Below are positions 1 to 45,739 of a DNA stretch of 45,739 nt, one piece after another (positions within the stretch are counted from its first letter, which is position 1; the number at the start of each line of letters is the position of its first letter). The notes beneath the pieces are model-generated. The model saw only the letters and a program-made list of their open reading frames with translations, was not told the DNA's origin and did not search any database. A program made the position numbers and the translations under genes. Source of the stretch: Bacteroidota bacterium (GTDB lineage Bacteria; Bacteroidota; Bacteroidia; Bacteroidales; VadinHA17); the NCBI GenBank assembly GCA_003250475.1, contig QKGI01000097.1, forward strand, positions 1 to 45,739, written 5' to 3'.

Positions 1-14
1 GAACCGGGGACTTG

Positions 15-827
15 ATGATGAATAAGCTGAAATATTTCCTGAGCATAGCCCTGATCCTTCATTATTTTGTTGCTATTGAAGCTCAGTCCCTGGTGGAGAG
101 ACCTGAACCGCCTCGCCTGGTAAACGATTTTGCCGGTATCCTTTCATCTGGCGAGAAACAATCGCTTGAAAACAAACTTGTTGCATTCAACGATTCAACT
201 TCAAACCAGATAGCTGTTGTCATTGTCAGCGATCTCCAGGGGTATGACAGGTCGGAGTTTGCATATAAAGTGGCACATGAATGGGGTGTGGGGCAGAGTG
301 AATTCAACAACGGTCTGCTGGTGCTTGTTAAACCGAAGACAGCAGAGTCCGGTGGCCAGGTTTTCATTGCCACAGGATATGGGCTTGAGGGTGCCATACC
401 CGACATAGCCTGTGCCGATATTATAGACAGGGAGATGATCCCCAGGTTCCGTGAGAACGATTATTACGGCGGCCTTGATGCAGGTACGGATGTACTTATG
501 GCCCTGGCCGCCGGAGAGTACAGTTACAATGACTATGCCAAAAGACAATCATCCGGAGCTCTGCCCGGGGGGATAATTTTCATTATGATTGTGATCTTCA
601 TTGTCATAATATCTGCCGGCAACTCCAATAACAGGCATATTAAAAAGAACGGCTCTTCCAACCTGCCTCTGTGGCTGCTTTTAAGCATGATGGGCGGCGG
701 CCGTTCTCACAGTGGCAGCTGGGGAGGTTTTTCCGGCGGAGGAGGCTTCTCCGGAGGAGGTGGTGGCGGCTTCGGCGGCTTCGGCGGAGGAGGCTTCGGT
801 GGCGGCGGGGCAGGAGGGAGCTGGTAG
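15..827 (+). CDS. TPM domain protein (YgcG family) with glycine-rich tail
   Basis: This is a secreted or membrane-anchored TPM-domain protein of about 270 residues. The N-terminus is a hydrophobic signal peptide ending near the EAQ at about residue 24. The TPM fold covers roughly residues 35-160, with the family landmarks VNDFAGIL near its start and GYGLEGAIPD near its middle. A single transmembrane segment lies near residues 185-205, and the last 50 residues are almost entirely Gly, Ser and Phe. TPM proteins are known in envelope and photosystem-repair contexts, and in Bacteroidota they often sit next to lemA; any such partner would lie before this window. A GGGGA ribosome-binding sequence at 6-10 favours ATG at 15 or 18 over the TTG at 12. 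The biochemical role is not certain for this family. Confidence 0.9.
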   Translation: MMNKLKYFLSIALILHYFVAIEAQSLVERPEPPRLVNDFAGILSSGEKQSLENKLVAFNDSTSNQIAVVIVSDLQGYDRSEFAYKVAHEWGVGQSEFNNGLLVLVKPKTAESGGQVFIATGYGLEGAIPDIACADIIDREMIPRFRENDYYGGLDAGTDVLMALAAGEYSYNDYAKRQSSGALPGGIIFIMIVIFIVIISAGNSNNRHIKKNGSSNLPLWLLLSMMGGGRSHSGSWGGFSGGGGFSGGGGGGFGGFGGGGFGGGGAGGSW

Positions 828-831
828 AGGT

Positions 832-868
832 GTCTGAAGTCTGAAGGTCTGGGGTCTGAAGGTCTGTC
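832..868. repeat. Tandem GTCTGAAG-type repeat, copy 1
   Basis: Five imperfect head-to-tail units of 7-8 bp (GTCTGAA, GTCTGAAG, GTCTGGG, GTCTGAAG, GTCTG) begin a few bases after the stop codon of the TPM gene. A near-identical array in the same unit order and orientation lies at 38138-38185. It is noncoding and sits between convergent genes. Confidence 0.85.
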
Positions 869-885
869 GCCCCGCGGAGCGGGGC
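869..885. other. Short GC-rich hairpin between convergent genes
   Basis: A perfect 7-bp inverted repeat (GCCCCGC / GCGGGGC) with a 3-base loop lies between the two tandem-repeat blocks. It is placed where a terminator for the TPM gene would be, but no T-run follows on either strand, so intrinsic termination is doubtful. It may instead be part of the composite repeat element. Confidence 0.5.
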
Positions 886-891
886 TCCGTC

Positions 892-947
892 ATGCAGTCT
901 TGCGGTCTTGCAGTCGTGCGGTCATGCAGTCATGCAGTCATGCAGGA
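892..947. repeat. Tandem 8-bp ATGCAGTC repeat, seven units
   Basis: Seven consecutive 8-bp units occur, reading ATGCAGTC with A/T/G at the first base and A/G at the fifth; the last unit degenerates to ATGCAGGA. It follows the GTCTGAAG array directly, with only the short hairpin between. No spacers are present, so this is a microsatellite-like array and not CRISPR. Confidence 0.85.
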
Positions 948-1040
948 GGGCAGCGGAGACCTGTGACATAGCATCAGGACAGTCCTGTGATATTTATATT
1001 TGACAATAGATACTTAATTCTTCTTCTGATAATTATGTTG

Positions 1041-2069
1041 TTACCTGCCCGAGGTATAATTTCTCCATTTATCAAGCACAGCCTCCATGTCAGGTGGAAG
1101 AGGAGACTCAAAGGAGAGTCTTTTGCCTGTTACCGGATGGTCAAAAGCGAGTGTCTGTGCATGGAGGGCCTGCCGTGGAAGAAGGCTGAAGCAGTTGTGT
1201 ATGAACTGCTGATACTTTGAGAAAGTAGTGCCCTTGAGGATACGATGTCCGCCGTATTCCTCGTCGTTGAAGAGCGGGTGTCCTTTCCATGCCATATGCA
1301 CCCTTATCTGGTGTGTGCGTCCGGTCTCCAGCCTGCACTCAATGAGTGAAACATAACTGAACCGTTCTATGATTTTATAATGTGTGACAGCATGCTTGCC
1401 CTGGCTGCCGTCAGGGAAGACCTGCATGATCTTCCTGTCACGTATGTTGCGCCCGACATGCCCGGTGATGGTCCCCTCATCCGGTTCAGGGGTGCCCCAG
1501 ACCAGCGCCAGGTAACGGCGTCCGGTGGTCCGGTTGAAGAACTGCCTTGCCAGCCTGTTATGGGCATATTCGTTCTTTGCAACAACGAGGAGTCCCGAGG
1601 TGTTCTTATCTATACGGTGCACCAGCCCCGGCCTCAGCTCCCCTGTCTGGAACAGCGGGATGTCCCTGAAGTGAAACATCAGTGCATTCATCAGGGTGCC
1701 AGAGTAGTTACCATAGGCAGGATGAACAACCATACCCGCCGCCTTGTCAACAACAATAAGATCGTCGTCCTCGTAAACCACTGTAAGCGGCAGATCCTGG
1801 GGGATAAGCTCTATCTCACGGGGAGGATTGGGAAGGAGGATCTGGATGACATCCAGCGGCTTGACACGATAGTTGGGTTTCACCGGGGTCTCATTGACAA
1901 GTATATTTCCGGCCTGGGCTGCTGCCTGTACCCGGGTACGCGATACATTCTCAATGCGTGCAGCCAGGTACTTGTCAATACGAAGCATCGACTGCCCCGG
2001 GTCTACCACGTAACGGTAATGCTCGTACAGCTCCTGCTCCTGGCTCCCCGACAGTTCCTCGTCAGTCAT
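1041..2069 (-). CDS. rluD: RluD-type 23S rRNA pseudouridine synthase
   Basis: The product converts uridines to pseudouridine in RNA; RluD acts on helix 69 of 23S rRNA. Of its 342 residues, roughly 28-90 form an S4 RNA-binding domain. The catalytic domain follows, with the signature HRIDKNTSGLLV, in which Asp154 is the predicted nucleophile, and a later RTHQIRVH motif. Length and domain order match the RluA/RluD family; assignment to RluD specifically, rather than another RluA paralogue, rests on the S4 domain. It is the last gene of an apparent operon with the T9SS cargo gene (9-bp gap) and the PASTA gene. The start ATG at 2069 is clear. Confidence 0.93.
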   Translation of the reverse strand: MTDEELSGSQEQELYEHYRYVVDPGQSMLRIDKYLAARIENVSRTRVQAAAQAGNILVNETPVKPNYRVKPLDVIQILLPNPPREIELIPQDLPLTVVYEDDDLIVVDKAAGMVVHPAYGNYSGTLMNALMFHFRDIPLFQTGELRPGLVHRIDKNTSGLLVVAKNEYAHNRLARQFFNRTTGRRYLALVWGTPEPDEGTITGHVGRNIRDRKIMQVFPDGSQGKHAVTHYKIIERFSYVSLIECRLETGRTHQIRVHMAWKGHPLFNDEEYGGHRILKGTTFSKYQQFIHNCFSLLPRQALHAQTLAFDHPVTGKRLSFESPLPPDMEAVLDKWRNYTSGR

Positions 2070-2078
2070 TATCAGATA

Positions 2079-3929
2079 TTATTTCACTATTATCACCCGT
2101 AGCAATGACAACGGCTTTCCTTCCCTTGTCTTTATAAGAAGCATGTAGCTTCCTGCTGCGAGTCCTCCGAGACCCGGGTGGTCGGTTCGTTCGAGCGACA
2201 GGACCCGGGCCCCCGTGGATGAGATCACGTCGATGATAAAGTCTTCCGGCGCCCTTTCAGACGGCAGCAGCGTCACCTCTCCCCGCGAAGGATTGGGGTA
2301 TAAGCGGAAGAGATCATTGATAAGTGTACCTGTTTCAGAGGAGGAAGGAGAGCCCGTTCCCTTCATCACCGGTCTCATCATAATTGTACCTTCTATCTGG
2401 CTTGGCTGCCAGGTGCCGCTTAACAGATAATACTGTCTGCCAGCCGGTGGAGTGTTAAGATCGAGACCTGCATTGAGAAATGTCTCCGACTCCTGTCTCC
2501 AGCCTATCCAGAAGTATTCGCTGACACTTACAGGTTCATCAAAGAGGTAGGTCATAAAACCGTTGACCCCGCTGCCCGGGACGGCCACTGGTCCTTCTCC
2601 TGACCCGAGAAGAACCCCGGGCTGACCGTTATCATCAGCCCATACCATTATCTCAAAGGCCCTCTGGTTTGCATTATTATATGCATCATTAAAGCAAATG
2701 CTTATCCCTGTTACCGAATCCGGGATAAATGATCTGAAACGCAGGGCTGCCATCGCATTGCGTGAGCCCTGGCCGTTGATGCCATATCCTGCTTCAGCAG
2801 TGCCGTCATCAATGGCAAAATAGTCGGAGAAGCGCTGCAGGCATCGAATGGTGTCATTCTGTTTCGGATCAAAATCATCGGTGATCAATGACACTGTCAC
2901 CCTGAAGAGAGCGGAGTCGGTTGAGGCAGTATTGTATGTGTAGAGTAGCGGAGCGTCATACAGGACGTCAGAGAGCGGATCGACGTTAGTCGCCCCTGCA
3001 TCAAAGTCGCGCACAACAGCTCCGGTATGTAAATCCGTTATTGTTATATGCCGGGTGACATTACGCACAATAGTGTCATTATTACGGTAGTTCACCGACG
3101 CCGTAGGGCTCATTGCCGACAGGTATGCCTGCCTGAAGTGACGCCATGGCATGGCTTCGAACTCCTTCAGCAGCGACCGTTGTGGCAGGGTCATGGCAAC
3201 GTCATGGATGACGGTGTCGGTCGCCGACCGCCCCATGTCGAGAAGGACATGATCAATATTCCACTGGTCAGCATTACCGGCACGTGACGGTTCAGTCAGG
3301 ACCCCTGACAGGGAGGCATAGCCGGTGAACATAAACCTGAATCCATTTGCCAGGAACCGGGTGTCGGTTATAGGAATCATTACTCTCCGGAATCCGTCTG
3401 TCGGTATGCTCTCGTTCCTCCATATGCTGTACCATTTTTCTTCTGCAGGAGCCCAGAAACTAAGGGTGAGGCTGTCATCCTCCTCCGGCATGTCAGCCAC
3501 TCCACCTGCTTCATAGAGAAAGCTGAGCCAGATGCCGTCTGTGGGCAGGTATTCAAGGTCAATCTCCCGTGAGGTGAGGTGGTCAGCTTCAAACACTGCC
3601 TGCGAGGCATCCTCGTAAAGGGCTCCGTTCTCATCGAGGCAGTCGAATGTGGCTATTCCCTGTGATGGCTGGCGGACCGAATAGGTATTGTTGACAAAGA
3701 CCTGGTTATCACTCCACAGATGGGCAGAAGGGTAAAGGCTGTCGGCGGAAAAATCGTCTGCAAAGGGCAGGGCGACAGGTATTTCGGCAGCGGCACCTTT
3801 CGTAAGGGTTACCTTTCCGGCATCGTGCAACTGCCTGTTCGACAGAAGACCGCTGACAACCTCCTGTGCAGAAGCATCAAGAACTGCGAGAGTGGCAATG
3901 AGGAGGTATGTCAGCTTGTTCAGTTTCAT
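2079..3929 (-). CDS. T9SS type A sorting domain surface protein
   Basis: A 616-residue exported protein of unknown function. It has an N-terminal signal peptide (hydrophobic run ending at ASAQ near residue 22). The last 75 or so residues form a T9SS type A sorting domain, with LYPNPSRG, a late G-SYMLLI strand and a basic terminus. Such domains send proteins through the outer membrane by the type IX system, usually for surface attachment or release. The middle region looks beta-rich and no enzyme motif was recognised. The start codon overlaps the stop of the upstream PASTA gene in an ATGA arrangement, so the two are probably translationally coupled. Finding a cargo between PASTA and rluD genes is unusual in my experience of this locus. 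Confidence 0.88.
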   Translation of the reverse strand: MKLNKLTYLLIATLAVLDASAQEVVSGLLSNRQLHDAGKVTLTKGAAAEIPVALPFADDFSADSLYPSAHLWSDNQVFVNNTYSVRQPSQGIATFDCLDENGALYEDASQAVFEADHLTSREIDLEYLPTDGIWLSFLYEAGGVADMPEEDDSLTLSFWAPAEEKWYSIWRNESIPTDGFRRVMIPITDTRFLANGFRFMFTGYASLSGVLTEPSRAGNADQWNIDHVLLDMGRSATDTVIHDVAMTLPQRSLLKEFEAMPWRHFRQAYLSAMSPTASVNYRNNDTIVRNVTRHITITDLHTGAVVRDFDAGATNVDPLSDVLYDAPLLYTYNTASTDSALFRVTVSLITDDFDPKQNDTIRCLQRFSDYFAIDDGTAEAGYGINGQGSRNAMAALRFRSFIPDSVTGISICFNDAYNNANQRAFEIMVWADDNGQPGVLLGSGEGPVAVPGSGVNGFMTYLFDEPVSVSEYFWIGWRQESETFLNAGLDLNTPPAGRQYYLLSGTWQPSQIEGTIMMRPVMKGTGSPSSSETGTLINDLFRLYPNPSRGEVTLLPSERAPEDFIIDVISSTGARVLSLERTDHPGLGGLAAGSYMLLIKTREGKPLSLLRVIIVK

Positions 3930-4792
3930 TTGAAGAATGACAAATCGTGCTCTGCTGTTGTTCCGCCACCTGTACCATAGGTATCACTATCTACAGATGT
4001 CGTGTCAGACGGGAGTTTCAGCGAGTCTGTTGTAAGCCAGATATAGACTGCAGACCCCAGCTGGACAGAAGCGTCAATATGATACTCAGGGCTTTGCTTA
4101 TAAACGAATGCATTCAGTGAGTCATCGGAGGTCTTCACAGAAGAGTCGAAAACATACACACCCAGGTTAAGTGAGGACCCGAGTATCTCCGTCCTGGCCT
4201 GGTCAAGGGTGCAGCCTGTGAGCCTGGGCAACGGGGTGCGCTGACTGCTCAGGCCCCTTCCCAGCACCAGGTCAACGATCATGCCTTTCTGCACCGAGTC
4301 ACCGGGCGATACCTCACGTCCATGTATTAACTGTCTGAGCACAAAGTCAACAGTCAGGTCGGGTACGTAATTCAGCTGGCCCACCTCGAGCCCGGAGGTT
4401 TCGATGACAGATAATGCCTGGCGTCGTGGCAGTCCCACCAGGTCTGGTACAGCCACCATTTCAGGGTTAAAGGCATTGATGGTGGCAATTATTGTACGTC
4501 CCTTCTTAATACGATGACCCGGGAGAGGTGTCTGCTCTGCAATACAACCGCGGGGCACAAAGGTGGTGTATACCGAATCGATGATCTTCAGCCTGACATG
4601 ATTTTTATCCGTCACATGCTTTGCCTCGGCGATGGTCAGTCCCCTTACTTCAGGAGTGGATCTCGACTGTCCGTGACGGGTATAAATATTCAGCCAGATG
4701 ATAAGAATGAGGATAATGGCAACGCCGATGACCACTGCCAGCCCCATCTGTTTCCAGAAGATCCGGCTTTTGAAAAATTCTTTGACGCTCAT
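3926..4792 (-). CDS. Membrane-anchored PASTA domain protein
   Basis: A 288-residue bitopic protein. A short cytoplasmic N-terminus leads to one transmembrane helix at about residues 15-35. Three PASTA-like repeats follow outside the membrane (about 44-110, 112-180 and 185-255), with spaced motifs such as VPDLVGLPRRQA. PASTA domains bind peptidoglycan fragments or beta-lactams in penicillin-binding proteins and kinases, but no kinase or transpeptidase domain is present here. Stand-alone PASTA proteins next to rluD are common in Bacteroidota, where they probably belong to cell-wall upkeep. It is the first gene of the operon, with a candidate -7 box 35 bases upstream. The tail after residue 262 is rich in Ser, Thr, Asp and Gly. 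Confidence 0.88.
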   Translation of the reverse strand: MSVKEFFKSRIFWKQMGLAVVIGVAIILILIIWLNIYTRHGQSRSTPEVRGLTIAEAKHVTDKNHVRLKIIDSVYTTFVPRGCIAEQTPLPGHRIKKGRTIIATINAFNPEMVAVPDLVGLPRRQALSVIETSGLEVGQLNYVPDLTVDFVLRQLIHGREVSPGDSVQKGMIVDLVLGRGLSSQRTPLPRLTGCTLDQARTEILGSSLNLGVYVFDSSVKTSDDSLNAFVYKQSPEYHIDASVQLGSAVYIWLTTDSLKLPSDTTSVDSDTYGTGGGTTAEHDLSFFK

Positions 4793-4826
4793 CGTGGGAT
4801 GAAGTATTAAATTAGTAACGCAGGGT

Positions 4827-4834
4827 CAAAGATA
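4827..4834 (-). promoter_or_regulatory. Candidate -7 box for the PASTA-T9SS-rluD operon
   Basis: On the minus strand this reads TATCTTTG, a full match to the Bacteroidota TAnnTTTG -7 element, about 35 bases before the ATG at 4792 and just past the end of mqnE. No clear TTG -33 element was found at the usual spacing. Confidence 0.5.
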
Positions 4835-4862
4835 AAATTATATTGCGAGAGTACCTGCGGTA

Positions 4863-5972
4863 TTACCACTCCCTGATCTTACGGTAGTTTGTATCGCGTT
4901 CCACAGGTTTGAATCCGGCAGATCGTATCATGGCTACGAGTTCGGTAGTGGAGAGGGTGGGATTGATATCCTCTGCCCCGGCCATCGAGTAGATCCTTGT
5001 TGTGTCATCAATGGTTCCGTCGAGGTCATCCGCACCGAAGGCGAGACTCATCATTGCAGCATTCTTTCCTATGGCAGGCCAGTATGCCTTTATATGGCTG
5101 AAGTTATCGAGAAAGATACGTGAAAGAGCATAGTTACGCATATCTTCGGTCACGGGAACTTCCCCCAGGTCGTACATCCGGTTGTTTTCACGCCTGAACT
5201 TCAGTGGTATAAAGGCGTTGAATCCTCCCGTACGATCCTGCAGTTCCCTGAGCCTGAGGAGGTGGTCAATCCTCTGTTCCGGGCTCTCGGCATGACCGTA
5301 AAGGATGGTGGCGTTGGATGAGATACCAAGGTTATGTGCCGCCTCATGGATGGCAAGGTAGGTCTCTGCATCGGCTTTCTCCCTGCATATCTTGCGGCGC
5401 AGTGAAGCATCGAAGATCTCTGCCCCGCCGCCGGGAATGGAGTCGAGACCATAATCGCGCAGCAGTTTCAGCCCTTCAGGATATGTCATACCGGCTTTGC
5501 GGATCATATAGTCGAGTTCAACAGCTGAGAAAGCCTTGATGCTTATGTCAGGTCTCAGTCTTCTGATTGATGCAATGATCTTTCCGTAATAGTGGATGTC
5601 ACGGGAGGGATGAACCCCGCCGGTGATATGCACCTCTGTCACAGGCAGGCCGTCAAAACGCCTGACAATGTCAAGTATGTCGTTCTCAGACAATTCCCAG
5701 CTGTCAGGGTCGTCTTCAGACTTGTGATACGAACAGAACCTGCAGTTATAGATACATACGTTTGTAGGTTCAATATGGAAGTTACGGTTGAAAAAGACAT
5801 CGTCGCCGCTCTTTGCCCTCTTTGCTGCCGTTGCCAGCACGGCCATCAAAGCAAGATCAGCCTTCCTGTAAAGAGTCAATGCCTCTTCAGGGGTCAGCCT
5901 TTTCCCTTCAATAACCGCCGCGGCGATCTCACCGGTCTCAGTATCCGTATTATTAAGGATCAGCTCTTTCAT
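4863..5972 (-). CDS. mqnE: Aminofutalosine synthase, radical SAM (menaquinone synthesis)
   Basis: A radical SAM enzyme of the futalosine route to menaquinone, which joins adenosine from SAM to the chorismate-derived enolpyruvyl benzoate. With ATG 5972 as start it has 369 residues. The [4Fe-4S] cluster motif CIYNCRFC supplies Cys73, Cys77 and Cys80. The C-terminal stretch AYWPAIGKNAAMMSLAFG followed by DDLDGTI is typical of MqnE and argues against MqnC or the CofH F420 enzyme. A TTG 18 bases further up would also be open, but the candidate -7 box at 5988-5995 overlaps it, so the ATG is preferred. The gene stands alone; other mqn genes are not in the window. Confidence 0.9.
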   Translation of the reverse strand: MKELILNNTDTETGEIAAAVIEGKRLTPEEALTLYRKADLALMAVLATAAKRAKSGDDVFFNRNFHIEPTNVCIYNCRFCSYHKSEDDPDSWELSENDILDIVRRFDGLPVTEVHITGGVHPSRDIHYYGKIIASIRRLRPDISIKAFSAVELDYMIRKAGMTYPEGLKLLRDYGLDSIPGGGAEIFDASLRRKICREKADAETYLAIHEAAHNLGISSNATILYGHAESPEQRIDHLLRLRELQDRTGGFNAFIPLKFRRENNRMYDLGEVPVTEDMRNYALSRIFLDNFSHIKAYWPAIGKNAAMMSLAFGADDLDGTIDDTTRIYSMAGAEDINPTLSTTELVAMIRSAGFKPVERDTNYRKIREW

Positions 5973-5987
5973 TTCAAAAAGTATTGG

Positions 5988-5995
5988 CAAATTTA
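5988..5995 (-). promoter_or_regulatory. Candidate -7 box for mqnE
   Basis: The minus strand reads TAAATTTG, matching TAnnTTTG, 16 bases before ATG 5972. Its position implies a very short leader and excludes the upstream TTG as the start. The -33 element is not evident. Confidence 0.45.
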
Positions 5996-6020
5996 CTATC
6001 AGTATGACACAGTATAAATA

Positions 6021-6050
6021 AAAAACCGTCTTAATTGTTCATTAAGACGG
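6021..6050 (-). terminator. Intrinsic terminator of rpmH
   Basis: A perfect 10-bp stem (6026-6035 with 6041-6050, arms CCGTCTTAAT / ATTAAGACGG) with a 5-base loop is followed on the minus strand by a run of T. It lies 26 bases past the rpmH stop. A T-rich run also follows on the plus strand, so it could work both ways. Confidence 0.85.
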
Positions 6051-6075
6051 CTCTTTTTTATTGTCTGTCAGCCAA

Positions 6076-6234
6076 TCAGTCCTTGTGTCCTGTTTCATCA
6101 GAAACGGTCAGTTTCTTCCTGCCTTTAGCCCTGCGGGCAGCGAGAACGCGTCTGCCATTGGGAGTAGACATTCTCTCCCTGAAACCGTGTGTATTGGTTC
6201 TCTTCTTTCTTGATGGCTGAAATGTCCTTTTCAT
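6076..6234 (-). CDS. rpmH: 50S ribosomal protein L34
   Basis: A 52-residue, very basic protein that begins [12 protein letters not shown] and carries the invariant L34 core [20 protein letters not shown] followed by [10 protein letters not shown]34 is a structural protein of the large ribosomal subunit. The gene is shorter than many gene-calling cut-offs. It has its own promoter box and its own strong terminator, as expected for a monocistronic ribosomal gene. In many bacteria rpmH lies beside rnpA and dnaA; neither is seen here. The short C-terminal extension (VSDETGHKD) is a little longer than the classic 44-46 residue L34. Confidence 0.96.
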
Positions 6235-6278
6235 CTGTACCTATAATTTCGTTGTTAACTTTTCAATTTTTAAGACTG

Positions 6279-6286
6279 CAAAGGTA
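6279..6286 (-). promoter_or_regulatory. Candidate -7 box for rpmH
   Basis: The minus strand reads TACCTTTGCA, an excellent match to the Bacteroidota TAnnTTTGCA -7 region, 45 bases before the rpmH ATG. A TTGAC lies directly ahead of it, too close to be a normal -33 element. Confidence 0.6.
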
Positions 6287-6330
6287 GTCAATTTTTTACA
6301 TAAAGAAGGATATCATTCAATTTTTTTGTC

Positions 6331-6954
6331 TTACGCGGGCATATAAAGGATTTTTTTTGTCCCGAAGTAAGGCTCGTCAAACCAGCGGCTTACCGGTATT
6401 ACCTCCGCAGAACCCCTGAAAGGAGCTATCTCTCTCTCAAGATCACCACCCTTGAGCAGTATCCAGCCGTTTCTCACATCGTTGAATGACCGGGGCGATG
6501 CCAGGTGCCTTGTCAGTCTGATGAACTGTTCCGTTTCTGTCACTGCTCTCCCGATAATAAAGTCATATTGCCCTTTCATCTCTTCTGCTCTCCCCACAAG
6601 CGGCTTAACATTCATGATGCCGGCTCCTGAGGCTATCTCGCTGACCACCCGTATTTTTTTTGTGATGGAATCGATCAGTGTAAATGTTACCTCAGGAAAA
6701 AGTATCGCCAGGGGTAAGCCGGGCAGGCCGCCACCTGTTCCGATATCTATCACCTCTGTTCCGTTCCTGAAGGTTACAAAGCGTCCGATGGCGAGGGAGT
6801 GCAGAAGATGGTTGATCTCAAAGTTCCCGATGTCCTTTCTGGAGATTACATTTATCCTCTCATTCCATTCTGCATAAAGAGATGGTAACACTGAGAACTG
6901 CCGGCGCTGTTCATCGGTGAGCGACGGGAAATATTTATCTGTGATTGAGTTCAA
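6331..6954 (-). CDS. rsmG: 16S rRNA (guanine-527-N7) methyltransferase
   Basis: RsmG (GidB) methylates N7 of G527 in 16S rRNA using SAM. The 207-residue product has the typical core NVISRKDIGNFEINHLLHSL near residues 36-55 and the SAM-binding loop VIDIGTGGGLPGLPLAI near residues 68-84. No ATG lies near the N-terminus; the start appears to be TTG at 6954, which overlaps the TGA stop of the sigma-factor gene in a TTGA arrangement, so translation is likely coupled. A run of eight A residues occurs near the 3' end of the coding strand (6351-6358) without breaking the frame. Confidence 0.93.
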   Translation of the reverse strand: MNSITDKYFPSLTDEQRRQFSVLPSLYAEWNERINVISRKDIGNFEINHLLHSLAIGRFVTFRNGTEVIDIGTGGGLPGLPLAILFPEVTFTLIDSITKKIRVVSEIASGAGIMNVKPLVGRAEEMKGQYDFIIGRAVTETEQFIRLTRHLASPRSFNDVRNGWILLKGGDLEREIAPFRGSAEVIPVSRWFDEPYFGTKKILYMPA

Positions 6955-7550
6955 ATGCCGCTTGTTTTGCTACGGACCATGTTTAGTATAAGAACCTTTG
7001 CCCTGAAGAGTCTTGCCTTGACAGTCCCGATGGGAAGACTGAGTTCACTGGCTATCTCCTCGTATGAATAGTCTTCGAAGTAGCGGAGTTCTATCAGACG
7101 GCGGTAGCGTGGCTTGAGGGTCTTTACGATACGGTTCAGTGAGGCTGCCGTCTCCCTGTTTATCATGAGTTCATCAGGAGCTATCATATCGGAGGCTACA
7201 GTGGCTTCCACCTCGTCCTCTTCTCCTTCGTCATGGTCAAACGGCCTGGGGCTCTGGCTCTTGCGCCTCATAAAGTCGATGCAGTTGTTGGTGGCGATAC
7301 GGAAGAGCCAGGTGCTGAAGGCATGTGACGGCACATACTTGGCAAGGTTCTGAAATGCTTTGCCGAAGGCTTCGATAGTCAGGTCTTCCGCGTCAGAGGG
7401 GTTGCTGATCATCCTGAGCATGACATAGTATACAGAATCGCGATACCTGTTGAGCAGCTCGGTGTACGCCCTGCTGTCGCCGTTAAGTGCACGGTCAATG
7501 ACCTTGAGGTCATGCTGCGCTTTGTCCGATAGGCCGCTTTCTACTTCCAT
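6951..7550 (-). CDS. ECF-type sigma-70 family RNA polymerase sigma factor
   Basis: A 199-residue sigma factor with only regions 2 and 4. Region 2 spans about residues 27-97 (DAEDLTIEAFGKAF, then the FSTWLFRIATNNCIDFMRR core-binding and -10 recognition stretch). Region 4 spans about 133-190 and includes the helix-turn-helix YEEIASELSLPIGTVKARL. An acidic linker (residues 104-115) joins them. No anti-sigma gene is adjacent; instead the gene is flanked by overlapping genes for a glycosyltransferase (10-bp overlap upstream) and rsmG (downstream). Its target promoters are unknown. The arrangement suggests constitutive co-expression with a housekeeping enzyme and not a classic stress-switch locus. 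Confidence 0.92.
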   Translation of the reverse strand: MEVESGLSDKAQHDLKVIDRALNGDSRAYTELLNRYRDSVYYVMLRMISNPSDAEDLTIEAFGKAFQNLAKYVPSHAFSTWLFRIATNNCIDFMRRKSQSPRPFDHDEGEEDEVEATVASDMIAPDELMINRETAASLNRIVKTLKPRYRRLIELRYFEDYSYEEIASELSLPIGTVKARLFRAKVLILNMVRSKTSGI

Positions 7551-8677
7551 GTTAATCTGCCTTTACCTTTCCCGTGTGAAGTCAGGTAAAGGAATAGAGT
7601 TAAGAATGGCGCCAAGATATCAAAAAAGAGCGAGATAAACCAAAGACGCGGCTCGTTGAATGTCCCGGCTGCCTTTTTCAGGATGATTGCCCTCATTATA
7701 AGCCTTGTGGCTGCAAGGAACGCCACAACGGGCCAGGATGCAAGCATTGCTATCATGGCGGCGAGCAGTCCGTAATAGGCTACGCGTGAGAAAGGTTCAA
7801 GGAAGAGCCTGATCTTGTCTCTCCTCCTGTAATAGACAGCAGTGGAGAGATGCCTTCTCTTCTGTTTTACCCATGCTCCCAGGCTTTTCTGAGCTATGGA
7901 GAGGGTGAAGGAATCATGCGACAGCATGAGGCTGCAGTTATCCCCTGTAGCATTACGGTTGACAAACAGGTCGTCATCACCTGACATTATGTGGTTATGA
8001 GGACCGAAACCCCCTTTTTCGAAAAAGAAACTCTTTCTGTATGCCAGGTTTCGTCCCACACCCATATAGGGTGCTCCTGCCATGGCCATGCCAAAATATT
8101 GCATCCCGGTAAACATTGTCTCATAACGGATGTAGCTGTTCAGCAACCCCTGTTCAGGCATATAGCCGCCATAGCCGATTATAATATCTGTCTTGTCATT
8201 TCCGGCAGTGGCAACCTCGCGCAGCCAGTTAACGGAGGCAGGACGGCAGTCGGCATCGGTGAAAACGAGAAGCTCATTCCTGGCAGCCTTGATACCTACC
8301 AGCATAGCCAGCTTCTTTGTGTGGGTAAACCCCGGGTTCTGCTGTATCATTGACACCCTGAGATGCTTGTAGCGCTTCATCATGATACCCAGCACATCGT
8401 CGGTATTATCTTCCGAACAATCATTGACAACTACTACCTCATATGACGGGTAATCCTGTTCAAGTACCGCCGGGAGAAACCTGGCAAGGTTCTCTCCCTC
8501 ATTACGGGCACAGATGACCACAGAAAGAGGCGGCAGCTCGTCAGGGGCCACAGCACCGGCAGCTTTTGCAGACCCGGGCCGGCGATAATACCGGAGCCAG
8601 TACCAGGTCTGTATCAGAAACATCAGACAGAAGAGGACCAGTAATATGAGATGTGCAGTATCGGTTGAAAGGATCAT
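7541..8677 (-). CDS. Family 2 glycosyltransferase, membrane-anchored
   Basis: A GT-A fold glycosyltransferase that would transfer a sugar from a nucleotide donor to a lipid or glycan. From ATG 8677 it has 378 residues. A transmembrane helix at the N-terminus is followed by the GT2 domain: VVICARNEGENLARFLP at its start, VVNDCSEDNTDD, the metal-binding FTDADCRP, SGDDDLFV and a QKRRH motif resembling QxxRW. Two or three hydrophobic helices lie near the C-terminus. It heads the operon with the sigma factor and rsmG. A TTG at 8701 is also open, but the internal ATG is preferred because the hydrophobic anchor begins just after it. The acceptor is unknown. Confidence 0.87.
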   Translation of the reverse strand: MILSTDTAHLILLVLFCLMFLIQTWYWLRYYRRPGSAKAAGAVAPDELPPLSVVICARNEGENLARFLPAVLEQDYPSYEVVVVNDCSEDNTDDVLGIMMKRYKHLRVSMIQQNPGFTHTKKLAMLVGIKAARNELLVFTDADCRPASVNWLREVATAGNDKTDIIIGYGGYMPEQGLLNSYIRYETMFTGMQYFGMAMAGAPYMGVGRNLAYRKSFFFEKGGFGPHNHIMSGDDDLFVNRNATGDNCSLMLSHDSFTLSIAQKSLGAWVKQKRRHLSTAVYYRRRDKIRLFLEPFSRVAYYGLLAAMIAMLASWPVVAFLAATRLIMRAIILKKAAGTFNEPRLWFISLFFDILAPFLTLFLYLTSHGKGKGRLTWK

Positions 8678-8803
8678 ATAATGTCGCTTTGTAGGCAGCA
8701 ATATTATAAAGAATTGAATAATGCGGGCAAGAATTTTTTCAACAATCAGGCTCCCTTTTTCTCAAATTGATAACTGCCTGTTCAAAATGAGGTCCAGAAA
8801 GCT

Positions 8804-8811
8804 TACTTTTG
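8804..8811 (+). promoter_or_regulatory. Candidate -7 box for tgt
   Basis: TACTTTTG matches TAnnTTTG and lies 18 bases before ATG 8829. It falls inside the apparent N-terminal extension of the tgt reading frame and so supports the shorter protein. Confidence 0.5.
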
Positions 8812-8828
8812 TGACCACCAGTCAGACG

Positions 8829-9959
8829 ATGATGTTCAGCATTGAGAAGAGAGACTTAACCACATCAGCCAGGGCGGGGGTGCTTCGTACGGCGCACGGT
8901 TCAGTTCCCACGCCTGTCTTCATGCCTGTCGGTACGGCTGCTACGGTAAAGGGTGTGCTGCACCGCGACCTGAAGAGTGAGATTGATGCACCTGTGATAC
9001 TGGCCAATACCTATCATTTATATCTTCGTCCAGGTACCGATATCATCAGCAGGGCAGGCGGCATTCACCGTTTTATGTCGTGGGACAGGCCTGTTCTGAC
9101 TGACAGCGGAGGGTACCAGGTTTTCTCGCTGGCTGCAAACAGGAAACTGACAGAGGAGGGTGCAATCTTCAGGTCGCACATTGACGGATCAAAGCATCTG
9201 TTCACCCCGGAGAAGGTAATTGACATCCAGAGGGCTATCGGCTCTGACATAATGATGGCGTTCGACGAGTGCGCCCCATGGCCATGTGACCATAATTATG
9301 CCCTTAAATCGATGGAACTGACTCACCGCTGGCTGGACAGGTGCGTGGAACAGGTCAGGAACACAGAACCACTTTACGGGGCCGACCAGATGATGTTCCC
9401 CATAGTACAGGGAGCAACATACAGCGATCTGCGCCGCATCTCGGCAGAAAAATGCGCATCAAGCGGGATGCCGGGTAATGCCATAGGCGGACTCTCCGTG
9501 GGAGAACCTGCTGAGGTGATGTACGAGATGATAGAAGTGGTTAATGAAATCCTGCCTGAGGACAAACCACGATACCTGATGGGAGTGGGGACCCCTGCTA
9601 ACATCCTCGAGGGTATATCACGCGGGATTGATATGTTCGACTGCGTCATGCCTACCCGCAATGGCAGGAATGGGATGCTCTTTACACGCGACGGAATAGT
9701 AAACATAAGGAATCAACGCTGGGCGCAGGACTTCTCGCCGGTGGATATAACCTCGGACTCGGAGATAAGTCGAACATACTCAAAGGCATATCTTCGTCAT
9801 CTGGTGATATCGGGAGAGATGCTGGGAGCCCAGATAGCTACAATACACAATCTCTCATTTTACCTCTCATTAGTCAGGGAGGCAAGGGAGAGGATACTTG
9901 ACGGTACATTCGGAACATGGAAGGAAGAGACAATCCAAAGAATTTCAGAGAGAGCCTGA
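8829..9959 (+). CDS. tgt: tRNA-guanine transglycosylase (queuosine synthesis)
   Basis: Tgt swaps guanine 34 of tRNA(Asp, Asn, His, Tyr) for preQ1, the committed step to queuosine. From ATG 8829 the product has 376 residues and starts MMFSIEKRD, matching the usual beginning of the family. Key residues seen are Asp92 in DSGGYQVFSL and the nucleophile Asp271 in MFDCVMPTRNGRNG. The C-terminal zinc site is altered: where the family has C-x-C-x2-C, this protein has Ser309, Ser311 and Ser314 at the same spacing, while His340 (TIHN) remains. Loss of this zinc site may be a Bacteroidota trait. A 36-codon upstream extension is open but contains the likely promoter. The 3' end overlaps the permease gene by 43 bp. 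Confidence 0.94.
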   Translation: MMFSIEKRDLTTSARAGVLRTAHGSVPTPVFMPVGTAATVKGVLHRDLKSEIDAPVILANTYHLYLRPGTDIISRAGGIHRFMSWDRPVLTDSGGYQVFSLAANRKLTEEGAIFRSHIDGSKHLFTPEKVIDIQRAIGSDIMMAFDECAPWPCDHNYALKSMELTHRWLDRCVEQVRNTEPLYGADQMMFPIVQGATYSDLRRISAEKCASSGMPGNAIGGLSVGEPAEVMYEMIEVVNEILPEDKPRYLMGVGTPANILEGISRGIDMFDCVMPTRNGRNGMLFTRDGIVNIRNQRWAQDFSPVDITSDSEISRTYSKAYLRHLVISGEMLGAQIATIHNLSFYLSLVREARERILDGTFGTWKEETIQRISERA

Positions 9960-11056
9960 GAAGACTTGCACCGCATATCCTGGACTGGTACATCATCAGA
10001 CAGTTTCTCGGGACATTCCTCTTCTCACTGGTGCTTATCCTGGGCATTGCAGTGATCTTCGACTTCTCCGAGAAGATTGACGACTTCATCCAGAAACAGG
10101 CACCACTGAAGGCTATCATTTTCGACTACTACCTGAACTTCATACCCTATTTCGCCACCCTGTTCGCACCGATGTTCGTCTTTATCTCTGTTATCTTCTT
10201 TACATCGAGGCTGGCAGTCAATACGGAGATAATAGCCATACTCAACAGCGGGATGAGCTTCAGGAGGCTGCTGGTGCCCTATCTGATCTCCGCTGCTTTT
10301 ATCGCCCTCTGTACCTTCATGCTGCAGAACTATGTCCTTCCACATTCAAACATTGCAAGGCTCGACTTTGAGGAGAAGTACTACCGGAGCTCTGATTTCC
10401 GCAGGGTCAATGTTCCTTCCATACACCGCCAGGTCAATCCCAATGTGTACATATACATGGAGCAGTACAACAAGATCTCCCAGAGCGGCCGCAACTTCAG
10501 CATGGAACATTTCGATGAACAGGGAAGACTGGTCTCAAAGATGACAGCCAGTATGATAAGATGGGACAGCACCACAAATAAGTGGGGAGCATGGTGGTAT
10601 TATATCAGGGACACCGACAGTCTGGGCGAAAGGATAACCTCAGGGAGGCGGATAGATACTGTACTTAATGTGGGGCCGGACGATTTCACCAGATCGCCGG
10701 AATTTGTCTATACCATGACCCACGGCGAACTGCTGGATTATATCCATGTCCTTAAATCACAGGGATCAGACGAGGTCAAACTCTATCTCAATGAGAAACA
10801 CAGGCGGTATGCCTCACCTTTCGCTTTCTTCATCCTGACTCTAATCGGTGTCTCACTCTCTTCAAGAAAGATCAAGGGAGGGATAGGCATGCAGATAGGC
10901 CTCGGATTGGTACTGACATTCTCATACATCCTGTTTATGCAGTTCTCCTCGCAATTCTCGCTGAAAGGTGACCTGAACCCTGCCCTGGCAATGTGGATCC
11001 CCAATATCATCTATACGTTCATTGCCGCGGGCGTTTATTATACCGCTCCGAAATAA
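9917..11056 (+). CDS. LptF/LptG family lipopolysaccharide export permease
   Basis: A YjgP/YjgQ-family permease, the inner-membrane part of the LptB2FG exporter that extracts lipopolysaccharide and passes it to LptC. The 379-residue protein has the standard layout: two or three transmembrane helices at the N-terminus (about residues 25-120), a large periplasmic beta-jellyroll domain (about 140-290), and three C-terminal helices (about 300-378) including FFILTLIGVSLSSRKIKGGIGMQ. Whether it is LptF or LptG cannot be settled from sequence alone. The start overlaps tgt by 43 bp; no later start codon would keep the first helix, so the overlap appears real. Confidence 0.9.
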   Translation: MEGRDNPKNFRESLRRLAPHILDWYIIRQFLGTFLFSLVLILGIAVIFDFSEKIDDFIQKQAPLKAIIFDYYLNFIPYFATLFAPMFVFISVIFFTSRLAVNTEIIAILNSGMSFRRLLVPYLISAAFIALCTFMLQNYVLPHSNIARLDFEEKYYRSSDFRRVNVPSIHRQVNPNVYIYMEQYNKISQSGRNFSMEHFDEQGRLVSKMTASMIRWDSTTNKWGAWWYYIRDTDSLGERITSGRRIDTVLNVGPDDFTRSPEFVYTMTHGELLDYIHVLKSQGSDEVKLYLNEKHRRYASPFAFFILTLIGVSLSSRKIKGGIGMQIGLGLVLTFSYILFMQFSSQFSLKGDLNPALAMWIPNIIYTFIAAGVYYTAPK

Positions 11057-11145
11057 CACATTTTACTCATTTCTGTGCATAAATGAAATTTGTATATTGC
11101 CGTCCTTTTTATTACTAAGCATTATTGATTAAAAGAGTCTTGATT

Positions 11146-12690
11146 ATGGCACTTGAGAAAAAGATACGGGAACTTAAGGAGAAGCGTGAAAAGATGCTTC
11201 TTGGCGGCGGTGAGGAAGCCGTCGGAAAGCAAAAAGCCATGGGTAAAAATACTGCCCGTGAACGAATTATGGCTATCCTTGATACCGGCACATTCAATGA
11301 ATATGATATGTTCGTTGAGCATGACGCCCGCGATTTCGGGATGGATAAGAAGCATCTGCCAAGCGATGGTGTTGTGATAGGCACAGGATCCGTCCACGGT
11401 AACCCGGTCGCGATCTTTGCGCAGGATTTTACTGTTGCCGGCGGTTCCCTGGGGTTGATGCACTCGCGTAAGATAACCAAGATCATGGACCATGCCCTTA
11501 AGATGAGGATACCTCTTATAGGGATCAATGACTCCGGCGGGGCAAGAATCCAGGAAGGTGTCAACTCACTGGCAGGGTATGGGGAGATATTCTTCAGGAA
11601 CACAATCTCAAGCGGGGTGATACCTCAGATATCGGTGATACTCGGACCGTGTGCGGGAGGTGCTGTGTATTCGCCGGCACTGACAGACTTTGTCTTCGTT
11701 GTTGAGAATATCTCAAAGATGTTTATCACCGGGCCGGAGGTAATAAAGACAGTCCTGGGTGAGGAGATATCGATGGAGGCCCTTGGAGGTGCCAGGGTGC
11801 ATTGTGAGACTTCCGGCAACGCGCATTTCTTCTCTATGTCAGAGGAGGAATGTTTCAGCCAGATCAAGAGGCTGATCTCATTGATCCCGAGGAACAATGA
11901 GGTTAAAGCACAGCCTGCAGAGACAATGCCGCCTGACAGCAGTTACGATATCGAACAGATTGTGCCCGGAGACCCGACCTTACCCTATGATGTGAGGGAT
12001 GTCATCAGGGCTGTAGCCGACAGCTCCGACTTCTTTGAGATACAGGAGATGTATGCCCGCAATATGGTTATCGGCCTGGGACGTATCGGGGGCAGGACAG
12101 TGGGTTTTGTAGCCAACCAGCCTCTTGAGATGGCCGGTGTCCTTGATGTCGATTCTTCAGACAAGGCGGCCAGGTTCATACGTTACTGCGATGCCTTTAA
12201 TATACCGCTCGTCACCTTTGTGGACCTGCCGGGATACCTGCCGGGGGTGGATCAGGAGCATGCCGGTGTCATTCGCCACGGTGCCAAGGTGCTTTATGCT
12301 TACAGTGAGGCCACGGTGCCCAAGCTGACAGTCATACTCCGCAAGGCTTACGGAGGAGGATATATTGCGATGAGTTCGCGTCACCTGCGTGCCGACTTTG
12401 TTTTTGCATGGCCTGCCGCAGAGATAGCCGTAATGGGACCTGAAGGCGCGGCAAACATCATCTTCCGTAAGGAGATAACATCTGCCTCCAGCCCGGAAGA
12501 GATGCGTAAACAGAAGGTGGAGGAGTACAGGGAGAAATTCGCCAATCCTTATGTGGCTGCATCAAGGGGCTACGTCGACGCGGTAATTGAGCCTTCAGAG
12601 ACGCGCAGACTGCTGCTCCATGCACTGGAGGTGTCAGAGAACAAGGTTGTACAGATGCCCTGGAAGAAGCATGGTATACCACCGTTCTGA
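11146..12690 (+). CDS. Acyl-CoA carboxylase carboxyltransferase (propionyl/methylmalonyl-CoA type)
   Basis: The carboxyltransferase subunit of a biotin-dependent enzyme acting on propionyl-CoA or methylmalonyl-CoA. With ATG 11146 it has 514 residues (MALEKKIRELKEKRE). Two crotonase-like halves are visible: the first contains INDSGGARIQEGVNSLAGYGE and GPCAGGAVYSPALTDF; the second contains VDLPGYLPGVDQEHAGVIRHGAK and AYGGGYIAM, the oxyanion-hole glycines. It lies 22 bp ahead of a biotin carrier gene. No biotin carboxylase and no sodium-pump subunits (OadB, OadG types) are nearby, so either a carboxylase or a decarboxylase role is possible. MeaB at 31058 points to methylmalonyl-CoA metabolism in the same cell. 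Confidence 0.93.
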   Translation: MALEKKIRELKEKREKMLLGGGEEAVGKQKAMGKNTARERIMAILDTGTFNEYDMFVEHDARDFGMDKKHLPSDGVVIGTGSVHGNPVAIFAQDFTVAGGSLGLMHSRKITKIMDHALKMRIPLIGINDSGGARIQEGVNSLAGYGEIFFRNTISSGVIPQISVILGPCAGGAVYSPALTDFVFVVENISKMFITGPEVIKTVLGEEISMEALGGARVHCETSGNAHFFSMSEEECFSQIKRLISLIPRNNEVKAQPAETMPPDSSYDIEQIVPGDPTLPYDVRDVIRAVADSSDFFEIQEMYARNMVIGLGRIGGRTVGFVANQPLEMAGVLDVDSSDKAARFIRYCDAFNIPLVTFVDLPGYLPGVDQEHAGVIRHGAKVLYAYSEATVPKLTVILRKAYGGGYIAMSSRHLRADFVFAWPAAEIAVMGPEGAANIIFRKEITSASSPEEMRKQKVEEYREKFANPYVAASRGYVDAVIEPSETRRLLLHALEVSENKVVQMPWKKHGIPPF

Positions 12691-12712
12691 TTGATGTAGC
12701 AAAAGAATATCT

Positions 12713-13027
12713 ATGGAAAAGAGAACAACAGAGAAGCTTGTCATTGACAATACAGAGTATACCACGGGACTGAGCCGCCGTTATAAGGAACGCAAGCCTT
12801 ATGAAGCTCCTGTTCCCGGCAGGCTGTACAGCTTTATTCCCGGGACAGTGATTGAGGTCCTGGTCAGCGTGGGAGACAGCGTCAGACAGGGTGATGATAT
12901 GGTTATCCTTGACGCCATGAAGATGAAGAACAGACTCAAGAGCCATGTTGAAGGGACGGTAGTGGCGGTCAATGTCAAGCCTGGCGACAGGGTAACAAAA
13001 GGGATGGTTCTTGCTGAGATATCCTGA
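12713..13027 (+). CDS. Biotin carboxyl carrier protein
   Basis: A 104-residue biotinyl-carrier protein. The C-terminal 75 residues form the lipoyl/biotinyl hammerhead, with the attachment motif DAMKMKN, in which Lys70 would carry biotin. The usual long Ala/Pro-rich linker is absent, which makes it compact. It would shuttle a carboxyl group to or from the carboxyltransferase encoded just upstream; the 22-bp gap and shared strand support a single transcript. It ends 13 bp before the convergent ispE stop. Confidence 0.92.
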   Translation: MEKRTTEKLVIDNTEYTTGLSRRYKERKPYEAPVPGRLYSFIPGTVIEVLVSVGDSVRQGDDMVILDAMKMKNRLKSHVEGTVVAVNVKPGDRVTKGMVLAEIS

Positions 13028-13040
13028 GGCCGGCAGGCTA

Positions 13041-13862
13041 TCAGATCATTTCGCAGGTATTGAGCCGGTAACGGCTTATCTCACGCGGTAAATCCGGTTC
13101 CTCCCTGAAGATGCCGTAAACCGCCGATCCGCTGCCTGACATTGAGGCATACAGGGCACCGGCTTCGTAGAGTGCCACCTTAAGCATTCCGACCTGCGGG
13201 TATGCACGGAAAATATTTAATTCAAAATCATTCATCACCCTGCCGCGCCATTCACTCACCGGGAGATTGAGAAGCTGCCGTAATGATAAACCTGTCGGGC
13301 ACGGTACACATCCTGCATAGGCCTCGGCAGTGTTTATATTAACGTCGGGGTAAAGGATTACAATATGATACTTGCTCAGATCGAGAGGGAACTCGGAGAG
13401 GATGTTGCCTACTCCCTCAGCAAAGGACGGGGTTCCGTCAATAAAGAACGGAGCATCACTGCCAAGCCTCCCGGCAAACGATCTCAGTTCTTCTGAGTTG
13501 AGGCCGAAGCCGAAATACCTGTTCAGTGCCTTCAGTATGCCTGCCGCATCAGATGAACCACCTCCCAGGCCGGCCCCGACAGGTATACTTTTGTGAAGAT
13601 GAATACGCAACCCGGGAAAATCGAACGACTGTCTCATGAGCTTTACCGTCTTCATTACCAGGTTGTCATCAGGGTCTGAACCCTCCATGACACCCGTCAC
13701 TCTCAGGGTGTCACTCTTACGGTTATCCTTTCTCACCACGAACTCAAGAGCATCAGTCAGGTCAACAGGGTAGAAGAAGGTCTCTATATTATGATAGCCG
13801 TCAGGCCTCTTCTCCATAATCCTTAAACCGATATTTATCTTAGCTCTTGGAAATACTACCAT
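13041..13862 (-). CDS. ispE: 4-diphosphocytidyl-2-C-methyl-D-erythritol kinase
   Basis: IspE phosphorylates CDP-methylerythritol in the MEP route to isoprenoid precursors. The 273-residue product is a GHMP kinase with an N-terminal PRAKINIGLRI stretch, the ATP-binding loop PVGAGLGGGSSDAAG near residues 93-107 and a late GSGSAVYGIF glycine motif. Length fits the family. The gene is monocistronic with its own candidate -7 box. Isoprenoids made here would feed quinones, undecaprenol and the carotenoid genes at 38-41 kb. Confidence 0.94.
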   Translation of the reverse strand: MVVFPRAKINIGLRIMEKRPDGYHNIETFFYPVDLTDALEFVVRKDNRKSDTLRVTGVMEGSDPDDNLVMKTVKLMRQSFDFPGLRIHLHKSIPVGAGLGGGSSDAAGILKALNRYFGFGLNSEELRSFAGRLGSDAPFFIDGTPSFAEGVGNILSEFPLDLSKYHIVILYPDVNINTAEAYAGCVPCPTGLSLRQLLNLPVSEWRGRVMNDFELNIFRAYPQVGMLKVALYEAGALYASMSGSGSAVYGIFREEPDLPREISRYRLNTCEMI

Positions 13863-13884
13863 TTTGCAGTGGCTCTTATGAGAT

Positions 13885-13892
13885 CAAAAATA
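13885..13892 (-). promoter_or_regulatory. Candidate -7 box for ispE
   Basis: The minus strand reads TATTTTTG, matching TAnnTTTG, 23 bases before the ispE ATG. No -33 match was found at standard spacing. Confidence 0.45.
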
Positions 13893-13972
13893 TACTAACC
13901 TTTTGAATTTCCATCATCTTTCCCTGTTATATCCGTTTTCAACATCTTTTGAACAATTGTCTGTTTGAAACA

Positions 13973-14007
13973 AATAACCTGCCGGTAGCCCATTACCAGC
14001 GGTTATT
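13973..14007. promoter_or_regulatory. Inverted repeat at the dnaB promoter
   Basis: Perfect 7-bp arms AATAACC (13973-13979) and GGTTATT (14001-14007) enclose a shorter nested pair GGTA/TACC with a 6-base loop. The downstream arm ends 3 bases before the candidate dnaB -7 box, so the repeat covers the -33 region. It could be an operator or a DNA-level cruciform; it lies upstream of the expected transcript start. Confidence 0.45.
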
Positions 14008-14009
14008 GT

Positions 14010-14017
14010 TAAATTTG
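14010..14017 (+). promoter_or_regulatory. Candidate -7 box for dnaB
   Basis: TAAATTTG matches TAnnTTTG, 61 bases before the dnaB ATG and directly after the inverted repeat at 13973-14007. Confidence 0.45.
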
Positions 14018-14077
14018 ACTGCGACAGTTACATAGCATTGAAGTTTTTAAGGAATAGGTTATCAATAAGATAAGTTA

Positions 14078-15604
14078 ATGGCACAGGTAGCACCAAGAGG
14101 CAGGCAGGATAAAAAGCCGTCGGTAGTAGTCATACCGGAAGGAGGACGTATACCTCCGCAGTCACCTGAGATGGAGGAAGCAGTTCTTGGAGCTGCCATG
14201 CTCGAGATTGAAGCGGCACGGATGGTGGTTGACATGCTGAGGCCGGAGGTGTTCTATTCGGCTGCCCATCAGAAGATATTTTCCGCTATTGCGGAGCTCA
14301 ATAAACGTGATCAGCCTATAGATCTTCTCACTGTCACCCAGGAGCTCAAGCGTGGGAATGATCTTGATGAGGCGGGTGGTCCGGTCTATCTGACCGAGCT
14401 TACATCAAGGATTGTTTCCGCTGCCAACATAGAGTTTCATGCCCGCATTGTTCTGCAGAAGTATATTCAGCGTGAGCTTATTCGTGCTTCGACCCTTATT
14501 CAGAACATGGTCTACGAAGACACACTTGATGTGACCGAGCTGCTTGACAGGAGTGAGGATGAGCTTTTCAGGATTGCCGAGGGCAACATCAAGCATGAAG
14601 TTGCCCCGATACACGAGGTTATCAAGCAGGCTCTCACCGAGATAGAAGAGCTGGGTAAGAAAGAAGATGCTCTTGTGGGGGTGCCTTCGGGCTTCACAAA
14701 GCTTGACAGGCTCACTTCCGGCTGGCAGAGGTCTGAACTTGTAATAATAGCTGCAAGACCGTCGATGGGGAAGACGGCATTTGCTCTTACCATGGCCCGC
14801 AACATGGCCATTGATCATGGCAGGAAGGTTGCCATTTTCTCTCTTGAGATGGCTGCCATTCAGCTTGTTAACAGGCTCATTGTCTCGGAGACCGAGATCC
14901 CCGGTGAGAAGATCAAGAACGGAAAGCTCTCTTCTGAGGAGTGGTCGCTGCTGGAGTCGCGTATTAAATCCCTCACCGAGGCTCCGATATATATTGATGA
15001 CACACCTGCCATCTCGGTCTTCGAGCTCAGGGCAAAATGCAGGCGGCTGAAAGCACAGGGACGGCTTGATGTGGTGATTGTCGATTATCTGCAGCTGATG
15101 ACAGGGCCGCCTGATGCAGGCAGCCGGGAACAGGAGGTGAGCTCTATCTCAAGAGCATTGAAGAGCATTGCCAAGGAACTGGCAGTACCGGTCTTGGCTC
15201 TCTCCCAGCTGAACAGGTCGGTGGAGACGCGTGGAGGAAACAAGAAGCCGATGCTGTCAGACCTGCGTGAGTCAGGCGCCATTGAGCAGGACGCTGATAT
15301 GGTAGTTTTCATCCACAGGCCTGAGAAGATGGGTATGTCACAGTTTGAAGACGGGCAATCGACAAAGGGCCATGCCGATATCATCCTTGCTAAAAACCGT
15401 AACGGTCCGACAGATGAGGTCCTCCTCTACTTCAAGGAAGACCGGGCTGCCTTCATTGAGCCTGATGAATTCAGTCCGGATGTCTCTTTCCCCGAGTCAC
15501 CGGCAGGCGGGGTGTATACGATGGGATCAAAGATGAATGACGATATCTCATCGGATTACAGCGACTTTTCCAATGACGACAATGGCCGCAAGCCGCTCTT
15601 CTGA
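14078..15604 (+). CDS. dnaB: Replicative DNA helicase DnaB
   Basis: The hexameric replicative helicase that unwinds DNA at the fork. The 508-residue protein has an N-terminal helical domain that contacts primase (about residues 28-130), a linker (about 150-190) and a RecA-like motor. The Walker A motif ARPSMGKT lies at residues 226-233, Walker B appears as VVIVDYLQLM, and the SDLRESGAIEQDAD and AKNRNGPT motifs follow. The tail after residue 470 is acidic and Asp/Ser rich. No intein interrupts the motor. The gene is alone on this strand, facing a DUF5686 gene whose stop is 5 bp away. The AT-rich 215-bp upstream region carries inverted repeats. Confidence 0.97.
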   Translation: MAQVAPRGRQDKKPSVVVIPEGGRIPPQSPEMEEAVLGAAMLEIEAARMVVDMLRPEVFYSAAHQKIFSAIAELNKRDQPIDLLTVTQELKRGNDLDEAGGPVYLTELTSRIVSAANIEFHARIVLQKYIQRELIRASTLIQNMVYEDTLDVTELLDRSEDELFRIAEGNIKHEVAPIHEVIKQALTEIEELGKKEDALVGVPSGFTKLDRLTSGWQRSELVIIAARPSMGKTAFALTMARNMAIDHGRKVAIFSLEMAAIQLVNRLIVSETEIPGEKIKNGKLSSEEWSLLESRIKSLTEAPIYIDDTPAISVFELRAKCRRLKAQGRLDVVIVDYLQLMTGPPDAGSREQEVSSISRALKSIAKELAVPVLALSQLNRSVETRGGNKKPMLSDLRESGAIEQDADMVVFIHRPEKMGMSQFEDGQSTKGHADIILAKNRNGPTDEVLLYFKEDRAAFIEPDEFSPDVSFPESPAGGVYTMGSKMNDDISSDYSDFSNDDNGRKPLF

Positions 15605-15609
15605 GTTTC

Positions 15610-18258
15610 CTAATTAAGCCGGAGAGTAAGCCTGAGCGCCACAGCCTCGAACGATCTGTTGCGGAAGCCGGCATATACTCCTATCTCTGCCAGGAAGAAT
15701 ATCTCACTTACGGAGTATCCCGCCTCGTAATAACAGCCGTAGTCAGGAGTCCATAGCACCGCCAGGCTCATGTTTTCCCTGGTGAGAGTGCTGCTCAGTC
15801 CCGGTAATCTCTTCAGAACAAGCATAGGTGTGGTGTACCGCATATGCCCTTCGGCATATGCGTCCGGAGAGGAGACGGAGTAATAGGGTTTCAGATAGAA
15901 GGCATCTTCATAGTTGTTTATCAGCACAGGCGAGGCCTGGGTGTTGAAGAAGTACATATCCTGGAGCTGCAGGTTCTCTTTCCTGAAAAACAGGCCTCCC
16001 CTGATACGCCAGCGGAACTCCTTCATCGGTCCGTACCTGGCAGTACGACTGATGTCGGCCATGACCAGGTCGTAATGCCCGGAGAGTGTATCATTATAGT
16101 TATACCCGTGCTTCCATGTGAGCGCAAAGGTCGGGTAGTCGGATCCGGCATTGATCTTTGCCGTTCCTGTGAGCCTGTAACGCTGACGCGGAGTGTAGGT
16201 CAGCACCGAGGTGAATGACAGGTGCCGGTGGGCAAATATTTGCAGCTGATCCTGGATATTGCCGTCGCCGTTTACAAAAGGGTTGTCCGGGATATTGCCG
16301 GTCCAGGGGCGGCTGCGGCTGAAGATTGAGAAGGTGGCGTTATTGGTAAGTGGCTGACGCAGTTCATACATTGCTGACAGGGAGAGATTAAGCCCGTTAG
16401 CCAGGTCGACCCTGTTACCAGTTATAAGGTATGTACTGTTGTAGAGCTTCATCCAGTTTTCCCTGAACAGGAGAGAAGAGACCGTGTTCAGCAGCGGGTT
16501 GACACCCGACGGTGAGAACTCATCTGAATGTCTGCCGGCCCTGAAATATATATTGCCGCTGCGGAGCGGATCATACAGCAGATTGGCAGACAGGTTCCAC
16601 ATCATCCTCCGGCGGCTGAAGGCATACTCTGCCGATGGTGCCAGGGTGAATCTTCCATCCTGGCCTGCCTTCACCGAGAGACTCATTCCTGTGCCGGCCA
16701 CAAAACCATCAACGGTATTGAAGGAGAATCTTTTCAGGTCTGCCAGGCCTTCAAAATCAAGATAGGCCTCTTTTGAGAGCTTCATCTTTTTGCCAAGGGC
16801 CAGGTCCCTTACCAGAGATGCTGCCGCACTTTTCTTACCGTCATCAGAGCCCGGTCCTATAGTTAAAGTCAGTGTGGAGGTATCACGGTGCACCAGTGGC
16901 TCACCTGTTGCTGACACCACTGAAATAGTTGCTGTCTCCTCCTCCGTCAGCGGGATGGGTCTTACTTCAGTCCAGTATGAGGTGTCCTTCCGTGTAGCAT
17001 CTTCCTCGATGATATAGGTGGTTCTCTCCTCTATCTCCAGTGGTGGCTTCACCTCATCGCGCCTGGCATTCCTGGTGTTCAGCCTGGACAGACGTGACAT
17101 ATCCCTTGCCGACAGGTCGTCTTTCGACAGTATCTCTTCTATCTCTCTCTGTTCCTTTGTCTTCCCGGCTTCATTGCCTTCAGCCTCTTCATATGCATAG
17201 TACGTGACCGGCAGTGACACTGACCTGTCGGGCTCAACCTCGAGGTATTTTACAGCACTTGTATATGACGCCCTGGCCCTGATACCCATCACCGATATTC
17301 CCAGGTCGAACTGATGGCTGACAGGCATCCATATACCTTCCTCCACCGGAGTGTAAAGCTGCCTGACCCTCACATTTCCGGCCAGGTTCTCATTGGTCAG
17401 GTCAAGGGAATGAATAGCCCACAGGTCTTCCACGATATATATTACTCCGGAGAACAGCTGCTGGCTTTTTCTCCGGGGGGTGACCCTTATTTTGTCAATG
17501 ACAAAATCACCCTGGGATGAGGAACCGAGGAAGGTATATTTATAATGTGAGAATGCGGTTGGCGCCAGTGGGGAGATAGCGATGTCTGCCAGGACGGGTT
17601 GATAGAAGCTGGCCTCAAGGTAATCCATAGGAGAAGCCTGGTCCTCTCCGGAGGGGAAATTTGAGTTGGAGGAGATAACCCGGTGGACATATTTATCCGG
17701 GGCATTGAATGTGATGATGTTAACTGATTCTGAAAAGTAATACCTGCCCTCCTGCAGTTCGCCCTCGTTGGCTTCGATCTTCATCCGTTTTTTTACCATT
17801 TCCGGGATCCTGTCGACGCTGCCTCCACCCCTGATATATACCTCAGCCCTGTACATCTTTACCTGGTTCATGTGGTACGGGGCCATACCTATAGTTTTCC
17901 GCATGATATAATATGCCGGGTCCCTGCCGGATGCCGAGACCCTCACAGGCGGTATCTCAAACAGTTGTTCGTTAAGGGTGATGTCAGCAACTATTGTCTC
18001 CGTGGTTACAGTAAATGTTTTTACTACCGGAGTGTAGCCCAGGAACTGGTAACTCACGTTGTATGTACCCGCGGGAAGCGTGATTTCATAATAGCCGTCA
18101 TTGTTTGTAGTGGTTCCCTGGTGTAGTTCCTGGATATATACCGATGCAGCTGCCATCGGAAGGCCGCTGTTGTCTGTTATCCTGCCGCTGATAACCTGGG
18201 CGTCAGCGAATATGAACGGGATCAGAAGCCCCAGGGATACAGCAATCAGGCTTCGCAT
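15610..18258 (-). CDS. DUF5686 outer-membrane protein with carboxypeptidase-like regulatory domain
   Basis: A large exported protein of 882 residues. A signal peptide (residues 1-20) is followed by a carboxypeptidase-D regulatory-like beta-sandwich (about 23-105, with the NGYYEITLPAGTY-type motif), as in SusC N-termini. The rest matches the Bacteroidota DUF5686 family: it opens with YYIMRKTIGMAPYHMNQVKM and ends in many alternating beta strands, predicted to be a barrel in the outer membrane. No TonB box or plug domain was recognised, so it is not a typical SusC transporter. The function is unknown. Its start overlaps the rsmI stop by 13 bp, so it ends a three-gene operon. Confidence 0.85.
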   Translation of the reverse strand: MRSLIAVSLGLLIPFIFADAQVISGRITDNSGLPMAAASVYIQELHQGTTTNNDGYYEITLPAGTYNVSYQFLGYTPVVKTFTVTTETIVADITLNEQLFEIPPVRVSASGRDPAYYIMRKTIGMAPYHMNQVKMYRAEVYIRGGGSVDRIPEMVKKRMKIEANEGELQEGRYYFSESVNIITFNAPDKYVHRVISSNSNFPSGEDQASPMDYLEASFYQPVLADIAISPLAPTAFSHYKYTFLGSSSQGDFVIDKIRVTPRRKSQQLFSGVIYIVEDLWAIHSLDLTNENLAGNVRVRQLYTPVEEGIWMPVSHQFDLGISVMGIRARASYTSAVKYLEVEPDRSVSLPVTYYAYEEAEGNEAGKTKEQREIEEILSKDDLSARDMSRLSRLNTRNARRDEVKPPLEIEERTTYIIEEDATRKDTSYWTEVRPIPLTEEETATISVVSATGEPLVHRDTSTLTLTIGPGSDDGKKSAAASLVRDLALGKKMKLSKEAYLDFEGLADLKRFSFNTVDGFVAGTGMSLSVKAGQDGRFTLAPSAEYAFSRRRMMWNLSANLLYDPLRSGNIYFRAGRHSDEFSPSGVNPLLNTVSSLLFRENWMKLYNSTYLITGNRVDLANGLNLSLSAMYELRQPLTNNATFSIFSRSRPWTGNIPDNPFVNGDGNIQDQLQIFAHRHLSFTSVLTYTPRQRYRLTGTAKINAGSDYPTFALTWKHGYNYNDTLSGHYDLVMADISRTARYGPMKEFRWRIRGGLFFRKENLQLQDMYFFNTQASPVLINNYEDAFYLKPYYSVSSPDAYAEGHMRYTTPMLVLKRLPGLSSTLTRENMSLAVLWTPDYGCYYEAGYSVSEIFFLAEIGVYAGFRNRSFEAVALRLTLRLN

Positions 18259-18959
18259 TGCCAGTCATTTTCTTCCGGGTGATCCCTGAATGAATTACCG
18301 GCAACCACAATTACAAACTCACCTCTCGGTTGTGTGGTTGAGAAGTGTGTTGCCAGTGATCTCAGCGTTCCACGTATCGTCTCTTCAAATTTCTTGGTAA
18401 GCTCCCGGGAGACAGAAGCCTTTCGGTCCTCGCCCAGCACTGAAGCCAGCTGCCCGAGAGTCTTCAGCACCCTGAAAGGTGATTCATAAAATATCATTGT
18501 CCTCTCTTCTTCTGCCAGTGAGGCCAGTCTTTTCTGCCTTCCCTTCTTCTGGGGGAGGAATCCTTCGAAGCAGAAACGGTCGGATGGCAGCCCGGAGTCC
18601 ACCAGGGCAGGGACGAATGCCGTGGGACCGGGCAATGCCTCCACAGGTATGTCTCTCTCGAGACATCTTCTGACGATAAGGAATCCGGGGTCTGATATCC
18701 CAGGGGTGCCTGCATCGGAGACCAGGGCTGTTAGTGTGCCCCGTTCGATACCGTCACACACTGCCTCAAGGCTGCGGTGTTCATTAAACTTGTGGTGTGA
18801 CCGTAACGGCGCAATTATTCCATAATGATCAAGCAGTATGCGTGTCGTCCTGGTGTCTTCAGCAAGGATGAGACCCGCTGACCTCAATACTTCCAGGGCC
18901 CGCATGGTGATGTCACCGAGGTTGCCGATGGGAGTGGGAACCAGGATGAGTTTAGACAT
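18246..18959 (-). CDS. rsmI: 16S rRNA (cytidine-1402-2'-O) methyltransferase
   Basis: RsmI adds a 2'-O-methyl group to C1402 in the 16S decoding centre. From ATG 18959 the product has 237 residues and begins MSKLILVPTPIGNLGDIT, the canonical start of the family. Later motifs include AEDTRTTRILL and the glycine-rich SAM-binding SDAGTPGISDPG. An upstream ATG would add 27 residues but would lie well inside the preceding gene and has no family counterpart. With the chosen start there is an 8-bp overlap with the upstream gene. Confidence 0.94.
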   Translation of the reverse strand: MSKLILVPTPIGNLGDITMRALEVLRSAGLILAEDTRTTRILLDHYGIIAPLRSHHKFNEHRSLEAVCDGIERGTLTALVSDAGTPGISDPGFLIVRRCLERDIPVEALPGPTAFVPALVDSGLPSDRFCFEGFLPQKKGRQKRLASLAEEERTMIFYESPFRVLKTLGQLASVLGEDRKASVSRELTKKFEETIRGTLRSLATHFSTTQPRGEFVIVVAGNSFRDHPEENDWQCEA

Positions 18960-19713
18960 GAATACTGAATTTTCTGCGGACGACATCAACGAAGGATGAT
19001 TGTGCCGCAGGATCAGAACCCATAACCGTGCTCTCATCAAGGATCTTCATAGCTTCCCCCAGTGAGGCGGCAGAATTGAGCCTCCTGACAGTGTCATTGT
19101 ATGCTATGGTATCACCGCTGAAGAGCTCACGTATGAAGTAAAACTTGTCGTTTATGCCGATAGCGGCAGCAATATCCGATATCGGTTTACTGTGTATCAC
19201 AGATGACACTACCTCATCCTGCCGTTCAGATGAAATTTTCTCTCCCAGCGTACCGGCAGAGCTGAACCTGTCTGCCAGTATTGATTTCAACGGCTCCTGG
19301 CTTTTGTGAGTATCCTGTGCCTGCTTTACAGGTTCACCAGCTGTTTCTTTTTCGGTAACACTTATGAAATGATGTTCCTGTTGAGGGGGGATGACCTCAC
19401 TATCCTCCTCCGGCAGCCTGACCGCCTTATCCTCCGGCGCTGCCGTACTTGCCTGCTGAGGTGAAGCAACTTCCTTCGCCGCTTCTGTTCCAGTGACAAT
19501 CTTCACAGCATCTTTATTGTCTGCCTCCTGTGGTGCCGGAGTGCCGGCAAGATCGGGAAGCAGCTTCAGGAGGTCAGATGCACTGCGTACCCTCGACCTG
19601 GCAAGCTTTGTCTCTGCGATATGTGATCCGGGTACTGATGATAACTGGTCAAGCAATGCAATCGCCTCTTCCAGATCCCTCCCAATTATGCTCACTGCTT
19701 TCAGTAAATCCAT
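18952..19713 (-). CDS. Conserved hypothetical protein of Bacteroidota type
   Basis: A 253-residue soluble protein with no signal peptide or membrane segment. An N-terminal helical part (about 1-55) is followed by a long low-complexity region rich in Glu, Ala, Pro and Gln (about 56-150). A compact C-terminal domain of about 95 residues contains IAAAIGINDKFYFIRELFSGD and NDTVRRLNSAASLGEAMKIL. That C-terminal motif resembles a conserved family seen next to housekeeping genes in Bacteroidales; I know no function for it. It heads an operon with rsmI and a DUF5686 gene and has a good candidate -7 box, so it is likely well expressed. Confidence 0.8.
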   Translation of the reverse strand: MDLLKAVSIIGRDLEEAIALLDQLSSVPGSHIAETKLARSRVRSASDLLKLLPDLAGTPAPQEADNKDAVKIVTGTEAAKEVASPQQASTAAPEDKAVRLPEEDSEVIPPQQEHHFISVTEKETAGEPVKQAQDTHKSQEPLKSILADRFSSAGTLGEKISSERQDEVVSSVIHSKPISDIAAAIGINDKFYFIRELFSGDTIAYNDTVRRLNSAASLGEAMKILDESTVMGSDPAAQSSFVDVVRRKFSIHV

Positions 19714-19753
19714 CTACCTTTGTTTTTTAATTATGATCGTTTTCTTTATTTTG

Positions 19754-19761
19754 CAAAAGTA
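19754..19761 (-). promoter_or_regulatory. Candidate -7 box for the hypothetical-rsmI-DUF5686 operon
   Basis: The minus strand reads TACTTTTGCA, a strong match to TAnnTTTGCA, 41 bases before ATG 19713. A plus-strand TACCTTTG at 19715-19722 could serve tdk, but only with a leader of about 100 bases. Confidence 0.55.
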
Positions 19762-19830
19762 ATTAATAAAACTCTTTTTGGCCCGATTAAATCCCGTACA
19801 CTATTGAACGGCTATTTCATTATCTAAAGT

Positions 19831-20412
19831 ATGGAGTTTCTTGAAAATTCGGTTGACAACGCAGGTAAGCGCGGTTCCGTGGAGGTGATTGCCGGTTCAA
19901 TGTTCTCGGGCAAGACCGAGGAACTTATAAGAAGGCTTCGCAGGGCCATGTTTGCCGGACTGAAGGTGGAGATTTTCAAGCCATCTATTGATGTAAGATA
20001 CTCAGAAGACAGGGTTGTATCTCATGATGAAAAGTCTATTCCGTCAACACCGGTGGAGAATGCTTCCTCAATACTCCTTCTTGCCGGCGGTGTTGAGGTT
20101 GTAGGGATTGACGAAGCCCAGTTTTTTGACAACAGTCTTATCGATGTCTGTACCATGCTGGCCGATTCAGGTACCAGGGTTATAGTAGCCGGACTTGACA
20201 TGGACTTTGCAGGAAAACCTTTCGGTCCCATGCCTGCCCTGATGGCTGTGGCTGAATTTGTAAGCAAGGTACATGCCATTTGCGTCAGGTGCGGAAACCT
20301 GGCCCAGTATTCACATCGTAAAACAAAAGATGATAAGGTGGTGGTACTTGGAGAGAAGGATATCTACGAGCCTCTCTGCAGGTCGTGCTATATAAAATCC
20401 GTTAACAGGTGA
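19831..20412 (+). CDS. tdk: Thymidine kinase, type II
   Basis: Phosphorylates thymidine to dTMP in pyrimidine salvage. The 193-residue product has the P-loop [11 protein letters not shown] near residues 23-33, the Walker B-like GIDEAQFFD around residue 91, and a C-terminal zinc site formed by CVRCG and LCRSC. This matches the small TK1-like type II enzymes. The gene is monocistronic and convergent with the Crp-like regulator, with a 3-bp gap between the stops. Confidence 0.96.
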
Positions 20413-20415
20413 GGG

Positions 20416-21117
20416 TCATCCCAGCTGGCTTATTTTCTCAAGCTTTGCGGAATCAACAATACATATCTTTTTCCCGTCAAGGGCTATGACAGCCTCGGTG
20501 GCGAACATCGAAAGCGTTCTTATGGCATTTGAGGTGGTCATATTTGAGAAGCAGGCCAGGTCCTCCCTGGAAACGTAGGCCCTGATGGTCCTGCCGTCAT
20601 TCTCTACCCCATAGGTATCCCTGAGAACAAGAAGTGATTCTGCAAGCCTACCCCTGATATGTTTCTGGGTAAGTGATACCGTTCTTTTGTTCGAGAAGGA
20701 GAGCTCGACTGCCATCATGCGCATCAGCTTCATGGCGAGGTCCGGATTACGTCTTATAAGCTTCATAAAAGGCTCCCTGTCAAACCTGCATATGCCGGCG
20801 TCCTCAATTACCACGGCAGAGGCTGAGTAGGTTGTGCCTGTGATAAAGGCAGCAAACCCGATGAGACCCTGTGGTCTGACCATCCTGATGATCTGTTCAC
20901 GGCCACCGATACCCTGTTTGTATACCTTTACCTTACCGCTGGCGAGACAGTAAATACCAGCAGGCCTGCCCCCTTCATGAAAAATCATTTCACCTTTCCT
21001 TAACGAAGTGCAGCTATGGTCCTGAAGCAGGTACTCCTTCTCCTTGTCAGGAAGATCCCTGAACAATGAAAACGGTCCCTCAAGACACTGCTCCAGGTAA
21101 GAGTTAGTATAGAACAT
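20416..21117 (-). CDS. Crp/Fnr family transcriptional regulator
   Basis: A 233-residue regulator with an N-terminal cyclic-nucleotide-binding-like beta-barrel (about 15-130, with GEMIFHEGGRPAGIYCLASGKVKVY) and a C-terminal winged helix (about 155-225, with AYVSREDLACFSNMTTSNAIRTLSMF as the recognition region). There is no FNR-type cysteine cluster in the N-terminus, so oxygen sensing through an iron-sulfur centre is unlikely; the ligand is unknown. A perfect palindrome at 21125-21140, directly before the start and after the -7 box, suggests autoregulation. Confidence 0.9.
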   Translation of the reverse strand: MFYTNSYLEQCLEGPFSLFRDLPDKEKEYLLQDHSCTSLRKGEMIFHEGGRPAGIYCLASGKVKVYKQGIGGREQIIRMVRPQGLIGFAAFITGTTYSASAVVIEDAGICRFDREPFMKLIRRNPDLAMKLMRMMAVELSFSNKRTVSLTQKHIRGRLAESLLVLRDTYGVENDGRTIRAYVSREDLACFSNMTTSNAIRTLSMFATEAVIALDGKKICIVDSAKLEKISQLG

Positions 21118-21124
21118 TTCCCCT

Positions 21125-21140
21125 TATGTTAAACAACATA
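21125..21140. promoter_or_regulatory. Palindrome before the Crp-like gene
   Basis: TATGTT-N4-AACATA is a perfect inverted repeat with a 4-base centre, the geometry typical of Crp/Fnr operators. It lies 8 bases before the ATG and immediately downstream of the candidate -7 box, so a bound regulator would block transcription start. Confidence 0.45.
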
Positions 21141-21148
21141 CAAAGATA
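21141..21148 (-). promoter_or_regulatory. Candidate -7 box for the Crp-like regulator
   Basis: The minus strand reads TATCTTTG, matching TAnnTTTG, 24 bases before ATG 21117 and abutting the palindrome at 21125-21140. Confidence 0.5.
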
Positions 21149-21224
21149 TTAAAAAAGTGATATGGGGTGAAAATTAACGTTTTTTAACACACTATAAGAC
21201 AGACAGTTGAGTATGTGTATGTTG

Positions 21225-22886
21225 TCATCTGAATTTTGCAATGATGGGTATTCTTCTGCCGCTCCCGAACGCTTTGGATGACACACGAAGAACAGGAGGA
21301 GTCTGTTTTCTCTTGAACTCACTGGTACGTACAAGTGTAATCACTTTCTCCACCAGGTCCGGATCAAATCCTTCACTTATGATTTGTTCGGCAGATCTTT
21401 CACCATCGATATACCGGAACAGTATGGGGTCAAGCCTGTCATATGGCGGCAGGGAATCGGTGTCAAGCTGGTCTGGCTTCAGTTCGGCTGAGGGAGGCCT
21501 GGAGATTATGGCGCGTGGTATTATCTCTTCATGAGAATTTATCTCCTCTGCCAGCCGGTATACTTCTGTCTTGTAAATATCGCCTATGACCGATAGTCCG
21601 CCGGCCATATCGCCGTATAGTGTTCCATACCCGGTTGCAGCCTCGCTCTTGTTGGAGGTGTTCAGGAGCATATAGCCGAATTTGTTCGCAAAAGCCATAA
21701 GAATCATCGCACGCAGGCGTGACTGTATATTTTCTTCCGTTATGTCCGGTTCCCTGTCTCCAAAGAACGGGTTCAGAGTCTTTTCAATGATATGCCGTGC
21801 TTCTTCGATGCTTACAATATGGTAAGGCACACCCAGCCTGGTTGCCATCTCCACAGAAACGGTCACGGAATGCCCGGAGGAGTAGATGGTTGGCATAAGC
21901 AGGGCCAGCGTATTCTCTGCTCCCAGCGCTTCGGCAGCCAGTGCAAGAACCACCGCTGAGTCTATCCCCCCCGAAAGGCCGACGACAGCCTTCCGCAATC
22001 CTCCCTTGTTAAAGAAGTCTCTGATGCCTGTCACCAGTGCTTTATGGACATAGCCTGTCATATCATCGGGGTACGAGGGAGGAAGGGAATACTGTTTCTG
22101 ATCGTGGACGGTGGATGGTACCTCTACTGTTCTTACCTCCTCGTCGCAGAAGGCAAGTTTCTCAAGTAAGGTGCCGTCACTATCGATAAGAACCGAGGAA
22201 CCGTCAAATATAAGTTCGGTATAGCCTCCTGTCTGGTTGACAGATATGAATGGCTTGCGATACTCCATGGCGTTCCTGATAAACACCTCTTCCCTTATCT
22301 TTATCCTGTTGTGGGAGAATGGATTGGCGGCGATATTAATGATAAGCGAAGGATTTTCCTTCATGAGTTCATCAAGAGGTGTGACGCTGTAAAGCCTCCA
22401 TAAACCCCTGTCGCCGAAAGGCTGTTCGTCCCAGATGTCCTCGCAGATAGTGATGGCTATCCTCTCACCATTCAGCTCCACAGTCTGAAACATCGATCCA
22501 GGCTGGAAGTACCTGTCTTCATCAAAAATATCATATGTGGGCAGGAGGGTTTTGTTTATTACTGCCCTGATCTTTCCTTCATGCAGGAAGAAGGCCGAGT
22601 TATGAAGGCCTTTTCCGAAGACCCCGGCATTGGCAGAAGGGCCGCCAACAATAGCTGCTATATCGTTACAGTGCGAGGCTATCTCCATCACGGCTGCAGT
22701 CGCAGCCGTAATAATATCATTCTTGAACAGCAGATCCAGTGGTGGATATCCGGTGACTGCCAGCTCGGAGAAGACAGCCAGGTCAGCGCCCTGATTCCGT
22801 GCAATTTCCAGGGCAGAGATAATCTTAATAGTATTGCCGGAGACATCACCGGGGATGTAATTCAACTGTGCTAGTGCAACTTTCAT
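21225..22886 (-). CDS. nadE: Glutamine-dependent NAD+ synthetase
   Basis: Makes NAD+ from nicotinic acid adenine dinucleotide, ATP and glutamine. The 553-residue protein fuses an N-terminal nitrilase-type glutaminase domain (about 1-250; catalytic triad Glu41, Lys112, Cys148 in ITICEDIW) to a C-terminal synthetase domain with the P-loop GLSGGIDSAVV. This two-domain form differs from the shorter ammonia-dependent NadE. The start lies 10 bp after the stop of an outer-membrane barrel gene, so the two are probably co-transcribed. No clear terminator was seen in the 107 bp before the Crp-like gene. Confidence 0.96.
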   Translation of the reverse strand: MKVALAQLNYIPGDVSGNTIKIISALEIARNQGADLAVFSELAVTGYPPLDLLFKNDIITAATAAVMEIASHCNDIAAIVGGPSANAGVFGKGLHNSAFFLHEGKIRAVINKTLLPTYDIFDEDRYFQPGSMFQTVELNGERIAITICEDIWDEQPFGDRGLWRLYSVTPLDELMKENPSLIINIAANPFSHNRIKIREEVFIRNAMEYRKPFISVNQTGGYTELIFDGSSVLIDSDGTLLEKLAFCDEEVRTVEVPSTVHDQKQYSLPPSYPDDMTGYVHKALVTGIRDFFNKGGLRKAVVGLSGGIDSAVVLALAAEALGAENTLALLMPTIYSSGHSVTVSVEMATRLGVPYHIVSIEEARHIIEKTLNPFFGDREPDITEENIQSRLRAMILMAFANKFGYMLLNTSNKSEAATGYGTLYGDMAGGLSVIGDIYKTEVYRLAEEINSHEEIIPRAIISRPPSAELKPDQLDTDSLPPYDRLDPILFRYIDGERSAEQIISEGFDPDLVEKVITLVRTSEFKRKQTPPVLRVSSKAFGSGRRIPIIAKFR

Positions 22887-22896
22887 AGCTTTAATG

Positions 22897-23595
22897 TCAG
22901 AACCTAAGGCCCAGTCTGACTCCTATCATCTTCAGGCGTGTACGGTCGTCAGGCTGGTCAACATCTTCGAGGTCTTTGGTGACATCAAAGAAGTCCTGGG
23001 CATAGTTTACCCCTGCAACAATTGACACTCCGTCGGTCAGTTCATATTCTATTCCTCCGCCAAGATGCCATCCGGCATTGAGCAGGTAGACCTCCTTCCT
23101 GGCATTTTCATCGTTTATCTGCATGGCCGGTATATCGACCGTCGGTTTTAACAATAATCTTATGTCGAAACCCAGGTCAGTGTAGTATGTCAGTTCCCCG
23201 GTCTGGTTTGTCTGGAAACGGACACCTGCAGGCAGGCTCAGATAGCGCAGACTGTAATTCATCTCACTGCCGGCCGGGACTGTCTGTGTAAAGTTACTGA
23301 ATACCATGGTGTGAGTATCTGACGCACTCTGGCGTCCGCCTGCTGTGATGAAGCTTAAGCCCGATGAAAGGGCAATGTTTCCGGTGAGATAATGAAGAAC
23401 GTTAACCCCAAGGTCAAGACCTGTCTTTAATCCTTCACCCTGGTAATCCGTTTTGTTTGATTTCATCCATGAAATGACAGGATCAGCGTGAACCGCGAAA
23501 TCAAACTTCTGAGCGAATCCCCGTGCGGGCAGCGTGATGAGCAACAGACCGGCAAGGATTCTCAGCGATGACCTGATGTTTACTCTTTTTATCAT
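22897..23595 (-). CDS. PorT-like outer-membrane beta-barrel protein
   Basis: A 232-residue exported protein. A long positively charged signal peptide ends at GFAQ near residue 29. The rest alternates hydrophobic and polar residues in strands typical of an eight-stranded barrel and ends in the aromatic strand MIGVRLGLRF, as outer-membrane barrels do. It falls in the broad PorT/OMP_b-brl class; PorT itself takes part in T9SS, but this class is large and the exact role is unknown. It is followed by nadE after 10 bp and is divergent from gldB. Confidence 0.82.
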   Translation of the reverse strand: MIKRVNIRSSLRILAGLLLITLPARGFAQKFDFAVHADPVISWMKSNKTDYQGEGLKTGLDLGVNVLHYLTGNIALSSGLSFITAGGRQSASDTHTMVFSNFTQTVPAGSEMNYSLRYLSLPAGVRFQTNQTGELTYYTDLGFDIRLLLKPTVDIPAMQINDENARKEVYLLNAGWHLGGGIEYELTDGVSIVAGVNYAQDFFDVTKDLEDVDQPDDRTRLKMIGVRLGLRF

Positions 23596-23786
23596 GATAA
23601 TCCTGTTAACTAAGAATGATGAGGTGCCCGTTTCTTTTATCCTTTCACAACAGGCTGTGGCGACAGAGTGCCTTCAAGCCTGTATGTGTTCAGGGAGATT
23701 GGGTGTTTCATCTTATCCTGGTTTGCCCGTCAAAATTATAAATAAATGCGCTTATTTTGTACAGACAACAATATATTACCGGATAT

Positions 23787-24815
23787 ATGACCCTTCGCAT
23801 CACTTTATTCAGACTACAGCTATCATTGATTTTTCTCCTGACTCTCTTCTCCTGCCGCCGTGACCCGTACAAGGTAAATCTCTCCGGCATTGAATGTGAT
23901 ATTACCATCAGGGATCTGGCCGCTGAGATATTCGATACTCCTCCCAACAGGATGGCGGAGAAAGCCGATACGCTTAAGCTTGAATACGGAAGTGTGATGG
24001 AGACGTACAGTAAGGTGATCGGTCTTTGTGATCCGTCCGACGAAAGATGGAACTCTGACTTTGTGATGTTTGCCACTGACATGCGCAACCTTGACCTGTG
24101 GGATGATGTTAAACGTGTCTGGCCTGACAATATGGCTCTTAAGCAGGAGCTGGAGGATGCCTTCAGACATTACCGGTACTACTTCCCGGAAAAGACAATC
24201 CCCGAGGTGGTGACCTGCATCTCTGTATTTAACAACAGCATAATTGTTGATGATTCTCTGCTCATGATCAGCCTTGACCGTTACCTGGGGTCTGATTCCA
24301 GGTATTATCCCGGCCTGGGTATTTTCAATTACCAGGCCCGGAAGATGACACCGGCATATACAGCTCCGGATTGCATGTATGCGTGGGCTACGACAGAGTG
24401 GGGCTTTGATGACATCGGTTACGGGACCAAAACCTTGCTCAATACGATGCTCCATGAAGCGAAGCTCGTCTATTTTACTAAAAGGATGATGCCGGCCCTC
24501 CCTGACACTATCCTGCATGGTTTCACCCAAAGGCAGATGGAATTCTGTAAAGTGAAAGAGGGAGAGATATGGGAATACCTTGTAAGCAACGACCTGCTCT
24601 TTTCCAGGGACGGATTTTTAATACGCAAGTTCACTGGAGAGGCTCCCTTTACAAGCTATTTCACAGAGGACTCCCCGGGCAGGGCTGTGGTCTGGACAGG
24701 TTTCAGGATACTTGAGAGATTCATGAATAACAATCCTGACATTACCTTGAAGGAGCTGATGGTCATGAATGATTGTCAGGCCATTTTAACCGGAGCTAAA
24801 TATAATCCTGACTAA
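23787..24815 (+). CDS. gldB: GldB-like gliding motility/T9SS-associated lipoprotein
   Basis: A 342-residue lipoprotein from ATG 23787. The signal sequence ends in LTLFSC, a lipobox whose Cys would be lipidated. The body matches the GldB family: a central SLDRYLGSDSRYYPGLG-like stretch, a late HGFTQRQMEFCKVKEGEIW stretch and TEDSPGRAVVWTGFRIL near the C-terminus. GldB is needed for gliding and is linked to T9SS in flavobacteria, but many non-gliding Bacteroidota carry homologues, so motility is not implied. Proximity to nadE recalls the gldB-nadE neighbourhood in other Bacteroidota. An upstream TTG start at 23757 is less likely because the signal peptide fits the ATG. Confidence 0.85.
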   Translation: MTLRITLFRLQLSLIFLLTLFSCRRDPYKVNLSGIECDITIRDLAAEIFDTPPNRMAEKADTLKLEYGSVMETYSKVIGLCDPSDERWNSDFVMFATDMRNLDLWDDVKRVWPDNMALKQELEDAFRHYRYYFPEKTIPEVVTCISVFNNSIIVDDSLLMISLDRYLGSDSRYYPGLGIFNYQARKMTPAYTAPDCMYAWATTEWGFDDIGYGTKTLLNTMLHEAKLVYFTKRMMPALPDTILHGFTQRQMEFCKVKEGEIWEYLVSNDLLFSRDGFLIRKFTGEAPFTSYFTEDSPGRAVVWTGFRILERFMNNNPDITLKELMVMNDCQAILTGAKYNPD

Positions 24816-24847
24816 AAAAAGAGAAGCTGCCCTTATCAGACAGCTTC
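24814..24847 (-). terminator. Intrinsic terminator of the ferredoxin gene
   Basis: A 7-bp stem (GAAGCTG at 24823-24829 with CAGCTTC at 24841-24847), with an 11-base loop, is followed on the minus strand by TCTTTTTTT. It starts 27 bases past the ferredoxin stop and overlaps the gldB stop codon. Confidence 0.75.
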
Positions 24848-24873
24848 CGGTTTCCTAAAAGCGCGAATGCGGG

Positions 24874-25041
24874 TTATGCCGGATGAATAGCCTCAACTGG
24901 GCAAACGTCGGCGCAGGCACCACAATCGGTACATATATCCGGGTCAATCTTGTAGATATCGCCTTCAGATATAGCCTCAACCGGACATTCATCTATACAG
25001 GTTCCGCAAGCTGTGCAATCATCAGAAATTTTGTAAGCCAT
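24874..25041 (-). CDS. 2[4Fe-4S] ferredoxin
   Basis: A 55-residue electron carrier of the clostridial type. Two cluster motifs are visible, CTACGTCIDECP and CTDCGACADVCP, each CxxCxxCxxxCP, so two [4Fe-4S] clusters are expected. Both are followed by VEAI, reflecting the internal duplication of this family. Such ferredoxins serve low-potential enzymes such as pyruvate:ferredoxin oxidoreductase and are usual in anaerobes. The gene is monocistronic with a clear terminator; a near-match -7 sequence (TAATTTTA) lies upstream. Confidence 0.96.
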   Translation of the reverse strand: MAYKISDDCTACGTCIDECPVEAISEGDIYKIDPDICTDCGACADVCPVEAIHPA

Positions 25042-25130
25042 TATTGATGTTGTTTTAAAGATTTCGGCGTAAAATTATCTCTTATTTTTATAAGTTCCTA
25101 ACCAAAAAGAAATAAATTTCATCTTAGGTT

Positions 25131-26321
25131 TCAGTGCATCATATTAAGTGCCAGCCAGGCCAGGATTGCTGTTCCTGTGGCCATCGCCGGTTCGTCGATG
25201 TCGAATGTTGAGGTATGCAATTGTCTGATGGTATCGCCTTCTTTCGTGACTCCCAGACGGTACATTAATGAAGGGTATTTTTCAGCATAGAATGAGAAGT
25301 CTTCCGACCCCATCCTGGGATCTATGTCTCTCACCTTATCGCTGCCAAGGAGCTTCCCGCACAGGGAGGCTGCACGCCTGGTCAGGTCGCTGTTATTGAC
25401 CAGCACCGGGTAGCCCTCAACAATTTTCATATCTATCCGAACTCCTTTTTCAGCAGCAAGACTGCCTGTGATCCTGAGCATCAGCTCCTTTGCAGCCTGC
25501 CGCCACCTCTCGTCGAATGTCCTGAATGTGCCAGCAATTTCAACTTTCTCAGGAATAACATTGGTGGCACCCATACCTGTTATCCTGCCTATACCCAGGA
25601 CTGTAGGAGCCTGCTCAAGGGCAGCTTTTTCTATCATATCCTTAAGCTTTATCACCAGCTCCGAGGCTATACGTATCTGGTCGGTATGCTCTGAGGGCCG
25701 TGCAGCGTGGCCGCCTTTGCCGGTCACAGTGATGTATATCTCATCACATGAAGCCATTGCGGGGCCTGAACAGAATCCAGCCGTTCCTGAGAGTAGCTCA
25801 GGGGCAACATGCTGTCCGAGAAATATGTCAGGGTGGTAGTTGTCCAGGATTCCGGAATCAGTAATAAGTTTAGCCCCTCCCGGAGCCTTTTCCTCTCCGG
25901 GCTGGAAGACAAGCAAGGCTTTGCCGCTGAACCTGTCACGCATCCTGTTGATAATCCTGGCTGCCCCCACAAGCATTGCCATATGCGCATCATGGCCGCA
26001 GGCATGCATCACTCCGTTGTTAATGCTGCAATATGAAGTGTTATTATCCTCAGTTACCGGCAGTGCGTCCATGTCGGCACGCAGGCCTGCTGTCAGTCCC
26101 GCACCGGGAAGACCTCCCCCGATGACCCCTATTATCCCTGTGCCGGCAACACCTGTGATATGTTCAATGCCTTCCCTTCGGAGTAATCCGCTTATATATG
26201 CCGAAGTATTATTCTCACCGTATGAAAGCTCGGGGTGCCTGTGGAGATGCCTTCTTATCTCTATGATATCCGGGAGAAGAGCTTCAGCTTCCCTTAGTAT
26301 TTGTTTTCCTGGAAACATCAT
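25131..26321 (-). CDS. M20 family amidohydrolase (N-acyl amino acid hydrolase type)
   Basis: A zinc-type peptidase of the M20D group, which removes acyl groups from amino acids (hippurate or N-acetyl derivatives). The 396-residue protein shows the metal site in order: ADMDALP, HACGHDAHMA, the catalytic Glu pair in PGEEKAPGG, a His in LGQHVAPE and a final His in QLHTSTFD. The lid domain lies at about residues 190-300 (VTGKGGHAARP). No signal peptide is seen, so it is cytoplasmic. It starts 15 bp after the stop of the 1091-residue gene and is likely co-transcribed. The exact substrate cannot be told. Confidence 0.92.
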   Translation of the reverse strand: MMFPGKQILREAEALLPDIIEIRRHLHRHPELSYGENNTSAYISGLLRREGIEHITGVAGTGIIGVIGGGLPGAGLTAGLRADMDALPVTEDNNTSYCSINNGVMHACGHDAHMAMLVGAARIINRMRDRFSGKALLVFQPGEEKAPGGAKLITDSGILDNYHPDIFLGQHVAPELLSGTAGFCSGPAMASCDEIYITVTGKGGHAARPSEHTDQIRIASELVIKLKDMIEKAALEQAPTVLGIGRITGMGATNVIPEKVEIAGTFRTFDERWRQAAKELMLRITGSLAAEKGVRIDMKIVEGYPVLVNNSDLTRRAASLCGKLLGSDKVRDIDPRMGSEDFSFYAEKYPSLMYRLGVTKEGDTIRQLHTSTFDIDEPAMATGTAILAWLALNMMH

Positions 26322-26336
26322 GTCACTGTTCCGGGG

Positions 26337-29300
26337 TCAGAAATCCAGGCTGAAGGAGAGGTAGAATATTTTAGGAAGGATATAGCCGTTATCCACTCCC
26401 CACGCCAGGTCGGCTCTGACAAAGTACCCGAACACCTGTGCCCTTACCCCTGAGCCGAAGCCCATAACCAGCGGTTCACGCATCGAGTCGAGGGTCACTT
26501 TCACCGGGCCGTTCTCATATACTTTGTCATTCCAGTAGTTCTCATTGCCCCATGGATCCCAGCCGGTCCATGCCATACCCACATCATAAAACCCGACTAT
26601 CTGCACACTGTTGAGAAAGTTTGATCTCAGGGGGTGGCCGGCAAAATACCTTATCACAGGCCACCGCAGCTCACTGTTGATAAGAGCGAAGTTGCTGCCG
26701 TTACGGATGTTCTGCGAGAAGCCTCTCATATTTGTTGCCAGGGCCTGGAAACCGTAGCTGACATATGGATTGACAGGGACGGTCTGGTCAAACATAGGGA
26801 CCTTGTTGAAGAAGTAGCCCATCCAGTTGTCAACGCCACCCATATAGTATATGAGTCTGGCAGGGCCGAAAGAGGTACTGGCCGCAAACCTGTTGGCCCA
26901 GATAAGATCACGGTGGATCTTCTGATAATGCCTTATATCTGCACCCAGAACAAACATGTCCCTGTTCTTTTCCGTCACCTCACGGTAATATTCACCAAAG
27001 ATCTTGAACCGTGTTCCGTAGTATATGTTTATTGTTCTCTTGCGCGTGTTATCATAGATAAGCTCTGCCTTCAGACCTGCCCAGTGACGATTAAAGGAGG
27101 GAGCCATCAGGCTGGCCTGGTCAGTCGATTGCACCACATAGCTGTCATACCTGTAGGTCAGTGTCCCTTTCAAAGCAAGGACGGCACTCAGGGGTTTCCT
27201 GAGCGACATGTATGTTGTATAGCTTTTTATCTTGTAGTAGCTGGTGTCATTATAACTGTCAAATGACTGTTTGTGGAAGATTACCTGCTTGTCAAATTTT
27301 CCCCGCAGGGCCTCGAGGCTTACCAGGTATTCATTACTGTCAAAGTTGCCTGAGAACCTGAAGCCTCCTGTAATGCGATAATCCTCAAAGAGATCCAGCG
27401 TTCCGATCTTGAAGAGCATATTCAGCCCGGGGTTGAAATAGGGGGCCCCTCCGTTGTATGCCTGGTAGGTGTTGTTCAGGAAATTAAAGTCAATCTGGGT
27501 GGCAGTGTAGTTGTTGTAGAAGGCAGGACGGTAAACCAGGGCGTCAGGCATAGGCATCCTGGCCGTGTCAAGGTTGATATCCATATAATCTTTGCGCCAC
27601 TGCAGCTCATAATAGTTCTCCTTCTCCTTCTCAAAAACGTAGTTACGGAAGTCTATCGGTTCATCGGCTGATGCAAAATACTCATAAAGAGGCTTTTTGA
27701 GCGTGTCGTTCATCCTGGCACGTTCCATCAGCAGAGAGTCTCTCAGCCTGTTTATGCTGTCAGCCGCTCTCAGAATATTTGTCTCCTCTTTCCTCCATAG
27801 GGTAGTCCGGATCTCATCGCTCCTTACCGGAGGAGCATCGGCTGTGGGTCCTGAAAGGAGCCTGTACCGGCCATCATCAAATATTACGGCGGCATCCCTG
27901 CCTCCTTTCCTGTCAAAGGCTTCCAGATTTCGCGGGAAGTCGGTTGCCTGCCTGGCATCGATGAAGTACGAGTAATGCATCGCTGTGTCTACATATGCTA
28001 TTGAGCTGTCAATGGTAGCATCGTAGTAATTAAAAATGCCATTACCGTTACCGATAAATCCCGTTGATCCGGCTGAAGGTTCAACCGGGCTCAGGTGATC
28101 CTGGAGCGTCCGTTCATCAAGTCTCGTCAACTGCCCGTTCCTGTTGCGGAGATCATATGTGAAGAGATTATATGTCAGCCCGGTTCTTTCCTGCGGGTCA
28201 CCCCTGTTGGTAAGTGAGTCTGTAAGCCTGTTTGATGAGAATATTATGGTTTCATCTTTTCCCCTGACGAAGGCGGGGTAAAGGTCATCGGCCACATCAA
28301 AGGTTATTCTCTCGTTGGTACCGCTGATGATTGTATGAATATAGATATCGGTCATGCCGTTGATGATGGCCGATACAACCAGCCTGGTGCCGTCGGGGGA
28401 GTAGGAGAGTGACAGTACCTTCTCAAAGAAAGGCATGGTACGCTGTTCGAACTGTTTCTGGTCAGGACGGTAGAAGTAAAGCTGCACACCGCCCTTCTCC
28501 TCGTTGGCAAATGTCAGTATCTGACCGCCAGGGTGCCAGGTAATCACAGGGTAGGTGTGGTCAACCGACTGCTCGTACTTGGGTTCTGCTGTAAATATCT
28601 TTTTCGTTTTCCCGGTTGAGGTATCGTAAAGCCATATTCTTCTCTTTCCCCAGTCATTGGCCACCCAGGCTACCATACGGCCGTCAGGGCTTACTTTTAC
28701 AGTGGTGAACCGTTCGTTGGGTCTCGCCTTCCTGATCTCACCGGGCTTACTGTAATCCTCTCCCGGTTTTACCTCATAGTAATTACTGTAGTAGGTCCTC
28801 CAGTCGCGGTAGGTATCCTTGATGCTTTTGCCAAGACCGTAGAGAAAACCGTCCTCAATGTTCTTGTAGATTTTGGTGAGATAAATAATATTCGGGATAA
28901 TGGCATCACCATACGTCTCACCGATGTACTTCCAGAAAGAGTGGCCTGCATAGACAGCCTCCTCATATTCGAGATTGTCAAGGTTTTTATACCTGCCATT
29001 CTCAAATCCGTCCCTGACACGGTTATCGGTCTCACTGTCCCATCCGCCGGCAACATAGTTAATAAGACCCTTGATGTACCAGTCCGGGATCTGTATGTTA
29101 GAGCCGCTTGTAACCCTGTCACGCACATCGGCATTATATATCATCTCATAGACGACAACCTCAGCCACGGCAGAGGCTATAAGCCTGCTGAACTCTTCAT
29201 GATCCCCGTTGAACCAGAGCATTATCTTATTTTTAATGACCCTGCTGTATCCCCCCACGTTGTAGTCTTCCTCTGCCGAGATGAGGCCTATGTTGCTCTG

Positions 29301-29612
29301 TCTGAAATCATTTTTCTTATTATAGATTATCAGAATAGGACGTTTGTCAAGCGTATAATCGAAATAATCCTCTATCTCATTCAGTTTCTCGGATGCAGTC
29401 TTGCAGGCAAATTCCGCCACCTCACGGCCGAACTCGTTGTAGTAGCAGTCCATATTGTCAAATCTGAAATAGGTCCAGTAAAAGTCCTTGTACTGTACCC
29501 GGTTCTTGCCGAAAGTCATCTGCATTCCGTTGTAAAACTGGCCTGATGCCGGTGTCACCAGCAGGAAACAGAGAACAGCAAAAAGTAGTATGTAGAGCTT
29601 TTTTCTTATCAT
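26337..29612 (-). CDS. Pseudo-peptidase/beta-propeller/outer-membrane barrel protein
   Basis: A 1091-residue exported protein with three apparent parts. After a signal peptide ending at SGQ (residue 25), residues about 45-290 resemble the peptidase MA (gluzincin) fold, but the zinc motif is lost: where HExxH is expected there is AEVVV (150-154), and the WxxEG motif reads WYIKG (178-182). Residues about 300-560 contain PD40/WD40-like repeats (KVSPDGRMVAWV, LSYSPDGTRLVV), as in TolB. The last 400 or so residues are beta-rich and end like an Omp85/surface-antigen barrel (VRADLAWGVD, YLSFSLDF). Function is unknown; it may be a surface or translocation scaffold. It is likely co-transcribed with the amidohydrolase. 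Confidence 0.8.
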   Translation of the reverse strand: MIRKKLYILLFAVLCFLLVTPASGQFYNGMQMTFGKNRVQYKDFYWTYFRFDNMDCYYNEFGREVAEFACKTASEKLNEIEDYFDYTLDKRPILIIYNKKNDFRQSNIGLISAEEDYNVGGYSRVIKNKIMLWFNGDHEEFSRLIASAVAEVVVYEMIYNADVRDRVTSGSNIQIPDWYIKGLINYVAGGWDSETDNRVRDGFENGRYKNLDNLEYEEAVYAGHSFWKYIGETYGDAIIPNIIYLTKIYKNIEDGFLYGLGKSIKDTYRDWRTYYSNYYEVKPGEDYSKPGEIRKARPNERFTTVKVSPDGRMVAWVANDWGKRRIWLYDTSTGKTKKIFTAEPKYEQSVDHTYPVITWHPGGQILTFANEEKGGVQLYFYRPDQKQFEQRTMPFFEKVLSLSYSPDGTRLVVSAIINGMTDIYIHTIISGTNERITFDVADDLYPAFVRGKDETIIFSSNRLTDSLTNRGDPQERTGLTYNLFTYDLRNRNGQLTRLDERTLQDHLSPVEPSAGSTGFIGNGNGIFNYYDATIDSSIAYVDTAMHYSYFIDARQATDFPRNLEAFDRKGGRDAAVIFDDGRYRLLSGPTADAPPVRSDEIRTTLWRKEETNILRAADSINRLRDSLLMERARMNDTLKKPLYEYFASADEPIDFRNYVFEKEKENYYELQWRKDYMDINLDTARMPMPDALVYRPAFYNNYTATQIDFNFLNNTYQAYNGGAPYFNPGLNMLFKIGTLDLFEDYRITGGFRFSGNFDSNEYLVSLEALRGKFDKQVIFHKQSFDSYNDTSYYKIKSYTTYMSLRKPLSAVLALKGTLTYRYDSYVVQSTDQASLMAPSFNRHWAGLKAELIYDNTRKRTINIYYGTRFKIFGEYYREVTEKNRDMFVLGADIRHYQKIHRDLIWANRFAASTSFGPARLIYYMGGVDNWMGYFFNKVPMFDQTVPVNPYVSYGFQALATNMRGFSQNIRNGSNFALINSELRWPVIRYFAGHPLRSNFLNSVQIVGFYDVGMAWTGWDPWGNENYWNDKVYENGPVKVTLDSMREPLVMGFGSGVRAQVFGYFVRADLAWGVDNGYILPKIFYLSFSLDF

Positions 29613-29941
29613 AAGCTATGGCAGAACGCCCTCTCCGGTTGAAACAAAATCTGTTCCAAAGAGAGGTTCTCTGTGACAAAACTAATGGATAAACCAATAA
29701 AAAAACAGTAGCATATACTTTTTTATTAATTTTGATGGTTATTATGATACTGCCTTATCTGGCCCGTTATTTGTTCTTTGGGAACGGTAATGTTTTTTCA
29801 GCCTGATCTGACAGTATTGAATAATGAATGAGAAGCCCCGTACAGTTAAGGAATGGGGAGGTTTGAAGGGTTATTCAATATACCATGTAAATTCTCCCGT
29901 TATGCGGGGCAGGTATTGTGACCATTAAAAAATTCTTGAAG
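29613..29941. other. Divergent intergenic region with promoter boxes and nested inverted repeats
   Basis: This gap of 329 bp separates divergent genes. It holds a minus-strand box (29677-29684), a plus-strand TAATTTTG at 29727-29734 that could start a leader of about 200 bases for the DUF1573 gene, and a nested inverted repeat in that leader: GCCCCG (29835-29840) with CGGGGC (29905-29910), and GGGAG (29856-29860) with CTCCC (29894-29898). No coding gene was seen beyond a 20-codon open frame at about 29746. Confidence 0.45.
29677..29684 (-). promoter_or_regulatory. Candidate -7 box for the propeller/barrel gene
   Basis: The minus strand reads TAGTTTTG, matching TAnnTTTG, 65 bases before ATG 29612. 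Confidence 0.4.
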
Positions 29942-31033
29942 ATGAAAAGAAGTTTATCGTTGTTGGCCTTTTTGCTGGTTGCTGCAGCTCTTGTTGCCCA
30001 GCCAAAGCTTAATTTTACCACTACACGTTATGACTACGGGACTATCAAAGAGGGGGAAGGCAAGAAAGAAGCTGTCTTCAATTTTACAAACACAGGTGAT
30101 TCTGTGCTGGTCATAACCAGGGTTCAGCCTTCATGCGGATGCACAGCATCAGAATATACTAAGTCTCCGATTCCTCCCGGTGGCAAGGGTTTTGTTACCG
30201 CGGTGTTTGACCCCCGTGGTTACAGCAGCCGGTTTGCCAAGAGCATTTCGGTCTATTCCAATGCCAGGCCGGCAGTAACTGTTCTGATCATCGAAGGGCA
30301 GGTTGAGCCACGCGAAAAGACAGTTGAGGAGCTATATACCTTTGCGGTCGGACCGGTGAGGTTCCAGTCAAACCACCTGGCCTTCACTACTACAAAGAAG
30401 ACAGAGAAGAAGATCAGGGTGATGCCTGTTATAAACACATCGAAAGAACCTGCCAGGATTGAGTTTGAGGGCGTGCCGGCCCACCTCTCCCTGAAGGTGA
30501 GCCCCGCTGTCCTGAAGCCCGGAGAAAAAGGGATGATAGAGGGCACCTATGATGCGAAGCTCAATAGCAGCAACTGGGGTAATGTGAACGATCTGGTGAG
30601 GATAAAGGTCAATGATAAGCCCCAGCCCAACGTATATATGTATGTCTCAGCCAACCTCGTCGAGGATTTCTCAGGCATGAGCAGCCAGGAGCTTGCCAAA
30701 GCCCCTGTTTTAAAGCTGGAGTCAAACACTGTAGATTTCGGAACGGTAAAGCAGAACTCATCTGCTGATGTTGAGTTTGTCTTTACCAACGAGGGGAAGA
30801 GCGATCTTATAATCAGGCACGTAAAAGCCGGTTGTGGCTGTACGGCTCTCATGCCCACGGAGAATGTCATCAAGCCGGGAGACAGGGGTTCCATAAAGGC
30901 CAGGTTCAACTCCGGCGGATACAAGGGCCAGATATACAAGAACATCTTCATCTATACCAATGATCCCAAGAACTCAGAGGTTATGCTGATGATTAAAGGA
31001 GAGGTGCTGGTTGAACCGGGAACCGGGAAATAG
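29942..31033 (+). CDS. Exported protein with two DUF1573 domains
   Basis: A 363-residue exported protein from ATG 29942, where a clean signal peptide (MKRSLSLLAFLLVAAALVAQ) begins; a GTG 24 bases earlier is possible but less fitting. Two DUF1573 (ASPM/SPD-2/Hydin-like) beta-sandwich domains are seen at about residues 25-125 and 255-355, each with the signature CGCTA and a KPGD or PPGG turn. A less conserved, similar domain lies between them. DUF1573 proteins are abundant in Bacteroidota and are thought to be surface or periplasmic, with no proven function. meaB follows after 24 bp, although the two have no evident functional link. Confidence 0.87.
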   Translation: MKRSLSLLAFLLVAAALVAQPKLNFTTTRYDYGTIKEGEGKKEAVFNFTNTGDSVLVITRVQPSCGCTASEYTKSPIPPGGKGFVTAVFDPRGYSSRFAKSISVYSNARPAVTVLIIEGQVEPREKTVEELYTFAVGPVRFQSNHLAFTTTKKTEKKIRVMPVINTSKEPARIEFEGVPAHLSLKVSPAVLKPGEKGMIEGTYDAKLNSSNWGNVNDLVRIKVNDKPQPNVYMYVSANLVEDFSGMSSQELAKAPVLKLESNTVDFGTVKQNSSADVEFVFTNEGKSDLIIRHVKAGCGCTALMPTENVIKPGDRGSIKARFNSGGYKGQIYKNIFIYTNDPKNSEVMLMIKGEVLVEPGTGK

Positions 31034-31057
31034 TTTGCATCCGGAGTTATTGTCCAG

Positions 31058-32158
31058 ATGAGCAGGGAAAAGCGGTCCGAAGGTGCTCTTTCGGTTCAGA
31101 AGGGAGTAGCCCAGCCCCCGAGCATAAATCCTGATATGTTAAACCGCCTGAAGAACAGCAGGCGGAAGAGGCTTACTGCCGACGATTATGCCGACGGGAT
31201 ACTACATGGTGACCGGACGATACTAAGCCGGGCCATAACACTTATTGAAAGTAACCTGCCAGAGCATTATGACATTGCTCAGGCTGTGGTGGAGCGTTGC
31301 CTGCCTGCCAGCTCCCGTTCTGTCAGGCTGGGAATAACGGGGGTCCCCGGAGCCGGCAAGAGTACATTCATTGATACTTTCGGCACTATCCTTACGCGAC
31401 ACTACGGCAGGCGTCTTGCCGTTCTGGCCATTGACCCGAGCAGTCAGCAAAGCGGAGGCAGTATCATGGGTGACAAAACCCGGATGGAGCAGCTAAGCAC
31501 TGACCCCGATGCCTTTATCCGTCCGTCCCCTTCTGCCGGTACCCTCGGGGGGGTCGCACGTAAGACACGTGAGACGATCATACTATGCGAAGCAGCCGGA
31601 TTTGACACGATACTCGTTGAGACTGTCGGGGTAGGGCAATCGGAGACGGCAGCCCACTCAATGGTCGATTTCTTCCTCGTACTGATGCTCGCCGGTGCAG
31701 GAGATGAACTGCAGGGTATCAAACGCGGCATAATGGAAATGGCAGATACCATAATCATCACCAAGGCTGACGGAAGTAACGTTAGAAAGGCAGAGATGGC
31801 CAGGGTGGAATATAAGAACGCCCTACATCTTTTCCCTCCCTCCCCGTCAAAGTGGAACCCCAGGGTGATGACCTGTTCCTCGCTGGAAAAGAGAGGCATA
31901 GCCGAGGTGTGGGAGACAATACGTGATTATGTGAGCATAACAAAGAGCAACGGCTGGTTCTGGGAGAGAAGAAGAGAACAGGCAGTGACCAGGATGCATG
32001 AGACCATCATCGACACCCTCAAGCACTCTTTCTATAGCCACCCTGAAGTGATGGCACTGCTTCCCGAACTGGAAAAGCAGCTGCGTGAGGGAGAGACAAC
32101 CTCATATAAGCCTGCATTAATACTGCTCGACAAATATTTTAACTCCAAGGGGCAGTAA
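31058..32158 (+). CDS. meaB: Methylmalonyl-CoA mutase-associated GTPase MeaB
   Basis: MeaB is a G3E GTPase that loads and protects the adenosylcobalamin cofactor of methylmalonyl-CoA mutase. The 366-residue protein carries the P-loop GVPGAGKS (residues 95-102), AIDPSSQQSGGSIMGDKTRM, VETVGVGQSE as the switch region and ITKADG as the base-recognition motif. It is also known as ArgK from an older assignment. The mutase genes are not in this window. It implies B12-dependent succinate-propionate interconversion, in line with the carboxyltransferase and biotin carrier at 11-13 kb. Confidence 0.95.
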   Translation: MSREKRSEGALSVQKGVAQPPSINPDMLNRLKNSRRKRLTADDYADGILHGDRTILSRAITLIESNLPEHYDIAQAVVERCLPASSRSVRLGITGVPGAGKSTFIDTFGTILTRHYGRRLAVLAIDPSSQQSGGSIMGDKTRMEQLSTDPDAFIRPSPSAGTLGGVARKTRETIILCEAAGFDTILVETVGVGQSETAAHSMVDFFLVLMLAGAGDELQGIKRGIMEMADTIIITKADGSNVRKAEMARVEYKNALHLFPPSPSKWNPRVMTCSSLEKRGIAEVWETIRDYVSITKSNGWFWERRREQAVTRMHETIIDTLKHSFYSHPEVMALLPELEKQLREGETTSYKPALILLDKYFNSKGQ

Positions 32159-32169
32159 CTAAATATTAA

Positions 32170-32177
32170 TATCTTTG
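32170..32177 (+). promoter_or_regulatory. Candidate -7 box for the TlpA-like gene
   Basis: TATCTTTG matches TAnnTTTG and lies 43 bases before ATG 32221, in the AT-rich gap after meaB. Confidence 0.5.
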
Positions 32178-32220
32178 AACCATTGAAAAATAAATATGTT
32201 TATCGAATAAAAACTTTCAG

Positions 32221-33327
32221 ATGAAAAAGACACTTATCCTTCTTCTGGTCATAGCCATGACCGCCTCCTGTGCCAGGGAACAGAAATTTACAGTTTCCGG
32301 TACCATTGACGGCGCCACCAATGAAACAGTCGTTTTGCAGAAACGGGTGCCCGGCAGCTATGAAGTCATAGACACCGCAGTTATTGAGAATGGTGCATTC
32401 ATGATGACCGGCACCATTGCCTATCCGCAGATGGTTAATCTCGCTATCAAGGGTAAGAGAGGCGGACTTAATTTCTTTATTGAGAATTCAGATATTACAA
32501 TTCACGGTAACGTCGATTCTCTTTATAAAGCTTCGGTAACAGGCTCGAAGACGCAGGCTGAGTTTGATGCATACAAGGCCTCTTTTGAAGAATCGAATGC
32601 CGAGATGTCGCAGATATATGACAAGTACCGCCAGGCCAGAATGGACGGAAATACAGAGCTGGCATCTTCAATCGAGAAGGAACTGGAAGCGCTGGATGCC
32701 AAACAGACCGAACTCAAAAAAGAATTTATTGCCAATAACCCGGGATCTTATGTCACTCCTATAGTGTTGGGTGAGATCTCCTACTACCTGGAAGCTGATG
32801 AGATGGAAAATCTCCTTGCCGGGCTCGATACCTCCCTCAACCAGGTACAGGTCATTAAAACCATGAAAGAAAGACTGGTTGCCCTCAAGTCAGTTGCAGT
32901 AGGCCAGAAAGCCCCTGACTTCACGCTTAATGATGCTGACGGCAATCCTGTATCGCTGTATTCCAAACTGGACGGAAATACCAAACTCCTGCTGGTCGAT
33001 TTCTGGGCAGCATGGTGTGGCCCCTGCCGCCAGGAAAACCCGAATGTTGTAGCAGTCTGGAAAGAGTATAACAAAAAGGGTTTTGATGTATTCGGTGTAT
33101 CACTCGACCGCAGCAAGGAAGACTGGCTTAAGGCTATCAACGACGATCACCTTACCTGGACTCATGTATCCGACCTGAAGTACTGGGATTGTGCACCTGC
33201 AAAGATGTATGCCGTAAGCGCCATCCCTTCCAACTTCCTTCTCGATGGTGAGGGTGTGATTATAGGTCATAACCTGAGGGGTGAGGCTCTTGCACTGAAA
33301 GTAAAAGAGGTGCTTGACGCTAAATAA
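32221..33327 (+). CDS. TlpA-like thioredoxin lipoprotein with DUF4369 domain
   Basis: A 368-residue lipoprotein (lipobox TASC, Cys17). An N-terminal DUF4369 beta-domain (about 22-115) is followed by a helical linker (about 115-225) and a C-terminal thioredoxin-fold AhpC/TlpA domain (about 228-368). The redox motif is WCGPC with Cys266 and Cys269, followed by a cis-Pro loop (SAIPSNFLLD). It probably acts as a periplasmic thiol-disulfide reductase. This architecture is typical of Bacteroidota, where many paralogues exist; the partner protein cannot be named. The gene has its own candidate promoter and a good terminator, so it appears monocistronic. Confidence 0.93.
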   Translation: MKKTLILLLVIAMTASCAREQKFTVSGTIDGATNETVVLQKRVPGSYEVIDTAVIENGAFMMTGTIAYPQMVNLAIKGKRGGLNFFIENSDITIHGNVDSLYKASVTGSKTQAEFDAYKASFEESNAEMSQIYDKYRQARMDGNTELASSIEKELEALDAKQTELKKEFIANNPGSYVTPIVLGEISYYLEADEMENLLAGLDTSLNQVQVIKTMKERLVALKSVAVGQKAPDFTLNDADGNPVSLYSKLDGNTKLLLVDFWAAWCGPCRQENPNVVAVWKEYNKKGFDVFGVSLDRSKEDWLKAINDDHLTWTHVSDLKYWDCAPAKMYAVSAIPSNFLLDGEGVIIGHNLRGEALALKVKEVLDAK

Positions 33328-33350
33328 GTAAAAAAAAGACTAATTTAGGA

Positions 33351-33385
33351 AGCCGTTGGGATACATGTCTCAACGGCTTTGTTAT
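33351..33385 (+). terminator. Intrinsic terminator after the TlpA-like gene
   Basis: An 8-bp perfect stem (AGCCGTTG at 33351-33358 with CAACGGCT at 33371-33378), extendable by three pairs including one G-T, is followed by TTGTTAT. It lies 23 bases past the stop codon. Confidence 0.75.
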
Positions 33386-33396
33386 ACTAAATCTAA

Positions 33397-34929
33397 ATGG
33401 CTATGAGCAGGAAGGAAGACTTTTTTACCCATATAAACGGAGGATATACCTGTAAAGGTGATTACATTATCCTGGGCGGTGCAATACTCGATGGCGAGGC
33501 CGTTGCCGACACTCATATAAAGATCCCGCTTAAAACACTTAACCGTCACGGACTGATTGCAGGTGCAACAGGGACAGGTAAGACAAAGACGCTCCAGGTG
33601 TTTGCAGAACAGCTCTCTCTTAAGGGTATCCCTTCACTTGTCATGGATGTTAAGGGAGACCTCAGCGGTGTTGCCAGGCCGGGTGCAGAGAACGATTTCA
33701 TCAGGGACCGGCATGCGAAGATCAATCTCCCCTACACAACTTTGGGCTTCCCGGTAGAGCTCCTCACCATCTCTGAACAGAATGGGGTACGGTTACGCGC
33801 CACCGTATCCGAATTCGGTCCTGTGCTCTTCTCCCGCATACTGGATCTTAATGATACGCAGGCCGGTATAATGTCAATCATCTTTAAATATTGTGATGAC
33901 AACAAGCTGGGTCTTATTGACCTGAAAGATATAAGGAAGGTGATACAATACCTGACGGGAGAGGGCAAGGAGGAGCTGGAAAAGGAATACGGAGCAGTGT
34001 CTCCTGCCTCAGCAGGAGTCATCCTGCGCAAGATAATCGAACTCGAACAACAGGGTGCTGAACGCTTCTTCGGTGAGCAGTCTTTTGAGATCACGGACCT
34101 TATGCGGAGAGATAGTAACGGGAAAGGCTATATAAATGTGATGCGCCTTACCGACATTCAGGATAAGCCCAAACTATTCTCCACCTTCATGCTGTCATTG
34201 CTGGCGGAGGTTTACAATACAATGCCCGAACGGGGTGACCAGCCCAAACCGGAACTGATGATTTTTATCGATGAGGCTCACCTTATCTTTAGCCAGGCCA
34301 GCAAGGTCCTTCTTGAACAGATTGAAACAATCGTTAAGCTCATAAGGTCAAAAGGAGTGGGTGTATATTTCATTACACAGAACCCGATGGATGTCCCCTC
34401 TCCGGTGCTTTCGCAGTTAGGTATGAAAATACAGCATGCCCTCAGGGCCTTTACAGCCAATGACCGGAAAGATATAAGGCTAACGTCAGACAACTTTCCG
34501 TTGTCGGACTTTTACAATACTGAGGAGGCCCTTACTTCGCTGGGAACAGGAGAGGCACTCGTGACAGCCCTGAATGAAAAAGGTATCCCCACACCCCTTG
34601 CAGCTATGATGGTGCGTGCTCCGATGAGCAGGATGGATGTCCTGTCTGCTGAAGAGATTGCTGATGTCAACGGCTCTTCACAGCTCGTAACCAAATATTC
34701 GCGTACGATCGACCCGGATAGTGCCGCAGAGATGCTGGAGAGGAAGATCGCCTCTGCCGAAGCCAGGAGGAGCGAGGACGCTGCCAGGAAGGTGAGGGAG
34801 AAGGAAACGGCAGGCAGACCACGGACAACAACCAGGCGGAGAACAGCAACGAGCCCGGTAGTTAAGGTTCTGACCTCGGCTACATTCATACGGGGAGTAA
34901 TGGGTATACTTACCAGGGCAATGAAATAG
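33397..34929 (+). CDS. HerA-like ATPase (DUF853 family)
   Basis: A 510-residue P-loop ATPase of the HerA/FtsK group, DUF853 (YjgR) branch. The Walker A motif GATGTGKT lies at residues 56-63; VMDVKGDLSG follows; Walker B is LMIFIDEAHL near residue 290; and SKGVGVYFITQNP is the sensor region. The C-terminus is basic and Arg/Thr-rich. HerA itself works with NurA in archaeal DNA end resection, but for the bacterial DUF853 form the role is not established. No NurA or nuclease gene is adjacent, so it does not look like a HerA-based defence locus. An OmpA lipoprotein gene follows after 38 bp. Confidence 0.9.
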   Translation: MAMSRKEDFFTHINGGYTCKGDYIILGGAILDGEAVADTHIKIPLKTLNRHGLIAGATGTGKTKTLQVFAEQLSLKGIPSLVMDVKGDLSGVARPGAENDFIRDRHAKINLPYTTLGFPVELLTISEQNGVRLRATVSEFGPVLFSRILDLNDTQAGIMSIIFKYCDDNKLGLIDLKDIRKVIQYLTGEGKEELEKEYGAVSPASAGVILRKIIELEQQGAERFFGEQSFEITDLMRRDSNGKGYINVMRLTDIQDKPKLFSTFMLSLLAEVYNTMPERGDQPKPELMIFIDEAHLIFSQASKVLLEQIETIVKLIRSKGVGVYFITQNPMDVPSPVLSQLGMKIQHALRAFTANDRKDIRLTSDNFPLSDFYNTEEALTSLGTGEALVTALNEKGIPTPLAAMMVRAPMSRMDVLSAEEIADVNGSSQLVTKYSRTIDPDSAAEMLERKIASAEARRSEDAARKVREKETAGRPRTTTRRRTATSPVVKVLTSATFIRGVMGILTRAMK

Positions 34930-34967
34930 AAAAGGATATTTAAACTGTTCTATAAAAACGAAAAATC

Positions 34968-35642
34968 ATGAAAAGAGTCAACGGTTTAGCAATTATTGCA
35001 TTATGCGCATCATTGATCCTGTCAGGATGCGCGTCAATGAACAAAACCACCAAGGGTGCTGCCGTAGGCACGGCTGCCGGTGGTGCCATGGGAGCGATCA
35101 TCGGTAAAGCTGCCGGAAACCCGGCACTTGGAGCAATAATAGGGGCAACGGTTGGCGGAGCCACCGGAGCAGTCATAGGACACCAGATGGACAAGCAGGC
35201 AAAGGAGATAGAGGAGACTGTCCCTGATGCAAAAGTGGAGCGTGTAGGCGAGGGTATTGTCGTTGAATTCAGCAGCGCTGTCCTTTTTGGCTTCGACCAG
35301 TCAGACCTCTCTGCCGATGCGAAGTCAAATCTTGATAAGCTTGTCAAGGTCCTGGATACCTATCCTGAAACCAATATTGAGGTGCAGGGACATACCGACA
35401 GTAAGGGATCCGAGGCTTATAACCAGGGCCTCTCAGAAAAAAGGGCAGGGGCTGTTTCAACTTACCTCAGGGCAAAAGAGATTACCCCGGCACGAATCAC
35501 AACCAGAGGCTTTGGAGAGACAGTGCCAAAGTATGATAACGAAACGGAGGAGGGAAGGGCTCAGAACCGCAGGGTTGAGTTTCTTATCACTGCCAACGAG
35601 AAAATGATTGCAGAGGCAGAAGCCGAAGCAACCAGGAAATGA
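34968..35642 (+). CDS. OmpA family peptidoglycan-binding lipoprotein
   Basis: A 224-residue lipoprotein with lipobox LSGC (Cys21). A glycine-zipper segment (about 29-75, repeated Gly/Ala with GxxxG spacing) may insert in the membrane. The C-terminal OmpA-like domain (about 95-210) binds peptidoglycan and has the hallmark motif VQGHTDSKGSEAYNQGLSEKRA and a late NRRVEFLI. It resembles YiaD/Pal-like anchors that fix the outer membrane to the wall. It lies between the HerA-like gene (38-bp gap) and a barrel gene (40-bp gap). No separate promoter box was found. Confidence 0.93.
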   Translation: MKRVNGLAIIALCASLILSGCASMNKTTKGAAVGTAAGGAMGAIIGKAAGNPALGAIIGATVGGATGAVIGHQMDKQAKEIEETVPDAKVERVGEGIVVEFSSAVLFGFDQSDLSADAKSNLDKLVKVLDTYPETNIEVQGHTDSKGSEAYNQGLSEKRAGAVSTYLRAKEITPARITTRGFGETVPKYDNETEEGRAQNRRVEFLITANEKMIAEAEAEATRK

Positions 35643-35682
35643 TAACCTATTTAGAAAAAAATACTAACCAAACAATGAAACT

Positions 35683-36375
35683 ATGAAAGGCAAGATTTTA
35701 GCTGCTGTGGCAGTGCTCGTGTTATCTGTAACCGCGGTGCAGGGGCAGGTAAACTTCGGTATTGTTGCCGGTCCGAACTTCCAGAATATGGTTGGAAAGG
35801 ATGCCGGTGGCGACAAGCTTACAAACGGACTGATTACGGGCTTTCACGCCGGCGTGAATATTAGTTTTGAAGTTGCTCCTGACTTTCTGATTCAGACCGG
35901 GTTGCTCTTTTCACAGAAGGGATCAAGGAACAATGAAAGCGTCATTCTGGTCAAAGCGGCAAATGATGACTACATATGCACAACCCGCGTCTCTTATATT
36001 GAATTACCTGTACACATTTTATACAGGCCTGAGTTAGGCTCAGGACATCTGCTTCTGGGCTTTGGCCCGTATGTTGCATACGGGATAGGAGGCACCCAGA
36101 ATGTAGACTTCGAGGTCCTCCCCGCGTTCGAACAGAAAATTAAATTCCGTAATGAGGTCCCACTTGCAGATTTCCTGACTTTGGACTATGCCTATTACAA
36201 GGGCTTTGATGCCGGGGCAGATATCTTCGCCGGCTATGAGCTTGGAATGGGACTGTCTGTTCGTCTTAATGCACAGCTCGGACTGCTGGATATGGTGACA
36301 GACGTAGCAAACTGGGAGGGTGAATCGGTTCTTAAGAATACCGGCTTCAGCCTGTCGGTGGGATACAACTTCTAG
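35683..36375 (+). CDS. PorT-like outer-membrane beta-barrel protein
   Basis: A 230-residue exported barrel. The signal peptide ends near VQGQ (residue 22). The mature part opens with VNFGIVAGPNFQNMVG, typical of the PorT-family OMP_b-brl group, and ends with TGFSLSVGYNF, a terminal strand with aromatic last residue. The likely fold is an eight-stranded barrel. Its function is unknown. It is the last gene of a likely three-gene unit (HerA-like, OmpA, barrel), as a strong terminator follows 40 bases later. It resembles the 22897-23595 barrel only in general class. Confidence 0.85.
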   Translation: MKGKILAAVAVLVLSVTAVQGQVNFGIVAGPNFQNMVGKDAGGDKLTNGLITGFHAGVNISFEVAPDFLIQTGLLFSQKGSRNNESVILVKAANDDYICTTRVSYIELPVHILYRPELGSGHLLLGFGPYVAYGIGGTQNVDFEVLPAFEQKIKFRNEVPLADFLTLDYAYYKGFDAGADIFAGYELGMGLSVRLNAQLGLLDMVTDVANWEGESVLKNTGFSLSVGYNF

Positions 36376-36415
36376 TTTATCCCATACCCGTTGCGGTATT
36401 AACATTATTGATGAT

Positions 36416-36452
36416 GAAGCTGTCTGGCCTGTGCAGACAGCTTCTTTCTTTT
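36416..36452 (+). terminator. Intrinsic terminator after the barrel gene
   Basis: A perfect 10-bp stem (GAAGCTGTCT at 36416-36425 with AGACAGCTTC at 36435-36444), with a 9-base loop, is followed by TTTCTTTT. It stops the HerA-OmpA-barrel transcript before the convergent YfcC gene. Confidence 0.85.
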
Positions 36453-36481
36453 ACCTGCAGAAGAAGATATATCAGCCTGGT

Positions 36482-38077
36482 TCAGAATCCTTTCAGCTCT
36501 ATGAATACCGTCGGTACCAGGAGGAGAAAGCCAAGCAGGAAGAGTATAACGATAAATGGAAGCACCCACCTGAACCACTTCTCATAAGGTATCCTGGCGA
36601 CGCTGAGGACCCCGAGAAGCACCCCCGATGTGGGCGTTATCATATTAGTAAAACCGTCACCGAGCTGAAAAGCAACCACCGTTGCCTGCCGGGATATCCC
36701 TATGAGGTCTGAGAACTGTGACATCATGGGCATTGTCAGCGCTGCCTTTGCCGACCCTGAGGGCATGAACAGGTTTATGACTGTCTGTGTCACGTACATC
36801 ATGCTGACAGAGGCCAGCCGGCCGGCCCCGGAGATAGATCCCGAAAGCTTGTAAAGCAGCGTGTCTATAATATTTCCGTTTTGCAGAATGATTATGATCC
36901 CTCCCGCAAGCCCTACTATCAGTGCTGCCGATTGAATATCCCTTACCCCGTCGAGAAACAGCTTCGTGATCCTGTTGGCATCATAATTCATCGCAACACC
37001 TGTCGCCAGTCCCATGGCAAAGAAGAGGGTGGCAATCTCCATAATGTACCAGCCGTATCCCATGACTCCTGTTATCAGGAAGAGTATGGTAAAGAGCAGT
37101 AGTCCGATGACAAAGAAGTGGACCGATTTTCTCAGGGTGAGCCATCCCGTCAGGGCAAAGAGACCGGCAAGCACCGGAATGACAGGAAGGGTCAGGCTGC
37201 CCTCGCCGAAAGTGAGTGAGGTAACAGGATAAAAGACGGAGAAAACAATCATGACTGCCAGCAATATGAAATATATGACCCAGGCAGATACCGGTGTATG
37301 GTACCTGATCTCCGTCTGTGTGCCGGAGTGCAGTGTGCGCCAGTAATCATCATCATCCCTTACAGGTGAACGGTGGGGATTCTTCCTGATCTTACCGGCA
37401 TAACGGAGTATATAGGTAAATCCCACAACGTTGATCACCACCCACATGAATAACCTGTACTCCATCCCTGAAAAGAGAGGTATATCGGAGAGACCCTGAG
37501 CAATACCGACAGTGAAGGGGTTAAGGAACGCGCCTGCAAAGCCCAGTGCTGCCGCAACAAAACAAAGAGAGACCCCTACAATAGAATCATATCCCATTGA
37601 AACAGCAAGCGGCACGAAAATTATCGTAAAGGCAATGGTCTCCTCGCTCATTCCGAAGACTGCCCCGAAGAAGCTGAACATTATCATAATAAGGATGAAG
37701 ATGAGATTGTCCGCGCCAAGCCTTTTCACGAACCCTCTGCTGCTCATACGGCCGGTAAGGCGAAGCACCGATCCTATGGCCACGTCTATGGCTTTGCTCT
37801 CATTCATTATCCAGAATGCTCCTCCGATTATCAGGATGAAGACAATAATGTCGGCCTTGTCGACAAATCCGTCAAACAGTGCGGAGAACACCTGCCATGT
37901 CTGCGGATGCTTCTCAGTATAGTGAAATGAACCGGGGATAACTACACTACGGTCAATTCCGTTAACTGTTACCGACTGCCTGTCGAAGGTGCCTCCGGGG
38001 ACCAGCCATGTAAGCACTGCACAAAGTACTACTATGCTGAAGACAATTACATAAGTGTGCGGGATCTTTTTAAACAT
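36482..38077 (-). CDS. YfcC family inner-membrane transporter
   Basis: From ATG 38077, a 531-residue polytopic membrane protein with about 12-14 hydrophobic helices. It matches the YfcC/DcuC-like family: the N-terminal PHTYVIVFSIVVLCAVLTWL, the conserved LVPGGTFDR, a central FGAVFGMSEETIAF and a late MPSGSAKAALTMP. Relatives are annotated as C4-dicarboxylate or basic amino-acid carriers, but substrates are mostly unproven. A TTG start 21 bases upstream is possible; the ATG fits other members better. The gene is likely monocistronic, with a tandem repeat just upstream of its promoter region. Confidence 0.9.
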   Translation of the reverse strand: MFKKIPHTYVIVFSIVVLCAVLTWLVPGGTFDRQSVTVNGIDRSVVIPGSFHYTEKHPQTWQVFSALFDGFVDKADIIVFILIIGGAFWIMNESKAIDVAIGSVLRLTGRMSSRGFVKRLGADNLIFILIMIMFSFFGAVFGMSEETIAFTIIFVPLAVSMGYDSIVGVSLCFVAAALGFAGAFLNPFTVGIAQGLSDIPLFSGMEYRLFMWVVINVVGFTYILRYAGKIRKNPHRSPVRDDDDYWRTLHSGTQTEIRYHTPVSAWVIYFILLAVMIVFSVFYPVTSLTFGEGSLTLPVIPVLAGLFALTGWLTLRKSVHFFVIGLLLFTILFLITGVMGYGWYIMEIATLFFAMGLATGVAMNYDANRITKLFLDGVRDIQSAALIVGLAGGIIIILQNGNIIDTLLYKLSGSISGAGRLASVSMMYVTQTVINLFMPSGSAKAALTMPMMSQFSDLIGISRQATVVAFQLGDGFTNMITPTSGVLLGVLSVARIPYEKWFRWVLPFIVILFLLGFLLLVPTVFIELKGF

Positions 38078-38137
38078 ACCGGGCCTTTTGCCCTGCAAAA
38101 TAGTGATTAGTCATGGAATTTCAAGCAGGGGAAACAG

Positions 38138-38185
38138 GTCTGAAGTCTGAAGGTCTGAGGTCTGAAGGTCTGAGGTCTGAAGGTC
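38138..38185. repeat. Tandem GTCTGAAG-type repeat, copy 2
   Basis: Seven head-to-tail units alternate 8 bp (GTCTGAAG) and 7 bp (GTCTGAG), giving a 15-bp higher-order period; the first unit is GTCTGAA and the last is cut to GTC. The first 35 or so bases match copy 1 at 832-868 with about one change, in the same orientation. It lies between crtB (ends 38198) and the start of the YfcC gene. Confidence 0.88.
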
Positions 38186-38197
38186 GTGACGGTCTTT

Positions 38198-39124
38198 TTA
38201 TGGTTGTCTCATCAGGACACCGAGAACGCGCTCCCTGGTTTCCGCAGGGGTGGGATTTAACTCTTCGGTTGCAAATGTCCCGCGTTCGGGATCAATACGC
38301 TCGAAAACCATCATATATAGTTCGAAGATAATCTCCAGGCTCACCCTGTATCTCGGTTCCATCAGCGGGCATACCTTCTTCATGACTGAGAGTGTCTGCC
38401 TGCGGTAGCTGTCTGAGATATCATAATATTCGCGCATCATTGTGCGGAACCCTGCAGTCAGCCGTTCACCATGCGCCATACCTTTAAGCTCTGAGCGGGT
38501 AATGTTATGCTTAGCCATGATGTCATCGGCAAAATAGCTGAGATTATTGATCTGGTCTTTGCGGAAATCGCGTATGATATGGACGAAATAACTGAACATG
38601 GCACATGGTTCGGCAGTAAGCCTCACGTCAAATGGAGGATCATAATATTTACCGTCTCTCTCCTGCAGTCCGGCCAGGTGAACAAATATCGATGCAGGTG
38701 ATACGGATGCCCCTCCGGAGTACCGGATGAAGTCAGACAGTGAAGCGAACCCATCGTGGGTTATATCATACATCATTGATTCGGCAAAAGCCTCAAGAGC
38801 CCATAACGGTATCCTGAATCGTTCCACCGTGTAGCCCAGTTCATTATTGAAAGGGGTGGTTTTGAGGCCGGTACTTATCATACCCAGCCAGCTGTTTACA
38901 TCGGAAGTAAATCGTTGCTTTACATCCTCGTTGATACCCTGGTTGGCAGCCTTGTGATCATCAATCAGATCATCCAGCGCCCTCATGAACCGGTAGCATG
39001 TGCGTGCAGCACCATAGCGCTCATTGTCCCAGAAGTTGGCTGCTATAAGTATGTTAGGATGGTCAATGATCTTTTCAAAGTCGATTGACTCAAAGACAGC
39101 CATGAATTGGTCTTTCGTTCTCAT
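38198..39124 (-). CDS. crtB: Phytoene synthase (squalene/phytoene synthase family)
   Basis: Joins two geranylgeranyl diphosphates to phytoene, the first step of carotenoid synthesis. The 308-residue protein has the two metal-binding Asp-rich motifs of the family: DDLIDD at residues 51-56 and DFRKD at 186-190, spaced as in phytoene and squalene synthases. The paired crtI 12 bp upstream on the same strand supports phytoene rather than squalene as the product. A squalene or C30 carotenoid activity cannot be ruled out from sequence alone. Confidence 0.88.
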   Translation of the reverse strand: MRTKDQFMAVFESIDFEKIIDHPNILIAANFWDNERYGAARTCYRFMRALDDLIDDHKAANQGINEDVKQRFTSDVNSWLGMISTGLKTTPFNNELGYTVERFRIPLWALEAFAESMMYDITHDGFASLSDFIRYSGGASVSPASIFVHLAGLQERDGKYYDPPFDVRLTAEPCAMFSYFVHIIRDFRKDQINNLSYFADDIMAKHNITRSELKGMAHGERLTAGFRTMMREYYDISDSYRRQTLSVMKKVCPLMEPRYRVSLEIIFELYMMVFERIDPERGTFATEELNPTPAETRERVLGVLMRQP

Positions 39125-39136
39125 CTGTTCCCGGGC

Positions 39137-40630
39137 TTAGACTCTTTTTTGTTCGTCAATAATTCTCTCCGATACAAGTCGTGCCGATAACAGTACCATC
39201 GGGATGCCGTTTCCGGGGTGTGTGCTGCCGCCGGTAAAATAGAGGTTCCGGTAGCGCCTGTCCCTGTTGTGAGGCCTGAACCAGCCCATCTGCAAAATAT
39301 TATGGCCTATACTTCCGAACACAGAACCCCTGCTCACGTTGAGGGCCTCGATCCAGTTTTCAGGTGTAGTCACTATCTCAAACTTGATATGTTGTTCAAT
39401 ATCATCGAACCCTGCCTTCTTTAACTTTCTGAGCACTGCCAAACGGACCCTGTCTGTTATCATGTCCCAGTCCTGAGGACGTTTCGGGTCGGTGTGACCC
39501 ACACCGACAGCCACTGAAAGGGTGTCGCATCCTTCGGGCGCAGCGGTAGGATCGGTGCGCACCGGAGCGTGAATATAGAAGCAGGGATCATCGCCAACCG
39601 ACTTGTCCCTGAAAATCGTATCAAGCCCCTGACGGTAACTATCCGAGAGGAATGTGCTATGGTGTCCCAGCTGCGGATATTGTTTATCAAGTCCCCAGTG
39701 CAGCACCAACGCAGAGCATGAGTATTTCATCCTGTCAAGACGTCGTGACCTGGCCCCTGGAGGCAGAAGCCGGCGATATACATAAGGAAGGTCGGCATTT
39801 GCAATTATCACGTCAGCCCGTGCCACACTTCCGTCTTCAAAGACAACCCCCGATGCCTTTTTCTTTTCGACAAGGATCTGTTTAACAGGCTTTGCCATAT
39901 GGAAGCGCACTCCTTTTTCCACTGCTTTTGCCATAAGACGCTCCGCGACACTGTACATGCCTCCTACAGGAAACATCGACCCTTCAGTCAGCTCGGCAGC
40001 CGGTATCATAGAGAAGAGTGCAGGAGCAGAGAAAGGGCTCTGGCCTACATAAATATTCTGGAAGGTGTATGCCATCCGCAGGTGTTCCGACCTGAAGAAA
40101 CGTGCCGTATAACGGTAATGGTTCAGGTAGGTCTTCAGCTTTACCAGCAGGAGCGCATTGCTGAGGTTGAAGAACTGAAAGAACCTGGTGAAATTTCGCC
40201 CGAGCAGCTTGTCAAAGCCTATTGTATACAGGCTAAATCCTTTGTTCACATACTGCTCCGCCTTTGCATAACTACCCGGCTCTATCTTCTCAAGCTGTTC
40301 CCCCATCCTCTTTTTGTCGGTGGTAAAGGCCAGTTTCGTCCCGTCATCGAACCAGAGTGTGTAAATATCATCAAGAGGCCTGATCTGCATGTCTTTCTCA
40401 AGTGTCAGTCCCAGTGATTTAAATACATCACGATAGACCTCAGGCATAAGTACCATCGTTGCGCCAAGATCAAAGCGGTGTCCGTCACGCACAATATGTC
40501 CGCAACGTCCTCCGGCATTGGCATTCTTCTCATATACATCGACCGTGTAGCCATGTTCTGCCAGAAAGATTGATGTTGCTATACCCCCGATTCCGGCACC
40601 TATAATAAGCGCAGTTTGATTATCGGCCAT
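39137..40630 (-). CDS. crtI: Phytoene desaturase family oxidoreductase
   Basis: An FAD-dependent carotenoid desaturase of 497 residues that would convert phytoene to lycopene or a related polyene. The dinucleotide fold is at the N-terminus (IIGAGIGGIATSIFLAEHG, residues 9-27, followed by EKNANAGGR). The C-terminal CrtI signature includes YFTGGSTHPGNGIPMVLLSA. It is transcribed ahead of crtB with a 12-bp gap. No cyclase, hydroxylase or ketolase gene is nearby, so the final pigment is unknown. The 165-bp upstream region holds a good -7 box flanked by direct repeats. Confidence 0.92.
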   Translation of the reverse strand: MADNQTALIIGAGIGGIATSIFLAEHGYTVDVYEKNANAGGRCGHIVRDGHRFDLGATMVLMPEVYRDVFKSLGLTLEKDMQIRPLDDIYTLWFDDGTKLAFTTDKKRMGEQLEKIEPGSYAKAEQYVNKGFSLYTIGFDKLLGRNFTRFFQFFNLSNALLLVKLKTYLNHYRYTARFFRSEHLRMAYTFQNIYVGQSPFSAPALFSMIPAAELTEGSMFPVGGMYSVAERLMAKAVEKGVRFHMAKPVKQILVEKKKASGVVFEDGSVARADVIIANADLPYVYRRLLPPGARSRRLDRMKYSCSALVLHWGLDKQYPQLGHHSTFLSDSYRQGLDTIFRDKSVGDDPCFYIHAPVRTDPTAAPEGCDTLSVAVGVGHTDPKRPQDWDMITDRVRLAVLRKLKKAGFDDIEQHIKFEIVTTPENWIEALNVSRGSVFGSIGHNILQMGWFRPHNRDRRYRNLYFTGGSTHPGNGIPMVLLSARLVSERIIDEQKRV

Positions 40631-40635
40631 TTGTC

Positions 40636-40645
40636 ATCATATGAT
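40636..40645. promoter_or_regulatory. Palindrome in the crtI leader
   Basis: ATCATATGAT is a perfect 10-bp palindrome that ends 6 bases before the crtI start codon at 40630, downstream of the candidate promoter. It could be a repressor site or chance. Confidence 0.3.
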
Positions 40646-40649
40646 TGTT

Positions 40650-40715
40650 GGTATCCATTTCCGTTTTATTGCCAGGTCCGGCAACTGAAATGCAAATATA
40701 TGAATTAGGTATCCA
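40650..40715. promoter_or_regulatory. Direct repeats flanking the crtI promoter box
   Basis: GGTATCCA occurs twice in the same orientation, at 40650-40657 and 40708-40715, on either side of the candidate -7 box. Paired 8-bp sites around a promoter may bind a regulator of carotenoid genes. Confidence 0.35.
40693..40700 (-). promoter_or_regulatory. Candidate -7 box for crtI-crtB
   Basis: The minus strand reads TATATTTGCA, matching TAnnTTTGCA, 63 bases before ATG 40630. Confidence 0.55.
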
Positions 40716-40795
40716 AGCTCATAAAAAGTAGCTGGTCAACTGCGGTTTCTGAAGGGTGAGTGACGGAAATAATACCCTGACCATTTGTTAACCGC

Positions 40796-41785
40796 TCACC
40801 AGGGATGGTGGACCAGAGGTTTGATCTCCTCATCATATATTCTGGAGATACCCGCTACCTGTTCATCAGTAAAGCCGGGAAGAGAGCAGGCTCCGATGTT
40901 TGTTCTCACCTGTTCCGGTGACGAGGCTCCCGGTATGATGCAGCTGACCTCGTCACGTAATAATATCCACTGCAGCGCCACCTGTGACAGCGGTACCGTT
41001 ACGGGGAAAAGCTCCTTAAGGCGTGAAACAGCTCTTAACCCTGTCTCATAAGGGACTCCGGCAAAGGTCTCTCCCCTGTCAAACATCATCCCGTTTCTGT
41101 TAAAGAAACGGTGGTCACCGGGTGCGAACCTGGTGTCAGGTCCGAATTTCCCGGAGAGAAGCCCGCTGGCAAGCGGCACACGGATGATGAGGCCAACGTT
41201 TCTCTCCTTAGCCATCGCAAACAACCTTTCATGTGGGCGCTGGCGGAAGATATTATATATTATCTGAATGGTAGTGACATTGTCATATTCTATCGCCTTG
41301 ACGGCCTCTTCCACCTTTTCGACGCTGACGCCCAGGTTCCGGATTTTCCCTTCCTGTCTCAGCCTGTCAAACTCACCGAATATTTCCGGCCTGTAATAAA
41401 CCTCTGTCGGAGGACAATGGAGCTGTATGAGGTCAAGGCACTCAGTGCCGATTCTTTTCAGAGAGGCTTCCACGTAACTCCTGAGCACGGAAGGGGTATA
41501 TCCCTTGCTGACATGCGGTGTTATCTGCCTCCCGCATTTTGTTGCAATACGTACTTTGCCTCCTGTTTCCCTGACTATCCTGCCGACTGCCTTTTCACTC
41601 TGACCGTCAGAATAGACGTCGGCGGTATCAATGAAATTGACTCCCCTCTCTATTGCCTCCCTGATTATTGTGTCAGCCAGTGTATCATCAAATTTCGACC
41701 CCCATTTGCCCCCGACCTGCCAGGTGCCCAGCGATATTTCCGAGACCTCAAAGCCGGTCTTGCCAAGTATTCTGTAATTCATCAT
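40796..41785 (-). CDS. Aldo/keto reductase
   Basis: An NADPH-type oxidoreductase of 329 residues with the full catalytic tetrad: Asp53 and Tyr58 (FIDTADVYSDG), Lys83 (IATKCG) and His123 (LIQLHCPP). The closing IIPGASSPEQVRTNIGA motif is the cofactor phosphate-binding region of this superfamily. It would reduce aldehydes or ketones, or act on sugar derivatives; the substrate is unknown. It is the last gene of an apparent operon with a GH31 glucosidase and a regulatory-domain barrel (32-bp gap), which suggests a sugar-derived substrate, but that link is inference. Confidence 0.92.
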   Translation of the reverse strand: MMNYRILGKTGFEVSEISLGTWQVGGKWGSKFDDTLADTIIREAIERGVNFIDTADVYSDGQSEKAVGRIVRETGGKVRIATKCGRQITPHVSKGYTPSVLRSYVEASLKRIGTECLDLIQLHCPPTEVYYRPEIFGEFDRLRQEGKIRNLGVSVEKVEEAVKAIEYDNVTTIQIIYNIFRQRPHERLFAMAKERNVGLIIRVPLASGLLSGKFGPDTRFAPGDHRFFNRNGMMFDRGETFAGVPYETGLRAVSRLKELFPVTVPLSQVALQWILLRDEVSCIIPGASSPEQVRTNIGACSLPGFTDEQVAGISRIYDEEIKPLVHHPW

Positions 41786-41817
41786 CCGATATTCCTGATA
41801 ATTAATGTGTCTCTTAA

Positions 41818-42795
41818 TTAATCTGCTATAATATAAAATGAAATACTGAATCCGATTGTCAGGGGTTTGAGGTTTATACTGTTATCAGTCAAAAGCCTGT
41901 TTCCCCTTGAATATATCCAGGGAGAATGGTTGATTTTTGTTGCGTAACCGCCAAAGAGACCTACAGACCAGTAATCGCCCTGCCCGAAGACCTGTGAGTA
42001 CATAAGGTATTCTATGTTCAGTCCGGCTACAGCTATCGCCTGGTTAAACCTCAGGTCAAGGTCCCGTTCGTCGAGATAGCTGGTCAGGCTTATCTTCCTC
42101 TCACCAGAGTAGTTTAAGAGTCTGTATCTCAGCCATCGCAACGAGACCATGGGTGTTATTCTTAGCCTGCTCGTGCTTACAAGGTCAAATCCCAGGTTGA
42201 TCTTGTAGGCAGTATTGTTCAGGTTTATGATGAGGGTGTCATTATTATCCCTGTAACCGTATCCCAGTCCCAGTCCCAGTCCGAAATAGACTCCTGAGAA
42301 TGATGCTCCCAGTTCAGGCCCGGCTACCGAGAAATAATCCATCACCTCCGTGTTGTAGCTGCCGAGTAGCGGGGCAAACTCATTAAAATCGGAGAACACT
42401 GCGTCAAGGGTCATTGATGATCGCACTACCACCATGTTGTTTCGACCGGAATATGGTTCATCACCGTATGTCTCCCCGGTGATGTACATGGGGGTAAGGC
42501 TGATATTCAGGGGAAAAGTTGTTGTTTCGTCAATAACAACTTCTACAGGGTTAAATCCAAGGCACTCAACCTTAAGATTCGATCTCTTTCCTTCCGGAAG
42601 GAGCAGATGAAAAATACCATTTCTGTCTGCAGCGGTGCAGTTTGCGGTATTTACCTGGCATATCGTAGCACCTACAATAGGAACGTTACGGGTGTCTTTG
42701 ATCATGCCGGTGACCAGGGTCTCCTGTGCTTTCATGGCGACGGACAATGTCGCCGCGAGAAGCAGGGTAAGGAAGGTCTGTTTCCCTAGTTCCAT
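41818..42795 (-). CDS. Outer-membrane protein with carboxypeptidase-like regulatory domain
   Basis: A 325-residue exported protein. A signal peptide (residues 1-23, ending MKAQ) is followed by a CarboxypepD_reg-like sandwich (about 25-105, with VTGMIKDTRNVPIVGATICQ). The rest is beta-rich (about 140-325) with strands such as SGVYFGLGLGLGYGYRDN, and it ends in ISFYIIAD, suggesting a small barrel. There is no TonB-dependent plug. The start overlaps the GH31 stop by 10 bp. The role may be surface glycan handling or envelope upkeep; I do not recognise a closer family. Confidence 0.75.
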   Translation of the reverse strand: MELGKQTFLTLLLAATLSVAMKAQETLVTGMIKDTRNVPIVGATICQVNTANCTAADRNGIFHLLLPEGKRSNLKVECLGFNPVEVVIDETTTFPLNISLTPMYITGETYGDEPYSGRNNMVVVRSSMTLDAVFSDFNEFAPLLGSYNTEVMDYFSVAGPELGASFSGVYFGLGLGLGYGYRDNNDTLIINLNNTAYKINLGFDLVSTSRLRITPMVSLRWLRYRLLNYSGERKISLTSYLDERDLDLRFNQAIAVAGLNIEYLMYSQVFGQGDYWSVGLFGGYATKINHSPWIYSRGNRLLTDNSINLKPLTIGFSISFYIIAD

Positions 42796-44903
42796 TTCTC
42801 AGCTTTCTCCAGCGCAGCTATATCAGGTTTCTCAGATGCCAGTTCGAGCGACTCCCCGTAAAGTTCTTCAAGGTTGCCAAGATCTATCCCGGAGCCTTTT
42901 CTAATAAACAGAGGGATTTTATAAAGCGGGGCTTCCACCGTCAGGTATGTGCCGCCTGAATACTCTTTTCCTTCCGGTGACCATGCATCAATCCAGGTCT
43001 CACCGGCGGGGAGCCATACTCTCTGTTCGCTGGCACCGCTCTGCCAGATGGCTGAGACAAGGATATCAGGGCCGAACATATAGGTCTGCCATTCTTTCCA
43101 TGACTCTTTCTGATCGGGAAATACCAGGAAGAGAGGTCTGATCACCGGAGTGCCGTCATCATGGGCTTTTTGTGCCTGTTCGGTAACATAATCCTTCAGC
43201 TGCATCCTGATCTTTGAGTATAGTCTCCATACAGCGATAAGCTGGGAATCAAAGTGCGGTTCCCCGGGGTTATCCCAGAATCCTTTGTTGTTTGTAGGTC
43301 CTACCTCCATAATGGGAGAGAAGCAACCGAATGCGAGCCACCGCATAGCTGTCTCTCTTGAAAAGGAGCCCCAGTAGCCCCCTATGTCAGAGCCCCAGAT
43401 CGGGTATCCCATTACGGCACATCGTTGTACTCCAATGATAGCCGAACGTAGTCCTTCCGGTTTTCCATCGGTGTCGCCGGCCCACATGGCCCCGTATCTC
43501 GAACTGCCTGTATACTGTGCCCTGGGGAAGAGAACGAAATTATCTCCGAGGATAGGTTTAACAGCATCAAAGGTGGCATTCACATACTGCCTGGGGAAAT
43601 CATTGTAATTCTCGCGGTATGACCTGCCGTCATAAGCCGTCAGATGCAAAGAGTCGAGCAGCTTCTCGCCGTCGGCACGGTCAAGCTTAAAGCCTCTGAT
43701 ACCCATCCTTGCCATTTTGCCCGGGCCGTTCTCTCCCCACCATTTCACGGCATCGGGATTGGTAAAGTCCATTAGTACCTGGTCCGGAGCGTTGCCGTGC
43801 ATTTTACTGACGAGATAATAGTTGTTGGCTTCGGCATACTCAGCCATCTTGCCTATGACATAAGGCGCAATCCAGATCATCAGCTCCTTATTGTTGCTAT
43901 TGAGCCATCTGATCATCCCTTCCGGATCAGGAAACCGGTTCAGATCCCATTCATAATCACTGAACCCGTGTGAACCGACAGCCCAGGGACGGTCAATCCA
44001 GGTGGCTGTAAAGGGTATATCAAATGCCTTCATCATAAGAACATCCTCAACCATATCAGTGTTGTAAGGAGCTCTTTTAGCAGTGCCGTCATAATATGCG
44101 GCATTGTTGGAGTGCTCGTCTCTCCAACGCCAGGGGCCGAAAGCCCATTCCGGAGGCATATATGAAGGCCCTGATTCCATGGCATGTTTTTTTACTATCT
44201 CCATGGGACTCACGTCAGAATAGACTGTAAAGTCGAGGCCGGGTCCTTCGAACATAATATTGACTATGTCGTCTCTCCCGTTGCAGAAGTCTATGACACC
44301 CGGCCATGTCCCATGGACAAAAAGACCGTAATCAGCTGATGAGAGATAAAATGGCGCGTAAGCCGATACGGTATGCTGTAATTTGATATTTATCAGCTGA
44401 CCTCTGAGGTCAAGGGCAGTCTCAATGCCGTCAGCCCAGGAGTTTTTCTGGTGCCCGTCAACTACCCTCTCAAATATACCTGTGAAAAACTCATCGGGCG
44501 CTGCGCCGATGTTAAGAATCCATCCTGAGATATCTGTTTTGTCTTTTCCCGCCTGCGCGAGTCTGATCATGATATCGCCTCCCGTCTTCTCTGCTGTCAT
44601 GACGATGCTTCTATCGCCATCACTGCTCCATGTAAACACAACATTGTTTTCTGCCGGTACCGACTGCTCCGGAAGTCCTTCCAACCATGTCACACGTCCA
44701 TCGGTGATATAACCGATGCTCCCGGTAGAGTCATCAGGTGAGATGATGGACAGTACCTCACCTTCCTGCCCCGTAATTTTGATTTCCGGGAATTTATCTC
44801 CCAGGCGTACGGAGACACCCGTTTCTGATCCGCCTGAACATGAGGTGATCAGGGTGAGACCTGAAGCCAAAGCCAATCCGCATAGAAGTATTCTGATTCT
44901 CAT
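42786..44903 (-). CDS. Glycoside hydrolase family 31 lipoprotein
   Basis: A secreted alpha-glucosidase or alpha-xylosidase type enzyme of 705 residues. The lipobox LITSC gives Cys22 as the lipid anchor. An N-terminal beta-sandwich (about 30-245) precedes the (beta/alpha)8 barrel (about 250-590). The nucleophile is Asp408 in GFKLDRADGE, and the likely acid/base is Asp477 in MWAGDTDG; a beta-domain closes the protein. It would cut terminal alpha-linked sugars outside the cell or in the periplasm; the actual linkage cannot be told. It leads the operon with the barrel and the aldo/keto reductase. No SusC/SusD pair is seen in the window. Confidence 0.93.
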   Translation of the reverse strand: MRIRILLCGLALASGLTLITSCSGGSETGVSVRLGDKFPEIKITGQEGEVLSIISPDDSTGSIGYITDGRVTWLEGLPEQSVPAENNVVFTWSSDGDRSIVMTAEKTGGDIMIRLAQAGKDKTDISGWILNIGAAPDEFFTGIFERVVDGHQKNSWADGIETALDLRGQLINIKLQHTVSAYAPFYLSSADYGLFVHGTWPGVIDFCNGRDDIVNIMFEGPGLDFTVYSDVSPMEIVKKHAMESGPSYMPPEWAFGPWRWRDEHSNNAAYYDGTAKRAPYNTDMVEDVLMMKAFDIPFTATWIDRPWAVGSHGFSDYEWDLNRFPDPEGMIRWLNSNNKELMIWIAPYVIGKMAEYAEANNYYLVSKMHGNAPDQVLMDFTNPDAVKWWGENGPGKMARMGIRGFKLDRADGEKLLDSLHLTAYDGRSYRENYNDFPRQYVNATFDAVKPILGDNFVLFPRAQYTGSSRYGAMWAGDTDGKPEGLRSAIIGVQRCAVMGYPIWGSDIGGYWGSFSRETAMRWLAFGCFSPIMEVGPTNNKGFWDNPGEPHFDSQLIAVWRLYSKIRMQLKDYVTEQAQKAHDDGTPVIRPLFLVFPDQKESWKEWQTYMFGPDILVSAIWQSGASEQRVWLPAGETWIDAWSPEGKEYSGGTYLTVEAPLYKIPLFIRKGSGIDLGNLEELYGESLELASEKPDIAALEKAEKWN

Positions 44904-45068
44904 GATATATTTTTTAACGTCTCAATATAGTAAATTTTTATTTTCCGGCACTCATTGCCCCGGTAAATGGTAATCCGGGGCATGCGCGGACCAGCCTGGT
45001 GCCTGCACAACATCTTTTTCAATATTTAAAAGTATTATTTTAGGCTCCTTATCAATAACAGTGTGAAG

Positions 45069-45739
45069 ATGCAAAAGATCATAATCTTATACCTGGTTTC
45101 TTTACTGACTCTCCAGTTGCCGGCACAGGAGAAAAAGTCTCTCACAATAGACGACCTTGTTACCTGGAGGCGTATCAACGAGAGAGTTATCTCCAATGAC
45201 GGATCACTTATCGCATTCAGGCTTGAACCATCACAGGGCGATCCTGTTGTTGAGCTTTACAACGGTGAAGGAGGGATTAAAGCCTCATTCAACTGTGCTA
45301 CAGGCATAAGCTTCTCATCTGATTCCCGCTTCCTGTTTTTCACAATCAAGCCGCCGCAGGACACGGTGAGAGCTCTGAAGCTTAAAAAGACAAAGAAGGA
45401 GGAGATGCCGCTTGATAAACTGGGGATCTATAATGTGGCGACCGGTGTTACAGACACCATCATGAGACTGAAGTCATTCGGTTTGCCGGCAAAATGGTCA
45501 GGCTGGGTAGCCTGGCAGACCGAACCTGTGAAGAGCAAGCCTGCTGCTCCGAGGGATACCACTGGCAGCAGTAAGGAGAACGGTAAAAAGCCAAAGAGCC
45601 AATCAGCTGAAAATGGTTATACCCTTTTTTACAGAGACCTCTCCGCCGGAGGGACCGACTCGGTGTCATTTGTTACAGAATACCATTTTGCCGCGGAGGC
45701 TGAGAAGATCATCTGTGCAACTACAGGAGACGATAACGG
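45069..45739 (+). CDS. S9 family peptidase, N-terminal part (cut by window end)
   Basis: The first 223 codons of a gene that runs off the end of the window. A signal peptide (ending at PAQ, residue 20) is followed by EKKSLTIDDLVTWRRINERVISNDGSLIAF. This matches the start of the large (about 900-residue) Bacteroidota S9 prolyl-oligopeptidase-like proteins, whose N-terminal part is a beta-propeller; the catalytic hydrolase domain would lie beyond the window. A Lys/Ser/Pro-rich stretch (about residues 157-178) looks like a loop between propeller blades. No stop codon occurs before the window ends. Confidence 0.8.
   Translation, partial: MQKIIILYLVSLLTLQLPAQEKKSLTIDDLVTWRRINERVISNDGSLIAFRLEPSQGDPVVELYNGEGGIKASFNCATGISFSSDSRFLFFTIKPPQDTVRALKLKKTKKEEMPLDKLGIYNVATGVTDTIMRLKSFGLPAKWSGWVAWQTEPVKSKPAAPRDTTGSSKENGKKPKSQSAENGYTLFYRDLSAGGTDSVSFVTEYHFAAEAEKIICATTGDDN

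Follow-up and report, generated by a model that had tools for sequence, protein, structure and literature searches.

Why does an array of 7-8-bp units recur, almost letter for letter and in the same orientation, between two unrelated pairs of genes 37 kb apart on one bacterial contig, and what kind of element could have left it there? Dispersed heptamer repeats have been described in bacteria for decades, and we know of no accepted origin for them. The two arrays lie in a stretch of 45,739 nucleotides (the window), contig QKGI01000097.1 of a Bacteroidota bacterium, whose own draft genome (3.47 Mb in 168 contigs) we call G000. A sequence-only reading of the window had pointed out the pair and supposed a mobile or gene-conversion-spread intergenic element. 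We named the units A, for GTCTGAAG and its relatives, and B, for GTCNTGCR, and predicted genes in the window and in all other stretches with a simple purpose-made script. The features on which the argument draws are as follows.

15..827, plus strand: gene for a TPM-domain protein (PF04536), upstream neighbour of site 1 (gene call, Pfam)
832..866, plus strand: A array of site 1, GTCTGAAG/GTCTGGG units (Tandem Repeats Finder, TRF, score 49; sequence)
867..888, plus strand: GC-rich hairpin module joining the A and B arrays (stem 869-875/879-885, loop 876-878)
889..945, plus strand: B array of GTC[ATG]TGC[AG] units, consensus GTCATGCA, 7.1 copies (TRF)
1041..2069, minus strand: gene for an RluD-type pseudouridine synthase, convergent neighbour of site 1 (Pfam)
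36482..38077, minus strand: gene for a DcuC-type carrier (PF03606), downstream neighbour of site 2 (gene call, Pfam)
38136..38195, plus strand: A array of site 2, 3.9 copies of a GTCTGAAG/GTCTGAG 15-mer (TRF score 95)
38198..39103, minus strand: squalene/phytoene synthase family gene (PF00494, SQS_PSY), whose stop abuts site 2 (gene call, Pfam)

Site 1 has its first A unit 4 nt past the TAG with which the TPM-domain gene ends. The array of site 2 adjoins the SQS_PSY stop and is oriented opposite to both of its neighbours, which are minus-strand genes. At both sites the arrays run, as chains of GTC units, on a single strand. The near-identity of the two sites was borne out, with 34 of 35 bases matching between 832-866 and 38138-38172 and with equal order and strand, as was the statement that chance cannot explain it: a chain of four GTC units at 7-9 bp spacing arose in 1 of 1160 gaps after simple base shuffles. 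The B array at 889-945 and the hairpin at 867-888 are additions to what that reading had described. No insertion sequence was seen beside the two sites, and the window contained no match to an Rfam family at gathering thresholds and no tRNA. A terminator at site 1 was considered and rejected, the one stem (975-987) lying outside the arrays. The TPM-domain protein itself ends in a glycine-rich tail encoded by repeats at 723-817, directly before site 1.

Searching the whole of G000 revealed many more copies. The A-pair pattern, GTCTGAAGN{0,10}GTCTGAAG, gave 107 forward and 75 reverse matches (182 altogether) against 2 and 1 for a reversed control, a stricter A pattern gave 71 against 0, and the B pattern gave 170 against 0; matches overlap inside an array, so that these counts are not numbers of sites. 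Placement was analysed in the window and 59 further stretches (262 kb), picked for holding A matches, in which the GTC chains comprised 75 of A type, 29 of B type and 13 others. The 58 A-bearing gaps fell into 57 groups by flank similarity, and the TPM, RluD, DcuC and SQS_PSY genes are ordinary, in agreement with the earlier description of the neighbours as unrelated; the arrays are also mostly intergenic, as it had supposed, with 6 of the 75 A arrays sharing over 10 bp with a predicted gene. That reading would have been undone by only two copies genome-wide, which the 182 matches and 58 gaps dispose of, and gene conversion between the two loci is not needed as an explanation. The two sites are ordinary members of large repeat families and no special pair.

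The A arrays are not placed evenly among gaps. Eighteen of the 58 A-bearing gaps were convergent, 16 codirectional with the array on the opposite strand, 12 codirectional with it on the same strand and 4 divergent, and 8 lay at stretch edges. Relative to 174 comparison gaps of at least 40 bp from the window and 20 congener stretches, A arrays under-used divergent gaps (4 of 50 versus 48 of 174) and over-used convergent ones (18 of 50 versus 32 of 174), by Fisher statistics that ignore relatedness. Arrays with a same-strand gene upstream often started within a few bases of its stop, and five of them included the stop TGA in the first unit. At least two B units were present in 29 of the 58 A-bearing gaps but in only 7 of 68 other gaps, on A's strand in 24 of those 29. 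GTC chains on both strands were found in only 8 of the 58, neither window site among them. A text pattern detected hairpin-like modules such as that at 867-888 in 19 of the 58, and array length differed between sites and between species. The arrays are repeatedly accompanied by longer palindromic modules (for example around ATCCCGACATACCATGTCGGGA, AAATGACCCACCGGGTCATTT and TCCGCCAGCTGGCGGA, and variants of these), which often join them at GTC words, as in stretches L016, L019, L022, L027, L040, L077, L078, L083, L086, L091 and L094 of the same genome. On contigs C8, C11, C14, C32, C48, C60, C72, C75, C100 and C134 of G000, A arrays lie at most about 260 bp from a contig end, which suggests that the assembly tends to break there and may lack complete elements.

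Relatives of the window hold other units in the same slots. We searched 60 genomes, the window's own included, for the A pattern: 20 of the 22 from the genus had it, as did 1 of the other 38, with 182 matches in G000, 168 in G011, 132 in G020 and 0-36 in the remaining congeners. Closest to the RluD protein among named relatives (L257-L272; 78-91% identity) are proteins from metagenome-assembled genomes labelled Bacteroidales or Bacteroidetes, one of them labelled Rikenella microfusus. We compared, in common orientation, 32 of 80 fetched loci at the convergent TPM/RluD gap that is the slot of site 1. It is near-empty in L257, L273, L277 and L278, where the stops are 0-3 bp apart, has remnants of 14-15 bp in L259 and L271, and carries arrays of other units in, for example, L258, L264, L270, L275, L279, L281, L288 and L291. 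In L261, L262, L263, L265, L267, L269 and L335 it measures 441-543 bp, and inverted, mostly GCGATTT-like arrays there flank a small gene, S23; the remaining loci compared are cut by contig ends or have other sequence. The slot of site 2 likewise holds other units in several congeners, by plus-strand matches. The remnants in L259 (14 bp) and L271 (15 bp) resemble GCGATTT arms and seem to be what is left of a lost S23 element. In L262, L264 and L265 the array enters the 3' end of the RluD gene and seems to provide its stop (GGGATTTGA or GGAATTTGA), in place of endings such as AGAGACTAG that most relatives have; arrays can thus replace the last codons of a gene. Single gaps in L355 (G011), L347 (G006) and L353 (G020) contain at least two adjacent unit families (GGCAGTA, ATCGCAA, AAGAATT, CTTCAGAC), as whole arrays or as bits.

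The small gene was identified as S23 from the four copies scanned, which matched PF05635 (23S_rRNA_IVP) and TIGR02436 (four helix bundle protein); solved structures of relatives are 2rld and 2gsc (XCC0516). One of the four also weakly matched the Avd model, at 27.8 bits against a cut-off of 80. We take S23 to resemble the Avd protein of diversity-generating retroelements. S23 gave 42 matches in 16 of 22 congeners; more widely, 85 of 119 genomes searched in the order carried it, as did 116 of 148 in the phylum and none of 14 named control genomes. G000 itself has a single S23 match, on contig C42, with AAGGTTA arms that are unrelated to the A unit. In three small groups S23 is under purifying selection: dN/dS was 0.07-0.29 in the six pairs with a finite dS above 0.1 and 0.75 in one very close pair (dS 0.04), other pairs being saturated. 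Copies broken by in-frame stops (L203 on contig C1 of G021, L218, L224, L234 and L241) are as expected for elements decaying in place.

The layout seen at the slot of site 1 is common to S23 loci: an array past the upstream stop, the S23 frame, then the reverse-complement array before the next gene, with a unit that varies between elements. We measured this by aligning 160 nt upstream of S23 locally to the reverse complement of 160 nt downstream; the threshold score for arms, at least 18, and that for arm sharing, 20, were preset in the scripts and are arbitrary. Inverted arms reached the threshold for 22 of 30 S23 genes in the genus and 17 of 30 in the order. Mismatched pairs did so in 6 of 120 and 4 of 120 cases, respectively, and a sample of 250 out of 289 control genes contained one such case. 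In a larger set the score was reached by 76 of 113 S23 ORFs (those tested among 117) and by 11 of 565 mismatched pairs; removing two duplicates left 74 of 111 distinct ORFs with arms and 37 below threshold, the broken gene L203 entering as two ORFs. A further set from the phylum gave 12 of 30 against 3 of 150 mismatched pairs, with 18 below threshold, and some loci, such as L215 and L227, have no visible arms. The loci behind these figures are best-scoring matches, 30 per search, together with places from multi-copy genomes and not a random draw, the genomes are mostly draft assemblies, and the S23 and array statistics ignore shared ancestry. Tandem arrays were detected by TRF on both sides of 79 of the 111 S23 ORFs but of only 5 of 289 control genes. 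Period 7 was commonest, both in S23 arrays (43 of 95 upstream, 37 of 91 downstream) and beside control genes (31 of 80 arrays), so the period alone is not special to S23. For two elements the predicted RNA fold pairs the arms, with z of -6.1 and -5.6.

S23 elements also stand in a regular relation to the gene before them. Of 56 cases that could be measured, 39 had the left array starting between -8 and +10 nt from the upstream stop, and S23 was on its upstream neighbour's strand in 50 of 55 loci, compared with 199 of 287 controls (5 of 60 loci had no neighbour in the stretch). TAG stops were unusually frequent in the genes upstream of S23 elements in the genus (15 of 27 versus 67 of 307 control genes) and were counted in 9 of 23 for the order set, a count for S23 loci alone; arm units often contain TAG, so that the arm may supply the upstream gene's stop. 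Related S23 genes, moreover, often share their arm unit at different sites. At non-homologous host sites, and excluding the 20 nt next to the ORF, the unit was common to 7 of 15 S23 pairs with at least 65% protein identity, to 17 of 295 at 45-65% and to 87 of 5708 below 45%. Pairs at homologous host sites were set aside because the compared windows include host sequence, and we use the stricter 7 of 15 in preference to the 12 of 16 obtained at the same identity with duplicates and the 20 nt kept.

One such arm unit leads back to the window. Identity is 81-82% between the S23 genes of L206, in G001, and of L340, present in two copies in G017. They have different host flanks, and the arms of both are built from GTC[CT]TGCG, the unit of the B array at 889-945. 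On unit identity, the B array thus appears to be linked directly to S23 elements, in contrast to the earlier view that the repeat matches no family that could be named; the architecture, too, matches that of S23 intervening-sequence elements. Fourteen of 22 congeners have B arrays, some of them with no matching S23 seen. The A unit is tied to S23 by its GTC-N5 build, its placement and the gaps it has in common with B, and both G006 and G020 contain inverted A pairs without an ORF; on these grounds GTCTGAAG, besides the B unit, would belong to an S23-type element. None of the 117 S23 ORFs collected with flanks had GTCTGAAG arms, and tblastn found no S23 relic in the 60 A-bearing stretches, save the S23 on C42. 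At the two window sites themselves no S23 ORF or relic was found and there are no complementary terminal arms that could form a stem, and both sites lie between protein genes, not inside an rRNA gene.

The dispersal of the arrays, their placement, the inverted arms and the unit common to related S23 genes at different sites are consistent with a single history, and we consider it probable that the window arrays are solo or ORF-less remains of S23-element arms. In a complete element, inverted arrays of a single 7-8-bp unit would enclose a short S23 gene, and the whole would insert at a gene end, directly past the host stop and usually in the host gene's direction, a position from which it could be expressed by read-through. 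The host transcript would carry the element, its arms pairing as a long stem whose loop contains the S23 frame, and might be processed by RNase III as 23S rRNA intervening sequences are. Slippage would expand, contract and homogenize the units, a turnover fast enough to give each lineage its own unit. Elements and arms would spread to other gene ends and survive mainly where they are harmless, past stops and rarely in divergent promoter gaps, and elements that lost the S23 gene would leave dispersed arrays behind. The array arms also appear to multiply independently of any S23 that has their unit. Against this history stand the single S23 match of G000 beside 58 A-bearing gaps, the failure to see an S23 with A arms or further S23 relics, the few A-bearing gaps with chains on both strands, the S23 ORFs whose arms score below threshold and the low arm sharing at 45-65% identity. 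No transposase and, in an unsystematic look, no target-site duplication was identified for S23 elements.

The contrast in G000 between one S23 match and 58 A-bearing gaps could mean that the arrays came first, as a genome-specific repeat spreading by its own means (template switching, ectopic repair), and that S23 settles in or between them. That no S23 with A arms was seen fits this order of events, as do the several unit families piled up in single gaps of L355, L347 and L353. However, S23 arms are matched inverted pairs within the element (74 of 111), and related S23 genes at unrelated sites have a unit in common (7 of 15 versus 87 of 5708), as if gene and arms travel together; we therefore regard an origin of the arrays before S23 as unlikely. 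Ordinary simple-sequence expansion, in which each array would have grown neutrally by local slippage, fits a period of 7-8 and length variation, and heptamers make up most long simple sequence repeats in most genomes (Mrazek et al. 2007, via PMC4679880). Yet local growth would yield a different unit at each site, whereas one unit fills 58 gaps with different flanks and the same slots in congeners hold other units, which leaves this explanation very unlikely.

Two further explanations look to the hairpins and to the stop codons. If REP/RAYT-type or other transposase-driven palindromic elements were the mobile part, the arrays would be decorations of GC hairpins, some of which have a CGTC end and which the text pattern places in 19 of the 58 gaps; CGTC-tagged REPs are known in Bacteroidetes (PMC3733652), and PF01797 occurs in 8 of 22 congeners, with five copies in G017. 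But this Y1 transposase was not found in G000, G011 or G020, the genomes richest in A arrays, and by the same pattern 39 of the 58 A gaps have no hairpin, so that we give such elements only a slight chance. The arrays might alternatively be a 3'-end regulatory motif, binding a protein or regulating mRNA ends and kept by selection at chosen genes, given that they hug stop codons and avoid divergent gaps (4 of 50 versus 48 of 174) and that heptamers of Xanthomonas and Nostoc are placed likewise (PMC4692102). Purifying selection against insertions would give this placement too, however, and the orthologous slots of congeners hold different units or none, while both orientations occur in codirectional gaps (12 same, 16 opposite); of the readings considered here we find this the least probable. 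A reverse transcriptase acting in trans was rejected, PF00078 being found in only 4 of 22 congeners and not in G000, G017 or G020, and a diversity-generating retroelement was discarded on the same domain in G000. Phage origin was rejected as well: the 23-base A pattern had no exact match in viral contigs, relatives of the L206 S23 were not found there, and phage records gave one weak match.

The derivation of the window arrays from S23-element arms finds its closest parallel in the 23S rRNA intervening sequence of Coxiella burnetii, described as 428 nt with a 28-bp stem of inverted ends, excision by RNase III and an S23 ORF, before which stand two or three tandem heptamers (GACAGAT) and a degenerate one, variable between strains (PMC4990558). 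As in that account, the elements here have an S23-family ORF inside complementary, stem-forming arms and would be carried by the host transcript; unlike it, they lie between protein genes past stops, their arms are mostly tandem units and they have many copies, and the window sites are without the ORF. The heptamers GGGAATC of Xanthomonas and GGGGA(C/T)T of Nostoc are reported to lie near or overlapping stops, to be under-represented between divergent ORFs, to form 70 and 75 inverted pairs in Xanthomonas and to be generally without mobile-element association (PMC4692102). They resemble the window arrays in period 7 and dispersal, but their units differ, and neither 'S23' nor 'four helix' occurs in the main text of that article. 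The TAACTGA repeats of Beggiatoaceae are, by the published description, also dispersed intergenic heptamer arrays, but mostly just before start codons (PMC4679880), whereas the window arrays are past stops; the text of that article likewise has no match to either term. CGTC and GTAG REP elements are described as dispersed short palindromes, the CGTC type with 8-9 bp stems and no known transposase (PMC3733652), and thus as single palindromes as opposed to tandem 7-8-bp arrays. The BrickBuilt MITE of Porphyromonas gingivalis, with a 23-bp unit, a leader and a tail and 19 copies in one strain, is an intergenic tandem array in Bacteroidales, as here, and its abstract does not mention S23 (PMC4596501). 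S23 proteins themselves are stated to have no known function (PMC4990558). Among the entries searched, all of them open-licence papers, none tied flanking tandem arrays to S23 genes lying outside rRNA, which is weak evidence of novelty.

The tie between S23 and repeats makes both testable, each S23 gene predicting its own unit and each orphan repeat family predicting a lost or distant S23 element, and a class of short repeats in bacteria may owe its origin to S23 elements. The STRR sequences of heterocystous cyanobacteria are short tandem heptamers, largely intergenic, and are known as repeats only. Long simple sequence repeats are described in the same terms (via PMC4679880), and the window arrays, being dispersed intergenic tandem arrays of 7-8-bp units, are of this kind. 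It is conceivable, and we put it forward tentatively as a generalization that may well not hold, that arms of one mobile S23-element superfamily make up a large part of the heptamer-type arrays between bacterial genes, among them cyanobacterial STRRs and other long simple sequence repeats. Members of this superfamily would be intervening sequences that departed from the ribosome and ride host mRNAs directly past stops; they would encode nothing but an Avd-like four-helix bundle and would spread with neither a recognisable transposase nor a resident reverse transcriptase.

Among plasmid S23 loci from cyanobacteria, Riemerella and Gemmatirosa, counted for S23 loci alone, 8 of 14 scored at least 18 and 6 of 14 fell below, one of them at 17, with arm units such as GGGAGTA and GGGAACA. 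Several cyanobacterial plasmids carry S23 genes with inverted heptamer arms, and a Pseudanabaena plasmid, with an arm score of 7 at a cas locus, has long arrays on both sides of S23 that run in the same direction and are not inverted. On plasmid pNe_5 of Nostoc edaphicum (L399), an S23 element with GGGAGTA arms stands between two ribonucleotide reductase genes. S23 genes have been reported inside CRISPR-cas loci (PMC3936711), where they may be explained as insertions with repeat arms. In the plasmids of Anabaena sp. 90 (L401), Pseudanabaena galeata (L403) and Picosynechococcus PCC 7003 (L406), S23 lies in a cas locus with repeats around it, with arm scores of 27, 7 and 17, respectively, in the cas6/cas4 interval in two plasmids or in the cas10/Cmr3 interval.
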